Positions 1-64,000 of a stretch of 64,000 nucleotides of DNA are shown piece by piece. The stretch's first letter is position 1; every line of letters begins with the position of its first letter. The notes under the pieces were generated by a model. The model did not search any database. It saw only the letters and a program-made list of their open reading frames with translations, and was not told the origin of the DNA. Origin of the DNA: Bacteroidaceae bacterium (lineage in GTDB: Bacteria > Bacteroidota > Bacteroidia > Bacteroidales > Bacteroidaceae); contig JAFZZI010000011.1 in the NCBI GenBank assembly GCA_017615835.1, positions 62,001 through 126,000 of the forward strand. The letters are read 5' to 3'. The position numbers and the translations under genes are program-made.

Positions 1-1176
1 GGCATTGCAGATGTCTGGCTTTTCCTTGTACTTTTCAGCAAGGTGCATTCCGTACTCTGCGTGAGCCATCTCAGTCTCCTCGTCCGGAACCTTTCCTATA
101 TCATGAAGCAGACCTGCACGTTTAGCTTTCTTGGGGTTTAGTCCAAGTTCCGCTGCCATGACAGCACAGAGGTTGGCTGTCTCGCGTGAGTGCTGTAGCA
201 GGTTCTGCCCGTATGATGAGCGGTATTTCATCTTGCCTATCATGCGGATAAGTTCGGGGTGAAGTCCATGAATGCCAAGGTCAATCGTCGTGCGCTTGCC
301 GGTTTCCAAGATTTCCTCTTCCACCTGACGTTCGACTTTAGCTACAACTTCCTCGATACGTGCGGGATGAATTCGGCCGTCAGCCACCAGTTGGTGTAAT
401 GCGAGACGTGCAATTTCGCGTCTAACTGGGTCGAATGCCGAGATGACAATGGCCTCTGGAGTATCATCCACTACTATTTCAACACCGCAAGCAGCTTCAA
501 GAGCTCTGATATTACGGCCTTCACGTCCGATTATGCGGCCTTTCATATCTTCGTTCTCTATGTGAAATACAGTTACCGAGTTTTCGATTGCGGTTTCTGT
601 TCCAATGCGCTGAATAGTCTGGATTACAATGCGTTTGGCCTCTTTGTTGGCTGTCATCCTGGCATCGTCAATAATGTCGTTAATATAGGCAGCAGCCTCG
701 GTGTTGGCCTCTTCCTTTAATGATTCAATCAGTCTGTTCTTAGCTTCTTCAGCAGAAAGACCGCCAATAACCTCCAATTTCTCGCGCTCCTGATGTTGCA
801 GTTTGTCAAGCTCTTCCTTTTTTTCGTCAATGACCGTCATCTGGGTTTCAAGGTTCTTTTTTATAGCTTCGTTCTCGTTAATCTTGCGCTGAAGCTCCTC
901 GTGCCGTTGGTTGAGTTGCATCTCTTTTTGCTTCAGACGGTTCTCGTTCTGTTGTATTTTCTGATTCCTTGCTGCCACTTCTTTTTCCAGCTCGGCCTTT
1001 TTGTTAAGGAACTTCTCCTTGACTTCAAGTAGCTTGTCTTTCTTCATGGTTTCGGCTTCATTTTCAGCCTCTTTAAGACGACGTTTGGCTTTCCTGTTAA
1101 GTTTGCTGTTGAAGAGCAGCCATGCTATTACAAATCCCGCAATAAGACCGACAAGTCCATAAACAAATCCGTTCAT
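1..1176 (-). CDS. rny: Ribonuclease Y, 3' end outside window
   Basis: Membrane-anchored endoribonuclease that starts mRNA decay. The 392 visible codons show, in order, an N-terminal membrane helix (about residues 3-22), a long charged coiled coil (about 25-190), a KH RNA-binding domain with the [12 protein letters not shown] signature, and the start of the HD domain, including the LLHDIGK metal-binding motif just before the window edge. The family is usually about 510-520 residues, so roughly the last 120 are missing because the window ends, not because the gene is broken. The start is the ATG at 1174-1176. It lies 88 bases downstream of zapA on the same strand, with a hairpin in between, so it may be read partly from the zapB/zapA promoter. 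Identification is secure from the domain order. Confidence 0.96.
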
Positions 1177-1197
1177 ATCCTTTTATATATAGTTAAA

Positions 1198-1235
1198 GCA
1201 CCCTCCGCCATTCCGTTTGGAATGCAGAATGGTGC
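1198..1235 (-). terminator. Hairpin between zapA and rny
   Basis: On the minus strand GCACC and CATTCC pair with GGAATG and GGGTGC around an AAAC loop. No long T-run follows (TTTAACTATATAT), so it may be a weak terminator or an RNA processing or attenuation element between zapA and rny. Confidence 0.4.
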
Positions 1236-1264
1236 GTGGTTAATTGTCTTTGAGATAGGTAACG

Positions 1265-1573
1265 TCACTCTGCGGCATCATTGCCGAGAAGTGAATCAAG
1301 TTGTTTTGAAAGGACCTCTATTCTCTCCTTGTAAGGCATTGTGTCGTTGAAGTTCTCCCACATGAGGTTGGTCATTGCTATGTGCAAAGACACCATTACG
1401 TAGTACCTTTCATCGTTCAATTGAGGAAAATGATCTCTGTAACGGTTCAGCATTGAGTTGATTCGCCTTGCAGCTTCCCGGTACATTGCCTCATCCTGTC
1501 TCTTTATGGTGAGAGGGTAGTAGGTTCCGCCTACCAATAACTTTATCTCAAACAAATCATCCGTTGTATTCAT
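1265..1573 (-). CDS. zapA: Cell division protein ZapA
   Basis: ZapA-type FtsZ-associated protein, about 102 residues, which bundles FtsZ filaments at the division site. The N-terminal beta region carrying the family pattern (IKLLVGGTYYPLTIKRQDEA) is followed by RRINSMLNRY and a C-terminal helix suited to dimerisation. I chose the ATG at 1571-1573 because it overlaps the stop codon of the upstream coiled-coil gene (ATGA), typical of translational coupling; an ATG 21 bases further upstream is also in frame but lies inside that gene. The neighbours are the ZapB-like gene upstream and rny downstream, an order often seen in Bacteroidales. Confidence 0.88.
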   Translation of the reverse strand: MNTTDDLFEIKLLVGGTYYPLTIKRQDEAMYREAARRINSMLNRYRDHFPQLNDERYYVMVSLHIAMTNLMWENFNDTMPYKERIEVLSKQLDSLLGNDAAE

Positions 1574-1881
1574 ACTCCAAGCATTTCTATGCAACGGTCA
1601 ATTTCACGCACCAACCCTGATACTCTCTTGCGCGTACTGTCCAAATCGTGTCCGGACACACTCAGTACCTTGGTCAGTTTAAGATTTCCATATTCAGCTT
1701 GAATCCGCTCCATATTGAGACGCAACTCATTCTCACGGGCTTCGTTCTGTGAGATTGTCTGACGCAGCCGAACATTTTCGGCCTTCAAATCATTATACAT
1801 CCCAATCAGTGTCTGAATTTTACCTTCAAACACATCAAGCAATTCTGTCTCTGAACCTGAATTCATTATGGAATTTCTCAT
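1570..1881 (-). CDS. ZapB-like coiled-coil protein
   Basis: Small acidic protein of 103 residues, almost entirely predicted coiled coil (about residues 10-65), with no membrane segment or catalytic motif. Its place immediately upstream of zapA, with a 4-base ATGA overlap, suggests a division-site partner comparable in role to ZapB; the sequence alone does not prove homology. The start may be the ATG at 1881 or the in-frame ATG at 1866 (MNSGSE). A good promoter lies about 55-85 bases upstream, so this is the first gene of the unit. Confidence 0.7.
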   Translation of the reverse strand: MRNSIMNSGSETELLDVFEGKIQTLIGMYNDLKAENVRLRQTISQNEARENELRLNMERIQAEYGNLKLTKVLSVSGHDLDSTRKRVSGLVREIDRCIEMLGV

Positions 1882-1937
1882 TTCCGAACCAATTCAGCAG
1901 TTTGTGATACAATGCCCGCTTTTAGGTCCGGTTTTTG

Positions 1938-1968
1938 CAAAATTACAAAAATCAACTGTTTTTACAAA
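1938..1968 (-). promoter_or_regulatory. Promoter of zapB-like/zapA(/rny)
   Basis: On the minus strand TTTG (1968-1965), a 19-base spacer and TAATTTTG (1945-1938) match the Bacteroidetes consensus fully. It fires toward the coiled-coil gene starting at 1881. Confidence 0.7.
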
Positions 1969-1979
1969 TAGCTGATAGC

Positions 1980-2630
1980 TTATTTTTTATTTGTTTTTTC
2001 AAGCATTGCCTTAGCGGCTTCAACATTCTCCTTGGTTCTCGGTTCTTTCTTGGCAAGCCGAATCATATTGAAGGCATATTCTGTCATCCAATCCTCGGAG
2101 AATCCAAGGTGTTGCTGGTATTGTCTGATGTTGAACACAGTCTTGTAGCTGGCCTCATCCTTCCACTTGTTGTCTGTCATGATACGGTGTACGGAGTCGG
2201 CCGTAAGCGAGTACAGTGCTTTTTTGAGGAATGACGGCACACGGAACTTCCATTTCATGATCGTTCCGATCTGCATCATCAAATCGCTGCTGAAACCCTG
2301 GAACTGGAACATGAAAGGCTGCACAGATTGGATATTTCTGCAATTTTTTTTGATACATGAGTCCAACTCCTTGAAGAAATTGTCGCTGAGATTGTAAATC
2401 TGGGCAAGCATTTTGCGGCAACGTGCTTTTTCGGCAATTCCGAGTTTATTGCCTTGTGTCTGAATTTTCAGACTACGTTTGAATGTGGCCAGGTCCGGAA
2501 GATAATTGATGTTAGTAATTCCCATGTTTCCAGCCATGTCTGACTGCAAATAGACCCTTATCAAGGTCATGAAGTCCTCCATTCCTCCTACATTCTCTAC
2601 CTTATCCCTGCTTTTTTTGAACAACCCCAT
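1980..2630 (-). CDS. Conserved hypothetical protein, 216 aa
   Basis: I do not recognise a named family. The protein is basic, helix-rich and soluble, with no signal peptide or membrane segment. It starts with a short lysine/arginine-rich stretch (MGLFKKSRDK) and ends with a lysine-rich helix. Three cysteines (in EKARCRK, ELDSCIK and KKNCRN) are not spaced like a metal site. It sits alone between the zapA unit and gap, divergent from gap, and a TATTTTCG box at 2670-2663 could serve as its -7 element, but no matching -33 box is visible. Clean codon use over the whole length makes it a real gene. Confidence 0.75.
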   Translation of the reverse strand: MGLFKKSRDKVENVGGMEDFMTLIRVYLQSDMAGNMGITNINYLPDLATFKRSLKIQTQGNKLGIAEKARCRKMLAQIYNLSDNFFKELDSCIKKNCRNIQSVQPFMFQFQGFSSDLMMQIGTIMKWKFRVPSFLKKALYSLTADSVHRIMTDNKWKDEASYKTVFNIRQYQQHLGFSEDWMTEYAFNMIRLAKKEPRTKENVEAAKAMLEKTNKK

Positions 2631-2655
2631 ATCTTTAACTATTATTGATTCATAT

Positions 2656-2690
2656 TTTGTCGCGAAAATAAAAAGAAATTCTTAATTTTG
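2656..2690 (+). promoter_or_regulatory. Probable gap promoter
   Basis: TAATTTTG at 2683-2690 is a perfect -7 box, and TTTG at 2656-2659 lies 23 bases upstream, slightly further than the usual 19-21. It would leave a gap leader of about 65 bases. Confidence 0.5.
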
Positions 2691-2744
2691 CGCGGTTTTG
2701 AAGGGTAAAGGCCCCTGCCATAGCAAGTTGGTATCGTTTTTTAA

Positions 2745-3758
<1,014 letters not shown>

Positions 3759-3776
3759 TCAGACTTCTTTATAAAG

Positions 3777-3808
3777 AATCCTCGCAGCAATGCGGGGATT
3801 TTTTTTTA
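3777..3808 (+). terminator. gap terminator
   Basis: A 10-bp stem (AATCCTCGCA with TGCGGGGATT, one G-T pair) around a GCAA loop is followed directly by a run of T. This is a textbook intrinsic terminator. Confidence 0.9.
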
Positions 3809-3814
3809 TCTTCG
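3807..3814 (+). promoter_or_regulatory. Possible miaA -7 element inside the gap terminator tail
   Basis: TATCTTCG fits TAnnTTCG and overlaps the last base of the terminator T-run. There is no clear -33 box, because that region is the hairpin. A start about 7 bases downstream would give a nearly leaderless miaA message. Confidence 0.35.
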
Positions 3815-3823
3815 CACTTGTCT

Positions 3824-4756
3824 ATGTGGAAATATGACCTCATTACAGTGCTTGGCCCTACAGCCTGCGGCAAGACGCGACTGGCTGTAGCACTTGCTGA
3901 CCGTTTGGGCGGCGAAATACTGAGCGCAGACAGTCGTCAGGTGTATCGTCGCATGGACATAGGTACCGGTAAGGATCTCTGTGACTATTGGTATAACGGA
4001 GCGAAGATACCTTATCATCTTATTGACATTGCCGAACCGGGCACTAAGTTCAATCTGTTCCAGTTCCAGACTGCTTTTCTAGATATTTACAGAACCCTTA
4101 AGGGAAAGGAAAGGATTCCGATTCTGTGCGGAGGCTCCGGACTCTACATTGAGTCGGTACTTAAGGGTTACAGAATGATCCCGGTTCCTGAAAATCCGGA
4201 CTTGAGAGATTCGCTCAAAGGCAAGAGCTTGTCTGAACTGACAAGAATATTGGAAGGATACAAGCATCTGCACAATACGACCGACGTAGATACCGTAAAG
4301 CGGGCAATACGCGCCATTGAGATTGTCGACTATTACAGACGAACTCCGGTTGATGCGAAAGAATTTCCTTCAATAAAAAGTTTGGTAGTCGGTGTTGATG
4401 TTGATCGTGAAACACGTCGTGAAAACATCAGCTGCAGGTTGAGACAACGACTGGATGACGGCATGATTGACGAGGTTAAGGGATTGCTTGACGAAGGCAT
4501 AAGTCCCGAAGATTTAATATACTATGGTCTTGAGTACAAATACATTACACTCTACCTGACAGGAAAGTTAGAGTATAGGTATATGGTTCGTGAACTTGAA
4601 ATTGCAATACATCAGTTTGCCAAAAGGCAGATGACATGGTTCCGCGGGATGGAAAGACGCGGAATACATATCCACTGGCTTAAATATGAGTTACCTCTTC
4701 AGAACAAGCTGGATGAGATAATGTTCCTTTTAACAACAGATAATAAGTTGGAATAA
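3824..4756 (+). CDS. miaA: tRNA dimethylallyltransferase
   Basis: MiaA transfers a dimethylallyl group to N6 of A37 in tRNAs that read UNN codons. With the start at 3824 the protein has 310 residues, normal for the family. Its P-loop GPTACGKT is at residues 11-18, followed by the DSRQVYRRMDIGTGK signature and the C-terminal FAKRQMTWFR motif. The open frame extends upstream into gap, but that extension runs through the gap terminator and has no family similarity, so the ATG at 3824 is preferred. The stop shares its last base with the start of the lipid kinase gene (TAATG), so the two are probably coupled. Confidence 0.95.
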   Translation: MWKYDLITVLGPTACGKTRLAVALADRLGGEILSADSRQVYRRMDIGTGKDLCDYWYNGAKIPYHLIDIAEPGTKFNLFQFQTAFLDIYRTLKGKERIPILCGGSGLYIESVLKGYRMIPVPENPDLRDSLKGKSLSELTRILEGYKHLHNTTDVDTVKRAIRAIEIVDYYRRTPVDAKEFPSIKSLVVGVDVDRETRRENISCRLRQRLDDGMIDEVKGLLDEGISPEDLIYYGLEYKYITLYLTGKLEYRYMVRELEIAIHQFAKRQMTWFRGMERRGIHIHWLKYELPLQNKLDEIMFLLTTDNKLE

Positions 4757-5682
4757 TGAAAGTTGAGAGCGACAGATGGGGGATTATATATGTTCCTAGA
4801 GCCGGTGAAAGAAATGCACAGAAGAGATGGCGTCAGATAAGGGAGTACCTTGACATGCGCAAAGTCAAGTACGATTGCGTTCAATCGGAGGGTGCAGATA
4901 CCATTGAGCGAATTACAGGTATGCTGATATCTAACGGATACCGCAGAATTGTAGTCATAGGAGGTGATGAGGCGCTTAACGGAGCCATAAACGGCATTAT
5001 GTTTACGCCAAGGGAAATACGCAGCGAGATAACTCTCGGGATAGTCCCGAACGGGATAGGAAATGATTTTGCCAGTTTCTGGGGATTGACCGTTGACGGT
5101 TACAAACAGGCAATACATTGGATAATTGAGGGACGTACCAAGAAGATAGATGTCGGTTACTGTTCGTACCGTGAGGGTGACGATGAGAGGGTGCGCTACT
5201 TCCTTATGTCAGTCAATATCGGCCTTTCTGCACAAGCTATCCGCCTTTCCGACATTTGCAAAAGGTTCGGTAGAAAGAATCCGTCGTATTTGTTGGCACT
5301 TATCAGTCTTTTCAAAGAACGCAAGCTATACAAAATGCGTCTCAAGGTCAACAACGATGATATTAACGATCGTATAATGACCATGTGTATAGGTAATTCG
5401 CGCGGTTATGGACTAACACCGAGTGCCGTTCCTTACAACGGTTGGATAGACTTGTCCATTATTGCACGTCCAAAATTTCTGCAGCTTATAAAAGGACTCT
5501 ATATGCTGCTTCATGGTCAGATACTGAATCACGAGCAGGTGCGCCCCTTCCGTACTAAGAGTGTAACCATTCTTGATGCAGGAGGAGCGTCAACTTGTCT
5601 TGATGGAAAATCGATAACTCCAAACTATCCTATGACGGTATCGCTTGAGCCTGGAGCCCTCAACTTCATTATACCTGGTTGA
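4756..5682 (+). CDS. Diacylglycerol/lipid kinase family protein
   Basis: Soluble protein of 308 residues of the DAGK catalytic family (YegS/DgkB type), which phosphorylates diacylglycerol or related lipids with ATP. The Gly-rich loop reads GGDEALNGAING (about residues 69-80), where the family normally has GGDGTxNEV, and NGIGNDFA follows about 25 residues later, as expected. A C-terminal beta-rich half (from about 140) and the closing LDGK motif (ASTCLDGKSI) are also typical. The altered Gly-rich loop could change nucleotide handling or activity. It is coupled to miaA by a one-base overlap and is convergent with serS. Confidence 0.85.
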   Translation: MKVESDRWGIIYVPRAGERNAQKRWRQIREYLDMRKVKYDCVQSEGADTIERITGMLISNGYRRIVVIGGDEALNGAINGIMFTPREIRSEITLGIVPNGIGNDFASFWGLTVDGYKQAIHWIIEGRTKKIDVGYCSYREGDDERVRYFLMSVNIGLSAQAIRLSDICKRFGRKNPSYLLALISLFKERKLYKMRLKVNNDDINDRIMTMCIGNSRGYGLTPSAVPYNGWIDLSIIARPKFLQLIKGLYMLLHGQILNHEQVRPFRTKSVTILDAGGASTCLDGKSITPNYPMTVSLEPGALNFIIPG

Positions 5683-5710
5683 TGGGCATTTAGTTGACAG
5701 ATATCCCTGT

Positions 5711-6985
5711 TTATATCTTATCAAAACCACAGTAGGGTACCAGCACTTTTGGTACCCTTATGAAACTGTCAGTCTGGTTATTTTCCAGAATTGCTGCTAC
5801 TATGCGTGGTAGAGCCAAAGCCGAGCCGTTGAGAGTGTGGCAAAGTTCAATTTTCTTGTCCTCGGCACGACGATATCGACATTTCAGACGATTAGCCTGG
5901 TATGAATCGAAATTCGAAACAGACGATACTTCAAGCCAGCGTTTCTGCGCTTCTGAATAGACTTCAAAGTCGAAGCAGCTTGCCGATGTAAAACTCATGT
6001 CACCTCCGCAAAGATGGAGAATGCGGTAAGGCAATTCCAACTTCTGAAGCAGACCCTCGACGTGTGCAAGCATTTCCTTGTGACTCTCGCGGCTGTGCTG
6101 TGGAGTGTCGATGCGTACAATCTCAACTTTCGAGAACTCATGCAGACGGTTTAACCCGCGGACATCCTTTCCGTACGAACCTGCTTCACGACGGAAGCAC
6201 TGGGTGTAGGCGCAGTTCTTTATAGGAAGTTCGCTCTCGTCAAGTATCACATCACGATAAATATTTGTTACCGGAACCTCAGCGGTCGGAATAAGATAAA
6301 GGTCATCAACGGGTACATAATACATCTGTCCCTCTTTGTCGGGAAGCTGGCCTGTACCGAATCCTGAATCTGCATTAACTACGGTAGGTGGGACAACCTC
6401 ATTGTAACCAGCCTTGTTTGCCTCATCAAGGAAGAAAGAAATAAGGGCACGTTGAAGTCTAGCCCCCTTGCCGATATAAACTGGAAAACCGGCACCTGTA
6501 ATCTTGACACCCAGTTCCCAGTCTATAAGATTAAATTTTCTGGCAAGTTCCCAATGAGGCTGAGCATTCTCGGGAAGGGTGGGGATGTTGTCTACAATCT
6601 TTACGACCTTGTTGTCTTCAGCATTGAAGCCTTCAGGAACATCATCGTATGCGATATTCGGAACAGAACTAAGTATTTCCCTGATTCTGTTCTCAGAATT
6701 GGTCATTGACTCTTCAAGAACTCTGTTCTGTTCTTTTAGACTAGCTACTTCCTGCTTGGCCTTCTCGGCAGCCTCTTTGTCTCCTGCCTTCATGAACCGT
6801 CCGATATCGTGTGCCATTTTTTTTGCGGACGCAAGATTCGTGTCCAGTTTTGACTGTGACTTTTTGCGAATATCGTTCAATTCCCTGATTTTTCCGACAA
6901 CCTCTTCGGCAGCATCAAAATGTTTCTTCTTCAGACCTTCCAGTACTATGTCAGTCTGTTCGATAATCTGCTTTAGCGTAAGCAT
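5711..6985 (-). CDS. serS: Seryl-tRNA synthetase
   Basis: Class II synthetase, 424 residues, charging tRNA-Ser (and tRNA-Sec where present). The N-terminal long antiparallel coiled coil (about residues 30-110) that grips the tRNA extra arm is clear. The catalytic core shows motif 2 (FRREAGSYGKDVRGLNRLHEF) and motif 3 (LNGSALALPRIVAAILE). Length is normal. It follows rpmA on the same strand with a terminator in between, so it needs its own start signal, which I could not identify with confidence. The last 25 bases of coding sequence contain a perfect inverted repeat (5734-5758). Confidence 0.97.
   Translation of the reverse strand: MLTLKQIIEQTDIVLEGLKKKHFDAAEEVVGKIRELNDIRKKSQSKLDTNLASAKKMAHDIGRFMKAGDKEAAEKAKQEVASLKEQNRVLEESMTNSENRIREILSSVPNIAYDDVPEGFNAEDNKVVKIVDNIPTLPENAQPHWELARKFNLIDWELGVKITGAGFPVYIGKGARLQRALISFFLDEANKAGYNEVVPPTVVNADSGFGTGQLPDKEGQMYYVPVDDLYLIPTAEVPVTNIYRDVILDESELPIKNCAYTQCFRREAGSYGKDVRGLNRLHEFSKVEIVRIDTPQHSRESHKEMLAHVEGLLQKLELPYRILHLCGGDMSFTSASCFDFEVYSEAQKRWLEVSSVSNFDSYQANRLKCRYRRAEDKKIELCHTLNGSALALPRIVAAILENNQTDSFIRVPKVLVPYCGFDKI
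5734..5758. repeat. Perfect inverted repeat at the 3' end of serS
   Basis: AGGGTACC and GGTACCCT are separated by 9 bases, inside the last codons of serS and 50 bases past the convergent lipid-kinase stop. No T-run follows on either strand, so a terminator role is uncertain. Confidence 0.5.
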
Positions 6986-7021
6986 ATACGACCCTTGTTA
7001 TATTAGTGAATTATACTCAAC

Positions 7022-7050
7022 AAAAAAGGCCCACCATCGTGAGCCCTTTT
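7022..7050 (-). terminator. rpmA terminator
   Basis: On the minus strand GGCTCAC pairs with GTGGGCC (one G-T pair) around GATG, followed by six T. It closes the rplU-rpmA operon 16 bases after rpmA. Confidence 0.8.
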
Positions 7051-7065
7051 GAATGTTTTGTCTTG

Positions 7066-7335
7066 TCAGGCCTCAGCTTTCTCCTGAGGAATAACTGAAA
7101 CATAACTTTTGTTTCTGCGACCTCTCTTGAACTGCACTGTTCCATCAACAAGAGCGTATAGTGTATGGTCACTACCCATGCCGATATTCTCGCCAGGGTT
7201 ATGAACAGTCCCACGCTGACGTACAATGATGTTGCCGGCCTTGCAGACCTGGCCACCCCAAATCTTAACACCTAAACGCTGGCTGGCCGATTCGCGGCCG
7301 TTCTTTGAACTACCAACACCTTTTTTATGTGCCAT
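7066..7335 (-). CDS. rpmA: 50S ribosomal protein L27
   Basis: Ribosomal protein of 89 residues whose N-terminal tail reaches the peptidyl-transferase centre. The start [16 protein letters not shown] and the internal GGQ are the family hallmarks, and there is no N-terminal extension of the type cleaved in Firmicutes. It is the second gene of the rplU-rpmA operon, 20 bases after rplU, and has its own terminator downstream. Confidence 0.98.
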
Positions 7336-7355
7336 ATCTTCTGATTCTTAAAGGG

Positions 7356-7673
7356 TTATGCAATAACTTCCTTAACAGCCAGCTCTGTAAACTGCTGACG
7401 GTGACCGTTCAACTTACGGTAACCTTTTCTGCGCTTCTTGTGGAAGACCAGAACCTTATCGCCCTTTACCAAAGCAGACTTTACTTCACAAATAACTTTT
7501 GCACCCTCGATTGCGGGAGTGCCCACCGTCACCTGCCCATCATTATCGGCGAGTAGAATCCTGTCAAATTCTACGATTGCACCTGCTTCTGCATTCTGAA
7601 TGTGGTGTACGAACAACTTTTTCCCCTGTTCAATCTTGAACTGCTGTCCTTGAATTTCAGCAATAACGTACAT
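7356..7673 (-). CDS. rplU: 50S ribosomal protein L21
   Basis: Ribosomal protein of 105 residues that binds 23S rRNA near L20. The start [19 protein letters not shown] and the C-terminal [14 protein letters not shown] patch are typical. It is the first gene of the rplU-rpmA operon, with a strong promoter about 87 bases upstream that leaves a leader of about 80 bases; a regulatory RNA there is possible but I see no strong fold. Confidence 0.98.
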
Positions 7674-7759
7674 TTAATCTTGCTTTTATCAGTTGCTCCG
7701 TTAGGTGGTAGGCCACTCTTGACCTGCACTTTTGATACCTTGGCGGAATTAATCGGCTG

Positions 7760-7790
7760 CAAAGGTATTATAATATCCTGTATTTACAAA
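7760..7790 (-). promoter_or_regulatory. rplU-rpmA promoter
   Basis: On the minus strand TTTG (7790-7787), a 19-base spacer and TACCTTTG (7767-7760) form a full consensus match. Confidence 0.8.
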
Positions 7791-7804
7791 ATCTTTTGTA
7801 ACTT

Positions 7805-8734
7805 TTATTTTTGCAGAAATCTTTCTGCCTCGATTGCTGCCTTACATCCGCTGGCAGCAGCAGTTATTGCCTGACGATAATGCGGATCTGCAACATCACC
7901 GGCAGCGAATACGCCTGGCAAATTTGTTCTGGGAGTTCCTTCATAAGTCTTGATATAACCGGTTTTATCGGTTTCAATCCACTGGCTGAAAATGTCCGAG
8001 TTCGGCTTGTGGCCTATAGCAAGAAAGAAGCCGTCAATGTTGTGCTCAAAGCGTTCTTCCTCTTGTGTACCCACATTACGTACCACCTTCATTCCCTGTA
8101 CTTTACCATCTCCCGTCAAGCCATAGACATTACAGTTGAACAGGATTTCGATTTTCGGGTTCTCCCTGACCCGTTTTTGCATTATATCGCTGGCTCTCAG
8201 ATAATTCTTACGGACTACCAACCATACTTTACTGGCCAGACCCGACAGATATATTGCTTCCTCACAGGCTGTATCTCCACCTCCTACAACTGCAACGACT
8301 TTGTTGCGGTAGAAAAAACCGTCGCATGTTGCGCAGGCACTGACACCGCGTCCGGCATACTTTTTCTCGTCCTCAAGTCCTAGATATTTTGCAGATGCTC
8401 CAGTTGATATAATGACCGTATCGGCTTCAATTACTGTCCCGTCATCTACTGTCAACTTGTAGGGGACCTTTGAAAAATCAACGGCAGAGATGGAACCGAA
8501 ACGGATGTCAGCACCGAAATGTTCAGCCTGAGAACGTAAGTCTGACATCATATCGTTACCGTTTACGCCGTCAGGGTAGCCTGGAAAATTCTCGATAATT
8601 GAGGTCGTCGTCAATTGCCCTCCCGGTTGGTCTCCTTCGTAAAGAACTGGACTCAAGTTGGCCCTCGAAGCATATATGGCCGCTGTATACCCTGCAGGGC
8701 CGGAACCGATTATTATGCATTTTGTTTTTTCCAT
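7805..8734 (-). CDS. trxB: Thioredoxin-disulfide reductase
   Basis: NADPH-dependent flavoprotein that reduces thioredoxin. The FAD-binding GSGPAGYTAAIYASRA motif lies near the N-terminus, the redox pair is CATC at residues 134-137, the NADPH-binding VVGGGDTACEEA motif follows, and the C-terminal FAAGDVAD motif is intact. I chose the ATG at 8734 (MEKTKC) over the one five codons upstream because family members begin just before the first beta strand; the length is then 309 residues. It follows the lolA-like gene by 42 bases on the same strand and is probably the last gene of the ftsK unit. Confidence 0.96.
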   Translation of the reverse strand: MEKTKCIIIGSGPAGYTAAIYASRANLSPVLYEGDQPGGQLTTTSIIENFPGYPDGVNGNDMMSDLRSQAEHFGADIRFGSISAVDFSKVPYKLTVDDGTVIEADTVIISTGASAKYLGLEDEKKYAGRGVSACATCDGFFYRNKVVAVVGGGDTACEEAIYLSGLASKVWLVVRKNYLRASDIMQKRVRENPKIEILFNCNVYGLTGDGKVQGMKVVRNVGTQEEERFEHNIDGFFLAIGHKPNSDIFSQWIETDKTGYIKTYEGTPRTNLPGVFAAGDVADPHYRQAITAAASGCKAAIEAERFLQK

Positions 8735-8776
8735 CTCAGAATAATTCACTTAAAAATCCGGCTGACATTATGATAT

Positions 8777-9391
8777 TCACCTCAAGTCTATCACCTCTGC
8801 CTCTGGCCATTTTCCGGCAGGGTATGTAAAATCGTCAATAGTAGTCTTAATGTTTGTCTCAAACTTTTCTATGGTAATGTCAATCCCTTCATCATCGGAA
8901 TTGACAGTTCTCATCTGGGCAGAAGATGGCATGCCCCTCTGATCAAGCGACACTCTTATGCTTTTTATTCCATTTCTACCATTGGTGTCTGTAGCCTCAA
9001 ACAGTAGCGTTTTATCGTCAGGCATAGAAACGTTGAATCCCTTGTGTCCCTTGATAACCAGATATGGGTTTGAAAAATTGTCTTCCATCTCTTTCAAGGA
9101 GGGCTCGGAAATATAGACCTCTTCTACTTTATCTTCGAATAAGTTGCCTGTCCACAGTGTTTTACCATCAAACCATGAACTACTCTCCGGGGTTGACATA
9201 TAAAACATAATACCATTCATCAGCAACGATGCCTTGGCTCCGTCACCTTGTCCATGAAGCGAGAAGGTGCACTTCACGCCATCCCTTTCAATAGTATTCA
9301 GGATTTTTGTGAGGGCATCCCCGGCATTCTGCGCCAGCATCGTAACGATACACACTGGCAGAAGTGAAATCAAGATTAAAATCCTTTTCAT
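8777..9391 (-). CDS. LolA-like outer-membrane lipoprotein carrier
   Basis: Periplasmic protein of 204 residues with a clear signal peptide (about residues 1-20, ending in MLAQ). The rest is beta-rich and follows the LolA layout: the early FSLHGQGDGAKASLLMNG strand, then SSWFDGKTLWTGN, and a C-terminal ITIEKFETN strand. LolA shuttles lipoproteins from the inner to the outer membrane. Its start overlaps the ftsK stop (ATGA), so the two are co-translated, an arrangement that also occurs in other Bacteroidales. The family match is good although LolA proteins are very divergent. Confidence 0.8.
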   Translation of the reverse strand: MKRILILISLLPVCIVTMLAQNAGDALTKILNTIERDGVKCTFSLHGQGDGAKASLLMNGIMFYMSTPESSSWFDGKTLWTGNLFEDKVEEVYISEPSLKEMEDNFSNPYLVIKGHKGFNVSMPDDKTLLFEATDTNGRNGIKSIRVSLDQRGMPSSAQMRTVNSDDEGIDITIEKFETNIKTTIDDFTYPAGKWPEAEVIDLR

Positions 9392-11850
9392 ATCAGTCCC
9401 TGAAGCTTAATATCGAGATCCGCATCGTCCATACATAGAACCTGTCTTGGTTTGCTACCGTCTTGTGGACCGACAATACCGGCCTTCTCCAACTGATCCA
9501 TGATTCTTCCGGCACGGTTGTAGCCGATCGAGAATTTTCGTTGTATAAGTGAAGTTGAGCCTTGCTGGCTGCTCACGATTACCCTTGCTGCATCTTCGAA
9601 TATCGGATCCAATTCACTGCGTGACAGAGTGTCGCCGTCTCCGACAACTTGCTCGTTTTCGTCTACATATTCCGGTAACTCGTATGCAGTGGTGTAACCC
9701 TGCTGGCGGCTGATATAACTGCAGATACTGTTTACCTCGGGGGTATCAACGAAAGCGCATTGGACACGTTCGGGATCTCCGCCCTGCGAAAACAGCATGT
9801 CGCCTCGTCCAATCAGTTGGTTAGCACCAGGGCGATCCAGGATAGTCCTTGAGTCAATCATTGATGTGACGCGGAATGCTATTCTAGCCGGGAAGTTTGC
9901 CTTAATGGTGCCGGTTATGATATTTGTTGTAGGACGTTGTGTAGCGATTATCATGTGCATTCCGACGGCACGGGCTTTCTGCGCAATGCGACATATCGGC
10001 ATCTCAATCTCCTTGCCCGCGGTCATAATAAGATCACCGAACTCATCAATGACCACAACGATATATGGCAAGTAACGATGCCCTTTCAGAGGATTCAGTT
10101 TCCGGTCTATGAACAACTTGTTATACTCAATTATTGACCTCACATTTGCATCCTTCAACAGTTCGTAGCGGTTGTCCATTTCAGTGCAGAGAGATTTCAG
10201 CGTATGTACCACCTTTGTCGGTTCGGTAATGATGGCCTCGTTCTCATCGGGAAGTTTGGCAAGGAAATGCTTCTCTATAGATGCGTATATGCTGAACTCA
10301 ACCATTTTCGGGTCAACCATGACCAGTTTCATCTCGGCCGGATGTTTCTTGTACAATAACGAGGTAACGATGGTGTTCAGGCCAACGGACTTTCCCATGC
10401 CAGTTGCGCCGGCTACCAGCAGATGTGGCATCTTAGCCAGGTCAACCATGAATATCTCGTTTGTAATGGTTCTGCCGAGGGCCACAGGAAGTTCCATCTT
10501 GCTGTCAACAAATTTTTTGCTTTTTATGATGGATTTCATAGGCACTACCCTCGGATTGGCATTTGGTACCTCGATACCTATGGTCCCCTTGCCTGGAATC
10601 GGTGCGATTATTCTTATTCCGTATGCCGCCAGGCTCAGGGCAATATCATCTTCCAGATTACGTATTTTGCTTATCCGGACACCCTCGGCCGGGGTAATTT
10701 CGTATAGGGTGACAGTCGGACCCTGTGTTGCGCTGATTGAGGTTATACCTATGCCGAATGAACGCAGCACATTGATAATCCTATCTTTATTGGCCTGTTG
10801 TTCATCTGCATTGTCGGATGGTATACTTTCGTCATATTGTGCAAGCAAGTCTGCCGTCGGAAATTTATATTGTGACAAATCAAGTCGCGGATTGTATGGC
10901 TCAGGCATTTCCCCTTCATACTCTTCCTCCTTCGTAGCCTCCAAGACGGTAAGCTTTATATCTTTTGCAGTCTTGCTGCCTTCACTCTTCTTTTGGGTAC
11001 CGTTTTTTTTCTGTGATGGAAATTCTTCGTCCTCAGCAATGGCCTGATCTCTGTCATGAGTATTATCGGTGCTGCCATTTCTTATAACCTGATCCTCCTG
11101 ATCCTCGAAATCATCATCCATTATCCCAAGTCTTTCGTCCTTGGTGTTGGAAGTGTCATCAGAAACTACGTCATCATCTGCGCTGAGGAGTGTCTCTTCT
11201 TTAATATCTTCAGTCTTCTTCTCCCTGTCCTGTTCCCTAAATGACAGTCTCTCTCTTATCCATTCGACGGTATGCCGTGTCAGCCATATACAATAAATCA
11301 ACATTGTGAATAGCAGCACCAGAATTGTTCCGGGCAGGCCTATTCTCTCTGACAACCATTCAGTAACATTCGTGCCGTGGTTGCCTCCCGGAACAATGAA
11401 CGAACTGCTGAACAGTGGGGTCAGGACCAGACTGAAAAGAATGGATAGCCAGAATGTCAGGAAGGTACAACTCACGAACCAGCGTACAATTCTGAAGTGG
11501 GTTATCCTCATAAGGTTGCATCCGAGTACAAATACGAAGATAAGGATGAGGAATGAAGGAATTCCGAACCATTTGTCAATAATTACCTGAGACACTCTTG
11601 CCCCGATAGAACCTGCACTGTTTGCAACATCAGATGCCAACCCGGAGCTGTCGGTAACGCTTTGGTCGACACCTCCATTGAAGATAAAGGAGATGCATGC
11701 TATTATGAGGAATATCGAAGCCACAAGCAGGGTCGCACCTATGACGAACCACGCCGTATCATTGTGCAAGGCCGATGAAACTCTGTCAAAAACCACGCGC
11801 AGTGACTCTTTCCCTCCTTTCTTGTCATTCGATGGTCTGGTCTTTCCCAT
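9388..11850 (-). CDS. ftsK: DNA translocase FtsK
   Basis: Septal DNA pump of 820 residues that clears chromosome ends and activates dimer resolution. The N-terminal third has four to five membrane helices (between about residues 30 and 195), followed by an acidic, low-complexity linker (about 205-315). The motor has Walker A GATGMGKS near residue 480, Walker B IVVVIDEFGDLI, and the IIATQRPTTNIITG motif. The last about 65 residues are the winged-helix gamma domain (LIQRKFSIGYNRAGRIMDQLE) that reads KOPS-like sites. It is the first gene of ftsK-lolA-trxB and has a full-consensus promoter at 11874-11905. Confidence 0.97.
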   Translation of the reverse strand: MGKTRPSNDKKGGKESLRVVFDRVSSALHNDTAWFVIGATLLVASIFLIIACISFIFNGGVDQSVTDSSGLASDVANSAGSIGARVSQVIIDKWFGIPSFLILIFVFVLGCNLMRITHFRIVRWFVSCTFLTFWLSILFSLVLTPLFSSSFIVPGGNHGTNVTEWLSERIGLPGTILVLLFTMLIYCIWLTRHTVEWIRERLSFREQDREKKTEDIKEETLLSADDDVVSDDTSNTKDERLGIMDDDFEDQEDQVIRNGSTDNTHDRDQAIAEDEEFPSQKKNGTQKKSEGSKTAKDIKLTVLEATKEEEYEGEMPEPYNPRLDLSQYKFPTADLLAQYDESIPSDNADEQQANKDRIINVLRSFGIGITSISATQGPTVTLYEITPAEGVRISKIRNLEDDIALSLAAYGIRIIAPIPGKGTIGIEVPNANPRVVPMKSIIKSKKFVDSKMELPVALGRTITNEIFMVDLAKMPHLLVAGATGMGKSVGLNTIVTSLLYKKHPAEMKLVMVDPKMVEFSIYASIEKHFLAKLPDENEAIITEPTKVVHTLKSLCTEMDNRYELLKDANVRSIIEYNKLFIDRKLNPLKGHRYLPYIVVVIDEFGDLIMTAGKEIEMPICRIAQKARAVGMHMIIATQRPTTNIITGTIKANFPARIAFRVTSMIDSRTILDRPGANQLIGRGDMLFSQGGDPERVQCAFVDTPEVNSICSYISRQQGYTTAYELPEYVDENEQVVGDGDTLSRSELDPIFEDAARVIVSSQQGSTSLIQRKFSIGYNRAGRIMDQLEKAGIVGPQDGSKPRQVLCMDDADLDIKLQGLI

Positions 11851-11873
11851 AATTGTTTACAGTAACAGTCATG

Positions 11874-11905
11874 CAAAGTTAGTATTTGCCGACATAAAAA
11901 GCAAA
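11874..11905 (-). promoter_or_regulatory. ftsK promoter
   Basis: On the minus strand TTTG (11905-11902), a 20-base spacer and TAACTTTG (11881-11874) give a full consensus match, starting transcription about 15 bases before the ftsK ATG. Confidence 0.75.
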
Positions 11906-11921
11906 AATTGTGTTAACTTCG
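11885..11921 (+). promoter_or_regulatory. Promoter of the DUF5063 operon, interleaved with PftsK
   Basis: TAACTTCG at 11914-11921 fits the -7 box; the nearest TTTG (11885-11888) is 25 bases upstream, too far for a strong promoter. The region physically overlaps the divergent ftsK promoter. Confidence 0.45.
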
Positions 11922-11960
11922 CAGCTGTCATTCCTGATGATTCCGGACATAGAGGAGAAT

Positions 11961-12500
11961 ATGGATTCCCAGTTGGTGTTTGACAAGAACGTGGTGGAGT
12001 TTGTGACTGTCGCCGCCGAGTATTGCGCTTATATTGAACGAGTAGGTGATAAAGATCGCCTTCAGGCTTGCGATGTCCTTCTCAAGTTGCTCCCGCTGCT
12101 GTATCTGAAAGCCTCTATGCTGCCTGAAACGGAGAGTGATGAGACTGTTGTCCTGACCGACAGTGTGACAGAACAAGAATACGATTACATACGCAGTCAG
12201 GCAACATTACTTATGGGGCCCGATGATGATTACCTGGAGGTCTTTGCCGAAGAGATGAAGTACAGTGATATGCCGGTACGCAAGACTGTATCTGAAGATC
12301 TTGCCGACATCTACCAGCCACTGAAGAACTTCATTGAATCATTCCGTACAGGAATCAACAAGATCATGGCCGAATCTGTTGCCAATTGCCGCCAACTCTT
12401 CGTTGAAGGTTGGGGGCAGACTCTTCTCAACACCATGAGAGCCATCCACAGTTTCAGGTACGCCCCGTTGAACACTTTTGACGAATACGATTATGATTGA
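11961..12500 (+). CDS. DUF5063 family protein
   Basis: Small acidic, helical cytoplasmic protein, 179 residues from the ATG at 11961 (MDSQLVFDKNVVEFVTVAAEYC). ATG codons at 11910 and 11937 are in frame, but 11910 lies upstream of the likely transcription start and the family pattern begins just after 11961. It belongs by pattern to the Bacteroidetes DUF5063 group, whose function is unknown. The stop codon overlaps the start of the exonuclease gene (ATG at 12493, TGA at 12498-12500), so they are translated together. That arrangement points to a role in RNA or DNA processing, which is inference only. Confidence 0.8.
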   Translation: MDSQLVFDKNVVEFVTVAAEYCAYIERVGDKDRLQACDVLLKLLPLLYLKASMLPETESDETVVLTDSVTEQEYDYIRSQATLLMGPDDDYLEVFAEEMKYSDMPVRKTVSEDLADIYQPLKNFIESFRTGINKIMAESVANCRQLFVEGWGQTLLNTMRAIHSFRYAPLNTFDEYDYD

Positions 12501-13134
12501 GATATACAGTTCTGTAGACAAGACACTTATCCCTAATATGCCACAGGTTGTCTTCAATGGCAGAATTGTCGTTGTAAACACTGAAGTTGAGGCCTACAAG
12601 GCTATTTGCTCCCTGAAGACCTGTGATATTGTCGGCTTTGACACGGAGACAAGACCTTCGTTTAAACATGGCGTCATAAATAATACCGCCCTCTTGCAAC
12701 TGTCTTCAGACGATACAGCCTTTCTGTTCAGACTCAATATCATTGGCATGCCTGATTTCATCTGCGACTATCTCGCCGATTCAAGTGCGCTTAAGGTCGG
12801 CATATCACTGAAGGATGATTTCAATTCACTCATGCATAGAAAGAGAATCAACCCAAAGGGGTTTGTAGACCTTCAGGATTATGCAGGTCAGATGGGGATT
12901 GAGGAAAAGGGACTTCAGCGAATGTACGCTTTGCTTTTCGGCCAGCGTATCTCCAAAGGGCAGCGCCTCAGCAATTGGGAAGCTGAAATTCTTTCCGAAG
13001 GCCAGTGCTGCTATGCCGCCATTGATGCCTGGGCGTGCACGGTAATATACAGGTATTTAAACAGACTCCGCCAAACGGGTGAGTTCAGGATAATTAAAGT
13101 ACATGCAGAAGAAGGTAATACTGAAGAAAGGTAA
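12493..13134 (+). CDS. DEDDy-type 3'-5' exonuclease
   Basis: Exonuclease of 213 residues with the RNase D/WRN-type fold. The three Exo motifs are visible: FDTET in Exo I (D and E), KVGISLKDDF in Exo II, and YAAIDAW in Exo III, where the Tyr four residues before Asp marks the DEDDy class. There is no HRDC domain, so it is shorter than RNase D. The start ATG at 12493 sits inside the end of DUF5063, and its own 3' end overlaps the next methyltransferase by 32 bases. Both overlaps suggest tight coupling in an RNA-maturation operon. Confidence 0.9.
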   Translation: MIEIYSSVDKTLIPNMPQVVFNGRIVVVNTEVEAYKAICSLKTCDIVGFDTETRPSFKHGVINNTALLQLSSDDTAFLFRLNIIGMPDFICDYLADSSALKVGISLKDDFNSLMHRKRINPKGFVDLQDYAGQMGIEEKGLQRMYALLFGQRISKGQRLSNWEAEILSEGQCCYAAIDAWACTVIYRYLNRLRQTGEFRIIKVHAEEGNTEER

Positions 13135-14287
13135 GGAGGAGTCCCTTCAGCGGTTCCATCCATGGATATTCTCTGGTGCCATAGTCTCTATTGAGGGTAA
13201 CCCTGAGGAAGGTGATGTTGTTGACGTTGTCACCTCGCAGGATCAATGGTTGGCTGTCGGCCATATACAGGTCGGAAGTATTGCAGTCAGGATTCTCAGC
13301 TTCACTCGCAAGACCATTGACCAGACCTTTTGGGAAGAAAGGCTGAGCCGGGCGTACGATGTCCGGCGTACGTTGGGAGTCACTTCCAGTGCCACGCACA
13401 ATATCTACCGTCTTATTCATGGCGAAGGTGACGGACTTCCTGGCCTGGTAATCGACATATATGGCCGGACAGCCGTTGTTCAGGCACATTCTGTCGGAAT
13501 GCACCGCTCCAGGGAAATTATTTCCCGAACTCTAATTGACGTCATGCATGGTGAGATAGAGTCTGTCTATTACAAATCAGAAACCACGCTGCCTTTCAAA
13601 GCGCAGGTAGAACGCGCTGGGGGCTACATTATAGGAGGTCCTGTTGAGGGAGATACCCTTCTTGAGTATGGAATGAAGATGCCTGTTGACTGGATTAACG
13701 GCCAAAAGACCGGACTCTTCATCGATCAGCGCGAGAACCGTGCACTTCTTGAACGTATGTCACAAGGCCGGACTGTACTCAACATGTTCTGCTACACTGG
13801 CGGTTTCTCTATTGCTGCTCTTCGTGGCGGGGCCCGGCTTGTCCATTCCGTTGACAGTTCTGCCAGGGCCATTGAACTTACCAGACAAGGTGTTGCTGTG
13901 AACTTTCCTGACGATACGCGCCATGAGGCATTTGCCGAAGACGCCTTCCGCTATCTTGATTCAATGGAACCGATATATGACCTGGTAGTCCTTGATCCTC
14001 CTGCCTTTGCCAAGCACAAGGACGCACTGAAACGTGCTCTGCTTGGCTACAGACGTCTGAACGAGAAAGCTTTTTTGAAGATTCGCCCAGGCGGAATCAT
14101 ATTTACGTTTAGCTGTTCGCAGGTCGTTTCAAAGGAGCAGTTCCGTACATCTGTCTTCACTGCTGCCGCCATTGCCGGTCGCAGTGTCCGTATTCTCTAT
14201 CAACTGCACCAGCCTGCAGACCATCCTGTCAGCATATTTCATCCTGAAGGTGAATACCTTAAGGGCCTTGTGCTATATGTTGAATAA
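13103..14287 (+). CDS. rlmI: RlmI-like 23S rRNA (cytosine-C5) methyltransferase
   Basis: SAM-dependent methyltransferase of 394 residues of the RlmI/YccW family, which methylates a cytosine of 23S rRNA. It has an N-terminal PUA domain (about residues 1-80, with HPWIFSGAI), an intermediate strand domain, and a Rossmann domain with the SAM-binding VLNMFCYTGGFS (about residues 225-236) and the catalytic VLDPPAFAK followed by FTFSCSQ. Both motifs match the family. It overlaps the exonuclease gene by 32 bases. The exact target base is inferred from the family. Confidence 0.88.
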   Translation: MQKKVILKKGKEESLQRFHPWIFSGAIVSIEGNPEEGDVVDVVTSQDQWLAVGHIQVGSIAVRILSFTRKTIDQTFWEERLSRAYDVRRTLGVTSSATHNIYRLIHGEGDGLPGLVIDIYGRTAVVQAHSVGMHRSREIISRTLIDVMHGEIESVYYKSETTLPFKAQVERAGGYIIGGPVEGDTLLEYGMKMPVDWINGQKTGLFIDQRENRALLERMSQGRTVLNMFCYTGGFSIAALRGGARLVHSVDSSARAIELTRQGVAVNFPDDTRHEAFAEDAFRYLDSMEPIYDLVVLDPPAFAKHKDALKRALLGYRRLNEKAFLKIRPGGIIFTFSCSQVVSKEQFRTSVFTAAAIAGRSVRILYQLHQPADHPVSIFHPEGEYLKGLVLYVE

Positions 14288-14303
14288 CGCCAGACAACGA
14301 GAG

Positions 14304-15017
14304 ATGGCTGAGAGACGTTATTTTTATGTTCCAGAGGTTCTTCCACAGATGGAACTGCCTTCCGAGGAGGCTGCTCACTGCATCCGTGTCCTCCGTCTGA
14401 AAGAGGGTGACACTGTAACCCTCACTGACGGCAAGGGCTGTTTTTACGATGCAGTCATAAGTGAAATCTCAGGAAAACATTGCTATGTAACAGTCTGTTG
14501 TGTCAGGCCACAGCCTCCACTTTGGAAGGGAAGCATAACAATTGCTTATGCACCCACAAAACTCATGGAACGCAATGAGTGGTTCATCGAAAAGGCTGTT
14601 GAGATAGGCGTTGACAGAGTCGTTTTCATCAAGTCCGATCATTCTGAACGGGACACCATCCGGATGGATAGGGTGGAGCGTATTGCCGTCGCGGCGATGA
14701 AACAATCGCACAAGGCCCGGTTGCCCCAGTTGGTGGACATGACACCATTCAACCGTTTCATTTCTACGCAGTCCGAGAATTCAGACAAGTTCATAGCTCA
14801 TTGCGGTGAAGGCGAAAGAATCCATCTTGCCGACCTTGTAACTACAGGACATGACTCTGTAACCTTGATTGGTCCGGAAGGGGACTTCAGCCCATCAGAG
14901 GTTCAGATTGCCATTGACGCCGGTTTTCAGCCTGTATCATTGGGCTTGTCACGTCTTCGCACTGAAACCGCAGCACTCGCTGCAGTACACATCATGAACC
15001 TTGCAAACCGACTCTGA
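14304..15017 (+). CDS. rsmE: 16S rRNA m3U1498 methyltransferase RsmE
   Basis: RsmE, about 237 residues, a SPOUT-class methyltransferase that adds the N3 methyl group to U1498 of 16S rRNA. It has the N-terminal PUA-like part (HCIRVLRLKEGD, LTDGKG), the internal KAVEIGVDRV motif, and the SPOUT knot sequences LIGPEGDFSPSEV and LGLSRLRTETA. The ATG at 14304 (MAERRYFYV) fits family starts and lies just after the rlmI-like stop; an upstream ATG at 14277 overlaps rlmI. Its stop shares bases with the truA start (TGATG). Confidence 0.95.
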   Translation: MAERRYFYVPEVLPQMELPSEEAAHCIRVLRLKEGDTVTLTDGKGCFYDAVISEISGKHCYVTVCCVRPQPPLWKGSITIAYAPTKLMERNEWFIEKAVEIGVDRVVFIKSDHSERDTIRMDRVERIAVAAMKQSHKARLPQLVDMTPFNRFISTQSENSDKFIAHCGEGERIHLADLVTTGHDSVTLIGPEGDFSPSEVQIAIDAGFQPVSLGLSRLRTETAALAAVHIMNLANRL

Positions 15018-15772
15018 TGCGCTACTTCATCTATCTAAGCTACGACGGCTCCGGCTATTGCGGGTGGCAGATACAACCTGGTTCTCCCTCTGTTCAACAG
15101 ACTATTGAAAATGCTTTTTCTCTCTTCATGCGACAAAATATACGCGTTACTGGAGCTGGAAGAACTGATACAGGGGTTCATGCCCGCACTATGGTGGCAC
15201 ATTTCGACCTTGACAATCCGGCAGACACTTTGTGGATGACATCGAAGTTAAACTGCATACTTCCCGATGACATAGCCATACAACGGATAGTACCTGTCGC
15301 CCCCTCGGCTCATGCACGCTTCGATGCTACATCGCGTACATACCGTTACTATGTCTCTCTTGTCAAGACACCGTTTGCGGCAAAATACTCATGGCAGTTG
15401 TCCGTTAAACCTGATTTTGAGCTGATGAACCAGGCAGCAAAATTACTCCTTGATACTTCCGACTTCACCAGTTTCAGCAAACTTCATACCGATACAAAAA
15501 CCAACAACTGCCGTGTTATTGAAGCAGATTGGGAAGAGAGAGGGCAGGGGCTGTGGGTCTTCACGATAACAGCAGACCGCTTCCTGCGCAACATGGTGCG
15601 TGCCATCGTAGGCACGCTCCTGGATGTAGGACGCCATAAACTTACAATCGCAGATTTCACAGAGATAGTCAACGGCCTTGACAGATGTCTTGCTGGAGAC
15701 TCTGCACCAGCCCATGGCCTGTTTCTGGAAGGGATCACCTATCCTGAGATTATATTCAATACGACAATTTGA
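15017..15772 (+). CDS. truA: tRNA pseudouridine synthase A
   Basis: TruA makes pseudouridine at positions 38-40 of tRNA anticodon stems. The protein has 251 residues. The catalytic Asp lies in the GAGRTDTGVHA motif near residue 52, and RFDATSRTYRYYV and FLRNMVRAIVGTLL are typical later motifs. The ATG overlaps the rsmE stop. It is followed after only 17 bases by the DUF3256 gene, a pair that commonly occurs together in Bacteroidales. Confidence 0.97.
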   Translation: MRYFIYLSYDGSGYCGWQIQPGSPSVQQTIENAFSLFMRQNIRVTGAGRTDTGVHARTMVAHFDLDNPADTLWMTSKLNCILPDDIAIQRIVPVAPSAHARFDATSRTYRYYVSLVKTPFAAKYSWQLSVKPDFELMNQAAKLLLDTSDFTSFSKLHTDTKTNNCRVIEADWEERGQGLWVFTITADRFLRNMVRAIVGTLLDVGRHKLTIADFTEIVNGLDRCLAGDSAPAHGLFLEGITYPEIIFNTTI

Positions 15773-15789
15773 GACTGTATAATAATGAA

Positions 15790-16428
15790 ATGAAGAAGTA
15801 TTTTCTGGCTTTAACCGCCCTTTTCGTAACACTCAACAGTTCCGGTGCTACAGACATGCGGACTCTTTTCAAGGAGATGCCTGATTCAATATTGCCGCTG
15901 TTGACTCAAAGTAACAGGCTCGACATGCTCGATTTTGTTGAAAGCAGGATGAAAGCTGTCGTAAGGAACCGTCTTGACGGCGAGAGTGAACTGGTCAGCA
16001 TCAGCGATTGTTCGCTGCAACTTAAATACACAACTCTGACAGATATCGCTATCAGGCTGTACTACTACCGAGACATGGTTCCGCTGATATGTGTAGTGCA
16101 TAGCGTGGGCGACGGACTCCGAGACAGTCGCATCAGTTTTTTTGATTCGCATTGGAATCCTGTTGACGAATCAAGACTCATTTCCAAACCGGTTTTTGAA
16201 GACTTCATCGCAAAAGGTCTTCCTAAAGACACTCTTTCAATACTTGGCGAAGTATCTGAGGTTCGAGGTATAAGTATTGTACCCGTTGAAGGCGGTCTCG
16301 AGTTCATTTATTCCGGAAATGAGTATCTTAGCCGTGAAAACGAGAAATTAAAAAAATATATTATTGAGACACCGCTCATTTACAGTTGGAACGGCAGGCG
16401 TTTTGTCCTGTCGAAGAAGGCCAGATAA
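15790..16428 (+). CDS. DUF3256 secreted protein
   Basis: Bacteroidales-specific secreted protein, 212 residues from the ATG at 15790 (MKKYFLALTAL), with a signal peptide of about 20 residues. The mature part begins with a conserved-looking segment (MRTLFKEMPDSILPLLTQSNRLDMLDF), where the protein gains acidic and aromatic residues. I assign it to DUF3256 by pattern and by its usual place after truA. It has no catalytic motif I recognise. A possible terminator lies at 16434-16465. Confidence 0.85.
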   Translation: MKKYFLALTALFVTLNSSGATDMRTLFKEMPDSILPLLTQSNRLDMLDFVESRMKAVVRNRLDGESELVSISDCSLQLKYTTLTDIAIRLYYYRDMVPLICVVHSVGDGLRDSRISFFDSHWNPVDESRLISKPVFEDFIAKGLPKDTLSILGEVSEVRGISIVPVEGGLEFIYSGNEYLSRENEKLKKYIIETPLIYSWNGRRFVLSKKAR

Positions 16429-16433
16429 GACAG

Positions 16434-16475
16434 ACAGCCGGCATTCCATTTGAAACACCGGCTGTATATGTTTTA
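16434..16475. terminator. Shared terminator between DUF3256 and rpmE
   Basis: ACAGCCGG (16434-16441) and CCGGCTGT (16458-16465) form an 8-bp perfect stem between convergent genes; a short T-rich stretch (ATATGTTTT) follows on the plus strand. Confidence 0.6.
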
Positions 16476-16491
16476 GTCAGTTTCTTGCCTG

Positions 16492-16746
16492 TTATTGCTT
16501 GCGGCTGCGGGCGTATCGGTTCATGAAACGGTCCACGCGTCCTGCGGTATCGACCAACTTTGACTTACCGGTATAGAACGGGTGCGAGGTGTTCGAAATC
16601 TCAAGTTTTACGAGCGGATAGGTCTGACCCTCAAATTCAATGGTCTCTTTAGTGGCGCAGGTTGACTTCGACAGGAAGCAATCGCCGTTTGACATGTCCT
16701 TGAATACTACAGGACGGTAATTGTCGGGATGAATGCCTTTTTTCAT
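16492..16746 (-). CDS. rpmE2: 50S ribosomal protein L31 type B
   Basis: L31 of 84 residues from the ATG at 16746 ([15 protein letters not shown]). The longer open frame begins nine codons upstream, but this ATG fits the family start. It lacks the CxxC zinc-binding pair of the type A protein, so it is the zinc-free type B form, often made when zinc is scarce; here it seems to be the only copy in the window. Its leader contains a hairpin at 16767-16780, and a full-consensus promoter lies at 16794-16825. Confidence 0.95.
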
Positions 16747-16766
16747 AATCTTTCTAATTATATACT

Positions 16767-16780
16767 CCGCCACATGGCGG
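16767..16780 (-). promoter_or_regulatory. Leader hairpin of rpmE2
   Basis: A perfect inverted repeat (CCGCCA, CA, TGGCGG) lies close to the predicted 5' end of the transcript, 20-34 bases upstream of the start codon. It could protect the 5' end or take part in L31 autoregulation. Confidence 0.4.
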
Positions 16781-16793
16781 GGGTTTCGGGGTG

Positions 16794-16825
16794 CGAAGTT
16801 ACATTTTTTTCAGCATTCCGGCAAA
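16794..16825 (-). promoter_or_regulatory. rpmE2 promoter
   Basis: On the minus strand TTTG (16825-16822), a 20-base spacer and TAACTTCG (16801-16794) match the consensus. It lies just past the stop codon of the upstream minus-strand gene. Confidence 0.75.
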
Positions 16826-16851
16826 ACAATCTGCATTTTTTTACTTGCAGA

Positions 16852-19521
16852 CTAAAAACCGCTTTCCAGAATATATGGCTGACCGGACGCAGTCAGACCT
16901 GCGCTGCTGACGCTGAAGTGTGATGTCATAGAGTTGTTGTAGAACTCGACAGAGGCACGGCCTTGAGAGTCGGTCACTACATTGGGTTCCCAGAATATGG
17001 TACGACGATAGTCCACGTCGCCCACTATAGGACCGTCAGGATACTCGGGACTGAAGAACTGGTATGGCGATGAATAACCGGCGAACGTGGTAATACGCTT
17101 GCCGATTTCCATAAGTTCCTTCCTTGTGCTAAGAAAATAGTTCTCTTTGACTTCCAAATCGACCAGATAGTAATTGTAGGATGAGCTCGTGCTCTCTACG
17201 ACATTCATCTGGCTACTCACGTCGACATGATGTCCGAATCCTTCTGTAAACAGTGGAGTAAGTGTCATGACAGAGGTCAGAGGCATCACTCGGTCATAAA
17301 TCATTATGCTGTTTACATCTTTTGTGTCAATTGCCCATGGGGGGCAGAAGATACCCTGGTACTGGCAGTGTTCCTTGTCATGAACATACCAGAATGTCCT
17401 GACGCCGTTCAGCCTTGAGGTATCAGCCAATTGGAATGCAATCTCTTCGTCCGAACCGGATAAATCCAGCAGTACGTCTCCGACACCGTTGCTGTCGGCT
17501 GCAATCGTCAACTGGTAGCCCTTGTCCATCAGGTAGCCCATGACATCACCGCTGAATTCTGCCTTGTCAAGTTCCATTTCAAGATCCTGTACCACATTGA
17601 ACGCCTTGAACGTATAGAAGTCAATATACTTGCGCCTGTCATTGATGTCAACATCGGGAAGCAGGTAGCCTATGTTGTCCCAGATGATTTCCGGCATGTT
17701 GTCATCATGAACTTCCTGAGGCTTGCTGACTGCCTTGCGGACAGAAGTGCTGATGTTTCGGAGGATGGTCTCAGGTACATAGTACGGCCTCAGGTCAGGA
17801 GTCATGGAGCGTTCGAACAGAATACGGGAACTGGTGCCTACTATTTTGCGTTTCTGGCTCTCAGTGGTGTGTATCGTAAGTCGTGCGATGTCGTAATAGT
17901 CAGATATGTCTAGGCCGAAATAGCCGGTACTGTCGGTAATACAGTCAAATTTCTCAGTCCGTTTCTTGTCAGGCGGAACAAGAGCTGCCATCACTTTAAC
18001 GCCCATCATTGGTTTTTTTCCGGATGGAGAAAGAATCCAGCCGTTGATGGTAAGTCCCTTTTCAAGACGATGCAGTTCTTTGAAATCCTTCCGACCTGAC
18101 ATCGTGTCCCATTCATAGCGCTCCCATCCCTGAACCATCGCCAACAGATCAAGGGCATGGTAATGTTCCTCGTCATCTGCCTCAAAATACCATTCGGGAT
18201 TATAAACGAAGCCCTTCAGGTCGGATGACAGAAGCAGAGTGGAGCGGAGGTCGCCCGAACTCATGTTTCCGGAGCAGCGAGAATCACGCACCGACAGGCA
18301 GAAACGGTCGCGGAATGGGTTTCCTGCACCATCCTTCAGCGTAAAGTCCAGCCTTACCTTTTCAAATGGGGCATATCTCTCTTGATCCGGCTCGAAGTCG
18401 AGCTGCGGAACCGGTATATCAGTCTTGTTATAGAAGTATCTTGATGCCAGAATATTGCCGTTACGGTCGAACAGCACAAGTCGGCACACTCCATCGCTGA
18501 AGTCAAGCGGTACTGATACCTGTGCACCGTGATTCTCTTGTGAGACGCAGTTGAAATAGACCAGGCCGTCGCGACAGGTTATGGCAAGACCCAGCGTATC
18601 GGCCGGCATACCCTCTGTACCTGAAATCCCGACATCGAGAGTCTTATCTTTCCTGTCTGCCTTCAGCACATAGCCTTGTGTCTCTGCATCGGGTAAACTG
18701 AATTTTCGTGTGCGACCGTTAGCCGTCACGGTCACGCTGTTGTTTTTTGAAGTAGGCTTGAACTCGAAAATACCCATACCGTCGTGTTCGGTCCTGATGC
18801 TCCTGTCAGAACCGTCAGGAAGTACCTCTGCTTCAATTCCGATACCGTCGCTGCCCCATATTTTGAATGCTACCCTGTTGTTTCTGCCCATTATCAGATG
18901 TCCTCCCTCGGGGTAGAAGCCGGCGTTCAGCGCTGCCTCCTCTTTTGTTTGGGGACGATACTGCTCAACTACTTCCTTGTGCAATTTAATAGATGGCTTT
19001 TCTTCATAGAAGCCGCCCTCATTACTTGGTTTCTCGTAGATGGGCAGCACTCTTGAGAAAATCGCATCCTGACAGAAGTTCATCATGTTCATAGTATATG
19101 CTCTCACCTCATAGAAACCGCTTGGGTAGGGCAGTACACCCCTCAGTTCGCGGGCCTGACTAGTGCTGGCATCCAGAAGGGGGAATGACCCGTCACACTG
19201 ACCCGCCACGATCTTCAGCTTCTGCTGTTTAAGGACCACACCACCAGGTGACAGCAGGTCAACGTACAACACCTTGCTTTCGGCCCGATGGTTGTCAGCT
19301 GCATTCACCACATAGGCCTTGAACCAAATGGTTTCACCGGTATAGTACGACGTGTTGTCAAACTGGATGTAGACTTTCTCTTGAGGAAAAATAGAGCTGA
19401 ACTGGTGAATATTGCCTGCAAATCGCGACAGTGCGTCCGAAACCTCCCCCGAATGTGACTGTGGAGAGAAAGCAAGGAGCGACATCAGGGTTATGAATGC
19501 TGAAAGCTTTCTGTGTGACAT
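16852..19521 (-). CDS. Large secreted MG2-type protein
   Basis: Secreted protein of 889 residues from the ATG at 19521 (MSHRKLSAFITLMSLLAF); the longer open frame begins 20 codons upstream, but the later ATG starts a proper signal peptide. After the signal, an alpha-2-macroglobulin MG2-like domain is evident (EKVYIQFDNTSYYTGETIWFKAYVV), with further beta domains, and about two thirds along a carboxypeptidase-regulatory-like strand (LTINGWILSPSGKKPMMGVKV). The C-terminus has SRASVEFYNN, a strand typical of A2M-like repeats. It may be an envelope-associated macroglobulin-like or TonB-related protein; function is unknown. It is divergent from fba, and a TAACTTCG box at 19553-19546 could be its promoter. 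Confidence 0.8.
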   Translation of the reverse strand: MSHRKLSAFITLMSLLAFSPQSHSGEVSDALSRFAGNIHQFSSIFPQEKVYIQFDNTSYYTGETIWFKAYVVNAADNHRAESKVLYVDLLSPGGVVLKQQKLKIVAGQCDGSFPLLDASTSQARELRGVLPYPSGFYEVRAYTMNMMNFCQDAIFSRVLPIYEKPSNEGGFYEEKPSIKLHKEVVEQYRPQTKEEAALNAGFYPEGGHLIMGRNNRVAFKIWGSDGIGIEAEVLPDGSDRSIRTEHDGMGIFEFKPTSKNNSVTVTANGRTRKFSLPDAETQGYVLKADRKDKTLDVGISGTEGMPADTLGLAITCRDGLVYFNCVSQENHGAQVSVPLDFSDGVCRLVLFDRNGNILASRYFYNKTDIPVPQLDFEPDQERYAPFEKVRLDFTLKDGAGNPFRDRFCLSVRDSRCSGNMSSGDLRSTLLLSSDLKGFVYNPEWYFEADDEEHYHALDLLAMVQGWERYEWDTMSGRKDFKELHRLEKGLTINGWILSPSGKKPMMGVKVMAALVPPDKKRTEKFDCITDSTGYFGLDISDYYDIARLTIHTTESQKRKIVGTSSRILFERSMTPDLRPYYVPETILRNISTSVRKAVSKPQEVHDDNMPEIIWDNIGYLLPDVDINDRRKYIDFYTFKAFNVVQDLEMELDKAEFSGDVMGYLMDKGYQLTIAADSNGVGDVLLDLSGSDEEIAFQLADTSRLNGVRTFWYVHDKEHCQYQGIFCPPWAIDTKDVNSIMIYDRVMPLTSVMTLTPLFTEGFGHHVDVSSQMNVVESTSSSYNYYLVDLEVKENYFLSTRKELMEIGKRITTFAGYSSPYQFFSPEYPDGPIVGDVDYRRTIFWEPNVVTDSQGRASVEFYNNSMTSHFSVSSAGLTASGQPYILESGF

Positions 19522-19566
19522 ACCATAAAAATACTGTTGAGAAGGCGAAGTTACAAATGTTTTGGT

Positions 19567-19574
19567 TAATTTTG
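19567..19574 (+). promoter_or_regulatory. Probable fba -7 element
   Basis: TAATTTTG matches the -7 box 50 bases upstream of fba, but no -33 box is visible at the right distance. It faces the opposing TAACTTCG box of the secreted-protein gene only 13 bases away. Confidence 0.45.
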
Positions 19575-19623
19575 TGGCCACAATGCTAAAAAGACGTAAC
19601 TCAATATTATAAATTATCAGAAA

Positions 19624-20625
19624 ATGGTCAACTACAAAGATTTGGGTCTTGTCAACACCCGCGCAATGTTTGCCGCAGCCGTCAAAGGCGGCTATGCCAT
19701 TCCGGCTTTTAATTTCAACACTATGGAGCAGATGCAGGCCATCGTGATGGCCGCAGTCGAGACCAAGTCACCGGTCATCATGCAGGTATCAAAGGGAGCC
19801 CGCAACTATGCTAACGCAACCATACTCCGTTATATGGCCGAGGGTGCTGTTGCATACGCCAAGGAACTCGGCTGTGCTCACCCCGAGATTGTTCTTCACC
19901 TTGATCACGGTGATTCATTCGAACTCTGCAAGGACTGCATAGACATGGGCTTTTCTTCAGTCATGATTGACGGTTCATCTCTTCCGTACGAGGACAATAT
20001 TGCCCTAGCTAAGAAGGTCGTCGACTATGCTCACAAGTATGATGTCACGGTTGAGGCAGAGCTGGGTGTCCTGGCAGGCGTTGAAGACGAGGTTTCCAGT
20101 GCAGAGAGCCACTATACCAAGCCTGAGGAGGTCATCGACTTCGCCACCCGTACAGGTTGTGATTCTCTGGCTATTTCTATTGGTACATCGCACGGTGCCC
20201 ACAAGTTCACTCCCGAACAGTGCACACTCGTGAATGGCGTTCTCGTACCGCCTCCATTGGCATTTGACGTTTTGGCTGAGATTGAAAAGAAACTTCCTGG
20301 ATTCCCAATTGTACTTCACGGATCATCATCAGTTCCTATGGACGAGGTCAATACCATCAATAAATTTGGCGGACACCTTGATGCTGCCATAGGTATCCCT
20401 GAAGACCAGCTTCGCAAGGCTGCAAAGAGTGCAGTGTGCAAGATAAATATTGACTCTGATTCTCGTCTGGCCATGACAGCAGCCATTCGTCAACATCTGG
20501 CTGAGCACCCAGGCGATTTTGATCCCCGCCAGTATCTCAAGCCGGCACGCGAGAATATGAAGAAGATGTATATTCACAAGATTGTGAACGTACTTGGCTC
20601 AGATAACAAACTGCTGCAGAAGTAA
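19624..20625 (+). CDS. fba: Class II fructose-bisphosphate aldolase
   Basis: Zinc-dependent aldolase of 333 residues that interconverts fructose-1,6-bisphosphate with dihydroxyacetone phosphate and glyceraldehyde-3-phosphate. The zinc-binding LHLDHGDSFE motif (near residue 95) and the later GTSHGAHKF and VLHGSSS motifs are present. The codon bias is strong, as for gap. It forms a single-gene unit ended by a clear terminator at 20654-20682. Confidence 0.97.
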   Translation: MVNYKDLGLVNTRAMFAAAVKGGYAIPAFNFNTMEQMQAIVMAAVETKSPVIMQVSKGARNYANATILRYMAEGAVAYAKELGCAHPEIVLHLDHGDSFELCKDCIDMGFSSVMIDGSSLPYEDNIALAKKVVDYAHKYDVTVEAELGVLAGVEDEVSSAESHYTKPEEVIDFATRTGCDSLAISIGTSHGAHKFTPEQCTLVNGVLVPPPLAFDVLAEIEKKLPGFPIVLHGSSSVPMDEVNTINKFGGHLDAAIGIPEDQLRKAAKSAVCKINIDSDSRLAMTAAIRQHLAEHPGDFDPRQYLKPARENMKKMYIHKIVNVLGSDNKLLQK

Positions 20626-20653
20626 TTCCCGGAGGATTGCTTTTCTCAGAATA

Positions 20654-20682
20654 AAGGGACCCGCCGATCGGCAGGTCCCTTT
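20654..20682 (+). terminator. fba terminator
   Basis: AAAGGGACC-GCCG pairs with CGGC-GGTCCCTTT around a two-base loop, with one mismatch. The stem ends in A and T on its two sides, so it can act in both directions between fba and DUF1573. Confidence 0.8.
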
Positions 20683-20737
20683 GCTTTGCCCTATAAATCT
20701 CAGGGACTCTGATTTTAGCTTATTACAGACAACAACC

Positions 20738-21196
20738 CTATTTTGTGTCGGCTGGCTTTTTCTTGCTTGACATCTGCTCGTAAACCTTGTTGTCAACCAT
20801 CTCGCCGATTATCTTTAACCTTACCATGCTGTCATCCGGTTTACTGGCATTATAGTTGACTGTCACGAATTTGTGGAAAATCCCGGGGCGGAGTGATTTT
20901 CCATTGTATGTTACCTTTATGGAGTCCGAATCACCCGGGGCAACGGGAGTTTTGGGGTATTCGGGAACAGTACAGTTGCAGGATCCGTACACTTCAGTGA
21001 GCATAAGAACCTCGTCACCGGTATTTGTGAAGACAAAATAGTGTGACTGAACACCATTTTCCTGACTGAAAGAACCGAAATTGAAGTCGGTTTCCGCGAA
21101 AGAAATGACAGGTCCTTTCTTGTCAATATCCGTTTGTGCACTAATAGCCAAAGAACAGAAGAGTGCTACATTCCACACAGCAAATTTTTTTGTCAT
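20738..21196 (-). CDS. DUF1573 secreted protein
   Basis: Periplasmic or surface protein of 152 residues with a signal peptide of about 20 residues. The rest is one Ig-like beta domain of the DUF1573 type, with the FNFGSFSQENGVQSHYFVFTN stretch and the VYGSCNCTVPEYPKTPVAPGD loop that are family landmarks. The two cysteines in GSCNCT may bind a metal or another protein. Function is unknown. It is divergent from DUF4301 and convergent with fba. Confidence 0.9.
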   Translation of the reverse strand: MTKKFAVWNVALFCSLAISAQTDIDKKGPVISFAETDFNFGSFSQENGVQSHYFVFTNTGDEVLMLTEVYGSCNCTVPEYPKTPVAPGDSDSIKVTYNGKSLRPGIFHKFVTVNYNASKPDDSMVRLKIIGEMVDNKVYEQMSSKKKPADTK

Positions 21197-21282
21197 CGAT
21201 ATGAATTTTTGCGCTAAGATATGTTTTTTTCCGATTTAAGAGCTACCTTTGACTATTAATAAATCATAATGCTCGTTTTATA

Positions 21283-22812
21283 ATGTTTGACGACAAGGAT
21301 CTCTCTCTGTTTGCATCAAAAGGAATCAGTGAGTCAACTGTAATGAAACAGTTGGAAGACTTCAAGAAAGGTTTCCCCTTTCTTGAACTGAAAGCTGCGG
21401 CATCGGTAGGGAAAGGCATTCTCGCTGTTTCTCCTGAAGAAACAGATAAATACATTGAGTGTTGGGAGAACTACCGTTCCGAGAATCACAAAATTACCAA
21501 GTTCGTGCCGGCATCCGGTGCGGCCAGCCGCATGTTCAAGGATCTTTTTGCTTTTCTCAGTTCTGACTACGAATCGCCTCAGACTTCTTTCGAGAGGAAT
21601 TTTTTTGATGGAATTGAAAAGTTTGCATTTTATTCAGACCTCAATTCTGTCTGTGTACGCAATGAAGGCAAAGGAATAAGACAGCTTGTTGCCGGAGGCC
21701 AATACAAATCAGTGGTTTCCAACTTGCTGGAATCCAAGGGACTTGGATATGGCTCGCTGCCTAAGGGCCTGCTTAAATTTCACAAGTACTGTGAAAATGC
21801 CCGTACTCCTTTGGAGGAACATCTCACTGAAGGAGCCTTGTATGTAAAAGGTGTTGATGCCCATGTTAGACTGCACTTTACCGTCTCGCCGGAACACCGT
21901 TCCCTTTTTGAAGATCTCGCCCTGGTGTCCAGCCGTCAGATGGCTGCCCAATATGGGGTTGTCTATGACATTAGTTTCTCTGAGCAGAAACCTTCAACCG
22001 ACACAGTCGCAGTTGATCTTCAGAACCGTCCTTTCCGCAATGAAGACGGCTCCATACTCTTCAGGCCCGGCGGACACGGTGCCCTTATTGCCAACCTGAA
22101 CGAGATAGATTCCGATATAATATTTATCAAGAATATTGACAATGTCGTTCCCGATCACCTCAAAGCCGATACCGTAAAATACAAGAAACTGATTGCAGGA
22201 ATCCTCATTTCGCTTCAGGCGCGTATCTTCAAGTACCTGCGTCTTCTCGATTCTGGCGGATACGACTGGGCGTCGCTGGATGAGATCATCCGTTTTGTCC
22301 AAACGGAACTCTATTGCCGCAATGACAATCTGGCCAAACTCAATGAAAAGCAGATTATTTCCTATCTGCGCGGCAAACTCAACAGACCGATACGCGTATG
22401 CGGAATGGTTCGTAATGTAGGTGAACCGGGTGGTGGACCGTTCGTTGCTCTCAATGCTGACGGTTCATACTCGCTACAGATTCTGGAAAGTTCTCAGATA
22501 GACATGAACGACGAAGAAAAGAGACGAATGTTCAGCGAGGGAACTCATTTCAATCCTGTTGATCTGGTTTGCGGAGTGCGCGACTACAACGGACAGAAAT
22601 TCAACCTGCCGGATTATGTTGACCATTCCACTGGATTTATTTCAAGCAAGTCGAAGAACGGGCGTGAACTGAAGGCCCTTGAATTGCCGGGGTTGTGGAA
22701 TGGTGCAATGAGTGACTGGAACACAGTGTTTGTAGAAGTGCCTCTGTCGACCTTTAATCCGGTCAAGACCGTCAACGATCTGCTCCGGACACAGCACCAG
22801 CCTCAGCAGTAA
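21283..22812 (+). CDS. DUF4301 family protein
   Basis: Cytoplasmic protein of 509 residues. The family, largely limited to Bacteroidetes, is related by pattern to sugar-nucleotide transferases; KFVPASGAASRMFKD near residue 67 resembles a nucleotide-binding loop and is followed by FRPGGHGALIANLNEID. Its substrate is unknown. A TACCTTTG box at 21244-21251 could be the -7 element, without a clear -33 partner. The gene ends 65 bases before tRNA-Gly on the same strand. Confidence 0.85.
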   Translation: MFDDKDLSLFASKGISESTVMKQLEDFKKGFPFLELKAAASVGKGILAVSPEETDKYIECWENYRSENHKITKFVPASGAASRMFKDLFAFLSSDYESPQTSFERNFFDGIEKFAFYSDLNSVCVRNEGKGIRQLVAGGQYKSVVSNLLESKGLGYGSLPKGLLKFHKYCENARTPLEEHLTEGALYVKGVDAHVRLHFTVSPEHRSLFEDLALVSSRQMAAQYGVVYDISFSEQKPSTDTVAVDLQNRPFRNEDGSILFRPGGHGALIANLNEIDSDIIFIKNIDNVVPDHLKADTVKYKKLIAGILISLQARIFKYLRLLDSGGYDWASLDEIIRFVQTELYCRNDNLAKLNEKQIISYLRGKLNRPIRVCGMVRNVGEPGGGPFVALNADGSYSLQILESSQIDMNDEEKRRMFSEGTHFNPVDLVCGVRDYNGQKFNLPDYVDHSTGFISSKSKNGRELKALELPGLWNGAMSDWNTVFVEVPLSTFNPVKTVNDLLRTQHQPQQ

Positions 22813-22836
22813 GGATAACATTAAGCAACGCAAATG

Positions 22837-22867
22837 TTGCGTCTTTTGTCGAAATAAACTAAATTTG
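22837..22867 (+). promoter_or_regulatory. tRNA-Gly promoter
   Basis: TTG (22837-22839), a 20-base spacer and TAAATTTG (22860-22867) lie directly upstream of the tRNA; the tRNA begins 11 bases past the -7 box. Confidence 0.7.
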
Positions 22868-22877
22868 CGGTCGCGAT

Positions 22878-22950
22878 GCGGTAATAGCTCAGTTGGTAGA
22901 GCGTTGGCTTCCCAAGCCGAAGGTCGCGGGTTCGAGCCCCGTTTACCGCT
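22878..22950 (+). tRNA. tRNA-Gly (anticodon CCC)
   Basis: A 73-base cloverleaf. The acceptor stem pairs GCGGTAA with TTACCGC with discriminator T; the D-arm is GCTCAGTTGGTAGAGC; the anticodon loop TTCCCAA gives CCC; the T-arm contains GGTTCGAGCC. CCA is not encoded. It is a single tRNA with its own promoter and terminator. Confidence 0.95.
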
Positions 22951-22964
22951 CTTTCATGAAAATG

Positions 22965-23000
22965 GTAGGCATTCTTCAGTGAGGTGTCTGCTTTTTTTTT
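22965..23000 (+). terminator. tRNA-Gly terminator
   Basis: A 7-bp stem GTAGGCA with TGTCTGC (two G-T pairs) is followed directly by nine T. Confidence 0.6.
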
Positions 23001-23037
23001 CAAATGAACTGCGTGACTGATCTGACAGGTCTTCTGA

Positions 23038-23721
23038 TCAGGCCATTAATTTCTCCACAGACCTCACGGTCAGAGTGTCGTCCTCTACTGTAAACTTCAC
23101 GTCATTGCCGCAGTAAGTCATGCCATATAGCCTTTCGGGGTCATTCTGGTAATGCGGTCGGGGGTCTTGTGCGAGGATTTCTGTGAGTTGCTGCCTCATT
23201 CCGGCAGGGAGTGTAAGGGCAAGGTCATGAGGGAAAACAACTTTCAGATTTTGCAGGCGAGTCTCTTTCGTATAACCTTCAGTGGCATCAGGCCTGCAGT
23301 CTGTGTATGGGACATAAGGTTTAATGTCATAGATTGGTGTGTCGTCAGCCAAATCGGCACCTGAGACGTGCAGGACCGGTCCTTCAGGAGTATGCAGGTC
23401 AATGCCTTCAAGCTTGACGCATGAAAGGCCAATTGGATTTGGCCTGAAGGGCGAACGGGTGGCGAAAACGCCCATGCGGGTGTTTCCTCCAAGACGAGGC
23501 GGCCTTACGGTCGGCAACCATCCACTGCCTGACTTGTCTGACTTTGAGAATTTCCATATCAGCCAAATATGGGAGAAACCATCCAATCCTCGCAGGGAAT
23601 CGGGGTTGCGAAACTCCGGACAGAATATTATGTCGGCCTTTAGCGATTCGGCCAACCCGCTTTGTCTGGGAATGCCGAAATTTTCCGTAAACCCGGTCTT
23701 AATTGTCGCAATATGTTTCAT
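23038..23721 (-). CDS. trmO: tRNA m6t6A37 methyltransferase TrmO
   Basis: TrmO (TsaA/YaeB family), 227 residues, adds a methyl group to t6A37 of certain tRNAs using SAM. The family signature FATRSPFRPNPIGLSCVKLEGID is present across residues 92-115, followed by DIKPYVPYTD. The C-terminal part carries the second half of the TsaA-like domain. It is divergent from the beta-helix protein gene, and its promoter matches the consensus well. Confidence 0.92.
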   Translation of the reverse strand: MKHIATIKTGFTENFGIPRQSGLAESLKADIIFCPEFRNPDSLRGLDGFSHIWLIWKFSKSDKSGSGWLPTVRPPRLGGNTRMGVFATRSPFRPNPIGLSCVKLEGIDLHTPEGPVLHVSGADLADDTPIYDIKPYVPYTDCRPDATEGYTKETRLQNLKVVFPHDLALTLPAGMRQQLTEILAQDPRPHYQNDPERLYGMTYCGNDVKFTVEDDTLTVRSVEKLMA

Positions 23722-23729
23722 ATGTGGTT

Positions 23730-23761
23730 CGAAGTTAGTTTAACTTTGGGGAAGATGCAAA
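23730..23761 (-). promoter_or_regulatory. trmO promoter
   Basis: On the minus strand TTTG (23761-23758), a 20-base spacer and TAACTTCG (23737-23730) match the consensus. Confidence 0.7.
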
Positions 23762-23778
23762 TAAATGGTGTATATTTG
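23745..23778 (+). promoter_or_regulatory. Promoter of the beta-helix/double-kinase operon
   Basis: TTTG (23745-23748), a 22-base spacer and TATATTTG (23771-23778) point to a start near 23785. A second -7-like box, TAACTTTG at 23741-23748, lies just upstream. Both overlap the trmO promoter. Confidence 0.5.
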
Positions 23779-23800
23779 CTTTTCAGTAGACAGACACAGG

Positions 23801-24709
23801 ATGAGACGCATGATGACCTTGATGCCGGCGTGGATACTGTTGTGTTCCATATCGCCCGCTTACTGCTATGAGTTGGCAGAAGGACGGGTTTTCAGTAGGG
23901 GCGACCGTATGCTTTTCGAGAACTGTACTTTTGAATGCGAGCCTGCAGACTTGAACGGCAATTGTGTCTATTTGAATTGCCGATTTGTTCTTTTCGGCAA
24001 TACTGTTTTGGAAGACGTTTACGGGACGGGTGTTGTCTTTTTGAACTGTCACTTTACGTCAAAGATTGGAGGAACTCTTTTTATGGCAGCCCACGCGGGA
24101 CAGATAACTCTTGTTGATTGTTCTTTTGACGGTAAGGCGGACAGAGTGGAATGGGCTCCGGTACTGGATGTCTCATTGCGTTGCTACCAGAGTGGTGTCA
24201 CTCTTGGAGGTAAGGAGATTCTGGTATCAAACGGTGTTTTGCAGACAGTAACCATGGAGGATCATGGTTTGCTTGACGCCTATAAGTTTACTCATGACGG
24301 TGTTGTGTATTACAACATATTCAATCTCCTGTCCGGAGATGACAGATGGGATCCATTGGAAATGCGTTCCATAGTCTCAGCTGCCGAGGAGTACAACGGG
24401 CGCAGTCTGACGGGATTGCCTGTCACCATGACTATATCTCCTACATCTGTAACGGTCGATGGCACCGTACCGGACATGATTGGCATTAAACTCAGCTCCA
24501 GCCTTATGAGCGGCAGCGACCAGATACCACAGAAGGTGTTCTGGGAAATGTCTGCAAACGATGTGCTGGACTTTGCACCCAACACAGTAACGGACAGCGG
24601 CTGTTCTCTGTTCAGCACACAACAGGGCAGTTCTCCTGTGACTGTGACCGTCAGTGCGGTTACAGAATACGGACTTGAGGCTTCAACCACATTGCTTGTA
24701 ACACCATGA
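23801..24709 (+). CDS. Secreted beta-helix protein, first gene of the signalling operon
   Basis: Secreted protein of 302 residues from the ATG at 23801; an in-frame ATG at 23765 lies upstream of the likely transcription start. A signal peptide ends near residue 22 (SPAYC). Residues 37-110 hold four turns with a repeated N/D-C-x-F pattern (Cys at 42, 60, 83 and 107, 18-24 residues apart), the spacing of a right-handed beta-helix with stacked cysteines. Residues about 207-302 look like an Ig-like/BIG domain. No catalytic residues are evident. Its stop overlaps the start of the double kinase (ATGA), so they are translated together; it could be a sensor accessory or ligand-binding partner. I know of no named family. 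Confidence 0.75.
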   Translation: MRRMMTLMPAWILLCSISPAYCYELAEGRVFSRGDRMLFENCTFECEPADLNGNCVYLNCRFVLFGNTVLEDVYGTGVVFLNCHFTSKIGGTLFMAAHAGQITLVDCSFDGKADRVEWAPVLDVSLRCYQSGVTLGGKEILVSNGVLQTVTMEDHGLLDAYKFTHDGVVYYNIFNLLSGDDRWDPLEMRSIVSAAEEYNGRSLTGLPVTMTISPTSVTVDGTVPDMIGIKLSSSLMSGSDQIPQKVFWEMSANDVLDFAPNTVTDSGCSLFSTQQGSSPVTVTVSAVTEYGLEASTTLLVTP

Positions 24710-27700
24710 TGCATAATTCTCTGAAACGACGCCTGATATTGATGATTTTGCCGCTTGCAGTTGCGACGAGCCTTGCCGTTCCCGTTTTTGCAGGCGGCCG
24801 CACGGCTGTTGTTGACAGTCTCGTGTCACGTGCCTTGACGATGCTTCCCGTCAATCTCGATTCGGCATGGTCATGTGCTGTCAAAGCATCTGAAATGTCA
24901 AACAGACATTCCTCATCGAATGCTGCAGCTGTCAATACTATGGCAGACATTGCTTTCGCCCGGATGGAGTACGCTACGGCATCCCAGCTCTACCAGACTG
25001 TGCTGGAAAAGAGTGCAGACCGCATAGAGTGGCTTTGGGCCAACATAGGCATGATGAACATATGCCAGCGCATATCGGACAACATGGCTTTTTACCAGTA
25101 TCGCGACAAGGCTTTGATGGAATTGCTCGGAATAGACGAGGAGATGGCAAGCCTGTCAGAGTTTGAGCGTCACCGTGTCAGAAGTGCCGCCCGTGACCTG
25201 CGTCTCGTTTCGGCCATTTACATGTATATGGTTGAACAGAAAAGCCAGGCAATGTACGAACTTTCGCACATTGAGAATGATGATGAACTTCGGGCAGATA
25301 CAATCAGATATCTCAGGTGGAACCTTCTCAGCGGTAATGACATTATATACGGAGGTGACCGTTCGTCTGCACTCCAGAATCGTCTCCGTTCTCTCTACAG
25401 CATCTACCGATTGTCTGCTGCCAACAACTATCTGTGCCAGAATGCCATAGCACTTCAAGGCATTGCACGTACACTTCTGGAGGCTGGTCCTGAGGCTATG
25501 GCCGAGATGACTCCGGGTATGATTCAGAGTCTCAATCCCCAGGGACTCAGCCATATCCTGCTTGTCCGACAACTTTCACTCATAGCTCTTCGTCAGTTTC
25601 TCAGGTACGGCTCAACGTTCGGTGCCATTGAGACCTACTGTCTTCTTGGCGCGGCTGCAAATGAATGTAACGAATTTCAGGAAGCCTTGACTTGGCTGTC
25701 ACGTGCTCTTGAGATGCTGAATAACTCGCGTGACATCTCTTATCCGGAGAATGACGAACTGCCATACCTGGAACTATACCGTTTCGATGATCTCATTGTC
25801 GAAAATCTTTGGGTTAGCCAGATTCCGTTGGCAGCAGTTCCGGAATGTATGAGCAGCATAAGAGAGCAGATAAGCATCTCTTACTCCGGTCTTGGGGACA
25901 AGATAGCATCTGATTACAACCGCAATGTCTATCTGGAGCTCCAGAAAACCATTCGGCTTGACCGCCGTTTTGAAGCCCGCAAACTCATGCTCAGGCGAAT
26001 AAACCGTTCGCTCAACATGGCGCTCATCGGCGTTGTACTCGGCATCATTCTATTAGTTGCTTTTATGCTTGTCTTCTCAAGAACCATAAGACTGAGAAAC
26101 AGGCAACACGTTGGTGTCATATCCAGGATTTTCGATTTCTGCAGCAGTATTCTCTCAATCAGGCCGACCAGTGAAGAACCTGCTGTCCAACGCGTTTCCA
26201 GACTACTCAATGAAGAACTGGCACCTTTGGTCGGCGTTGAATCGATTCAGATTGATACGAACTCTGAAGATAAGGTGACTCTGACAGGAATTGGCGGGAA
26301 GCCAGTCAGAGACAGTCAGACCATAATAGACATGGTGGCTCCATTTGTCGAGGCATCACTGCAAAACTACACCATCATTGAAAACATAGGCATCAGCCAA
26401 CGCCAGATAGAGAAAGAACATTACCTCTCATTGATTCATGCCAAAGAGAACAAGCGTCAGAACATATTGCGTCGCGCTGCATTCTCTGTGGTTTCGGATT
26501 GTATGCCGTTGCTGGACCGTATGGTTGACGAATCGTCACGGCTGGTTGCCGGGGACGATGGCTGTGCGCGTCATCTTGACTACATCAATGAGCTGGCCAG
26601 AAGAACCGAACAGTATAATACCGTTCTGACCGACTGGCTGCGTATGTGTCAGGGTGAGGTTCAACTTCACATCGAAAATTTCCAGCTACAGCCTCTACTT
26701 GATCTGATAAGCCGCAGCGAGCGCAGTTTCTCTCAGAAGGGCATCGTGCTGAATGTAGGAAAAAGTGAAGCCATAGTACGTGCCGACAGAGTGCTGACAA
26801 TTTTTATGCTGAACACTCTTGCTGAAAATGCGCGCAAGTTTACTCCTTCGGGCGGGAAGGTAGAGGTCACGGTTTCAGAGGGTGACAGATGGGTTGAACT
26901 CTCGGTAACCGACAACGGAATAGGACTCAGTCCTGAAGATGTACGTAAACTGTTGTCTAAAAAGGTGTATGACCCTCAACTGATAGGCTCCGGCACTGAA
27001 TCAGACAAATCCAAAGGCAGCGGTTTCGGACTCATGAACTGCCGTGGCATAATCGAAAAATACCGGAAGAGTGGCGAGCTGTTCGACTGTTGCCGGTTCA
27101 ATGTCGAAAGTACTCTCGGAAAGGGAAGCTGTTTTAGCTTCAGATTGCCCAAGGGCGTAAGGCGACTTCTGTTGATTATTGCCGTATCTCTGTATTCTGC
27201 CGGGCTCTATGCCGTTGAACCAGACGATACGCTTCTTGAAAACGCATACTTGTGCGCCGACTCGCTTTACCAGTCGAATATGATTGAAGAGCATGGACAG
27301 GCGTTGAAGTATGCATCGCTGGCCGTTGAGTCGCTGAACGAAGACTATCGTTCATTAACCGGTGACACATGCCATTTGATGAGGCTCATTTCCGACAGTA
27401 TCCCTGCCGAGCAGTTCTGGCTTGAGAACGGGTTCGCCACTGATTATGAAACCATTCTTTGGCTAAGGAACGAGGTGGCAGTCGCGGCTTTGGCTTTGGA
27501 TAGTAAAAATCTTTACAAATACAATAATTCCGCATACATATCACTGTTCCGTCAGTTCTATAGTGAGGACGTCATCGAACGTGATTGCCGGCAGTTGCAG
27601 CGCTCAAACAGCAATCTTCGCATAGCGATTGTAATATTGCTTCTGCTGTTCGCCGGATTCCTGGTTACGAGGCTTGCGATACATTCGCGTCACTGGCTCA

Positions 27701-28887
27701 GGTACCGCAGTGACTTGCAGCAGATTCTCAGGCTGACGGGCAAAATATCGTCACTCATGACTGATGCTGTCGGACGTGGCAAATATGACATGCAGGTACT
27801 CACTGACCGTCTGATTGCCGCCATTGCTCCGGATCTTGGCCTGATGATGCCTGTCTCGTCTGTATATCTGTTGATCGAAGTCGACGGACAGCACTATGTC
27901 TCATACAGAGGCGAGGACAACGACATTTTGCGCAGACTATCGGCCGACTGCCTCTGCCAACGGCATAATATCATATCGGAGAACGGAGAGATTGCATACG
28001 CGCTCTCGGTTCCGTATGATGACAGTGAAGTCATAGCCGGCGTTTTTGCCGTAAGTCTGAGAGGGGGTGGAAACAAGACCGACAACATGATGTGCAGCAT
28101 GATAGCTCGATATCTGGCTGTTTCGGTCCACAACTGCCTGCTTCGCCTCTCGTCTGAGTACCATAGTCTTGAGCAGTTGCGCGAACAGTCAGAGCGCATG
28201 GCTTTCGAGGAGAATCGTCTGCATGTGCAGAATATGGTTATTGACAATTGTCTCTCAACACTCAAGCACGAAACCCTCAGCTATCCGACCCGGATAATCA
28301 GGCTTACTGAGCATCATAGTAAGGAACCTATGAGTGACGGGGATGTCCAGGATCTGCGAGAGCTTACGCTGTATTATCGCGACATATATGATATCCTTTG
28401 CCGTAATGCGGCGCGCCAGTTTGACGAGTCTGTCTGCAGGCCCGAGACCATCAATCTAAGGAAAATGTTCGATGACGTATCAGCACGGTTCGCAAAGAGG
28501 GCTGCCGGATCACCGGAAGCTTTGCAGCTCAGTGTCGAGTGTATGGCAACTGAGGCCAGAGGTGACGGAATGCTGCTCGGCCTGCTGCTTGACAGTCTGC
28601 TTGAACAGGCAGCTGTCAATCCTGCTCAAGGAACAATAACACTTAGCTCCAGACCGGACGGTGACTTTGTGCGCATTCATCTTCGCGACAGTCGTCCAGG
28701 CCTTAAGACCGATAATCTCGGAGTAATGTTTACTCCGTTGTGGCAACCCGACAACCTGCGGTATGTAGTGTGCCGCCAGATTATCCGCGAACTGGATGAC
28801 TCGATGGGTCACGTGGGCTGTCGCATAAATGCAGAGAGTGATAGCCGTGGTTGTATAACTATATGGTTTACAATTCCTTGTATATAA
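24706..28887 (+). CDS. Double sensor histidine kinase, 1393 aa
   Basis: Very large sensor kinase built as two kinase units in one frame. First half: signal peptide or helix (about 9-29), TPR-like periplasmic domain (30-436), membrane helix (437-457), and a HATPase with N-box NTLAENARKFTPSGG (N708), DNGIG (736-740) and KGSGFGL (770-776), but no H-E phospho-acceptor motif before it. Second half: a signal-like helix right after the ATPase (about 819-836), periplasmic part (837-970), helix (971-991), a GAF-like region (about 1030-1145), a phospho-acceptor-like LKHETLSYP (H1188), and a degenerate ATPase whose N- and G-boxes are lost (DSRPG; no GxGxG). The halves resemble two neighbouring genes that fused. 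I believe they match the Bacteroidetes DUF5112/DUF5113 groups, from memory only. It is followed by its likely response regulator after 10 bases. Confidence 0.8.
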   Translation: MMHNSLKRRLILMILPLAVATSLAVPVFAGGRTAVVDSLVSRALTMLPVNLDSAWSCAVKASEMSNRHSSSNAAAVNTMADIAFARMEYATASQLYQTVLEKSADRIEWLWANIGMMNICQRISDNMAFYQYRDKALMELLGIDEEMASLSEFERHRVRSAARDLRLVSAIYMYMVEQKSQAMYELSHIENDDELRADTIRYLRWNLLSGNDIIYGGDRSSALQNRLRSLYSIYRLSAANNYLCQNAIALQGIARTLLEAGPEAMAEMTPGMIQSLNPQGLSHILLVRQLSLIALRQFLRYGSTFGAIETYCLLGAAANECNEFQEALTWLSRALEMLNNSRDISYPENDELPYLELYRFDDLIVENLWVSQIPLAAVPECMSSIREQISISYSGLGDKIASDYNRNVYLELQKTIRLDRRFEARKLMLRRINRSLNMALIGVVLGIILLVAFMLVFSRTIRLRNRQHVGVISRIFDFCSSILSIRPTSEEPAVQRVSRLLNEELAPLVGVESIQIDTNSEDKVTLTGIGGKPVRDSQTIIDMVAPFVEASLQNYTIIENIGISQRQIEKEHYLSLIHAKENKRQNILRRAAFSVVSDCMPLLDRMVDESSRLVAGDDGCARHLDYINELARRTEQYNTVLTDWLRMCQGEVQLHIENFQLQPLLDLISRSERSFSQKGIVLNVGKSEAIVRADRVLTIFMLNTLAENARKFTPSGGKVEVTVSEGDRWVELSVTDNGIGLSPEDVRKLLSKKVYDPQLIGSGTESDKSKGSGFGLMNCRGIIEKYRKSGELFDCCRFNVESTLGKGSCFSFRLPKGVRRLLLIIAVSLYSAGLYAVEPDDTLLENAYLCADSLYQSNMIEEHGQALKYASLAVESLNEDYRSLTGDTCHLMRLISDSIPAEQFWLENGFATDYETILWLRNEVAVAALALDSKNLYKYNNSAYISLFRQFYSEDVIERDCRQLQRSNSNLRIAIVILLLLFAGFLVTRLAIHSRHWLRYRSDLQQILRLTGKISSLMTDAVGRGKYDMQVLTDRLIAAIAPDLGLMMPVSSVYLLIEVDGQHYVSYRGEDNDILRRLSADCLCQRHNIISENGEIAYALSVPYDDSEVIAGVFAVSLRGGGNKTDNMMCSMIARYLAVSVHNCLLRLSSEYHSLEQLREQSERMAFEENRLHVQNMVIDNCLSTLKHETLSYPTRIIRLTEHHSKEPMSDGDVQDLRELTLYYRDIYDILCRNAARQFDESVCRPETINLRKMFDDVSARFAKRAAGSPEALQLSVECMATEARGDGMLLGLLLDSLLEQAAVNPAQGTITLSSRPDGDFVRIHLRDSRPGLKTDNLGVMFTPLWQPDNLRYVVCRQIIRELDDSMGHVGCRINAESDSRGCITIWFTIPCI

Positions 28888-28897
28888 AATAAGAACT

Positions 28898-29614
28898 ATG
28901 GATAAAATAAAAACGATAGTGGTGGAAGATGTAGCACTTGAACTTAAGGGCACTCTTTCAATAATCCGGTCAGACATCCCAGAAATCGAAATAGTCGGTA
29001 CAGCCATGACCGAACAGGAATTATGGCCACTGGTCAAGAACACCCCGTCAGACCTTATTCTTCTTGACCTTGGTCTTGGAGGCTCTACAACCATCGGCGT
29101 TGATATTTGCCGCAAGCTTCGTGCCGATTATCCGTCATTGCGGATTCTGGTCTTCACCGGTGAGATTCTGAACGAACAGTTGTGGGTAGATGTACTTGAA
29201 GCCGGAGCAGACGGCATCGCACTCAAGACTGGTGAGCTGCTGACCCGCAGCAAAGTACTAGAAGTCATGTCCGGCAGTCGTCCCGTCTTCAATCAGCCTA
29301 TAATGGAAAAGATTGTACAGCGATACATACATTCGGTGCGTCATGACAATAGCCGGCGCACATCACTTATCAAGTACGATATTGATGAATACGACGAGCG
29401 TTTACTTCGCCATCTTGCACTCGGCTACACAAAAGACATGATAAGCGATCTCCGAACAATGCCCTTCAGCACCAAGGCACTCGAAAAACGGCAGTCTGAC
29501 CTTATCGGCCGTCTGTGTCCTGAAGGCGGACACAACGTAAATGTTACCAGGCTGGTCACCAGAGCCATCGAACTTAATATCATTGACCCATCTCATCTCG
29601 AACCGGATGAATAA
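28898..29614 (+). CDS. Response regulator with LuxR-like helix-turn-helix
   Basis: Response regulator of 238 residues. The receiver domain (1-125) has the acidic pair E10/D11, phospho-acceptor D57 in LILLDLGLGG, T87 in LVFTGE and K110 in ALKTGE, so it looks fully functional. The C-terminal part (about 165-230) resembles a LuxR/GerE helix-turn-helix (LRHLALGYTKDMISDLRTMPFS) but is divergent. It lies 10 bases after the double kinase and overlaps the membrane-protein gene by 8 bases, so it is the probable partner of the kinase. Confidence 0.85.
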   Translation: MDKIKTIVVEDVALELKGTLSIIRSDIPEIEIVGTAMTEQELWPLVKNTPSDLILLDLGLGGSTTIGVDICRKLRADYPSLRILVFTGEILNEQLWVDVLEAGADGIALKTGELLTRSKVLEVMSGSRPVFNQPIMEKIVQRYIHSVRHDNSRRTSLIKYDIDEYDERLLRHLALGYTKDMISDLRTMPFSTKALEKRQSDLIGRLCPEGGHNVNVTRLVTRAIELNIIDPSHLEPDE

Positions 29615-30353
29615 CCGACGTCACAATATTCCGCATCCCGCATTGCTGTACTTCATCCTTCTTCTGTTGGTTATTCTTGCCTCGTGGATAGGGACTGTAT
29701 ATCAGTTGCGTGTGATGGGTCAGAACAGTCATCTGTCTTTGAGGAGCCTTCTTGATACAATGGGAATCAGATGGATGATACGACACTTTCCTATGTCTAT
29801 TGCCCAAGCACCTGTAGGTAATGCCCTGCTTCTGTTTTCCGGGTTGGGGTTGCTTAACGGCAGCGGGCTGTCAAATGCTATAGGACGGTCTGTACACCGA
29901 AGTGGATTATCTTACAAAGAGCGCATGGGACTGCGTCTGTCATACGTCGTAATCACCATCTGCCTGATTCTTTTTTTTATGGGTCTTTTCTCCGGCCAAC
30001 GGGTCTTACTCGGCATTACAGGTTCGCTTCTTACCGGTCCTGTCTCGGATGGGGCCATCTTTCTGCTGTTTACTCCGGTTGCTCTCGCCTCTGCTGTTTT
30101 TGGCTATACTTCCGACCGCTTCCGCAATGGTGATGATTTTATCGACGCCATGGTAAGTCTTATTCCACGCTACGCCTCGTTCTTCATAGCACTGCTCATT
30201 GCTTCTCAGATATTGGCTGTCTTTGAATATTCAGGTTTGAACGACCTGCTCAATCTCAGTTCAATCGTATGGTGTCGGATAGAGTTCATATTGTGGTGGC
30301 TTCCGCTACCGCTTCTGTACTTGAGACAGAAAGGCCGGTCTTCACATTTTTAG
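29607..30353 (+). CDS. Six-helix membrane protein of the signalling operon
   Basis: Integral membrane protein of 248 residues from the ATG at 29607, which overlaps the regulator stop by 8 bases. I count six likely helices (about 13-33, 68-88, 108-128, 140-165, 188-210 and 220-240). The region LLLFSGLGLLNGSGLSNAI faintly recalls AbgT-type transporters, but the protein is half the size of that family and the resemblance is weak. Its coupling to the kinase and regulator suggests it is a target, transporter or accessory of the pathway. The frame that starts at 29541 is only an upstream extension. Confidence 0.75.
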   Translation: MNNRRHNIPHPALLYFILLLLVILASWIGTVYQLRVMGQNSHLSLRSLLDTMGIRWMIRHFPMSIAQAPVGNALLLFSGLGLLNGSGLSNAIGRSVHRSGLSYKERMGLRLSYVVITICLILFFMGLFSGQRVLLGITGSLLTGPVSDGAIFLLFTPVALASAVFGYTSDRFRNGDDFIDAMVSLIPRYASFFIALLIASQILAVFEYSGLNDLLNLSSIVWCRIEFILWWLPLPLLYLRQKGRSSHF

Positions 30354-30361
30354 CCCTTCGC

Positions 30362-30392
30362 TTGCTCTTGTCTTTAAATAGTCCTAAATTTG
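30362..30392 (+). promoter_or_regulatory. tRNA-Arg promoter
   Basis: TTG (30362-30364), a 20-base spacer and TAAATTTG (30385-30392) give the same -33/-7 arrangement as the tRNA-Gly promoter. Confidence 0.7.
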
Positions 30393-30437
30393 CACCCGCA
30401 AACAGTTGAAATCGTCAGCTGATTGTCAGACAAGGAT

Positions 30438-30514
30438 GGTTCCGTAGCTCAGCTGGATAGAGCAACTGCCTTCTAAGCAGTAGGTCTTGGGTTCGAATCC
30501 CAACGGAATCACCA
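30438..30514 (+). tRNA. tRNA-Arg (anticodon TCT)
   Basis: A 77-base cloverleaf including an encoded CCA end. The acceptor stem pairs GGTTCCG with CGGAATC (one G-T pair); the anticodon stem ACTGC/GCAGT encloses the loop CTTCTAA, giving TCT; the T-arm contains GGGTTCGAATCCC. It has its own promoter, and a likely terminator follows. Confidence 0.96.
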
Positions 30515-30516
30515 TG

Positions 30517-30560
30517 AAAAGGCTTTAGACATACCCATGAAGCCGTTTTGTTTTTATTTT
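30517..30560 (+). terminator. tRNA-Arg terminator
   Basis: AAAAGGCTT pairs with AAGCCGTTTT (one base bulged) and is followed by GTTTTTATTTT. Confidence 0.65.
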
Positions 30561-30639
30561 AAATACACAGATTACTGCTTTTCAGTCTGAAATTTTTCAA
30601 GAAAGTTACGCCATGCTGCGTAGTATATTGGACAGAGTG

Positions 30640-31740
30640 ATGAAAAAGTGTGTGATTATTGCTGCAATGCTGGCAATAGTTTTTGTTGCCGCAGCTCAGA
30701 ATGAAGTTTTTACCGGTGTTGTCATCAACACCGATAACAGTGTTACATTTCGCTACAGGAATCCGAAGGCGGTGAAGGTGGAGGTGTCGGGCGAGTTCTT
30801 GGACGGTTCCGCTGAACTGACGGAGCGGGACGGTGTCTGGACATACACGACACCTCCTCTGGCTTCAGAACTATACTTCTATAGCCTCACAGTTGACGGA
30901 CAGCCCATACTTGATCTTAATTATTCCGTAGTGAAAGATATTCCGCGCTGGATGAACTATTTTATCATAAGTGGTGAAAGGGGAGACCTGTATAGCGTAC
31001 AGGATGTCCCTCACGGGAGCGTAACATCGCGTTGGTATGATAGCCCTTCGCTCCAGATGCGCCGTAGGATGAACATTTACACTCCCGCCGGCTACGAGAA
31101 CAGTAAACGCAAATATCCGGTTTTCTACCTGCTTCACGGCAATGCCTGCGACGAGAATTCCTGGCTCGACCTTGGACGTGCTGCACAGATTCTCGATAAC
31201 CTCATTGCTTCCGGCAAGGCAGAGCCCATGATAGTAGTTATGACCAACGGAAACCCCATGCAGCAGGCTGCACCTGCCTATTTCGGTGACACATACACGA
31301 ATGCCAATACACGTCAGGGAAGAGTGCCTTTCACCGATTCATTCAAGGAGGTGATTTCTTTCATTGACAGCAATTACCGTACTGTTGCAAAGAAAGAGGG
31401 GCGTGCCATAGCGGGGTTCTCCATGGGAGGAGGACACGCTTTCACCATCTCTAAGGACTATCCGCGTACATTTGACTATGTCGGACTGTTTTCAGCTGCA
31501 GGGAGTAACATAAACGATCCCGTCCAGAAACAGAAAATCCTGGATATGAAGAAGAATGGTTACAAACTATATTACATCGGGTGCGGTACAGACGACTTCC
31601 TCTACAGAAGTGTGCTGAACTACAATCGTCAGCTTGACGACATTAATTTCGGGTACTACTATCGCGAAACCCCAGGTGGACATACCTGGGGGCCCTGGCG
31701 AATTTATCTTAGCGAAATGGTCCAGATGCTCTTCCATTGA
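30640..31740 (+). CDS. CE1-type esterase with N-terminal E-set domain
   Basis: Secreted esterase of 366 residues from the ATG at 30640 (MKKCVIIAAMLAIVFVAAAQ). After the signal peptide comes a beta E-set/CBM48-like domain (about 25-100), then an alpha/beta hydrolase of the feruloyl/acetyl-xylan esterase type. The nucleophile is S261 in GFSMGG; the charge relay is probably D318 (CGTDDF) and H348 (GGHTW). It is a close relative of the second half of the GH10-CE1 protein at 49658-51778, with the shared pattern IYTPAGYE..KxKYPV.YL.HG, so the two probably arose by duplication. It is separate from the downstream convergent gene, with a terminator in between. Confidence 0.88.
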   Translation: MKKCVIIAAMLAIVFVAAAQNEVFTGVVINTDNSVTFRYRNPKAVKVEVSGEFLDGSAELTERDGVWTYTTPPLASELYFYSLTVDGQPILDLNYSVVKDIPRWMNYFIISGERGDLYSVQDVPHGSVTSRWYDSPSLQMRRRMNIYTPAGYENSKRKYPVFYLLHGNACDENSWLDLGRAAQILDNLIASGKAEPMIVVMTNGNPMQQAAPAYFGDTYTNANTRQGRVPFTDSFKEVISFIDSNYRTVAKKEGRAIAGFSMGGGHAFTISKDYPRTFDYVGLFSAAGSNINDPVQKQKILDMKKNGYKLYYIGCGTDDFLYRSVLNYNRQLDDINFGYYYRETPGGHTWGPWRIYLSEMVQMLFH

Positions 31741-31779
31741 GGTTGGCGGATAGTCTGAACATTTCCGAATATACATCAG

Positions 31780-31816
31780 AAAAAAGAGGGTGACGATAAG
31801 GTCATCCTCTTTTTTC
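31780..31816. terminator. Bidirectional terminator
   Basis: AAAAAGAGG-TGAC and GTCA-CCTCTTTTT form a long stem, with A-run and T-run arms, between convergent genes. Confidence 0.85.
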
Positions 31817-31838
31817 TGTTATCGTCGGGTGGGGGATT

Positions 31839-32849
31839 TTACTCTCCCATGAACTTGATGTTCTCTTCCACTTTGTCTGCTGAAAGTGTTATGTTGACGA
31901 TTTTTGAACCGTTGCTTTGGAAGAATATGCCATCCTTGGCTGAGGCCGAACCAACCGTGCGTCCGCTCATGTCAGTTATGATGACCTTCTCGTCGTCACG
32001 GGCATTTTCAACCTTTACGTTATATGTACCGCTACCACCGTTTACGCTGATACGGTTGGTGGAGCGCATGGACGATACTACCCGCGAGGTCGAGGTATCA
32101 AAAACATACATTCCTGTTGCATCCTCAATCCTCTGGTCGTCAATCCTGCGTACAACCTCCATTGTTGTCATATAGAGGAGACTGCCAATTCTTACCAGAG
32201 CGTACCCGTGTACCTCCTCGATGACTTTGTTGGGATTCTTTAATTCAGCAATGGGTATGTACGCAATCTGGTTGCCCGTCTGATTCATGATTTTGAACCC
32301 CTTGATGTTTTTCACCTGTTCTACGTACTTACTCTTGACGCCATCCCACCAGTAATCTTCGTAAATCATCTCTTTTTCATTTATTTCAACGTCAAGCATT
32401 ACATATTCCCAGTTGTCATCACTGTTGAAAATGTTCTGGCTTATCGCGACGCCTGAAGTGGGATAGAACGAGTTGTCGGGATCCTGATACAAGAAAGCCA
32501 GGAGAGCGTTTTCGTACTCCTGATGATAGTGATAGTAAGTGGTGTGCTCGTTGTCTTCTACCCAGCCTCCGCCACTGTTCTTCATCCAGTAATCGTGGGG
32601 ACTTGGCGAATTGGATATTGTCAGATTGGCAATGATCTCTTCTCTGCTAAGGGCAATCATGAGTTCTGATTTTTCCTTTTCTTCCCTGAAGTTATAAACT
32701 GCCATATAGGTTCTGTTGTCTTTGGTGACCTCCTTGGGTATTACTTCCAAAGCACCTCCGCTCAAGCGGTCGGACATGACAAGATTTTGAGCATCAACGG
32801 CCTGTGCAGCCGGAATCAGCATCATCGAAAACAAAAAAAAATTCTTCAT
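31839..32849 (-). CDS. Secreted protein of unknown function, 336 aa
   Basis: Secreted protein of 336 residues with a signal peptide (MKNFFLFSMMLIPAAQAVDAQ). The middle part (about 60-240) is rich in charged and aromatic residues and I recognise no family. The last about 75 residues (after TSRVVSSMRSTNRISVNGGSG) have the strand pattern of a C-terminal Ig-like or secretion-sorting domain, including EKVIITDMSGRTVGSASA, which resembles the type-9 secretion signal pattern, though it continues past the usual final glycine-rich strand. It is slightly more AT-rich than its neighbours. It is alone between two esterase genes. Confidence 0.75.
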   Translation of the reverse strand: MKNFFLFSMMLIPAAQAVDAQNLVMSDRLSGGALEVIPKEVTKDNRTYMAVYNFREEKEKSELMIALSREEIIANLTISNSPSPHDYWMKNSGGGWVEDNEHTTYYHYHQEYENALLAFLYQDPDNSFYPTSGVAISQNIFNSDDNWEYVMLDVEINEKEMIYEDYWWDGVKSKYVEQVKNIKGFKIMNQTGNQIAYIPIAELKNPNKVIEEVHGYALVRIGSLLYMTTMEVVRRIDDQRIEDATGMYVFDTSTSRVVSSMRSTNRISVNGGSGTYNVKVENARDDEKVIITDMSGRTVGSASAKDGIFFQSNGSKIVNITLSADKVEENIKFMGE

Positions 32850-32938
32850 AAGCGCATGTCTGTTAATTTGTGTACAAGTTTCTACTTGGGGACAATTATA
32901 ACAATAAAATCAGACAAAAGCAAATACAACATTTTTTT

Positions 32939-32952
32939 TTTGCATATGCAAA
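32939..32952. repeat. Perfect palindrome TTTGCATATGCAAA
   Basis: A 14-base perfect inverted repeat next to an 11-T run, about 90 bases upstream of the secreted-protein start and about 195 bases upstream of the esterase gene at 33147. It could be an operator. Confidence 0.4.
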
Positions 32953-33090
32953 TAAGATAGTACTGTTTTCAACAATGCTTTCCGGTATGTATTGCTTCCA
33001 TCCGACGAAACAGTTATTCTTGTCAATGCACAGAAAAGCAACCCGTATTCACGGGGTAGCATTCAAAGTAAACTTTTGGGGGAACTTCTG

Positions 33091-33121
33091 TTGCTTGTGA
33101 CGTGGCGTTTTATTAACTTAG
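33091..33121 (+). promoter_or_regulatory. Possible promoter of esterase/GH31/xylB
   Basis: TTG (33091-33093), a 20-base spacer and TAACTTAG (33114-33121), which differs from the consensus by one base in the -7 box. Confidence 0.45.
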
Positions 33122-33146
33122 CGCGATAAACAATGTATTTCTGCTT

Positions 33147-35420
33147 ATGAGAAGATTTTACATGATTGCGGTTGCTGCGCTGTTCGCCTGTATGGCTCAA
33201 GCGCAGGAGACCAGGAGGACTATCAATGTGGGCGGAATGGATCGCGAAATGCTTGTATATGTTCCGCAGAACCTGCCGGACTATGCTCCTCTTGTCATTT
33301 CTATGCACGGCATGAATCAGGACGCCGAATATCAGAAGGGTATGGCGCACTGGGCTGAGGTCGCCGATACAGCCAGGTTTGCCGTCGTGTATCCCGAAGG
33401 GATAGACAAAGGATGGGACATTAGCGGTGACAGGGACACCAGGTTTATCGAGGCCATTATCGATTATATGTTCGAGAATCATCAGATTAACAAGAACAGG
33501 GTCTATCTGTCCGGGTTTTCGATGGGCGGTATGATGACTTATCATGCTGTGACAATAATTCCTGACAAGATTGCAGCTATGGCACCCATCAGTGGCTACA
33601 ATATGGGTGGTGCGGCAAGCTGCAGCCGTCAGATTCCGGTTATCCATACTCACGGTACGGCAGACGATGTGGTCGATTACGGTGGTGCCGAACCATACAT
33701 CCTGAAATGGGTGGAGATTGACGGATGCGATCCTACGCCGATTGTTCAGAGGCCGTATAAGGGCAAGTCGAATTCAGAGCTTAAGACCTGGAAGAACTAT
33801 GAAACCGGTGTAGAGGTGGCATTGCTGACTCTAGATGACAAGGGTCATTGGGTGTCAATGGATGCTTCATCTGTGCTGACTAGCTGCGAAATATGGAATT
33901 TCTGCAAGAGATATACCCTTGACGGACCGGTGGAGGCTGTACCTCCTCGGCTGAAAAAGGCTGAACCGGCGGACAATTCGTTCGACCTGCCCAATAGTGG
34001 CTTAACGTTCAAGTATCAGTTTGACAAGCTCATAAGGACGGACACCGTTTATGCGAATCTTGAGGGAGGCTATGCAAAGCGCCGTATGTTCGCACTGGAG
34101 AAGGGGCCAAGCCGGGAAATTACTTTTGCCTTGGATGCTCAGGATACTATTCCATCGGGTGAATATCGCATGTCATTGGTTAATCTGGTTGACACATTCG
34201 GCGGCATCAACAACAATTGTGTCTTCACATACTATATCGGGCGCGAGGAGTTACAGTGGCCTTTCGTGCCTGACACTATAATGTGTGACAACTGGCTGTC
34301 ACAAAAAGGCAGCGGTGATGATCGGGTGCCTGACGGGTGGCAGTTCGTGATTTCGTCCGGCAGCCGCAAGGAGGTCTTTGACGAAAACACTTCTAACTCC
34401 AACGGCTGTTCCCTGAAATTCTTCGATCCTGAGGGTGACATGGAGGCGGCATTTCATCTGTCTGCCTGCAATTACCAGACCGGCACCCTGTCGATTGGCT
34501 CGTACATAGGCAAGAGATTCCATCTGAAGGCCGGCAAGTATGTTCTTTCTTTCAACTCGGCATATGCAACCCAGAGTGCCGTGAACAATTCGATGAAGAT
34601 ATCGGTAACGCTGACAACTGTTTCAGGAAAGGTTGTATTCTCGAAGGAGGAGATAGAGTCCTCGTGCAAGAGAGTGGCGGCAGCAGGGCAGAAGATTGAG
34701 GGCTCGAAACGTAACGAAATGGAATTCTCCGTACTGAGTGAGGGCAACTATGTGCTTAATTTTATTTCTGCATCTTCATGGCAGGCTATACTGATAGGTA
34801 ACATAAGCGTTGTCTCGTCGCCCAGTGTGGCGCAGATATGTAAAGCGGCCTTTGCCGAGGCATTCGTTGCTGTCGAGGAAGAGTGTGCTCTTATGGAGGA
34901 AAAGTTCGGCAGCTATTCGCAGAGCTACGTTCAGGCTCTTAGGACTGTTCTTGAAGCCTATGGCAGTTTCAGCGCAAATACCGTCGATGCCTACAACAAG
35001 GCTACGTCGGAACTGAACGGTCTGGTTCAGAAGGCCGTAATGCGCAGAAAGGCATTGGAATCTTTCCTCGAAGTCCGCAACAGGGCGGCTGAACTTATTG
35101 AACAATACGGGAACGATTCGGCCTATGCAAGTAGCCGTACGCTTCAGACTCTGCAGAAACGTTTTGACAAGTATGACATGGAGTTCGTGGAAAATGCCGA
35201 CAACTCGGAACTGTCAGGCGCCAAGTCTGAACTGGGCCGTTGGATCGACAAGTTTGAGGGTGAGCTCGCCACGCTGGTTGAGACTGTTCTGGACGAGCCG
35301 GTCTCTGTGGTATATTACGGGCTTGACGGACGTGAGATACCGATCCCGACAAGCGGCATTTACATCTGTACCAGGACATATTCCGACGGCCGCAGGGTGA
35401 CGGTGAAATCTGTTTTCTGA
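33147..35420 (+). CDS. PHB-depolymerase/LpqC-type esterase with C-terminal sorting-like domain
   Basis: Secreted protein of 757 residues. After the signal peptide (to about residue 20) comes an alpha/beta hydrolase (about 22-275) with S125 in GFSMGG, D173 or D174 in GTADDVVDY, and H234 in DKGHWVSMD. This fold covers acetyl-xylan and feruloyl esterases as well as PHB depolymerase-like enzymes. A beta Ig-like domain follows (about 285-375), then a lectin-like beta region (about 395-555), a helical part with FIVAR-like repeats (about 570-710), and finally a sorting-like tail (YYGLDGREIPIPTSGIYIC). Substrate unknown, probably a plant polysaccharide ester. It is in one operon with the GH31 enzyme, 24 bases on. 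Confidence 0.83.
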   Translation: MRRFYMIAVAALFACMAQAQETRRTINVGGMDREMLVYVPQNLPDYAPLVISMHGMNQDAEYQKGMAHWAEVADTARFAVVYPEGIDKGWDISGDRDTRFIEAIIDYMFENHQINKNRVYLSGFSMGGMMTYHAVTIIPDKIAAMAPISGYNMGGAASCSRQIPVIHTHGTADDVVDYGGAEPYILKWVEIDGCDPTPIVQRPYKGKSNSELKTWKNYETGVEVALLTLDDKGHWVSMDASSVLTSCEIWNFCKRYTLDGPVEAVPPRLKKAEPADNSFDLPNSGLTFKYQFDKLIRTDTVYANLEGGYAKRRMFALEKGPSREITFALDAQDTIPSGEYRMSLVNLVDTFGGINNNCVFTYYIGREELQWPFVPDTIMCDNWLSQKGSGDDRVPDGWQFVISSGSRKEVFDENTSNSNGCSLKFFDPEGDMEAAFHLSACNYQTGTLSIGSYIGKRFHLKAGKYVLSFNSAYATQSAVNNSMKISVTLTTVSGKVVFSKEEIESSCKRVAAAGQKIEGSKRNEMEFSVLSEGNYVLNFISASSWQAILIGNISVVSSPSVAQICKAAFAEAFVAVEEECALMEEKFGSYSQSYVQALRTVLEAYGSFSANTVDAYNKATSELNGLVQKAVMRRKALESFLEVRNRAAELIEQYGNDSAYASSRTLQTLQKRFDKYDMEFVENADNSELSGAKSELGRWIDKFEGELATLVETVLDEPVSVVYYGLDGREIPIPTSGIYICTRTYSDGRRVTVKSVF

Positions 35421-35444
35421 AACAACTAAAACTGACCATATAAT

Positions 35445-38309
35445 ATGTATTTGAGAGGTGTATGTTTTCTGGCTGTCGGAGCAGTGCTTCTGGCCGGATG
35501 CGGCAAGGATTACAAGGTTAAGGGAAATTCGCTGACGGTGAGGGTTCAGGAACCGTCGGCAGACGGTCCCCGGACGATACGTCTGAATGTGATTGACGAC
35601 GGAATAATCAGGGTTGTCGCGACTCCTGCCAAGAAGTTCGTCAACAGGGAGAGTCTGATAATCTTGCCTCAGAAGGCAGGTGCACATCCCTCCTTCACAG
35701 TCGAGGAACAGGACTGCAGTGTGCTTCTGAAGACATCTGAACTTACTGCTAAAGTCTGCCGCACTCACGGCAAGGTCTCATTCTATGATAGCGAGGGCAA
35801 TCTAATCACCCGTGAGACGGAACCTTCACACTTCTCTCCAATCAGGGCAGACGAGACAGATGGCTACTCGGTCATCAACCGTTTCGACACTCAGGAAGGC
35901 GAGGGTCTCTACGGGTTGGGCCAGCATCAGTCGGACCAATGGAACTACAGAGGCGAAAACGAGGAACTCTACCAATATAATACCAAGATAAGCATGCCCT
36001 TTGTCGTGTCGTCCAGAAACTACGGCATTTTATGGGATACATACTCGCAGGGCCGTTTTGGAAATCCTGAGCCTTATCAGCAACTACAGCGTGTCTTCAA
36101 ACTTTATGACAAGGATGGCAAGGCAGGCAGCCTGACAGGAACGTATACTCAGCAACCCCGTTGGAGAGGCTTTGGAGGCGGAGGCGCTCCGGCGCAGCCC
36201 GAAGCTTTGGTACGTGCCGAGGACTCTCTGTTCTATGGTACATCCGAGGCGGTGAAGAACCTTCCTCGTCTTGGATCGAATGTGTTGTATGAGGGTTATC
36301 TGGAACCGGAAGAGAGCGGTGTGTACAACTTCCTGCTCTACTATGCCGGCTATGTCAGAGTCTTCATCGACGGTAAGGATATTCTGGGCGAGCGCTGGCG
36401 TACATCATGGAATCCCAATGGCTACAAGTTCAAGGCTGATATGGAGACTGGCCGCAGATACAGCCTCAAGGTTGAATGGAAGCCCGATGGAGGCTCTTCA
36501 TACATCGCTCTGCGGGCATATGCTCCTGTTGACCAGAAGATTCAGGACAAACTGACCATGTGGACCGAGATGGTTCCCGAATCAGACTATTATTTCATTG
36601 CAGGCAACAATATGGATGGTGTCATCGGTGGTCTGCACAAACTTGTAGGCAAGCCAAACATTATGCCTAAGTGGGCGATGGGCTACTGGCAGAGCCGTGA
36701 AGCCTACAAAACACAGGATGAGGTAGTATCGACGATGAAGACGATGCGCGACAAAGGCATAGGTGTCGACAATTTAGTTCAGGATTGGAACTATTGGGTG
36801 ACTGATTCCTGGGGTTCGCACGATTTCGATCCTGCCCGCTATCCTGATCCGAAGTCAATGGTTGACCAGATTCACGGCATGAATGGTCATTTAATGATTT
36901 CCGTATGGCCCAAGTTCTATATGACTACTCAGCACTTCAAGGAGTTTGATGAGAAGGGCTGGATGTTCAGGAAGGCAGTTGAAGACAGTATCCGCGATTG
37001 GGTCGGCTCTGGCTACATCGGTTCTTTCTACGATGCATACGCCCCGGGAGCCCGTAAACTGTTCTGGAATCAGGTGAAGGAGCACCTTTATAAGTTTGGC
37101 ATCGATGCATGGTGGATGGATGCAAGCGAGCCGAATGTCCGCGACTGTGTGCCTCTTGACTATCAGAAGCAGTTGACCGGCCCTACGGAATTGGGTCCCT
37201 CGACCGAGTATTTCATGGGTTATGCGCTTATGAATGCCAAGGCCATTTACGAAGGTTTGCGTGAGACTGACCCTAATACGCGCGTTTTTCAATTGACACG
37301 CAACGGATATATCGGTATGCAGCGTTACAGTGCTGCATCGTGGAGCGGTGACATAGGTACGCGCTGGGAAGATCTTTACTCTCAGATTGTAGCAGGAATG
37401 AACTATTCGCTATGCGGTAATCCCTATTGGACTATGGACATAGGTGGTTTCTGCGTTGAGAACCGCTACTCTCAGGCCCAGAATCTTTATGACCGCACCG
37501 GGCAGATTAACGAAGACTTGAAGGAGTGGCGCGAACTACAGACCCGTTGGTTCCAGTTCGGTACCTTTACCCCTCTGTACAGGGCTCATGGACAGTTCCC
37601 CAGACGCGAGTTCTGGAACATTGCTCCTGAAGACAGTCCGACATACCAGTCGATTATCTATTATAACAGACTCCGTTACCGACTTATGCCATACATTTAC
37701 TCGCTTGCGGGTCAAGCATACTTGAATGATTATACCATAATGCGCGGACTTGTAATGGATTATGTTTCAGATTCCATCACTCTTGATGTGAAGGATCAGT
37801 TCATGATGGGATCGTCGCTGATGATATGTCCCGTGTATGAATACGGTGCCAGAAACCGTCAGGTATATTTGCCGGCAGGACAACTCTGGTATGATTTCAA
37901 TGGTTCCAATGTATATGAGGGAGGCTGTATGATTGTGGCAGATGCTCCATACGAGAGGATGCCTATGTACGTGCCAGCTGGTGGCATATTGATATACGGC
38001 CCACAGACTGAATATGTTGATCAGGTTCCTGCCAGAGAATTGGATGTCTGCGTCTATGCAGGTAAAGACGGCAGTTTTGAGTTGTATGAGGATGACGGTG
38101 TTTCTTATGATTACGAGAAGGGTGAATTCAGTGTCATTCCTTTCAGGTATGACGATTCTACACGTACTCTGATAATTGACGGGCGGAAGGGTTCGTACGA
38201 CGGCATGATTAATGAGAGAACACTCAATGTGAAACTTCGTACAGTTGATAATGCTGTTATAGAGACTACTGTCAAATACGACGGTAAGACAATAAATGTT
38301 AAACTGTAG
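35445..38309 (+). CDS. GH31 alpha-xylosidase lipoprotein with PA14 insert
   Basis: Surface lipoprotein of 954 residues; the lipobox LAGC places the lipidated Cys at residue 19. It is a GH31 family enzyme: an N-terminal beta domain, a PA14-type insert (about 225-375, with VLYEGYLEPEESGVYNF), and the TIM barrel with nucleophile D559 (WWMDASEP) and acid/base D636 (SWSGDI). The PA14 insert and the strong similarity to xyloglucan-active enzymes suggest alpha-xylosidase rather than alpha-glucosidase, but the GH31 family is broad. It is followed after 12 bases by xylB, so released xylose would be used at once. Confidence 0.88.
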   Translation: MYLRGVCFLAVGAVLLAGCGKDYKVKGNSLTVRVQEPSADGPRTIRLNVIDDGIIRVVATPAKKFVNRESLIILPQKAGAHPSFTVEEQDCSVLLKTSELTAKVCRTHGKVSFYDSEGNLITRETEPSHFSPIRADETDGYSVINRFDTQEGEGLYGLGQHQSDQWNYRGENEELYQYNTKISMPFVVSSRNYGILWDTYSQGRFGNPEPYQQLQRVFKLYDKDGKAGSLTGTYTQQPRWRGFGGGGAPAQPEALVRAEDSLFYGTSEAVKNLPRLGSNVLYEGYLEPEESGVYNFLLYYAGYVRVFIDGKDILGERWRTSWNPNGYKFKADMETGRRYSLKVEWKPDGGSSYIALRAYAPVDQKIQDKLTMWTEMVPESDYYFIAGNNMDGVIGGLHKLVGKPNIMPKWAMGYWQSREAYKTQDEVVSTMKTMRDKGIGVDNLVQDWNYWVTDSWGSHDFDPARYPDPKSMVDQIHGMNGHLMISVWPKFYMTTQHFKEFDEKGWMFRKAVEDSIRDWVGSGYIGSFYDAYAPGARKLFWNQVKEHLYKFGIDAWWMDASEPNVRDCVPLDYQKQLTGPTELGPSTEYFMGYALMNAKAIYEGLRETDPNTRVFQLTRNGYIGMQRYSAASWSGDIGTRWEDLYSQIVAGMNYSLCGNPYWTMDIGGFCVENRYSQAQNLYDRTGQINEDLKEWRELQTRWFQFGTFTPLYRAHGQFPRREFWNIAPEDSPTYQSIIYYNRLRYRLMPYIYSLAGQAYLNDYTIMRGLVMDYVSDSITLDVKDQFMMGSSLMICPVYEYGARNRQVYLPAGQLWYDFNGSNVYEGGCMIVADAPYERMPMYVPAGGILIYGPQTEYVDQVPARELDVCVYAGKDGSFELYEDDGVSYDYEKGEFSVIPFRYDDSTRTLIIDGRKGSYDGMINERTLNVKLRTVDNAVIETTVKYDGKTINVKL

Positions 38310-38321
38310 AACTAAAATAAT

Positions 38322-39818
38322 ATGAAAAGGTATCTTTTAGGTTACGACATAGGCAGTTCGTCGGTAAAGGCGAGTCTTGTGTCGGTTGAGAGTGGAAAAA
38401 GTGTTGCCTCTGCCTTCTATCCCGATTCAGAGGCTCCTATCAAGGCTGTCAATCCCGGCTGGGCAGAGCAGGAACCTGAGGACTGGTGGAGTTACCTTAA
38501 GAATGTGACAGTTAGAGTGATGCAACTTTCCGGTGCAGGCGGCGATGACATTGAGGCTATCGGTATCTCTTATCAGATGCACGGACTGGTCTGTATTGAC
38601 AAGAACGGTAAGGTTCTGAGACCCTCCATAATATGGTGCGACAGCCGTGCTGTCCCTTACGGAGAGAAGGCGTTCCGCGAAATAGGTAACGGTACATGTC
38701 TGACTCATCTGCTTAACTCGCCAGGCAATTTCACGGCCTCAAAACTGGCCTGGGTGAAGGAAAATGAACCGGCACTCTTCAACAAGATTGACAAGATTAT
38801 GCTTCCGGGTGACTATATTGTATACCGTCTGACTGGCGAGAAGTGTACCACAATATCAGGTCTTTCGGAAGGTATGTTCTGGAACTTCAAGAACAACAAG
38901 GTTGCCGACTTTCTGTTGGACTACTTCGGTTTCAGTACGTCACTGATTCCCGAGATAAAGCCAACTTTTTCCGATCAAGGTCATGTTACAGCCTCTGTGG
39001 CAGCCGAACTTGGCATAGCAGAGGGTATCCCGGTGACATACCGCGCAGGCGATCAGCCCAACAATGCGCTGTCTCTGAATGTGTTCGAACCTGGAGAGAT
39101 TGCAGCTACTGCGGGTACTTCGGGTGTAGTATATGGTGTTAACGGTCATATAAACTTCGACCCGCAGTCTAGAGTCAACACCTTCGCTCACGTCAATCAT
39201 ACAGGCTATGAAACACGTCTTGGTGTGTTGCTCTGCATTAATGGTACCGGTATTCTGAATGCCTGGACCAGACGCAATCAGATGAGCGACAATATCTCTT
39301 ATTCGGAAATGAATGCTCTTGCAGACCAGGCCCCCATAGGTTCAGCCGGAATATCCGTATTGCCGTTCGGAAACGGTGCAGAGCGCGTGCTTGGCAACAA
39401 GGAGATAGGTTGTGTGTTCAACGGAGTCAACTTCAACATACATAACCGCAGTCATCTTGCGCGTGCGGTTCAGGAGGGTATAGTGTTCTCATTCAAGTAC
39501 GGAATTGACATTATTGCGCAGATGGGCATGGACATTTCAAAAATTCATGCCGGCAACGCAAACATGTTTTTAAACCCGGTTTTCCGCGATACTCTGGCCG
39601 GTATTACGGGAGCAACCATAGAGTTGTACGATACAGACGGTTCTGCAGGTGCTGCCAAGGGTGCCGGAATGGGTGCTGGAATTTACAAGGACCACAATGA
39701 GGCGTTCGCATCCCTTGAGAAATTGCGTGTAATTGAGCCTGACCTGAAGCTTACAGACCAGTATAACGAGGCATATCAGCGCTGGAAGTCGATTCTCAAT
39801 CTCTACATGGGTGCATGA
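38322..39818 (+). CDS. xylB: Xylulokinase
   Basis: FGGY-family sugar kinase of 498 residues that phosphorylates D-xylulose with ATP. It begins with the ATP-binding GYDIGSSSVKASLV strand, then SYQMHGLV, which is typical of xylulokinases, and ends with the GGYC-like region rewritten as GSAGAAKGAG. It is the third gene of the esterase-GH31-xylB unit and lies 116 bases before xylA, which has a separate likely -7 box. Confidence 0.93.
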   Translation: MKRYLLGYDIGSSSVKASLVSVESGKSVASAFYPDSEAPIKAVNPGWAEQEPEDWWSYLKNVTVRVMQLSGAGGDDIEAIGISYQMHGLVCIDKNGKVLRPSIIWCDSRAVPYGEKAFREIGNGTCLTHLLNSPGNFTASKLAWVKENEPALFNKIDKIMLPGDYIVYRLTGEKCTTISGLSEGMFWNFKNNKVADFLLDYFGFSTSLIPEIKPTFSDQGHVTASVAAELGIAEGIPVTYRAGDQPNNALSLNVFEPGEIAATAGTSGVVYGVNGHINFDPQSRVNTFAHVNHTGYETRLGVLLCINGTGILNAWTRRNQMSDNISYSEMNALADQAPIGSAGISVLPFGNGAERVLGNKEIGCVFNGVNFNIHNRSHLARAVQEGIVFSFKYGIDIIAQMGMDISKIHAGNANMFLNPVFRDTLAGITGATIELYDTDGSAGAAKGAGMGAGIYKDHNEAFASLEKLRVIEPDLKLTDQYNEAYQRWKSILNLYMGA

Positions 39819-39873
39819 TGCTGAATACGCGCAATTTATTTTGCGACTTTCCGTTTATATTGAAAAAGAAATG

Positions 39874-39881
39874 TATCTTTG
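39874..39881 (+). promoter_or_regulatory. Probable xylA -7 element
   Basis: TATCTTTG matches the -7 box 53 bases upstream of xylA. The -33 position holds TTTA instead of TTTG, so strength is uncertain. Confidence 0.45.
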
Positions 39882-39934
39882 CGTGTTGTGAGCAAACATT
39901 TATATTCAAATAACTTTTAACAACTAACTGATTT

Positions 39935-41245
39935 ATGGCAAAAGAGTATTTTCCCGGTTTGAAGAAAATCAAATTCGAGGGCAAGGACAGCAAGAACCCG
40001 TTGGCTTTCCATTATTATGATGAGAACAAGGTCATCATGGGCAAGACAATGAAGGATTGGTTGCGCTTCGCGATGGCGTGGTGGCATACACTGTGCGCTG
40101 AAGGTGCTGACCAATTCGGCGGTGGGACCAAGTCTTTCCCTTGGATGGATGCCGATACTATTCAGACTGCCAAGAACAAGGTTGACGCCGGATTCGAGTT
40201 CATGCAGAAGCTGGGTATCCCTTATTTCTGCTTCCATGATGTTGATCTGGTTTCAGAAGGCGCTAATGTGGCTGAGTATGAGAAAAACCTCAAGACTATC
40301 GTCGCTTACATTAAAGAGAAGCAGAAAGAGACCGGTGCCAAGCTGCTTTGGTCAACTGCAAACGTATTCGGTAACAAGCGCTATATGAATGGTGCTTCAA
40401 CCAATCCTGATTTCGACGTAGTGGCACGCGCCATCGTACAGATTAAGAACGCTATTGATGCGGGAATCGAACTGGGTGCTGAAAACTATGTGTTTTGGGG
40501 CGGTCGTGAGGGCTACATGAGCCTTCTGAACACTGATCAGAAACGCGAGAAGGAGCACATGGCCACTATGCTTCGTATGGCCCGTGACTACGCACGTTCA
40601 AAGGGCTTCAAGGGCACATTCCTGATTGAACCGAAACCATGTGAGCCTTCAAAGCATCAGTATGATGTCGATACCGAGACTGTTATTGGCTTCCTTAAGG
40701 CACACGGACTGGACAAGGACTTCAAGGTCAATATTGAGGTTAATCACGCTACTCTTGCAGGTCACACTTTCGAGCATGAACTGGCTTGCGCAGTTGATGC
40801 CGGAATGCTTGGCTCAATCGATGCCAACCGTGGTGACTATCAGAATGGCTGGGATACCGACCAGTTCCCGATTGACCAGTATGAGCTGGTTCAGGCTTGG
40901 ATGGAAATTATCCGTAATGGCGGTCTGGGTACAGGTGGTACCAACTTTGATGCAAAGACCCGTCGCAACTCGACTGATCTTGAGGATATAGCTATCGCAC
41001 ATATCAGCGGTATGGATGCTATGGCACGTGCTCTTGAGTCGGCAGCTAAGTTGCTTGAGGAGTCTCCCTACAAGAAGATGAAGGCAGAGCGCTATGCTTC
41101 ATTCGACAGCGGCCTTGGCAAGAAGTTCGAAGATGGGAAGATGACTCTCGAAGAGGCTTACGAGTATGGCAAGAAGGTAGATGAGCCGAAGCAGACTTCC
41201 GGAAAGCAGGAGTTGTATGAGGCCATTGTTGCAATGTATGCCTAA
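39935..41245 (+). CDS. xylA: Xylose isomerase
   Basis: Class II xylose isomerase of 436 residues, which converts D-xylose to D-xylulose with two divalent metals. The catalytic H101 and D104 occur in FCFHDVDLV; the metal-site motifs [15 protein letters not shown] and [18 protein letters not shown] are also intact. It is the type found in Bacteroides and anaerobic fungi. Strong codon bias suggests high expression. It has its own probable promoter and ends at a strong terminator. Confidence 0.98.
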
Positions 41246-41264
41246 TATATTATTCATCAATAAG

Positions 41265-41297
41265 AAATCCAGTCCTTATGGGCTGGATTTCTTTTTT
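41265..41297 (+). terminator. xylA terminator
   Basis: AAATCCAG-CC and GG-CTGGATTT form a stem around TTAT, followed by CTTTTTT. Confidence 0.85.
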
Positions 41298-41313
41298 GGG
41301 TTGTGATTATTCG

Positions 41314-42126
41314 CTATTCAAGATAACGGTGGCGGAGTGTAGCAATATCATTATCTGTAAGGCAAATAGGACCTTTAAGGTAGTTTGTCAGAGAGCCGTA
41401 GTCCCGTTCGATGAGATCCAGTGCTGCTGCAAAGTATCTGGGGTTTACTCCAACGAATGTTCTGACAACTTCACGTTCCTCTTCAGTACTGACCATAGAG
41501 GAGACATAATCCACCTCTTTTCTGTAAACTTCGTCAGATATAGTGAAATCTGTCATTATAAGTTCTCTGTCTGCACCGAGAGCAGCCAGTAAGAGTGCAG
41601 CTCCTAAACCTGTACGATCCTTACCTTGTGAACAGTGCCAGTATATTGCTCCGGAAACAATGTTGAGTATGTTCTGGAAGAAACCTGCATACTGAATTTG
41701 AGTGAACTCGTTTGATACCATGTACGAGTACATGTTCCTGGCGACATCCTGCACTGATTGCTCGGATGCATGGCTGACAAGCCATATTCCCAGATTTGCA
41801 TAGGCTTCCTCAGGCAGTGCCAGTTTTGCCATAGACATTTTTTCCTCGTCAAAGGCGGGTAGCCATATACGTTCAGCGCCTTCAATTATTAGGTCGGGAG
41901 ACCTTTTTACTTCCATGCTTGTACGGAAGTCAAACACTCGTGCTATGTGGAACTCGCCCGACAGCCTGTCCAACTCAGTCGGCGAGACATATGCCAGTGA
42001 GCCACCGCGAATGAGCAACCCGTGGCGGATGGTTCTTCCGTCAGTCATCCTATAACCGCCCAACTCACGTGCGTTAGCGACGGTTTTCAGACCGATGCTT
42101 TGGGTTTGCATACTATAGTTGGACAT
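41314..42126 (-). CDS. Tyrosine/lipid phosphatase (Y_phosphatase3 type)
   Basis: Phosphatase of 270 residues with the P-loop HCSQGKDRTG, giving catalytic C165 and R171. The lysine-aspartate in CxxGKDR is typical of the Y_phosphatase3 group (Listeria LipA-like), which can act on phosphotyrosine and on phosphoinositides. The N-terminal NARELGGYRMTDGRTIRHGLLIRGG pattern fits. There is no signal peptide, so the bacterial substrate is probably cytosolic. It is the last gene of the glnS operon, 17 bases after the alarmone hydrolase. Confidence 0.9.
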   Translation of the reverse strand: MSNYSMQTQSIGLKTVANARELGGYRMTDGRTIRHGLLIRGGSLAYVSPTELDRLSGEFHIARVFDFRTSMEVKRSPDLIIEGAERIWLPAFDEEKMSMAKLALPEEAYANLGIWLVSHASEQSVQDVARNMYSYMVSNEFTQIQYAGFFQNILNIVSGAIYWHCSQGKDRTGLGAALLLAALGADRELIMTDFTISDEVYRKEVDYVSSMVSTEEEREVVRTFVGVNPRYFAAALDLIERDYGSLTNYLKGPICLTDNDIATLRHRYLE

Positions 42127-42143
42127 AGGCTCTTTGATGTTGT

Positions 42144-42725
42144 TTATTTGCCGAATACGAAATCGATGTGTTGAGTAAACTCAACGTATGCATCAGTGTC
42201 GGACAATTCAGAGAGTGCGTCAGCCAGTCCACGATAGTGCCACTCATGATCCGGCTTGCCGTTGGGCGCATGGAAAAGGATCCAAAGATTATCGCCCTGT
42301 CTGCGATAGTCGCGGGCTATGGCCCTCATGTTTGACAGCTTGTCTCCCAAAGCTACAATCTTACCGTCATGAGATGTGTTGCGGAGGCGGATTATTGCAG
42401 CTTTCTTGCGCTCATGCCAACTGTCTTGCTCACTGACTCCTTCGATAATTGTATCTGATTCGGTTTCGACCAGGTTGGCGATACGCTCTCCGAATTCAGA
42501 CCTTATCATATCTATTGTAACGTCAGTATCTTCTACAGTATCGTGAAGTGCTGCCGCTGCCAGCATTTCAGGGTCGTTAGTGATGGTTGATACAATTTCC
42601 ATCGCCTCAAGTACATGTATTACATACGGGAAGCCCTTACCCCTGCGTTCTGTGTCATGATGGGCATCAACTGCAAATTTTATTGCTTTGTCAACCAATG
42701 AGGTGTCTAAATACTTATTAGCCAT
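42144..42725 (-). CDS. Small alarmone hydrolase (HD domain, SpoT/MESH1-like)
   Basis: Single-domain HD protein of 193 residues. The metal residues H37, H61-D62 and D128 (GDKLSN) and the HDxxED signature (HDTVEDTD, E65/D66) match the ppGpp hydrolase domain of SpoT and the MESH1 group. It lacks the synthetase, TGS and ACT domains of full-length Rel/SpoT. It probably hydrolyses (p)ppGpp, although related HD proteins may act on other nucleotides. It lies 15 bases after dedA in the operon that starts with glnS. Confidence 0.85.
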   Translation of the reverse strand: MANKYLDTSLVDKAIKFAVDAHHDTERRGKGFPYVIHVLEAMEIVSTITNDPEMLAAAALHDTVEDTDVTIDMIRSEFGERIANLVETESDTIIEGVSEQDSWHERKKAAIIRLRNTSHDGKIVALGDKLSNMRAIARDYRRQGDNLWILFHAPNGKPDHEWHYRGLADALSELSDTDAYVEFTQHIDFVFGK

Positions 42726-42740
42726 TTGTTTATTGTCTGA

Positions 42741-43391
42741 TTATTGGTTTTTATCGGGATTCTTTTTCCCGCGTTTTTTGAAAAATATGACAGCCAGTGC
42801 TACAATGACTACAGAAATAATGCCGAAACCTATCTCGTGGCTGTACTTGGTAACTGTATTTACCAGTTCATCTTCGGGTACTACACGCTCAAGATAATAG
42901 CCGAGCAGTGTAAGTACCGTATTCCAGATAGCTGCACCAAGTGATGTATATGCAGCAAACTTTGCATAATTCATGCGTGCCAAACCTGCGGGAACCGATA
43001 TTAGTTGTCGGATGACGGGAATCAGACGGCCCACCAGTGTTGATACATTGCCGTGCTGGTTGAAATACTCTTCTGCTCTTTGGACTTTGCTTCCGTCAAG
43101 CATTATCAGATGTCCCAGACGACTGTCTGCAAACCTGTAAATTATGGGTCTTCCGACCCAAAGTGAAATGAAGTAATTGATAGTGGCTCCCAGTAATGCG
43201 CCTAAAGTGGCGAAGAAGATTATCAGTAAGATGTTCATTTCGCCAGTTGCAGCGGCATGGTAGGCTGCAGGCGGAACTACTATCTCGGATGGGAACGGTA
43301 TGGCTGAACTCTCAATTGTCATGAGTAATGTTATTGTCCAGTAGTTGAGATGATCCAGACACCATTGAACGAATACTCCTATAGATTCCAT
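42741..43391 (-). CDS. DedA family membrane protein
   Basis: Membrane protein of 216 residues of the DedA/SNARE-associated family, believed to flip undecaprenyl phosphate or phosphatidyl lipids. The family core is visible: PSEIVVPPAAYHA, then ATLGALLGATINYFISLWVGR, GRLIPVIRQLISVPAGLARM, and a helix-rich C-terminus ending in lysines. The gene lies 6 bases after the TPR gene. Members of the family are linked to envelope and pH stress. Confidence 0.9.
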   Translation of the reverse strand: MESIGVFVQWCLDHLNYWTITLLMTIESSAIPFPSEIVVPPAAYHAAATGEMNILLIIFFATLGALLGATINYFISLWVGRPIIYRFADSRLGHLIMLDGSKVQRAEEYFNQHGNVSTLVGRLIPVIRQLISVPAGLARMNYAKFAAYTSLGAAIWNTVLTLLGYYLERVVPEDELVNTVTKYSHEIGFGIISVVIVALAVIFFKKRGKKNPDKNQ

Positions 43392-43397
43392 AATGAG

Positions 43398-44723
43398 TTA
43401 TTTGTTGTTTTGAGGGTTGTTTAGAAGTCTGTTTAATACCTGCTGGTATGACAGAGCGGTTCCTTCTAATCCGAAAAGCCTTAACGTTGATTCCTGATTG
43501 ACTCCATATGCCTTTTTGAAAAAATCGGGCAGGCTTTCTGTATGGCCGGCCTTCCAGCATACCAATGCCATTACGGGATATAAATAACCAATCTCTTCAC
43601 TAGAGATATCATCACCCATAAGAAAAAATATGTCCAACATCCTGAATGCCGACTCATAGTCTTGCCAGGCAAGCAGTTGTGTCAGCAGCGACTTCATGAA
43701 ATCCAATTCAGCCTTGCCACCGAATCTGAACGCCGTCGTCATACTTTCTGCGGATTCCTTGAACAAATTGCACTCGTACTGTTCACATGACAACATCAGG
43801 TACAGTCTCGGGTCTTCCTTATCCAGTCCAATAGCTTTGTTTATGTAATCGATAGACTCCTCATGCTTTCCCTGCATACTCAATGCATCTGCCAGAATGA
43901 ACAGAGGTTCTGATGAATCAGGAACCTTTCTGCGCATCTCCTTCAGATACCTTTCTGCTTTTTCATATTGTCCGGTATTTATGAGACATTCTGCCTTTAC
44001 AGTGCCCAGAGAACAATCGAATGGGTCAACGGCTTCAAGAAACTCCAAGCATTCAAGTGCTTTGGGATAATCCTGCTGCCTATATGCGATGCATGTCAAC
44101 TGCTCCCAATAATAGGCGTCATACGGAAAATCGTCTATCAGGCGATTGTAGCTTTCTTCTGCCTTGTCTAAGTCCTGCGTGACGAAGTACAGGTCAGCCT
44201 GCTGCTCGTTCAGGTCTTTTGATTCAGGATCAATCAGGAGTGCCTTGTCCAACCACTCCTGGGCAAGACCATACTGACAATTCTCAATAAACAGGCTGAT
44301 TACGTCAGAATAGAATTCTGTGTCTTCTTCATCAGTTTCTGAGGCTTGCCTGAAATAGACGTCTGCCAGAGAAGGATTTGTATCCGCCAACTCTATGTTG
44401 CCTTTCAGAAAGAGCAGTTCGCGGTCATTTGTCAAATCCAGTTTTTCTGCTATCATGCGTGCCTCGAATGTTTTTCCCTGGCGAACAAGCAATTGGCCAT
44501 TGGCAATCATTATGTCTGGGTCGTTTGGGTGTAGGGAAAGGCCATAGCGAACGACCTCTTGAGCCTTACCCATTTCGTCTATCGTACTGTAGTATTCTGC
44601 CAGATTTGAAATATCAAAACCGTCAAAGTAGCAGGATGTGCCGTTCTGCTCCATATTCTCATACTTTTCAAGCAGTTCCATGAACTCACTGCTTTCAAAG
44701 TAGGAAGAGTTGCCGTCTTTCAT
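43398..44723 (-). CDS. Tetratricopeptide-repeat protein
   Basis: Cytoplasmic protein of 441 residues, almost all tandem TPR helices from about residue 25 to 390 (for example DPDIMIANGQLLVRQGKTFEA and SEPLFILADALSMQGKHEES). It has no signal peptide, membrane helix or catalytic motif, so it should be a protein-interaction scaffold. It begins 4 bases after glnS and ends 6 bases before dedA, so it is inside the operon, probably co-translated with its neighbours. The partner is unknown. Confidence 0.85.
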   Translation of the reverse strand: MKDGNSSYFESSEFMELLEKYENMEQNGTSCYFDGFDISNLAEYYSTIDEMGKAQEVVRYGLSLHPNDPDIMIANGQLLVRQGKTFEARMIAEKLDLTNDRELLFLKGNIELADTNPSLADVYFRQASETDEEDTEFYSDVISLFIENCQYGLAQEWLDKALLIDPESKDLNEQQADLYFVTQDLDKAEESYNRLIDDFPYDAYYWEQLTCIAYRQQDYPKALECLEFLEAVDPFDCSLGTVKAECLINTGQYEKAERYLKEMRRKVPDSSEPLFILADALSMQGKHEESIDYINKAIGLDKEDPRLYLMLSCEQYECNLFKESAESMTTAFRFGGKAELDFMKSLLTQLLAWQDYESAFRMLDIFFLMGDDISSEEIGYLYPVMALVCWKAGHTESLPDFFKKAYGVNQESTLRLFGLEGTALSYQQVLNRLLNNPQNNK

Positions 44724-44727
44724 TCTT

Positions 44728-46470
44728 TCACGCCTTGTCCTTAATTTTTCCCCATGAGTCCTTGAGCGGGACTGTACGGTTAAATATGAGGTGGTCAGGA
44801 GTAGAGTCCTTGTCAGTACAGAAGTAACCTATGCGCTGGAACTGGAAGTGATCAAGAGGCTTGGTATCGGTAAGATACTCTTCGACATAGCATTTTGTGC
44901 GTACTTCAAGCGACTTGGGGTTCAGCATTCTGCGCATGGCATCTACAGCCGACAATCCCTCATCGCGCAGACGTGACAATTCGTCGCGAGGGTTCTCAAA
45001 TAGCCACAGACGGTCGTAAAGACGCACTTCGGCCTGTATAGAGTGTGTCGTGCTGATCCAGTGGATTGTTCCTTTGACTTTGCGGTTTGAATCAGGTTCG
45101 CCTGTCTTAGTGTTGGGTATGTACTCACAGAATACCTCTTCTACATTGCCGTCATTTCCCTTACGGTAACCAGAGCATCGCACGATATAGGCATTCTTGA
45201 GACGTACCTCACGCCCCGGACTCAGACGGAAGTATTTTGCCGGGGCATCTTCCATGAAGTCGTCCCGTTCAATCCAGAGAGTACGGCTAAATGTTATTTT
45301 GTGGGAACCCTCATCTGGATTTTCAGGATTGTTAATGGACTCAAGTTCTTCTGTTTTATCTTCAGGATAATTGGTTACTGTCAGTTTTACCGGGTCTATG
45401 ACAGCCGATACGCGTGTGGCTCTGCGGTTCAGGTCTTCACGTACAGCCGATTCCATCAGAGCCATGTCGTTGAGGGCATCAAACTTGGTGTAGCCTATGC
45501 GGTCAACAAACAATTTTATTGATTCCGGGGTGTATCCGCGGCGGCGATATCCGCATATGGTCGGCATGCGCGGGTCGTCCCAGCCGGATACGAGCCCGTT
45601 CTGAACTAGCGCAAGCAGATTTCGTTTGCTTAGAAGTGTGTAGTTCAAGTTCAGTTTGTTGAACTCGTTCTGTCTGGGTCTGTTATCATCAAGGTCCTGA
45701 CCCTTCTTCAACCAATCGATAAAGAGATCATAGAGGGGACGGTGCGGAAAGAATTCGAGTGTGCAGAGCGAGTGGGTGACACCTTCGAAGAAATCACTTT
45801 GGCCATGGGCAAAATCGTACATCGGATATGCCTTCCATTTTGTTCCGGTACGATGATGCGGTGTCTTCACAATACGATATATTATGGGGTCACGGAACAG
45901 CATGTTGTTATGGGCCATGTCTATCTTGGCGCGAAGTACCATTGATCCTTCATCAAACTCACCGCTGTTCATTCTGCAGAAGAGGTCAAGACTTTCCTCG
46001 ACCGGACGGTCACGATATGGACTGTTGATACCAGGTTGGGTAGGTGAACCTTTCTGAGAGAGAATGGTTTCCTGATTCTGTTCGTCAATATATGCCTTAC
46101 CCTCCCTGATAAGTTCGACGGCAAAGTCCCAAAGCTGTTGGAAGTAGTCGGAAGCATAGTATTCATTTCCCCATTGGAAACCAAGCCACTTGATGTCTTC
46201 CTTGATGGCATCAACGTATTCGGTGTCCTCCTTGGTGGGATTAGTATCATCAAAGCGTAAGTTGCAGACACCTCCATATTTGGCAGCTATGCCGAAATCC
46301 ATGCATATGGCTTTGGCATGCCCTATGTGAAGGTAACCGTTAGGCTCAGGCGGGAAACGTGTTTGAACGCGCCCTCCGTTCTTACCTTCGGCAAGGTCTT
46401 TCTCTACAATCTCTTCGATGAAGTTAAGGCTTTTCTTCTCACTACCTTCTGTCGCTTTGGTCTCACTCAT
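44728..46470 (-). CDS. glnS: Glutaminyl-tRNA synthetase
   Basis: Class I synthetase of 580 residues charging tRNA-Gln. It has the HIGH-like motif in PPEPNGYLHIGHAKAI and a KMSKS-like LLSKRNL, and the C-terminal anticodon-binding beta barrels (with FRLSPGREVRLKNAYIV). A dedicated GlnRS means this species needs no Glu-tRNA-Gln amidotransferase route for glutamine. It is the first gene of a five-gene operon; a TATTTTTG box at 46503-46496 may be its -7 element, without a clear -33 box. Confidence 0.97.
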   Translation of the reverse strand: MSETKATEGSEKKSLNFIEEIVEKDLAEGKNGGRVQTRFPPEPNGYLHIGHAKAICMDFGIAAKYGGVCNLRFDDTNPTKEDTEYVDAIKEDIKWLGFQWGNEYYASDYFQQLWDFAVELIREGKAYIDEQNQETILSQKGSPTQPGINSPYRDRPVEESLDLFCRMNSGEFDEGSMVLRAKIDMAHNNMLFRDPIIYRIVKTPHHRTGTKWKAYPMYDFAHGQSDFFEGVTHSLCTLEFFPHRPLYDLFIDWLKKGQDLDDNRPRQNEFNKLNLNYTLLSKRNLLALVQNGLVSGWDDPRMPTICGYRRRGYTPESIKLFVDRIGYTKFDALNDMALMESAVREDLNRRATRVSAVIDPVKLTVTNYPEDKTEELESINNPENPDEGSHKITFSRTLWIERDDFMEDAPAKYFRLSPGREVRLKNAYIVRCSGYRKGNDGNVEEVFCEYIPNTKTGEPDSNRKVKGTIHWISTTHSIQAEVRLYDRLWLFENPRDELSRLRDEGLSAVDAMRRMLNPKSLEVRTKCYVEEYLTDTKPLDHFQFQRIGYFCTDKDSTPDHLIFNRTVPLKDSWGKIKDKA

Positions 46471-46541
46471 ATATGGCTATTGATTGTTTGATTGGCAAAA
46501 ATACCATTTTCTCTGCACTATTTTTGTTATTGAGAGTTATT

Positions 46542-47303
46542 TTATTTACTGTATGGTGTGAAACCGTCAAGTCCGAGACCGTATAAGGCAAAATCTCCCT
46601 TAACCGGGTCTTCAGGCCATATTACCCTTATAGAATCGGTTATCTGTAAAGCAGTTTTTATGTCGGCGGAATTACGTGAAGTCAGCCCCAAGCAGGATGC
46701 GGTCTGAAAAACATGAGTGTCAAGTGGAATTACCAACTGTGCGGGTTTCATCCTATTCCAAAGACCGAAGTCCACAGGGCTTCCTTTCCTGACCATCCAG
46801 CGTAAGAACATGTGGATTCTCTTGTTGGCAGACATGCTGTCTGGGATAGGTATTCCTTTTATGCCGGTAAAATAACTGCACAGTTTCCGGACATTGACCT
46901 GAGGAGAATACCCTGTGTCCAGGATTGACTCCATTGTGGCATATTCCGAATATAGACGGTGCAGCCTTACGCATAGTTCTGAATAGTCCTTCCATTTGTA
47001 GAAACGGTAGAGACAGCAGTCCGGCTTACCTTGACTTTCGCTGGAAATGTCAAGCCAGGCTTGGGACTTTATATAGTCTGAAGGGCCACCCGAGGTGTCC
47101 ATTGCCGAGTGAATATTCCTCAGAACGTTCAGAAACACCTTCCTGCTTCCGTACGCCATCCATGCAGAGATGAATGATGATATCTCAATATCATTTCTCT
47201 CAGTGTAACGATGTGGAAACTGAATGGGATCGTCAGCTATAAATGACTTATTTTCATGCCTTTCTGCTGCTTCTATGAGTATTTGCTTCAGTTTCTCATC
47301 CAT
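46542..47303 (-). CDS. TIGR02757 family protein (DUF2400)
   Basis: Cytoplasmic protein of 253 residues from the ATG at 47303; nine extra codons upstream overlap the glycosyltransferase gene and are not needed. The pattern (FPHRYTERNDIEISSFISAWMAYGSR, then FLRWMVRKGSPVDFGLW and PLDTHVFQTASCLGLTSR) matches the TIGR02757 family, which I recall as distantly helix-hairpin-helix/DNA glycosylase-like. Function is unknown. The start overlaps the stop of the glycosyltransferase gene by one base (TAATG). Confidence 0.85.
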   Translation of the reverse strand: MDEKLKQILIEAAERHENKSFIADDPIQFPHRYTERNDIEISSFISAWMAYGSRKVFLNVLRNIHSAMDTSGGPSDYIKSQAWLDISSESQGKPDCCLYRFYKWKDYSELCVRLHRLYSEYATMESILDTGYSPQVNVRKLCSYFTGIKGIPIPDSMSANKRIHMFLRWMVRKGSPVDFGLWNRMKPAQLVIPLDTHVFQTASCLGLTSRNSADIKTALQITDSIRVIWPEDPVKGDFALYGLGLDGFTPYSK

Positions 47304-48220
47304 TATTGCTCGTTTTTGAAAAGACGACATAGGCTAAGCATCTTGTATGCAGAAAAAAACAGCAAACTGGGATGTTTTCCGGCCAGATTAATGATTATTG
47401 GTCTGTAAAACCATTCCGTCAATCGTGTGAAGGCGTTTATAAGATTCAGCCGCTCAAGTCTTTGGTAATGTCTCAAAAGTGCAGATCCTTTTTCCAGTTC
47501 AGCCCTGTGGAGGTATAGATTGCGGATGGCCTCGTCAGTTTTACGCAGAAATGTCTCATTGTCCTCAAGTCCCGTGTGAATAAGCGGATTGTCTATGTGC
47601 AGGACACTGATACCTTTTTTTTCAAGTTCAATGCCAAACAGTACATCTTCGTACCCATAACCGCTGAAGCCCTCGTCAAACCGAATCTTCATAAAGACTT
47701 TTCGGTCAATCAGAAATGAGAACGGCGTAAAACGGGCATAGGGATTGAGGCTGCGGTACCTGGCTGCACGGTGACGGTCTGCACGTTTTTCGTATTTCCA
47801 TCGCAGTTCAACACCGTCGTGCGGAAGTCGATGGCAATGCTTCAAACCACCACATACGACTTCCGATTGTTCTGATGCCCTGATATAGTCAGTTATGAAG
47901 TTCTTTGTGCATACTTCTGCGTCACAGTCAATGAAAAGTAATTTTTCACAAGAAGACTTGTCAGCCAGAAGGTTGCGGATTGCGGCTCTGCCATAGTTCC
48001 TTTCAACTGATATCATGCGGCAGTGGTCAAGATTTGAAAGCGCAGAAACATTGGCATTTAGAGTCTCCATGTCTGTCGAACAGTCATCAGCTGTGAGAAT
48101 TTCGAAAGATACTCCCGCAGCGATACATTGGGAATAAAGGTCTGTTATCAATTTTGAACAGTCCCAATTGAAAACGGGTATGAGAACTGACAGCGAAGAC
48201 ACCGTGCAATTTTTTGTCAA
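47303..48220 (-). CDS. Glycosyltransferase family 2
   Basis: Glycosyltransferase of 305 residues with a GT-A fold. The DxD-like metal motif is FIDCDAEV near residue 98, and GYGYEDVLFGIELEKKG in the C-terminal half matches the galactosyltransferase-type C-terminal region (acceptor/metal site). It has no membrane helix, so it acts on the inner face of the membrane, probably in LPS, capsule or glycoprotein synthesis. It is divergent from rarA with an interleaved promoter and coupled to TIGR02757. Confidence 0.87.
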   Translation of the reverse strand: MTKNCTVSSLSVLIPVFNWDCSKLITDLYSQCIAAGVSFEILTADDCSTDMETLNANVSALSNLDHCRMISVERNYGRAAIRNLLADKSSCEKLLFIDCDAEVCTKNFITDYIRASEQSEVVCGGLKHCHRLPHDGVELRWKYEKRADRHRAARYRSLNPYARFTPFSFLIDRKVFMKIRFDEGFSGYGYEDVLFGIELEKKGISVLHIDNPLIHTGLEDNETFLRKTDEAIRNLYLHRAELEKGSALLRHYQRLERLNLINAFTRLTEWFYRPIIINLAGKHPSLLFFSAYKMLSLCRLFKNEQ

Positions 48221-48243
48221 ATATAAGGAAAAAGGTACCTTTG
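48213..48243 (+). promoter_or_regulatory. rarA promoter
   Basis: TTTG (48213-48216), a 19-base spacer and TACCTTTG (48236-48243) match the consensus fully. Confidence 0.8.
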
Positions 48244-48248
48244 TGCAA
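48218..48248 (-). promoter_or_regulatory. Glycosyltransferase promoter, interleaved with PrarA
   Basis: On the minus strand TTG (48248-48246), a 20-base spacer and TATATTTG (48225-48218) lie directly over the rarA promoter. Confidence 0.7.
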
Positions 48249-48296
48249 GAATAGTTTAGCTTTTGAAGTTTACTGACTCTTTGGCTCTTTACAGTA

Positions 48297-49565
48297 ATGA
48301 AACCTCTGGCGGAAAGAATGAGACCACACTGTCTGGATGATTATGTCGGACAGAAACATCTTGTTGGTGACGGGGCGGTTCTTCGCCGGATGATTGAGTC
48401 TGGCCGCGTCTCTTCATTCATACTCTGGGGGCCTCCGGGTACTGGCAAGACTACTTTGGCTCATATCATTGCAGAGACACTGGAACTTCCTTTCAGCACT
48501 TTGAGCGCGGTCACGGCGGGTGTGAAGGATGTACGTGATGTCATAGAGCGTGCCCGTTCCAACAGACTATTCAACACTAAGGGCAGCCCCATACTTTTTA
48601 TTGACGAAATTCACCGCTTCAACAAAGCACAACAGGACTCACTGCTTGGTGCCGTTGAGCGTGGAGACATAACCTTGATTGGCGCAACTACAGAAAACCC
48701 CTCATTTGAAGTCATCAGGCCTCTGCTTTCGCGAATGCAGGTCTATGTTTTGAACCCGCTAGGCAACGAGGATTTGCTTCAGCTTGTAGAGCGCGCATTG
48801 AACAATGATGAATGGCTTCGGGGAAAAAACGTAGATATTAAGGAAACGTCAGCCTTGCTTCACTACAGCGGCGGAGATGCCCGCAAGATGCTGAACATAC
48901 TTGAACTCATTGTAGAGTCCGACACATCCCAGTCCGTAACCATAACTGACGAGGTCGTGAATTTGCGCCTTCAGCAGAATCCGCTTGCTTACGACAAGGA
49001 TGGCGAGATGCACTACGATATCATCTCTGCCTTTATAAAGTCGATACGAGGCAGCGATCCCGATGGCGCGCTATATTGGCTTGCCCGTATGATTGAGGGA
49101 GGGGAGGACCCTGCTTTTATTGCCCGACGTCTGGTTATATCCGCTTCAGAAGACATCGGTCTTGCGAATCCTAACGCCTTGCTTCTGGCAAATGCAGCAT
49201 TTGACGCGGTAATGAAGATCGGTTGGCCTGAAGGACGTATTCCTTTGGCAGAGGCTACTGTTTACCTCGCTTCAAGTCCTAAGAGCAACTCATCATATCT
49301 GGGTATTGGTGCTGCTCTGGATCTTGTACAACAGACAGGCAACCTTCCAGTACCCCTGCATTTGCGCAACGCTCCAACCAGACTTATGAAGGAACTGGGT
49401 TATAGTGAAGGCTACAAGTACGCCCATGACTATGAAGGGCACTTTGTAAATCTGCAGTTTATGCCTGACGAGATTCGGGACGCACGTTTCTGGACACCCC
49501 AGCCCAATCCTCAGGAGGACAAGATGAAGGAACGCATGGAAACTCTCTGGAAACGCAAGTATTGA
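48297..49565 (+). CDS. rarA: Replication-associated recombination protein A
   Basis: RarA/MgsA, an AAA+ ATPase of 422 residues that works at stalled replication forks; related to the clamp loader and WRNIP1. Walker A GPPGTGKTT is at residues 45-53, Walker B IDEIHRF at about 101-107, and the C-terminal oligomerisation part (YDKDGEMHYDIISAFIKSIRGSD, AMRNAPTRLMKELGYSEGY-like region) is present. It is monocistronic with a strong promoter and a terminator downstream. Confidence 0.95.
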   Translation: MKPLAERMRPHCLDDYVGQKHLVGDGAVLRRMIESGRVSSFILWGPPGTGKTTLAHIIAETLELPFSTLSAVTAGVKDVRDVIERARSNRLFNTKGSPILFIDEIHRFNKAQQDSLLGAVERGDITLIGATTENPSFEVIRPLLSRMQVYVLNPLGNEDLLQLVERALNNDEWLRGKNVDIKETSALLHYSGGDARKMLNILELIVESDTSQSVTITDEVVNLRLQQNPLAYDKDGEMHYDIISAFIKSIRGSDPDGALYWLARMIEGGEDPAFIARRLVISASEDIGLANPNALLLANAAFDAVMKIGWPEGRIPLAEATVYLASSPKSNSSYLGIGAALDLVQQTGNLPVPLHLRNAPTRLMKELGYSEGYKYAHDYEGHFVNLQFMPDEIRDARFWTPQPNPQEDKMKERMETLWKRKY

Positions 49566-49601
49566 ACTCTCAAATGTCGCCTACAGGCATTTATGTCATA
49601 T

Positions 49602-49644
49602 AAAAGACAAGCCGGAAACAATGCATGATTCCGGCTTGTCTTTT
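49602..49644. terminator. Bidirectional terminator rarA/GH10-CE1
   Basis: A 16-bp perfect stem (AAAAGACAAGCCGGAA with its complement) around an 11-base loop lies between convergent genes; its A/T arms supply T-runs in both directions. Confidence 0.9.
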
Positions 49645-49657
49645 GTATGTGTACAAG

Positions 49658-51793
<2,136 letters not shown>

Positions 51794-51828
51794 TTAGTAA
51801 AATAGAATGTGCGTTAAAATGCATGATG

Positions 51829-51860
51829 CGAATATAGTTGTTTGTCGCGTTTCCGGCAAA
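51829..51860 (-). promoter_or_regulatory. GH10-CE1 promoter
   Basis: On the minus strand TTTG (51860-51857), a 20-base spacer and TATATTCG (51836-51829) match the consensus. Confidence 0.75.
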
Positions 51861-51895
51861 TTTGAGACCACTTTTTCGAAAATAATCTATATTTG
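51861..51895 (+). promoter_or_regulatory. Promoter of the T9SS plug-like gene
   Basis: TATATTTG (51888-51895) is a good -7 box; TTTG (51861-51864) is 23 bases upstream, like the gap promoter. Confidence 0.5.
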
Positions 51896-51908
51896 CCATA
51901 CAAAAGCA

Positions 51909-53174
51909 ATGAGTGCCAGAATGAATCTCAAAAGTTGTCTGCAAACCATTATATTCACTACATTCCTGATTTATTCCGGAAATGCAGTGTGCCAGACTTC
52001 GCAGATTCTTTCAGAAAACATCCGGACACTTCAAGTTCTTAAGAATTCCGACTGGATGGAACTTCCGGTTATTGAACTGGGCAGCGATGACCGGATATCA
52101 ATATCATTCGACGAACTTTCGCACAGAAACAGACGTCTTGTCTATAGAATCAGTCACTGCTTGTCAGACTGGACTGAATCCGGTTTGTCTGAACAGGAAT
52201 TTATGGATGGCTTCAACGGGCTGCCGATAACAGACTATCGCAATTCTGTAAATACTACCATGCTTTACACTCATTACCGCCTTGAAATACCAAACGACGA
52301 TGTGAAACTTCTGGTTTCAGGCAATTATGAAGTAACCGTTTCGGACGGCACAGATTTCAGTGAGCTTCTCAAGGCCCGTTTCGCAGTGCTTGAGAGGGGG
52401 TGCAGTGTCACAGCACAAGTAAGTGGCAATACTGATGCCGACACCAACGACAAAAACCAGCAGTTATCGGTGACAGTCGGTTTCTCTTCGCTTCAGACAA
52501 GCCGCCCGGAGCGTGAGATAATTGTAAACGCAACTCAGAACAGACGTTCGGACATTATGGTAACCAGTCTCGAGCCAAGCTACATCACCGGCAGCCAACT
52601 TCAGTTTGTCCATAACCGCAGGCTGATCTTTGCCGGTGGTAATGAGTACCGCCGATTTGAAGTTGTCAATATGTATAACTATTCAAGGAATGTTGACAGG
52701 ATAGATTTTTTTGATCCTTATTTCCATGCCACTCTGATGGAGGACAGGCCGCATTGGGATTATATTTACGATCAGGATCACAACGGAAGGTTTCTCATCC
52801 GCTACAACAGGAGCGACGACAGCGATATGGGTGCCGACTATCTGTTTGTTCATTTCGTTCTGAGAGCTCCACATTACCTAGGTGGCAGGTTGTATCTTGA
52901 CGGTGATTTCACTTATGGTTCTCTGGGTGACGAGTGGGAGATGGTATATAACGACAGATCGGGTTGTTATGAGAAGGCAGTTCTTCTGAAAATGGGAGCA
53001 TATGACTATCGCTATCTGTGGGTTCCTGAGGGTTCGTCAAAAGGAATGACGTTTCAGACAGAGGGTGACAGTTTCGAAACTTCCAACGAATATCAGGTCT
53101 TTGTCTGGTTCCGTCAGTTCGGATCACGTTATGACCGTCTGGTTGGCCTGGCTGATTTGCGCATGGCAAAATAA
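51909..53174 (+). CDS. DUF5103 / type IX secretion plug-domain protein
   Basis: Secreted protein of 421 residues from the ATG at 51909; another in-frame ATG follows at 51921. The signal peptide ends near NAVC. The pattern (DRISISFDELSHRNRRLVYRISHC, then GFNGLPITDYRNS and THYRLEIPNDD) matches the DUF5103 family, whose Flavobacterium member is the plug that closes the type 9 secretion channel. This is assigned by pattern only. Its presence fits a genome with T9SS-type sorted enzymes. The upstream frame begins at 51807, but those 34 codons run through the promoter region and do not form a signal peptide. Confidence 0.83.
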   Translation: MSARMNLKSCLQTIIFTTFLIYSGNAVCQTSQILSENIRTLQVLKNSDWMELPVIELGSDDRISISFDELSHRNRRLVYRISHCLSDWTESGLSEQEFMDGFNGLPITDYRNSVNTTMLYTHYRLEIPNDDVKLLVSGNYEVTVSDGTDFSELLKARFAVLERGCSVTAQVSGNTDADTNDKNQQLSVTVGFSSLQTSRPEREIIVNATQNRRSDIMVTSLEPSYITGSQLQFVHNRRLIFAGGNEYRRFEVVNMYNYSRNVDRIDFFDPYFHATLMEDRPHWDYIYDQDHNGRFLIRYNRSDDSDMGADYLFVHFVLRAPHYLGGRLYLDGDFTYGSLGDEWEMVYNDRSGCYEKAVLLKMGAYDYRYLWVPEGSSKGMTFQTEGDSFETSNEYQVFVWFRQFGSRYDRLVGLADLRMAK

Positions 53175-53187
53175 TTGAGTATTTTTG
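53156..53187 (+). promoter_or_regulatory. proS promoter
   Basis: TTTG (53156-53159), a 20-base spacer and TATTTTTG (53180-53187) match the consensus; the -33 box lies inside the end of the upstream gene. Confidence 0.75.
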
Positions 53188-53212
53188 TGCCGCAAAATAA
53201 ATCATATTTACA

Positions 53213-54694
53213 ATGGCAACTGAACTTAAGGGCTTGACCAAGAGGAGCGAGAATTATTCGAAGTGGTATAACGAATTGGTCGTAAATGCAGAACTTGCCG
53301 AACAGGCTCCGGTGCGTGGTTGCATGGTGATAAAACCGTACGGCTATGCCATTTGGGAGAAGATTCAGCGCATATTGGATGACAAGTTTAAGGAAACAGG
53401 ACATCAGAATGCATATTTTCCTTTACTCATTCCGAAGTCTTACTTAAGCCGCGAAGCGGAGCATGTCGAAGGTTTCGCAAAGGAGTGTGCTGTAGTTACC
53501 CACTACCGCTTGAAAAATGCCGAGGATGGATCGGGTGTTGTTGTCGATCCTTCTGCAAAACTTGAGGAGGAACTGATAATCCGTCCGACATCTGAGACAA
53601 TCATTTGGAGTACCTACAAAAATTGGATAAAGTCATATCGTGACCTGCCAATCCTATGCAACCAGTGGGCCAATGTCATGCGCTGGGAAATGCGTCCGCG
53701 TCTTTTTCTCCGTACGGCCGAATTTCTTTGGCAGGAAGGCCATACGGCTCATGCGACCCGAGAAGAAGCTGAGGCTGAAGCCAGGAGGATGCAGGAGGTA
53801 TATGCAGATTTTGCAGAGAAATACATGGCATTGCCGGTTATCCGTGGCGTGAAGTCCGAGACTGAACGTTTTGCCGGTGCTCTTGACACATACACCATTG
53901 AATCAATGACGCAGGATGGCAAGGCTCTTCAGTGTGGAACCTCGCATTTTCTGGGTCAGAACTTCGCAAAGGCATTCGGAGTTCAGTTCGTTGACAGGGA
54001 GAACAAACTCGATTATGTCTGGGCAACTTCCTGGGGTGTCTCGACTCGCCTGATGGGTGCCCTGATTATGGCACACTCTGACGACAACGGACTTGTATTG
54101 CCTCCAAAACTGGCTCCTGTTCAGGTAGTAATCGTTCCCATATACAAGACAACTGACGAACTGTCCGCCATCTCTGACAAGGTCAAATCAATTGTGGAGG
54201 GTTTAAAGGCCAGGGGTATAAGTGTCAAGTATGATGATGCAGACAACAAGCGCCCTGGCTTTAAATTTGCCGATTACGAAGTAAAGGGTATACCTGTACG
54301 TCTGGTTCTCGGCATGCGCGACCTGCAGAACGGTACTCTTGAACTGATGCGCCGCGATACTCTACAGAAAGAGACTCTTTCGCTTGAGGGTATTGATGCC
54401 AAGATTGAAACTTTACTTGATGATATTCAAAACAATATTTTCAACAAGGCGTTGAAGTACAGAGAAGAACGGACTGTCGAGGTTGACAGTTACGAAGAAT
54501 TCAAGACTCAGATTGAAAATGGACGTTTTGTGCTGGCACATTGGGATGGTACAGCAGAGACGGAAGCTAAGATAAAAGAGGAAACGAAGGCTACCATACG
54601 TTGTCTTCCATTCGGCTTAGACGAAACTCCGGGGAAGTGCGTCTGTACAGGAGCTCCATCCGCCCGTCGCGTGCTTTTCGCCCGTTCTTACTGA
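53213..54694 (+). CDS. proS: Prolyl-tRNA synthetase (archaeal/eukaryotic type)
   Basis: Class II synthetase of 493 residues. It is the short archaeal/eukaryote-like type: no INS editing domain, and a C-terminal domain ending in a tyrosine (RRVLFARSY), a feature of that type. Motif 2 ([21 protein letters not shown]) and the motif-1 region are intact. The short type occurs in many Bacteroidetes. Its stop codon overlaps the tamB stop on the other strand, so the two transcripts share their 3' ends. Confidence 0.96.
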
Positions 54695-57600
54695 AAATCG
54701 TCATCTTTCCGCCTGATGAAGCGGTCGAAATCCTTTTCGTAGGCCACGCCGACACCTTGTGTGTTGAGCGTGGTTTTTGTGTAATAGCGCTGGTTGTTGC
54801 GGCTATACCCCAAGAGACTTATGCCAATCTTTGGCAACAACAGCCACTTTAGTTCAAAGTCACCGATAATGCCTGATTTGTTGTTCAGGTTATCTTCCAT
54901 GTATCCAAAGCTGCCGTTGAAAAGTAATCTGTTGTTCAGCAGCCTTGCCTGGAGAATTCCCTCAAATGTGTTGTTCACGTATGCAGTAGGATCGCTTACC
55001 AGATATCCCGTGCTTACATTGCTTGACAACGACAGGTAGTTGCTGTTGATAACCTGCGACAGGAGGTTGTTTATCTGACCGCTTATAGTTGATGTCAGCA
55101 ATGATTCCATCGCCGTTGGCGTCGCTGCTGAGGCGCTTCCTCCGGAATTGTAGTCGTACGTGTAGAATCTATGTATAGCCATCAGATACATAAACTGTGT
55201 ATTGCGTTGTTCTTCTGTATTCGTTACACTTGCCAAAAGGTCCCTTTCGTCAGCAGATGCCTGTGGGATGTCAACGCTGAATGAGAGTTGTGGGTTAGAT
55301 ATGGTACCGACCACATCCATAAGACATTGCGCCCGGACGTTTGAAGTGGTTTTTGCACTCGGGTCAAGGTCCTGCATCGAAACGGAATTAACCTCATGGT
55401 ATGTGTGAATGTCAAGTGCGCTGTTTGCAAGAAGTCCATTAAAGACAACACGGCTGTCGTTTCTGATTTCAAATTCCCTGTTCAGCATTTTCTGCAGGGA
55501 GAGATTGCAGTTGCCGTGCGATACGTTGAATATCCCGTTGGCAGTGATGCCATTCTTTTGGTCATATTTTACGGAAATATCGCCTTTCCCGGAAATCGAG
55601 CCGGTCAGGCTGTTCATGTCGGCATAAATCATCGCGTCTTCTGTTATTTCCACATTGACGTTTGCCGAAATAGGAACGGCCGATTTTCTTTTTTTATTGT
55701 CTTTTCCCTTTCCGGATTTATCTGACGTTTCAGCCGTGTTTGCCAGTTCACCGGTTTTTGTAGCATCCCGTATAGTGAGAAATTCGTATTTGTCAGCGTT
55801 GTTCACGCCAGCGTTGATATTGATGTAGGTTCCATTGGTTGTCATGCATGATCCATAGATGTATGTTATGTCGGGACCTGTGTAGAGACGAGGAGTACCT
55901 CCTACGAAGAATTTTCCATATACTGGTGAAGAATCGGAGTAGGGAATACTGAACACTTGAATGCCCGGTGAGTTCAGTGCCAGATTCAAACGGATATTTT
56001 TGAAATGTTCATGACGAATCAGCAATTCTAAAATACCAGAGTTGTTATTTTCGTCATAAATCGTAATGTTGTCAAACACCATCTCGCCTGGCTTGAATAC
56101 AAGTGTGTCATGAGGAATGTGATATCTACTCTTGTTCGGCATTACATTCAGCCATGCGTCATCAAGATAAGCTGTACCGCTAATATCCAAGTCTTTGGTT
56201 GAACCGAAAAGTCTGAGGTCAGCAGTTGCATTGGCCTGTTCAATCTTAAGAACTGTGGCTGGAATGAAAGCGCTAAGGAAATGTAGGTCAAGGTTGTATG
56301 ACTTGATTAAAATATCAAGATTGCTGGTCTTTGGCGAAAATGTTCCCATGGCAGTTGCAACTGCACCTTCGTGGTTGTCTATGTCGGCTGTTACATGTAC
56401 AAATTGTTGCTGATTGTTCCAGTTGCCATCTGCTCTGACAGTGCCGAAACGTGTTCCCATAAATTTCACATTACCGGCATCAATGTTCCCGTATATTATT
56501 GGCTTGTCGGTTATTGATTTTCCATAAACCTCGCCCGAAACAGTTCCTGCAAGATCAAGACTGCTATTCCCAGCCATACCCAACAGAGAACCGATGTCAA
56601 CAGAGCCCAACCTTAATACAAGTGTTCTGGTCGTATCGGAACTGACAGAACCGCTTACGGAAATAAACTGGTCATCATGCCACAGGTGCAGTCGGTCCAG
56701 ATCGTATCTTCCTGAGTCAGACACGATTGCGGTTTCGTCAAGATGCCAGTCAACTCCATTCACAGTGAACCATGTGTCCTCAAAACCGATTTTTGAACGA
56801 AGAATTCCAGACTTGGCATCGTATGGTCCGAACAGGGCTGAAGCGGACAATTCGCCTTCAAAATGGCCGTTCCTGTCGTCACTCCAACTTATAGAAGACT
56901 TAAGGCTATCCTGACGCCCATGTACAGCAGAATTGATTCTATAGTTGCCATTTTCATTGGCAAGTACTCCTGTCAGTTCGGCCGAAACGGAGTCGGAAAT
57001 ATTTGAGAATGTCAGGCTTAAGTCTGTCAAAAAATTACCTTTGAAATCTATTGACGGTGAAGACAAAACCATATAGGCACTTTCCGAGTTGTCATTGAAT
57101 GACGCTGTCAGAACAGTCAGTTCATTGATTCTGACTGGAAGATTCAGAGCTTCTTCCAATTTTCCGTTTCCAAGTATTGTGGCATATATATTGAAATTAT
57201 TGGAAGATGGTCTGAACATACTGCCGTTGTTGTTTATTTTTCTGCATACAGAGGGCATAGACCGTCGCAATAGTCCGGTAAACGATCGGGTTATGGTTCC
57301 AAGGGTATAGTCTCCGATGACGGTCACGTTCCCGAACTCGCTCGACAATGATGTGAGCAGTTTGCCGTCAAGCACCTCGCGTGACATTAATTCAATTGAA
57401 TGCAACGGATTCTCTCCACTTGAACTTTTGTATGATATCTGATCGATGGTCACTCTTCCGCGGACATTTTCAACGCTGTTGCCGCGAAGGTCTGCATTCA
57501 TCTTGCCTGACACTACCATAACACTGTCTTTGCTTGTCAGATTCAGTGCTGCGAGGTCCAATGAGGGCGCTGATAATTCAGCCACCAGTCTATTGGTGGC

Positions 57601-59100
57601 TGGTTGGTACCTGAAAGTCCCGTTTAATTGAGCGCTTGCATCGGCAATCACAGCTTTCAAGTCATATGCATCCGGGGTGAAACCGCCGGTAAGCGAGATG
57701 TTGCGATATGTGTAGCCTTTGAATCCCAGTTCTGCAATATCGACATTAACCTTACTGTGAAATCTTGAGCTATCAAAGCGTTCATCGGATACTGAAGCCT
57801 TCAGCATCGCTACTCCAAGAGACTGATTTCCTGTTAAATGTGACAGATTCAAGCCATCGTCGGATGCGACCGCGCTTATGTTTGCAACACCTTTTTTCCT
57901 TGAGCCTGTCAGTGAAAGGTTACCTATGTTCTTCGAGGAGATACTTCCAAGAAAGTTATTGTTGTCAAGATTGCCTTTGCCAGTGACAGTAATTTCGGTA
58001 GGTCCCAGGTTCCCTACAATAGCCGGAATCTTTATGCCAACTCCTCCCAAAACTCTGCTCAGCCAACTATATAGAGCATCACTGCCATGTATCTTCATGG
58101 ACATTGATTCGGCTTTGGGATTATCCGCCAATCCGCTGGCAGTTCCGGTAATGTTCAGTGAGAATTCCCCCCCAGACGAGGACAGACTCAGTTTGCTCAG
58201 TGTAAGTCTTTCCGTCGAACCGTTCATGGTGATGTTCAATTTCATTCGGTCATCAAAGGTAGATAGAGCAGGTATGACAGACTTTATGTTGGATGGATTG
58301 ATGTATGAGTCGGTAATTTGAGCGTTTATGGCAGGTGTCTGATCACGGCCTCTCATTCCGATTCCGGCAGAAAGGAGTGGGGCGCTTACCCTTGTGTCAG
58401 GCATCTCCAGAATGAAGTCTGTGAGCTTGCTGTGGAACTTATCTGCTTCAACCCTAACTTTCAGGTTGTCCAGTTTAAGTCCGGACCGTTCGCGGAAACT
58501 TATTCCCCTGACTGAAATGTTGGCAGAGTCGGCTGACAACTCTTTTATAGCAATGTTTGCATTGAACTCAGAGAAGCCGATGTGAGACTTGTTGAAAACC
58601 CCATCGCTTTGTGGCCGATCAAGAATATCGAAAGAAACACGGCCATTCTTGATAAGTACCGAGTTGGCCTGGATAGTTGGAATATCTTTCTTTTTGTCTG
58701 GATTTGAGAGGAGATCCAAGATGAACTGGTAGTTTCGTTTACCATCTTTCGATTCTGCCGAAAGTCGTATGTCAGGGTTAAGCAAGCGAATTCCTGACAG
58801 TTCTATTCTCCGTTTCAGCATCAAAGGCAGGATCTTCATTCTGACAGTTACTGCTCCAATGTTGGCTAAAGTGTCACCTTCTGGGGTGAACACAGTCATT
58901 CCACGAATTTCAACGCCACATGGTCTTATCAACTGAACGTCGTTGAATGTTACATTCTGACTCAAGTTTTTCTGAATGAGCGAGGATACATGGTGCGCGG
59001 TACCTTCGGTGACAATGCGACTGTGAATCAACAGGTTGCTGCAAATGTATACAACAACCAGAAGGAACAGCGCCGTGTGCACTCCGTGACCTTTCCTCAT
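54688..59100 (-). CDS. tamB: TamB-like translocation and assembly module protein
   Basis: Very large envelope protein of 1470 residues. One N-terminal signal-anchor helix (about 8-26) is followed by a long series of beta strands that would form a lipid-conducting groove, and the C-terminal DUF490/TamB domain (about 1000-1400), with the short [20 protein letters not shown] and [17 protein letters not shown] segments. TamB-type proteins carry phospholipids from inner to outer membrane or help insert outer-membrane proteins. Here the usual partner TamA is not in the window. It has a possible -7 box, TATTTTTG at 59137-59130. Confidence 0.88.
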
Positions 59101-59240
59101 CGTTCGGCAGTATGATATGTATTTACTTGCAAAAATAGTTTATTTCCCTGTTAAACACACATCATAGGGCGGTACTTTTAGGCGACTTTCCATATTTACA
59201 ACTGCGAGCATATTTTTTTTAATAAAAAATAAATATTTAG

Positions 59241-59248
59241 TAATTTTG
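59241..59248 (+). promoter_or_regulatory. Probable nqr operon -7 element
   Basis: TAATTTTG matches the -7 box 39 bases upstream of nqrA. The expected -33 position holds a T-run (59213-59220) without a G. Confidence 0.5.
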
Positions 59249-59286
59249 CAGTCCAGAAAAGTTTTCCAATTATTATACTTACAATA

Positions 59287-60648
59287 ATGTCAGAAATTAT
59301 CCGATTGCGAAAAGGACTTGACATTCGGTTGCTTGGAAACCCGGAACCAAAGACGTTACAGACTGGCGCTGCAGACAGTTATGCGCTATGCCCTGACGAT
59401 TTTACCGGCGTTAAGCCTAAAGTGGTTGTAAAAGAGCAGCAGAAAGTCAAGGCAGGGGAGGCTCTGTTCATAGACAAGAACCATCCTGAAGTTAAGTTCG
59501 TTTCTCCGGTAAGCGGAACTGTCGCCGCTGTCAACAGAGGAGACCGCCGAAAAGTCATGTCTGTGTCAGTGACACCTGACGCAACTCAGGAGTATGTTGA
59601 GTTCGGCGTAAAAAGTGTACAGTCTCTTTCAGGCCGTGAGGTTTTGTCTGCGCTGCTCGACTCGGGTCTGTTCGGTTTCTTCCGCCAACGTCCATACGAT
59701 GTCATAGCTTCTCCTGAGGATACTCCGAGAGGCATTTTCGTTTCTGCTTTTGATTCAAAACCGCTTGCTCCCGATTTTGAATATGTACTGAAGGGTAACG
59801 AACTGGATTTCCAGACAGGTCTCAGTGCTCTTTCCAAAATTGCCCACACTACGCTCGGCATCAGCGCATCGCAGACTTCTGATGCTCTTGTCTATGCCAA
59901 GAACGTTGATGTTTATGCTTTCAAGGGAGCTCACCCGGCTGGCAATGTTGGAGTTCAGATTAACCACATAAAACCAGTAAACAAGGGCGAAATTGTATGG
60001 ACCATCGATCCTGAGACTGTCATCTTCATCGGTCGTCTCTTTAACAATGGCCGCGTTGACATGACACGCCTCATCGCAGTTGCCGGTTCTGAGGTCAATG
60101 ATCCTTCATACAGCAAGGTTGTAATTGGTGCAAAACTGAGTTCCATACTGAAGGGTCGTGTCGCCAACCTTGCCACTGACAGAATCATAAACGGTAATGT
60201 CCTAACAGGAACCCGGAGTAGTCTTGAAGGATATCTCGGTGCTTTCTCAAACATGGTCACTGTGATTCCTGAAGGCAGCAATGTCAATGAGTTTATGGGC
60301 TGGATAATGCCTCGCTTCGGTACATACAGTGTAAGCCGCACGTTTTTCTCCTGGCTTTCAGGTATTTTTTGCCCAAATAAGAAATATGTGATCGACTCCC
60401 GCATCAAAGGCAGTGAACGTCACATGATAATGTCTGGTGAATATGACCGTGTGTTCCCCATGGACATATATCCGGAGTATCTGATTAAAGCCATCATTAC
60501 AGGCAATATCGATAAGATGGAGGCGTACGGAATTTATGAAGTGGCTCCTGAAGATTTTGCCTTGTGCGAATTTGTCGATTCTTCAAAACTTGAGTTACAG
60601 CGCATTGTCCGTGAGGGACTTGACAATCTGCGTGCTGAGATGGCATAA
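59287..60648 (+). CDS. nqrA: Na+-NQR subunit A
   Basis: Cytosolic subunit of the Na+-translocating NADH:quinone reductase, 453 residues. It starts with RLRKGLDIRLLGNPEPK and has the RnfC/NqrA barrel-sandwich pattern (SPVSGTVAAVNRGDRRKV) near residue 75. It takes part in quinone binding. It is the first gene of nqrABCDEF, and the operon order is the usual one. The protein is full length. Confidence 0.96.
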   Translation: MSEIIRLRKGLDIRLLGNPEPKTLQTGAADSYALCPDDFTGVKPKVVVKEQQKVKAGEALFIDKNHPEVKFVSPVSGTVAAVNRGDRRKVMSVSVTPDATQEYVEFGVKSVQSLSGREVLSALLDSGLFGFFRQRPYDVIASPEDTPRGIFVSAFDSKPLAPDFEYVLKGNELDFQTGLSALSKIAHTTLGISASQTSDALVYAKNVDVYAFKGAHPAGNVGVQINHIKPVNKGEIVWTIDPETVIFIGRLFNNGRVDMTRLIAVAGSEVNDPSYSKVVIGAKLSSILKGRVANLATDRIINGNVLTGTRSSLEGYLGAFSNMVTVIPEGSNVNEFMGWIMPRFGTYSVSRTFFSWLSGIFCPNKKYVIDSRIKGSERHMIMSGEYDRVFPMDIYPEYLIKAIITGNIDKMEAYGIYEVAPEDFALCEFVDSSKLELQRIVREGLDNLRAEMA

Positions 60649-60653
60649 CGTAT

Positions 60654-60660
60654 AGGAGGT
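60654..60660 (+). promoter_or_regulatory. Strong Shine-Dalgarno site of nqrB
   Basis: AGGAGGT lies 6 bases before the nqrB ATG. Such full sites are rare in Bacteroidetes, whose translation mostly does without them. Confidence 0.6.
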
Positions 60661-60666
60661 GTTATT

Positions 60667-61824
60667 ATGAATTTAAGAAATTGGCTTGACTCTATCAGAC
60701 CCAACTTCGACGAAGGCGGCAAACTGCACGCATTCCGTTCGGTCTACGAAGGATTTGAATCCTTCCTTTACGTTCCTAATGCCACATCAAAGTGCGGAAC
60801 CAACATTCACGATGCATTTGACAGCAAGCGAATGATGATCATGGTAGTAATCGCTCTTTGCCCCGCCATGCTTTTTGGTATGTATAACGTTGGTTATCAA
60901 CACTATATAGCCGCAAATCTTGAGGTGTCTTTCTGGCCTGTGTTCGGTTACGGTTTCCTTGCAGTCCTACCACGCATTATTGTATCATACTTAGTCGGAC
61001 TTGCCATAGAATTCACCGTTGCACAGTGGAAACATGAGGAGATCCAGGAGGGATATCTTGTTTCCGGATTCATCATTCCGATGATAGTTCCGGCTACCTG
61101 TCCTCTATGGATATTGGCGATTGCAGTAGCATTCTCAGTAATAATAGCCAAGGAGATATTCGGGGGTACCGGGATGAACTTCCTTAATGTGGCTCTTATA
61201 ACGCGTGCGTTCATCTTCTTTGCGTACCCTTCGGTAATTACCGGCGAGACGGTCTGGGTAGTTGACCACGCAATCTGCGGTCTTGGTGCAAATATTGACG
61301 GTTTGACTGCTGCCACCGCTCTGGGCACGGCATCTACGACAGCCGCCGTTCCCGCATTCTCAATGAATATGGTCTGGGGCTTCATTCCGGGTTCGGTAGG
61401 TGAGACCAGCGTGATTGCCATTGCACTAGGCGCCCTGCTGCTTCTCTATACCGGAATTGCAAGTTGGAAGACAATGCTCTCAGTCTTCGCAGGCGGTATC
61501 CTGATGGCTCTAGTTTTCAACACATGGGGTCCTGACAATGCAATGGCTCAGATGCCATGGTATGAGCATATATGTCTGGGTGGTTTCTGCTTCGGTGCCG
61601 TTTTTATGGCTACTGACCCTGTCACATCGGCACGTACAGAGGCCGGCAAGTGGATCTACGGTCTGCTTATCGGTGTCATGGCAATCACAATCCGCGTCAT
61701 GAATCCCGGTTACCCCGAAGGTATGATGCTTGCCATCCTTCTCATGAACTGCTTCGCTCCTCTCATTGACTGGTGCGTTGTACAGCGTAACGTCAACAAA
61801 CGTGCAAAAAGAATAAACAAATAA
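60667..61824 (+). CDS. nqrB: Na+-NQR subunit B
   Basis: Membrane subunit of 385 residues with about ten helices, carrying riboflavin and a covalent FMN. The flavinylation motif DGLTAATALG places the acceptor near T217. Together with NqrD and NqrE it forms the Na+ path. It lies 18 bases after nqrA behind an unusually strong Shine-Dalgarno site, perhaps so that B is made in the right amount relative to A. It ends 5 bases before nqrC. Confidence 0.97.
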   Translation: MNLRNWLDSIRPNFDEGGKLHAFRSVYEGFESFLYVPNATSKCGTNIHDAFDSKRMMIMVVIALCPAMLFGMYNVGYQHYIAANLEVSFWPVFGYGFLAVLPRIIVSYLVGLAIEFTVAQWKHEEIQEGYLVSGFIIPMIVPATCPLWILAIAVAFSVIIAKEIFGGTGMNFLNVALITRAFIFFAYPSVITGETVWVVDHAICGLGANIDGLTAATALGTASTTAAVPAFSMNMVWGFIPGSVGETSVIAIALGALLLLYTGIASWKTMLSVFAGGILMALVFNTWGPDNAMAQMPWYEHICLGGFCFGAVFMATDPVTSARTEAGKWIYGLLIGVMAITIRVMNPGYPEGMMLAILLMNCFAPLIDWCVVQRNVNKRAKRINK

Positions 61825-61829
61825 GGATT

Positions 61830-62720
61830 ATGGCTACGAAGAAATTCAAATGTACAGTTTGTGGCTATGTCCACGAAGGCGACACCGCTCCCAAGGAGTG
61901 TCCCGTCTGCAAAGCACCCGTCGAAAAGTTTGAAGAGATTGTCGAGGCGGTTCCTGAAAAAAAGAAAGGTCTTAATACTAACAGCAACGTTTACACCATT
62001 CTCTATGCAGCAGTAATGGTTGTTATAGTTGCTTTTCTGCTGGTGTTTGTTTCGCAGACACTCAAGGAACGTCAGACTGCAAATGTTATCAATGATACCA
62101 GGCAGCAGATTCTGTCGGCCCTCAATATGAGGGATCAGGCCGATGTTGCCGCTACATACGACAAGATTATTACAGCTGATGCACTGATGCAGCCCAACGG
62201 CAAGCTCGTGGCTTATGAAGGAGAATTCAATACCTCTTACAAGAGTGAGTTCGACAATGGTAATTTCCACGTATTTGTTGCTGATGTTGACGGTGAACGC
62301 AAGTTTGTCATCCCGATGAACGGACTTGGTCTGTGGGGTACAATCTGGGGCTATATTGCACTCAATGAGGATCGCACAACTGTTTATGGCGTATATTTTT
62401 CACACTCATCAGAGACTCCTGGTCTGGGAGGTGAGATTGCCGGAACCAAGTTCCAGGACCGCTTTCCTGGCAAGTTGGTTGTTGACGGTGATGAAATTGC
62501 CCTCAAGGTTCTCAAGTACGGCAAGGCTGACAAGAGTTCTCAGTATGAGATTGACGGTGTTACAGGTGCTACAATCACATCGACAGGTGTGAACACCATG
62601 ATTAATAAGGTGCTTACGGCATACATCCCGTTCCTGACAAAACAGTGTTGCAAGGAAGGCGGCTGCGAGGAGGGCAGTGAAGAGTGCTGCGAGGTGCATA
62701 ATGTTGAATCTAACAAATGA
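61830..62720 (+). CDS. nqrC: NqrC fused to an N-terminal rubredoxin domain
   Basis: NQR subunit C of 296 residues with extra parts at both ends. Residues 1-40 form a rubrerythrin-type rubredoxin with four cysteines (C8, C11, C24 and C27; KCTVCGYVHEG, CPVCKAP), which should bind one iron. The usual NqrC follows: one membrane helix (about 54-76) and the FMN domain with the covalent FMN site DGVTGATITS (T248). The C-terminus adds a Cys-rich tail (C273, C274, C279, C286, C287 and H290). There is no internal ATG near the NqrC start (LNTNSNVYT), and the frame is open throughout, so the fusion is real. By the usual NqrC topology the rubredoxin is cytosolic and the tail periplasmic. Confidence 0.93.
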   Translation: MATKKFKCTVCGYVHEGDTAPKECPVCKAPVEKFEEIVEAVPEKKKGLNTNSNVYTILYAAVMVVIVAFLLVFVSQTLKERQTANVINDTRQQILSALNMRDQADVAATYDKIITADALMQPNGKLVAYEGEFNTSYKSEFDNGNFHVFVADVDGERKFVIPMNGLGLWGTIWGYIALNEDRTTVYGVYFSHSSETPGLGGEIAGTKFQDRFPGKLVVDGDEIALKVLKYGKADKSSQYEIDGVTGATITSTGVNTMINKVLTAYIPFLTKQCCKEGGCEEGSEECCEVHNVESNK

Positions 62721-62729
62721 TTAAGGAAT

Positions 62730-63350
62730 ATGGCAAACAAGAATAACGAGGCTCTCAAGCAGCCTATGTGGGTTAACAACCCCGTTTTGGTCCAGATTCT
62801 TGGTATCTGCTCAGCACTTGCTGTTACCGCTCAATTGAAGCCGGCTATCGTGATGGGTCTTTCCGTTACTATCATTGTTGCTATGGCCAACGTGATTATA
62901 TCACTGTTGCGCAAGACCATTCCCAACCGTATCCGTATTATCATACAGTTGGTTGTGGTTGCTGCTCTGGTTACCATAGTAAGTGAGATACTTAAGGCTT
63001 TTGCATACGATGTGAGCGTTCAACTGTCAGTGTATGTAGGTCTTATCATTACCAACTGTATCCTTATGGGTCGTCTGGAGGCTTTCGCCATGCAGAACGG
63101 TCCTTGGGCATCTTTCTTGGATGGTATAGGTAACGGCCTTGGTTATGCCGCAATACTGATTGTGGTTGCTTTTGTACGTGAACTCTTCGGAAGCGGAACT
63201 CTGTTCGGGTTCCAGGTCGTACCTCAAAGTTGGTACGAGGCAGGCTATCTGAACAACGGACTTATGATAATGCCTCCCATGGCACTTGTGCTGGTAGGTT
63301 GCGTCATCTGGTTCCATCGTGCCAAGAACAAGGATTTACAGGAAAACTAA
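62730..63350 (+). CDS. nqrD: Na+-NQR subunit D
   Basis: Membrane subunit of 206 residues with six helices, one half of the D/E pair that holds an iron centre between its membrane-embedded cysteines and forms part of the Na+ path. The early CSALAVTAQLKPAIVMG and ITNCILMGR segments contain the conserved cysteines. It lies 9 bases after nqrC. Confidence 0.97.
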   Translation: MANKNNEALKQPMWVNNPVLVQILGICSALAVTAQLKPAIVMGLSVTIIVAMANVIISLLRKTIPNRIRIIIQLVVVAALVTIVSEILKAFAYDVSVQLSVYVGLIITNCILMGRLEAFAMQNGPWASFLDGIGNGLGYAAILIVVAFVRELFGSGTLFGFQVVPQSWYEAGYLNNGLMIMPPMALVLVGCVIWFHRAKNKDLQEN

Positions 63351-63368
63351 TCTCAAAGCGTCAGAACT

Positions 63369-63977
63369 ATGGAACATTTTTTCAGTCTATTCGTAAGGTC
63401 AATCTTCGTTGACAACATGGTGTTCGCCTTCTTCTTGGGTATGTGCTCTTTCCTGGCCGTATCCAAGAATGTCAAGACGGCTTTGGGTCTTGGAGTTGCC
63501 GTTATATTCGTGCAGTTCATCACACTTCCTGTAAACTATTTGCTTCAGACAAAGGTTCTGGATCCCATGGGTCTTGAATTCCTGAGTTTCATACTTTTCA
63601 TAGCAGTTATTGCTGGTATCGTTCAGTTGGTTGAGATGATTGTAGAGAAGTCCTCTCCGTCACTCTACAACTCTCTGGGTATATTTCTGCCGTTGATTGC
63701 AGTAAACTGCGCTATTATGGGCGGTTCATTATTCATGCAGCAGCGCATAGGTATGGATCCCGACAACACGCAAGCTATCACTTGCTTTGGTGATTCATTC
63801 GCTTTCGCTCTTGGCTCAGGTATCGGCTGGGCTCTGGCAATCGTTTGTCTGGCTGCCATCCGTGAAAAGATGGAGTATTGCGATATTCCCAAGCCTCTGA
63901 AAGGAGTGGGCATTACATTCATTACCGTAGGCCTGATGGCTATGGCTTTCATGTGCTTCTCAGGTCTGTCAATTTAA
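63369..63977 (+). CDS. nqrE: Na+-NQR subunit E
   Basis: Membrane subunit of 202 residues, an inverted-topology homologue of NqrD. It contains [16 protein letters not shown] and [12 protein letters not shown], with the conserved cysteines. It lies 18 bases after nqrD and 13 bases before nqrF. Confidence 0.97.
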
Positions 63978-63990
63978 AAAAGGTAAGATT

Positions 63991-64000
63991 ATGAATCTTT
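63991..64000 (+). CDS. nqrF: Start of nqrF (cut by window end)
   Basis: The ATG at 63991 and the first codons (MNL) are visible. The position, right after nqrE, fits NqrF, the FAD and 2Fe-2S NADH-oxidising subunit. Assigned from operon order only. Confidence 0.6.

Follow-up and report, generated by a model that had tools for sequence, protein, structure and literature searches.

An N-terminal rubredoxin domain fused to NqrC is a recurrent and apparently undescribed variant of the Na+-pumping NADH dehydrogenase in Bacteroidales

NQR is the sodium-pumping NADH dehydrogenase of Prevotella, and its cofactor list in the available sections of the papers on it does not include a rubredoxin (PMC6560451, PMC10739449). 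Subunit C of V. cholerae, NqrC (TIGR01938 family), shares the single membrane helix, the FMN_bind domain, the conserved flavinylated Thr and the operon with the NqrC studied here, but its 257-residue chain in PDB 7xk3 has neither an N-terminal rubredoxin nor a Cys-rich tail. Its FMN is attached to Thr225, as stated in the accessible passages of two papers (PMC10739449, PMC9325719). The flavin domain of NqrC from P. distasonis is known as 3LWX (PMC4348036, accessible part), and the crystallised piece begins after the region that holds rubredoxin and helix in fused relatives. Two further systems are close to the fused protein. Reverse rubrerythrin, the closest relative of the fused domain among those compared, also carries its rubredoxin at the N-terminus, but it has a diiron domain where the fused NqrC has a membrane helix and a flavin domain. 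The chain of anaerobes from NADH:rubredoxin oxidoreductase (NROR) via rubredoxin to Roo or rubperoxin shares the route from NADH to oxygen or peroxide that is proposed below. Its carriers are soluble, whereas the rubredoxin of a fused NqrC would be tethered to a sodium pump.

The window, a stretch of 64,000 nucleotides from the genome of a gut-type Bacteroidaceae bacterium, contains nqrC as the third gene of an nqrABCDE(F) operon, in which its neighbours are ordinary NQR subunits. The features are as follows.

59287..60648, + strand: nqrA (profile match)
60667..61824, + strand: nqrB (profile match)
61830..62720, + strand: nqrC with fused N-terminal rubredoxin domain, 296 aa (ORF, profile matches)
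61845..61934, + strand: rubrerythrin-type rubredoxin domain, RUBY_RBDX, residues 6-35 with Cys 8, 11, 24 and 27 (profile and alignments)
61941..61985, + strand: linker of NqrC, about residues 38-52 (alignment)
61989..62054, + strand: single membrane helix of NqrC, about residues 54-75 (hydropathy, alignment to NqrC)
62328..62615, + strand: FMN_bind domain of NqrC, residues 167-262 (Pfam match, alignment)
62646..62717, + strand: Cys-rich C-terminal tail of NqrC with C273, C274, C279, C286 and C287 (sequence)
62730..63350, + strand: nqrD (profile match)
63369..63977, + strand: nqrE (profile match)

The coordinates and the reading frame given for nqrC in the initial annotation were correct. Its ATG at 61830 lies five bases behind the end of nqrB, its stop codon ends at 62720 and nine bases separate it from nqrD. 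Behind nqrE, nqrF is cut by the contig end after 278 residues, which lie partly beyond the window and include a ferredoxin-type Cys motif. The nqrC product belongs to subunit C with 185 bits on TIGR01938 (cut-off 144), and the narrower and better-fitting model NF003750 gave 299 bits, which is below its own cut-off of 352. Residues 48-271 correspond to positions 1-224 of the NqrC model; the rubredoxin part thus directly precedes the usual NqrC start, as had been annotated. Thr248 is the predicted counterpart of the flavinylated Thr225 of V. cholerae NqrC, with which it aligns, and is invariant in the alignment of relatives.

The N-terminal part had been described as a rubrerythrin-type rubredoxin with C8, C11, C24 and C27, and both comparisons agreed with this. 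RUBY_RBDX (Pfam) matched residues 6-35 over all 30 positions and both CxxC motifs with 54.1 bits (cut-off 26.5, E 1e-14), and residues 4-35 align without a gap to residues 153-184 of the solved rubrerythrin 1ryt, in its C-terminal rubredoxin domain. The fused NqrC is not itself a rubrerythrin: a rubrerythrin or ferritin-like diiron domain was absent among its Pfam matches, and the NCBIfam rubrerythrin model matched at the model's rubredoxin end only. Among the domains compared, the rubredoxin of reverse rubrerythrins comes closest to the fused domain, with a mean identity of 0.56 to 20 of these and of 0.46 to seven classical rubrerythrin domains (some rows are duplicates). The nearest neighbour of an NqrC rubredoxin domain was another NqrC domain in 53 of 54 cases. 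The first Cys is followed by Lys in 55 of 76 NqrC domains compared to Thr in 14 of 20 reverse rubrerythrins, and position 28 is Glu in 45 of 76 compared to Lys in 18 of 20.

Within the first 75 codons of the window gene, in-frame ATG, GTG or TTG codons occur only at positions 1, 63 and 72, the latter two inside the helix. Since no start lies between codons 2 and 62, and a start at codon 63 would destroy the anchor, the rubredoxin domain is made whenever the membrane anchor is. A separate start that skips the rubredoxin, the objection raised in the initial annotation, is therefore not available in this gene. The argument is clean for the window gene but not for every locus, as 60 of 74 domain-bearing loci (some of them duplicates) have a potential in-frame start ahead of the helix, in many cases GTG or TTG. 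An artefact or a frameshift joining two genes was rejected, given that the same fusion occurs in many genomes and the window gene has no alternative start. The rubredoxin domain is under purifying selection in its own genus: across 14 fused genes, dN/dS was 0.16 both for this domain and for the FMN domain, and the rubredoxin domain gave 0.14 in the nine closest genes.

The fusion was then found to be common in parts of Bacteroidales, so that it is no rarity, and the oddity of a single genome was rejected as it recurs across the family, order and named-genome samples. NqrC matches were present in 219 of the 251 genomes of the family sample, and at least 68 of these 219 carry an N-terminal domain, which is of the rubredoxin type in 59 and a four-Cys variant (C..CG[QK]T[FY]EA...CPIC or close) in nine. 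Of the 150 matches listed, 68 begin at query residue 5 or before; all 68 have the domain, compared to none of the twelve later-starting ones that were checked by sequence. The order-wide sample gave matches in 166 of 198 genomes, and at least four among the matches listed have the domain (own genome, G105, G041 and G018), most unfused matches being classed by where the match begins. Hidden fusions among these were sought in 16 long or odd frames and rejected: 14 are without the domain by sequence and two (L176, L177) were classed as without. In the phylum sample (395 genomes, 81 matching), the domain was seen among the matches listed in the own genome and G105 only, and no fusion was found outside Bacteroidales among them.

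The best 80 of 592 named relatives, a set that is biased towards the fused query and may leave out the window's own genome, comprise 33 loci with rubredoxin, nine with the variant and 38 with neither; the closest is uncultured Prevotellaceae bacterium RUG450 with an 84% match. All 42 loci that reach the N-terminus (33 and the nine variants) have the four-Cys motif, which was not a criterion for their selection, compared to none of the other 38. According to NCBI, the 33 belong to Bacteroidaceae, Prevotellaceae, Tannerellaceae, Rikenellaceae, Paludibacteraceae and Dysgonomonadaceae, with one unplaced. Within the best 80, fusion was found in 6/6 loci of Parabacteroides, 0/3 of Tannerella, 6/6 of Rikenellaceae and 2/2 of Dysgonomonadaceae. 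Fused strains include P. distasonis An897, P. massiliensis SN4, Segatella paludivivens DSM 17968 and Bacteroides sp. Marseille-P3684 as well as Alistipes, while Bacteroides finegoldii, Phocaeicola plebeius and P. coprocola are unfused, as are nine of ten Bacteroides-named loci. One of the six Parabacteroides loci is labelled P. distasonis, and L004, a fused relative, shares about 89% identity with 3LWX. The search of Bacteroidales NqrC proteins that had been recommended for this gene thus revealed a widespread fusion and not a peculiarity of one genome. It is common in parts of the order and not present in all close relatives, and a published role for it was not found.

The mapping on a tree that had also been suggested was carried out with 164 distinct NqrC cores by a quick method (61 with rubredoxin, nine with the variant and 94 without), leaving out six refetched duplicates, six identical cores and the loci fetched later. 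The tree required 15 changes between presence and absence of the domain, at least 11 of them on well-supported branches. Rooted on distant unfused sequences, this quick tree yields nine gains and six losses at equal costs, six gains and 11 losses when gains cost three times as much, and one gain and 30 losses at five times the cost. The 30-residue domains are compatible with one clade (AU p 0.59). As 30 columns cannot prove one clade and the gains on the core tree depend on the costs, these sequences would fit a single origin of the fusion as well as several. Recent losses are likely, judging from L043 and L138. In L043 (G425, own genus; L043:1015-1737), MATKK leads straight into the helix region, rubredoxin is absent in frame and the tail has one Cys; L138 is unfused inside the variant group on the core tree. 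Three tandem rubredoxins precede the membrane helix in L056:1501-2646 (G289, same family). The 15 state changes and the short form of L043 with its remaining MATKK would suit a nearly neutral passenger domain that is retained for a while after fusion and then lost. This is improbable, however, as dN/dS is 0.14-0.16 in the domain and its four Cys are invariant across families.

Conservation beyond the Cys bears on whether the domain transfers electrons at all. It could be a metal ribbon that binds Zn or Fe for folding only and that steadies NqrC on NqrF or NqrD/E, or recruits a soluble partner. The variants (nine loci of the named set and nine of the family sample) keep the four Cys without the rubredoxin consensus, and one of them (L115) scored 33 bits on RUBY_RBDX and 20 bits on a zinc ribbon, the latter below the cut-off. 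NqrC is moreover described to undergo a switch-like conformational motion in which its helix shifts along with the NqrF helix (PMC10643135, available sections). Most fused proteins, on the other hand, keep GYxHEG, AP and CPxC along with the Cys, and the nearest relatives of the domain sit in redox enzymes. A structural metal site is rather unlikely for the fused proteins as a whole, but it is a serious rival, above all for the variants.

The preferred reading proposes a redox function, in which the N-terminal domain would be a working one-iron rubredoxin that the linker tethers to the NqrC helix at its cytoplasmic end. It would take electrons from NqrF (NADH, FAD, 2Fe-2S) and, once oxygen or peroxide is present, may pass them on to soluble rubredoxin-dependent Roo and rubrerythrins. 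NQR would then double as an NADH:rubredoxin reductase and divert electrons from the Na+-pumping route, for which the Cys tail would not be needed. Such a one-electron rubredoxin arm next to NqrF on the cytoplasmic side, which would connect the oxidation of NADH with O2/H2O2 reductases, is suggested tentatively from the sequence. It is possible but somewhat more doubtful that across much of Bacteroidales this arm provides NQR with a second electron exit, from NqrF via the NqrC rubredoxin to enzymes that reduce oxygen and peroxide.

The position of the domain is derived from the V. cholerae complex, as described in the accessible parts of two papers. Its NqrC helix makes close contacts with NqrD (helix 3) and with NqrF (helix 1) (PMC9325719), and the ferredoxin domain of NqrF is flexibly linked and moves, while the helices of NqrC and NqrF shift together (PMC10643135). 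The placement of the two Cys sites of the window protein on opposite sides of the membrane, proposed in the initial annotation, fits the sequence and these structures, and by analogy the window NqrC would adopt the same topology. A rubredoxin at the cytoplasmic end of its helix would sit beside NqrF, since the helices of NqrC and NqrF touch in V. cholerae. The potentials of rubredoxins are about 0 mV and higher in rubrerythrin. Electron flow from NqrF would thus be downhill and the reverse uphill. For the same reason, it is distinctly unlikely that the domain serves as input or relay to the NqrD/E cluster, bridging the way from NqrF or feeding in electrons from a soluble rubredoxin or another donor; at such positive potentials the domain would hardly be able to drive electrons into the complex, and V. 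cholerae NQR functions without the domain. An input would be in line with the long gap between NqrF and the NqrD/E cluster, for which domain motion is needed (PMC9325719, PMC10643135), and with the NqrC helix lying against TMH1 of NqrF and TMH3 of NqrD (PMC9325719), as far as the available sections describe them.

Electron exit through the rubredoxin is favoured by its predicted position beside NqrF, by the potentials, by the gene content of the own genome and by one neighbouring gene in another. The own genome (assembly 82% complete) has a rubrerythrin, a reverse rubrerythrin, a separate rubredoxin and a Roo-type match, and no match for cytochrome bd was found in it. Its sole match to the classical rubredoxin family (G000:C20:61463-61603) lies about 0.4 kb upstream of the window start. 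In a Dysgonomonadaceae locus (L113), a rubrerythrin is encoded upstream of nqrA with a gap of about 240 bases, which is the only rubrerythrin beside nqr among 80 named loci, many of them short. As read from the sequence, this locus (L113:4534-11885) also has two additional reading frames within its nqr operon, one of ~420 aa that separates nqrC from nqrD and a nitroreductase-like one that separates nqrE from nqrF. Two adjacent rubrerythrin-type rubredoxin matches, one in a 67-residue frame, were observed elsewhere in G041:C7:72322-72598.

Gene content was compared in 48 genomes picked by hand with several per genus, 24 with and 24 without the domain. The former comprise 22 of the rubredoxin type and two with the variant (G354, G326), all checked by sequence; the latter were classed by sequence (14) or by match start and frame length (10). 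Roo-type matches were not associated with the fusion (21/24 with the domain, G018 having weak matches only, compared to 22/24 without). Cytochrome bd did not differ clearly either with 11/24 compared to 16/24, and in one genus (g158) it was present in 5/5 fused and 0/4 unfused genomes, which is the reverse of compensation. The Rubredoxin_C marker of NADH:rubredoxin reductases was absent in all 48 genomes, fused or not, and in a Bacteroides control. As B. thetaiotaomicron reportedly has an NROR, this marker is uninformative either way. Genomes of the unfused genus g163 have two rubrerythrin-type domains in all 16 listed, compared to three to four in 12 of 15 of the fused genus g172, which suits the fused domain being an extra one; replacement of a lost rubrerythrin by the fusion was therefore unsupported. 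Gene content thus gives no support to the proposed electron exit. The link to rubrerythrin-like oxygen defence that had been suggested at the outset is plausible from the class of the domain, the own genome and L113, but it found no association in these comparisons. Three further points count against electron exit: the Bacteroides genomes examined are mostly unfused (9/10 loci) and the arm therefore cannot be a general donor, the domain was lost repeatedly and is thus dispensable, and variants that keep the four Cys have lost GYxHEG, which suits a structural metal site.

The C-terminal tail was present as annotated, with five Cys and one His (C273, C274, C279, C286, C287 and H290). Five Cys in 24 residues are expected by chance with about 1.5e-5 at the Cys frequency of the window, and among the 50 ORFs retained for the window, nqrC alone reaches five Cys within a stretch of 24 residues. 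In the own genus, a tail with three to eight Cys occurs in 10 of 15 loci only, and its His is not conserved throughout. A search of the own genome with the coding pattern of the first ten tail residues, which is blind to other Cys tails, gave a single hit in nqrC itself. Some relatives have much longer tails, namely CADCTKECKDGKK repeats with 14-17 Cys in L058 and L059, 37 Cys in L103:7998-9308 (Red_deer_3_mag_10) and 44 Cys in L130:8001-9317 (RUG367). The tails of L103 and L130 are metallothionein-like in make-up without a family match. Further Cys-rich tails in the fetched stretches were observed in L224 (G333) with 10 and in L255 (G305) and L256 (G430) with 18 Cys each, one of the three being a GQCGQGQC repeat.

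Tails of this kind could point to metal handling, in which both ends of the protein, the N-terminal domain as well as the Cys tail, would serve to buffer or sense metals and redox transfer would be secondary. This is very improbable, although tails of 14-44 Cys exist and that of L103 is in frame with nqrD next. No metallothionein profile matched the window NqrC or the scanned relatives with 8, 14, 37 and 44 Cys, and tails with at least three Cys are likewise present in proteins that lack the N-terminal domain (L112, L138, L185, L258, L259, L261 and L262). An association of tail and rubredoxin was not found on independent pairs, few of which are informative (on average 1.2 of 11 in the same direction, 0.1 in the opposite one and 9.7 without difference). 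The two parts would also lie on opposite sides of the membrane, as the tail is predicted to be periplasmic by the accepted topology, in agreement with the location of NqrC in the available text of PMC10643135. The Cys tail is a separate, patchy and lineage-specific feature, for which a metal-binding or thiol role is a guess.

A report of an NqrC-rubredoxin fusion was not found among 5.39 million open papers, a collection that leaves most subscription papers and supplements outside its scope; the statement in the initial annotation that no description was known holds to this extent for the fusion and for a role of it. In the available parts of the papers examined, which deal with NQR, RNF, FMN-binding proteins or a genome that has NQR-like genes, the word rubredoxin was absent save for one paper on a free rubredoxin, and the accessible passages on 3LWX in papers discussing this structure do not use it. 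The fused NqrC is thus real and makes a variant of a known complex that is conserved, recurs and apparently has not been described, although domain databases may already list the architecture. It is ordinary within its lineage and surprising to an NQR specialist.

The rubredoxin on NqrC may give a well-studied respiratory complex a branch point for electrons that has gone unreported. Should the domain be redox active, a cofactor is missing from the models of NQR for many species of the gut, among them very probably the Parabacteroides of the crystallised NqrC domain. If electron exit by this route is true, the same complex would switch between energy conservation and oxygen defence, and NQR in fused species could be a second electron donor to rubredoxin-dependent reductases. 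The fused NqrC would then, provided that it is redox active, be a testable candidate for an additional donor in the rubredoxin-dependent oxygen defence of anaerobes.
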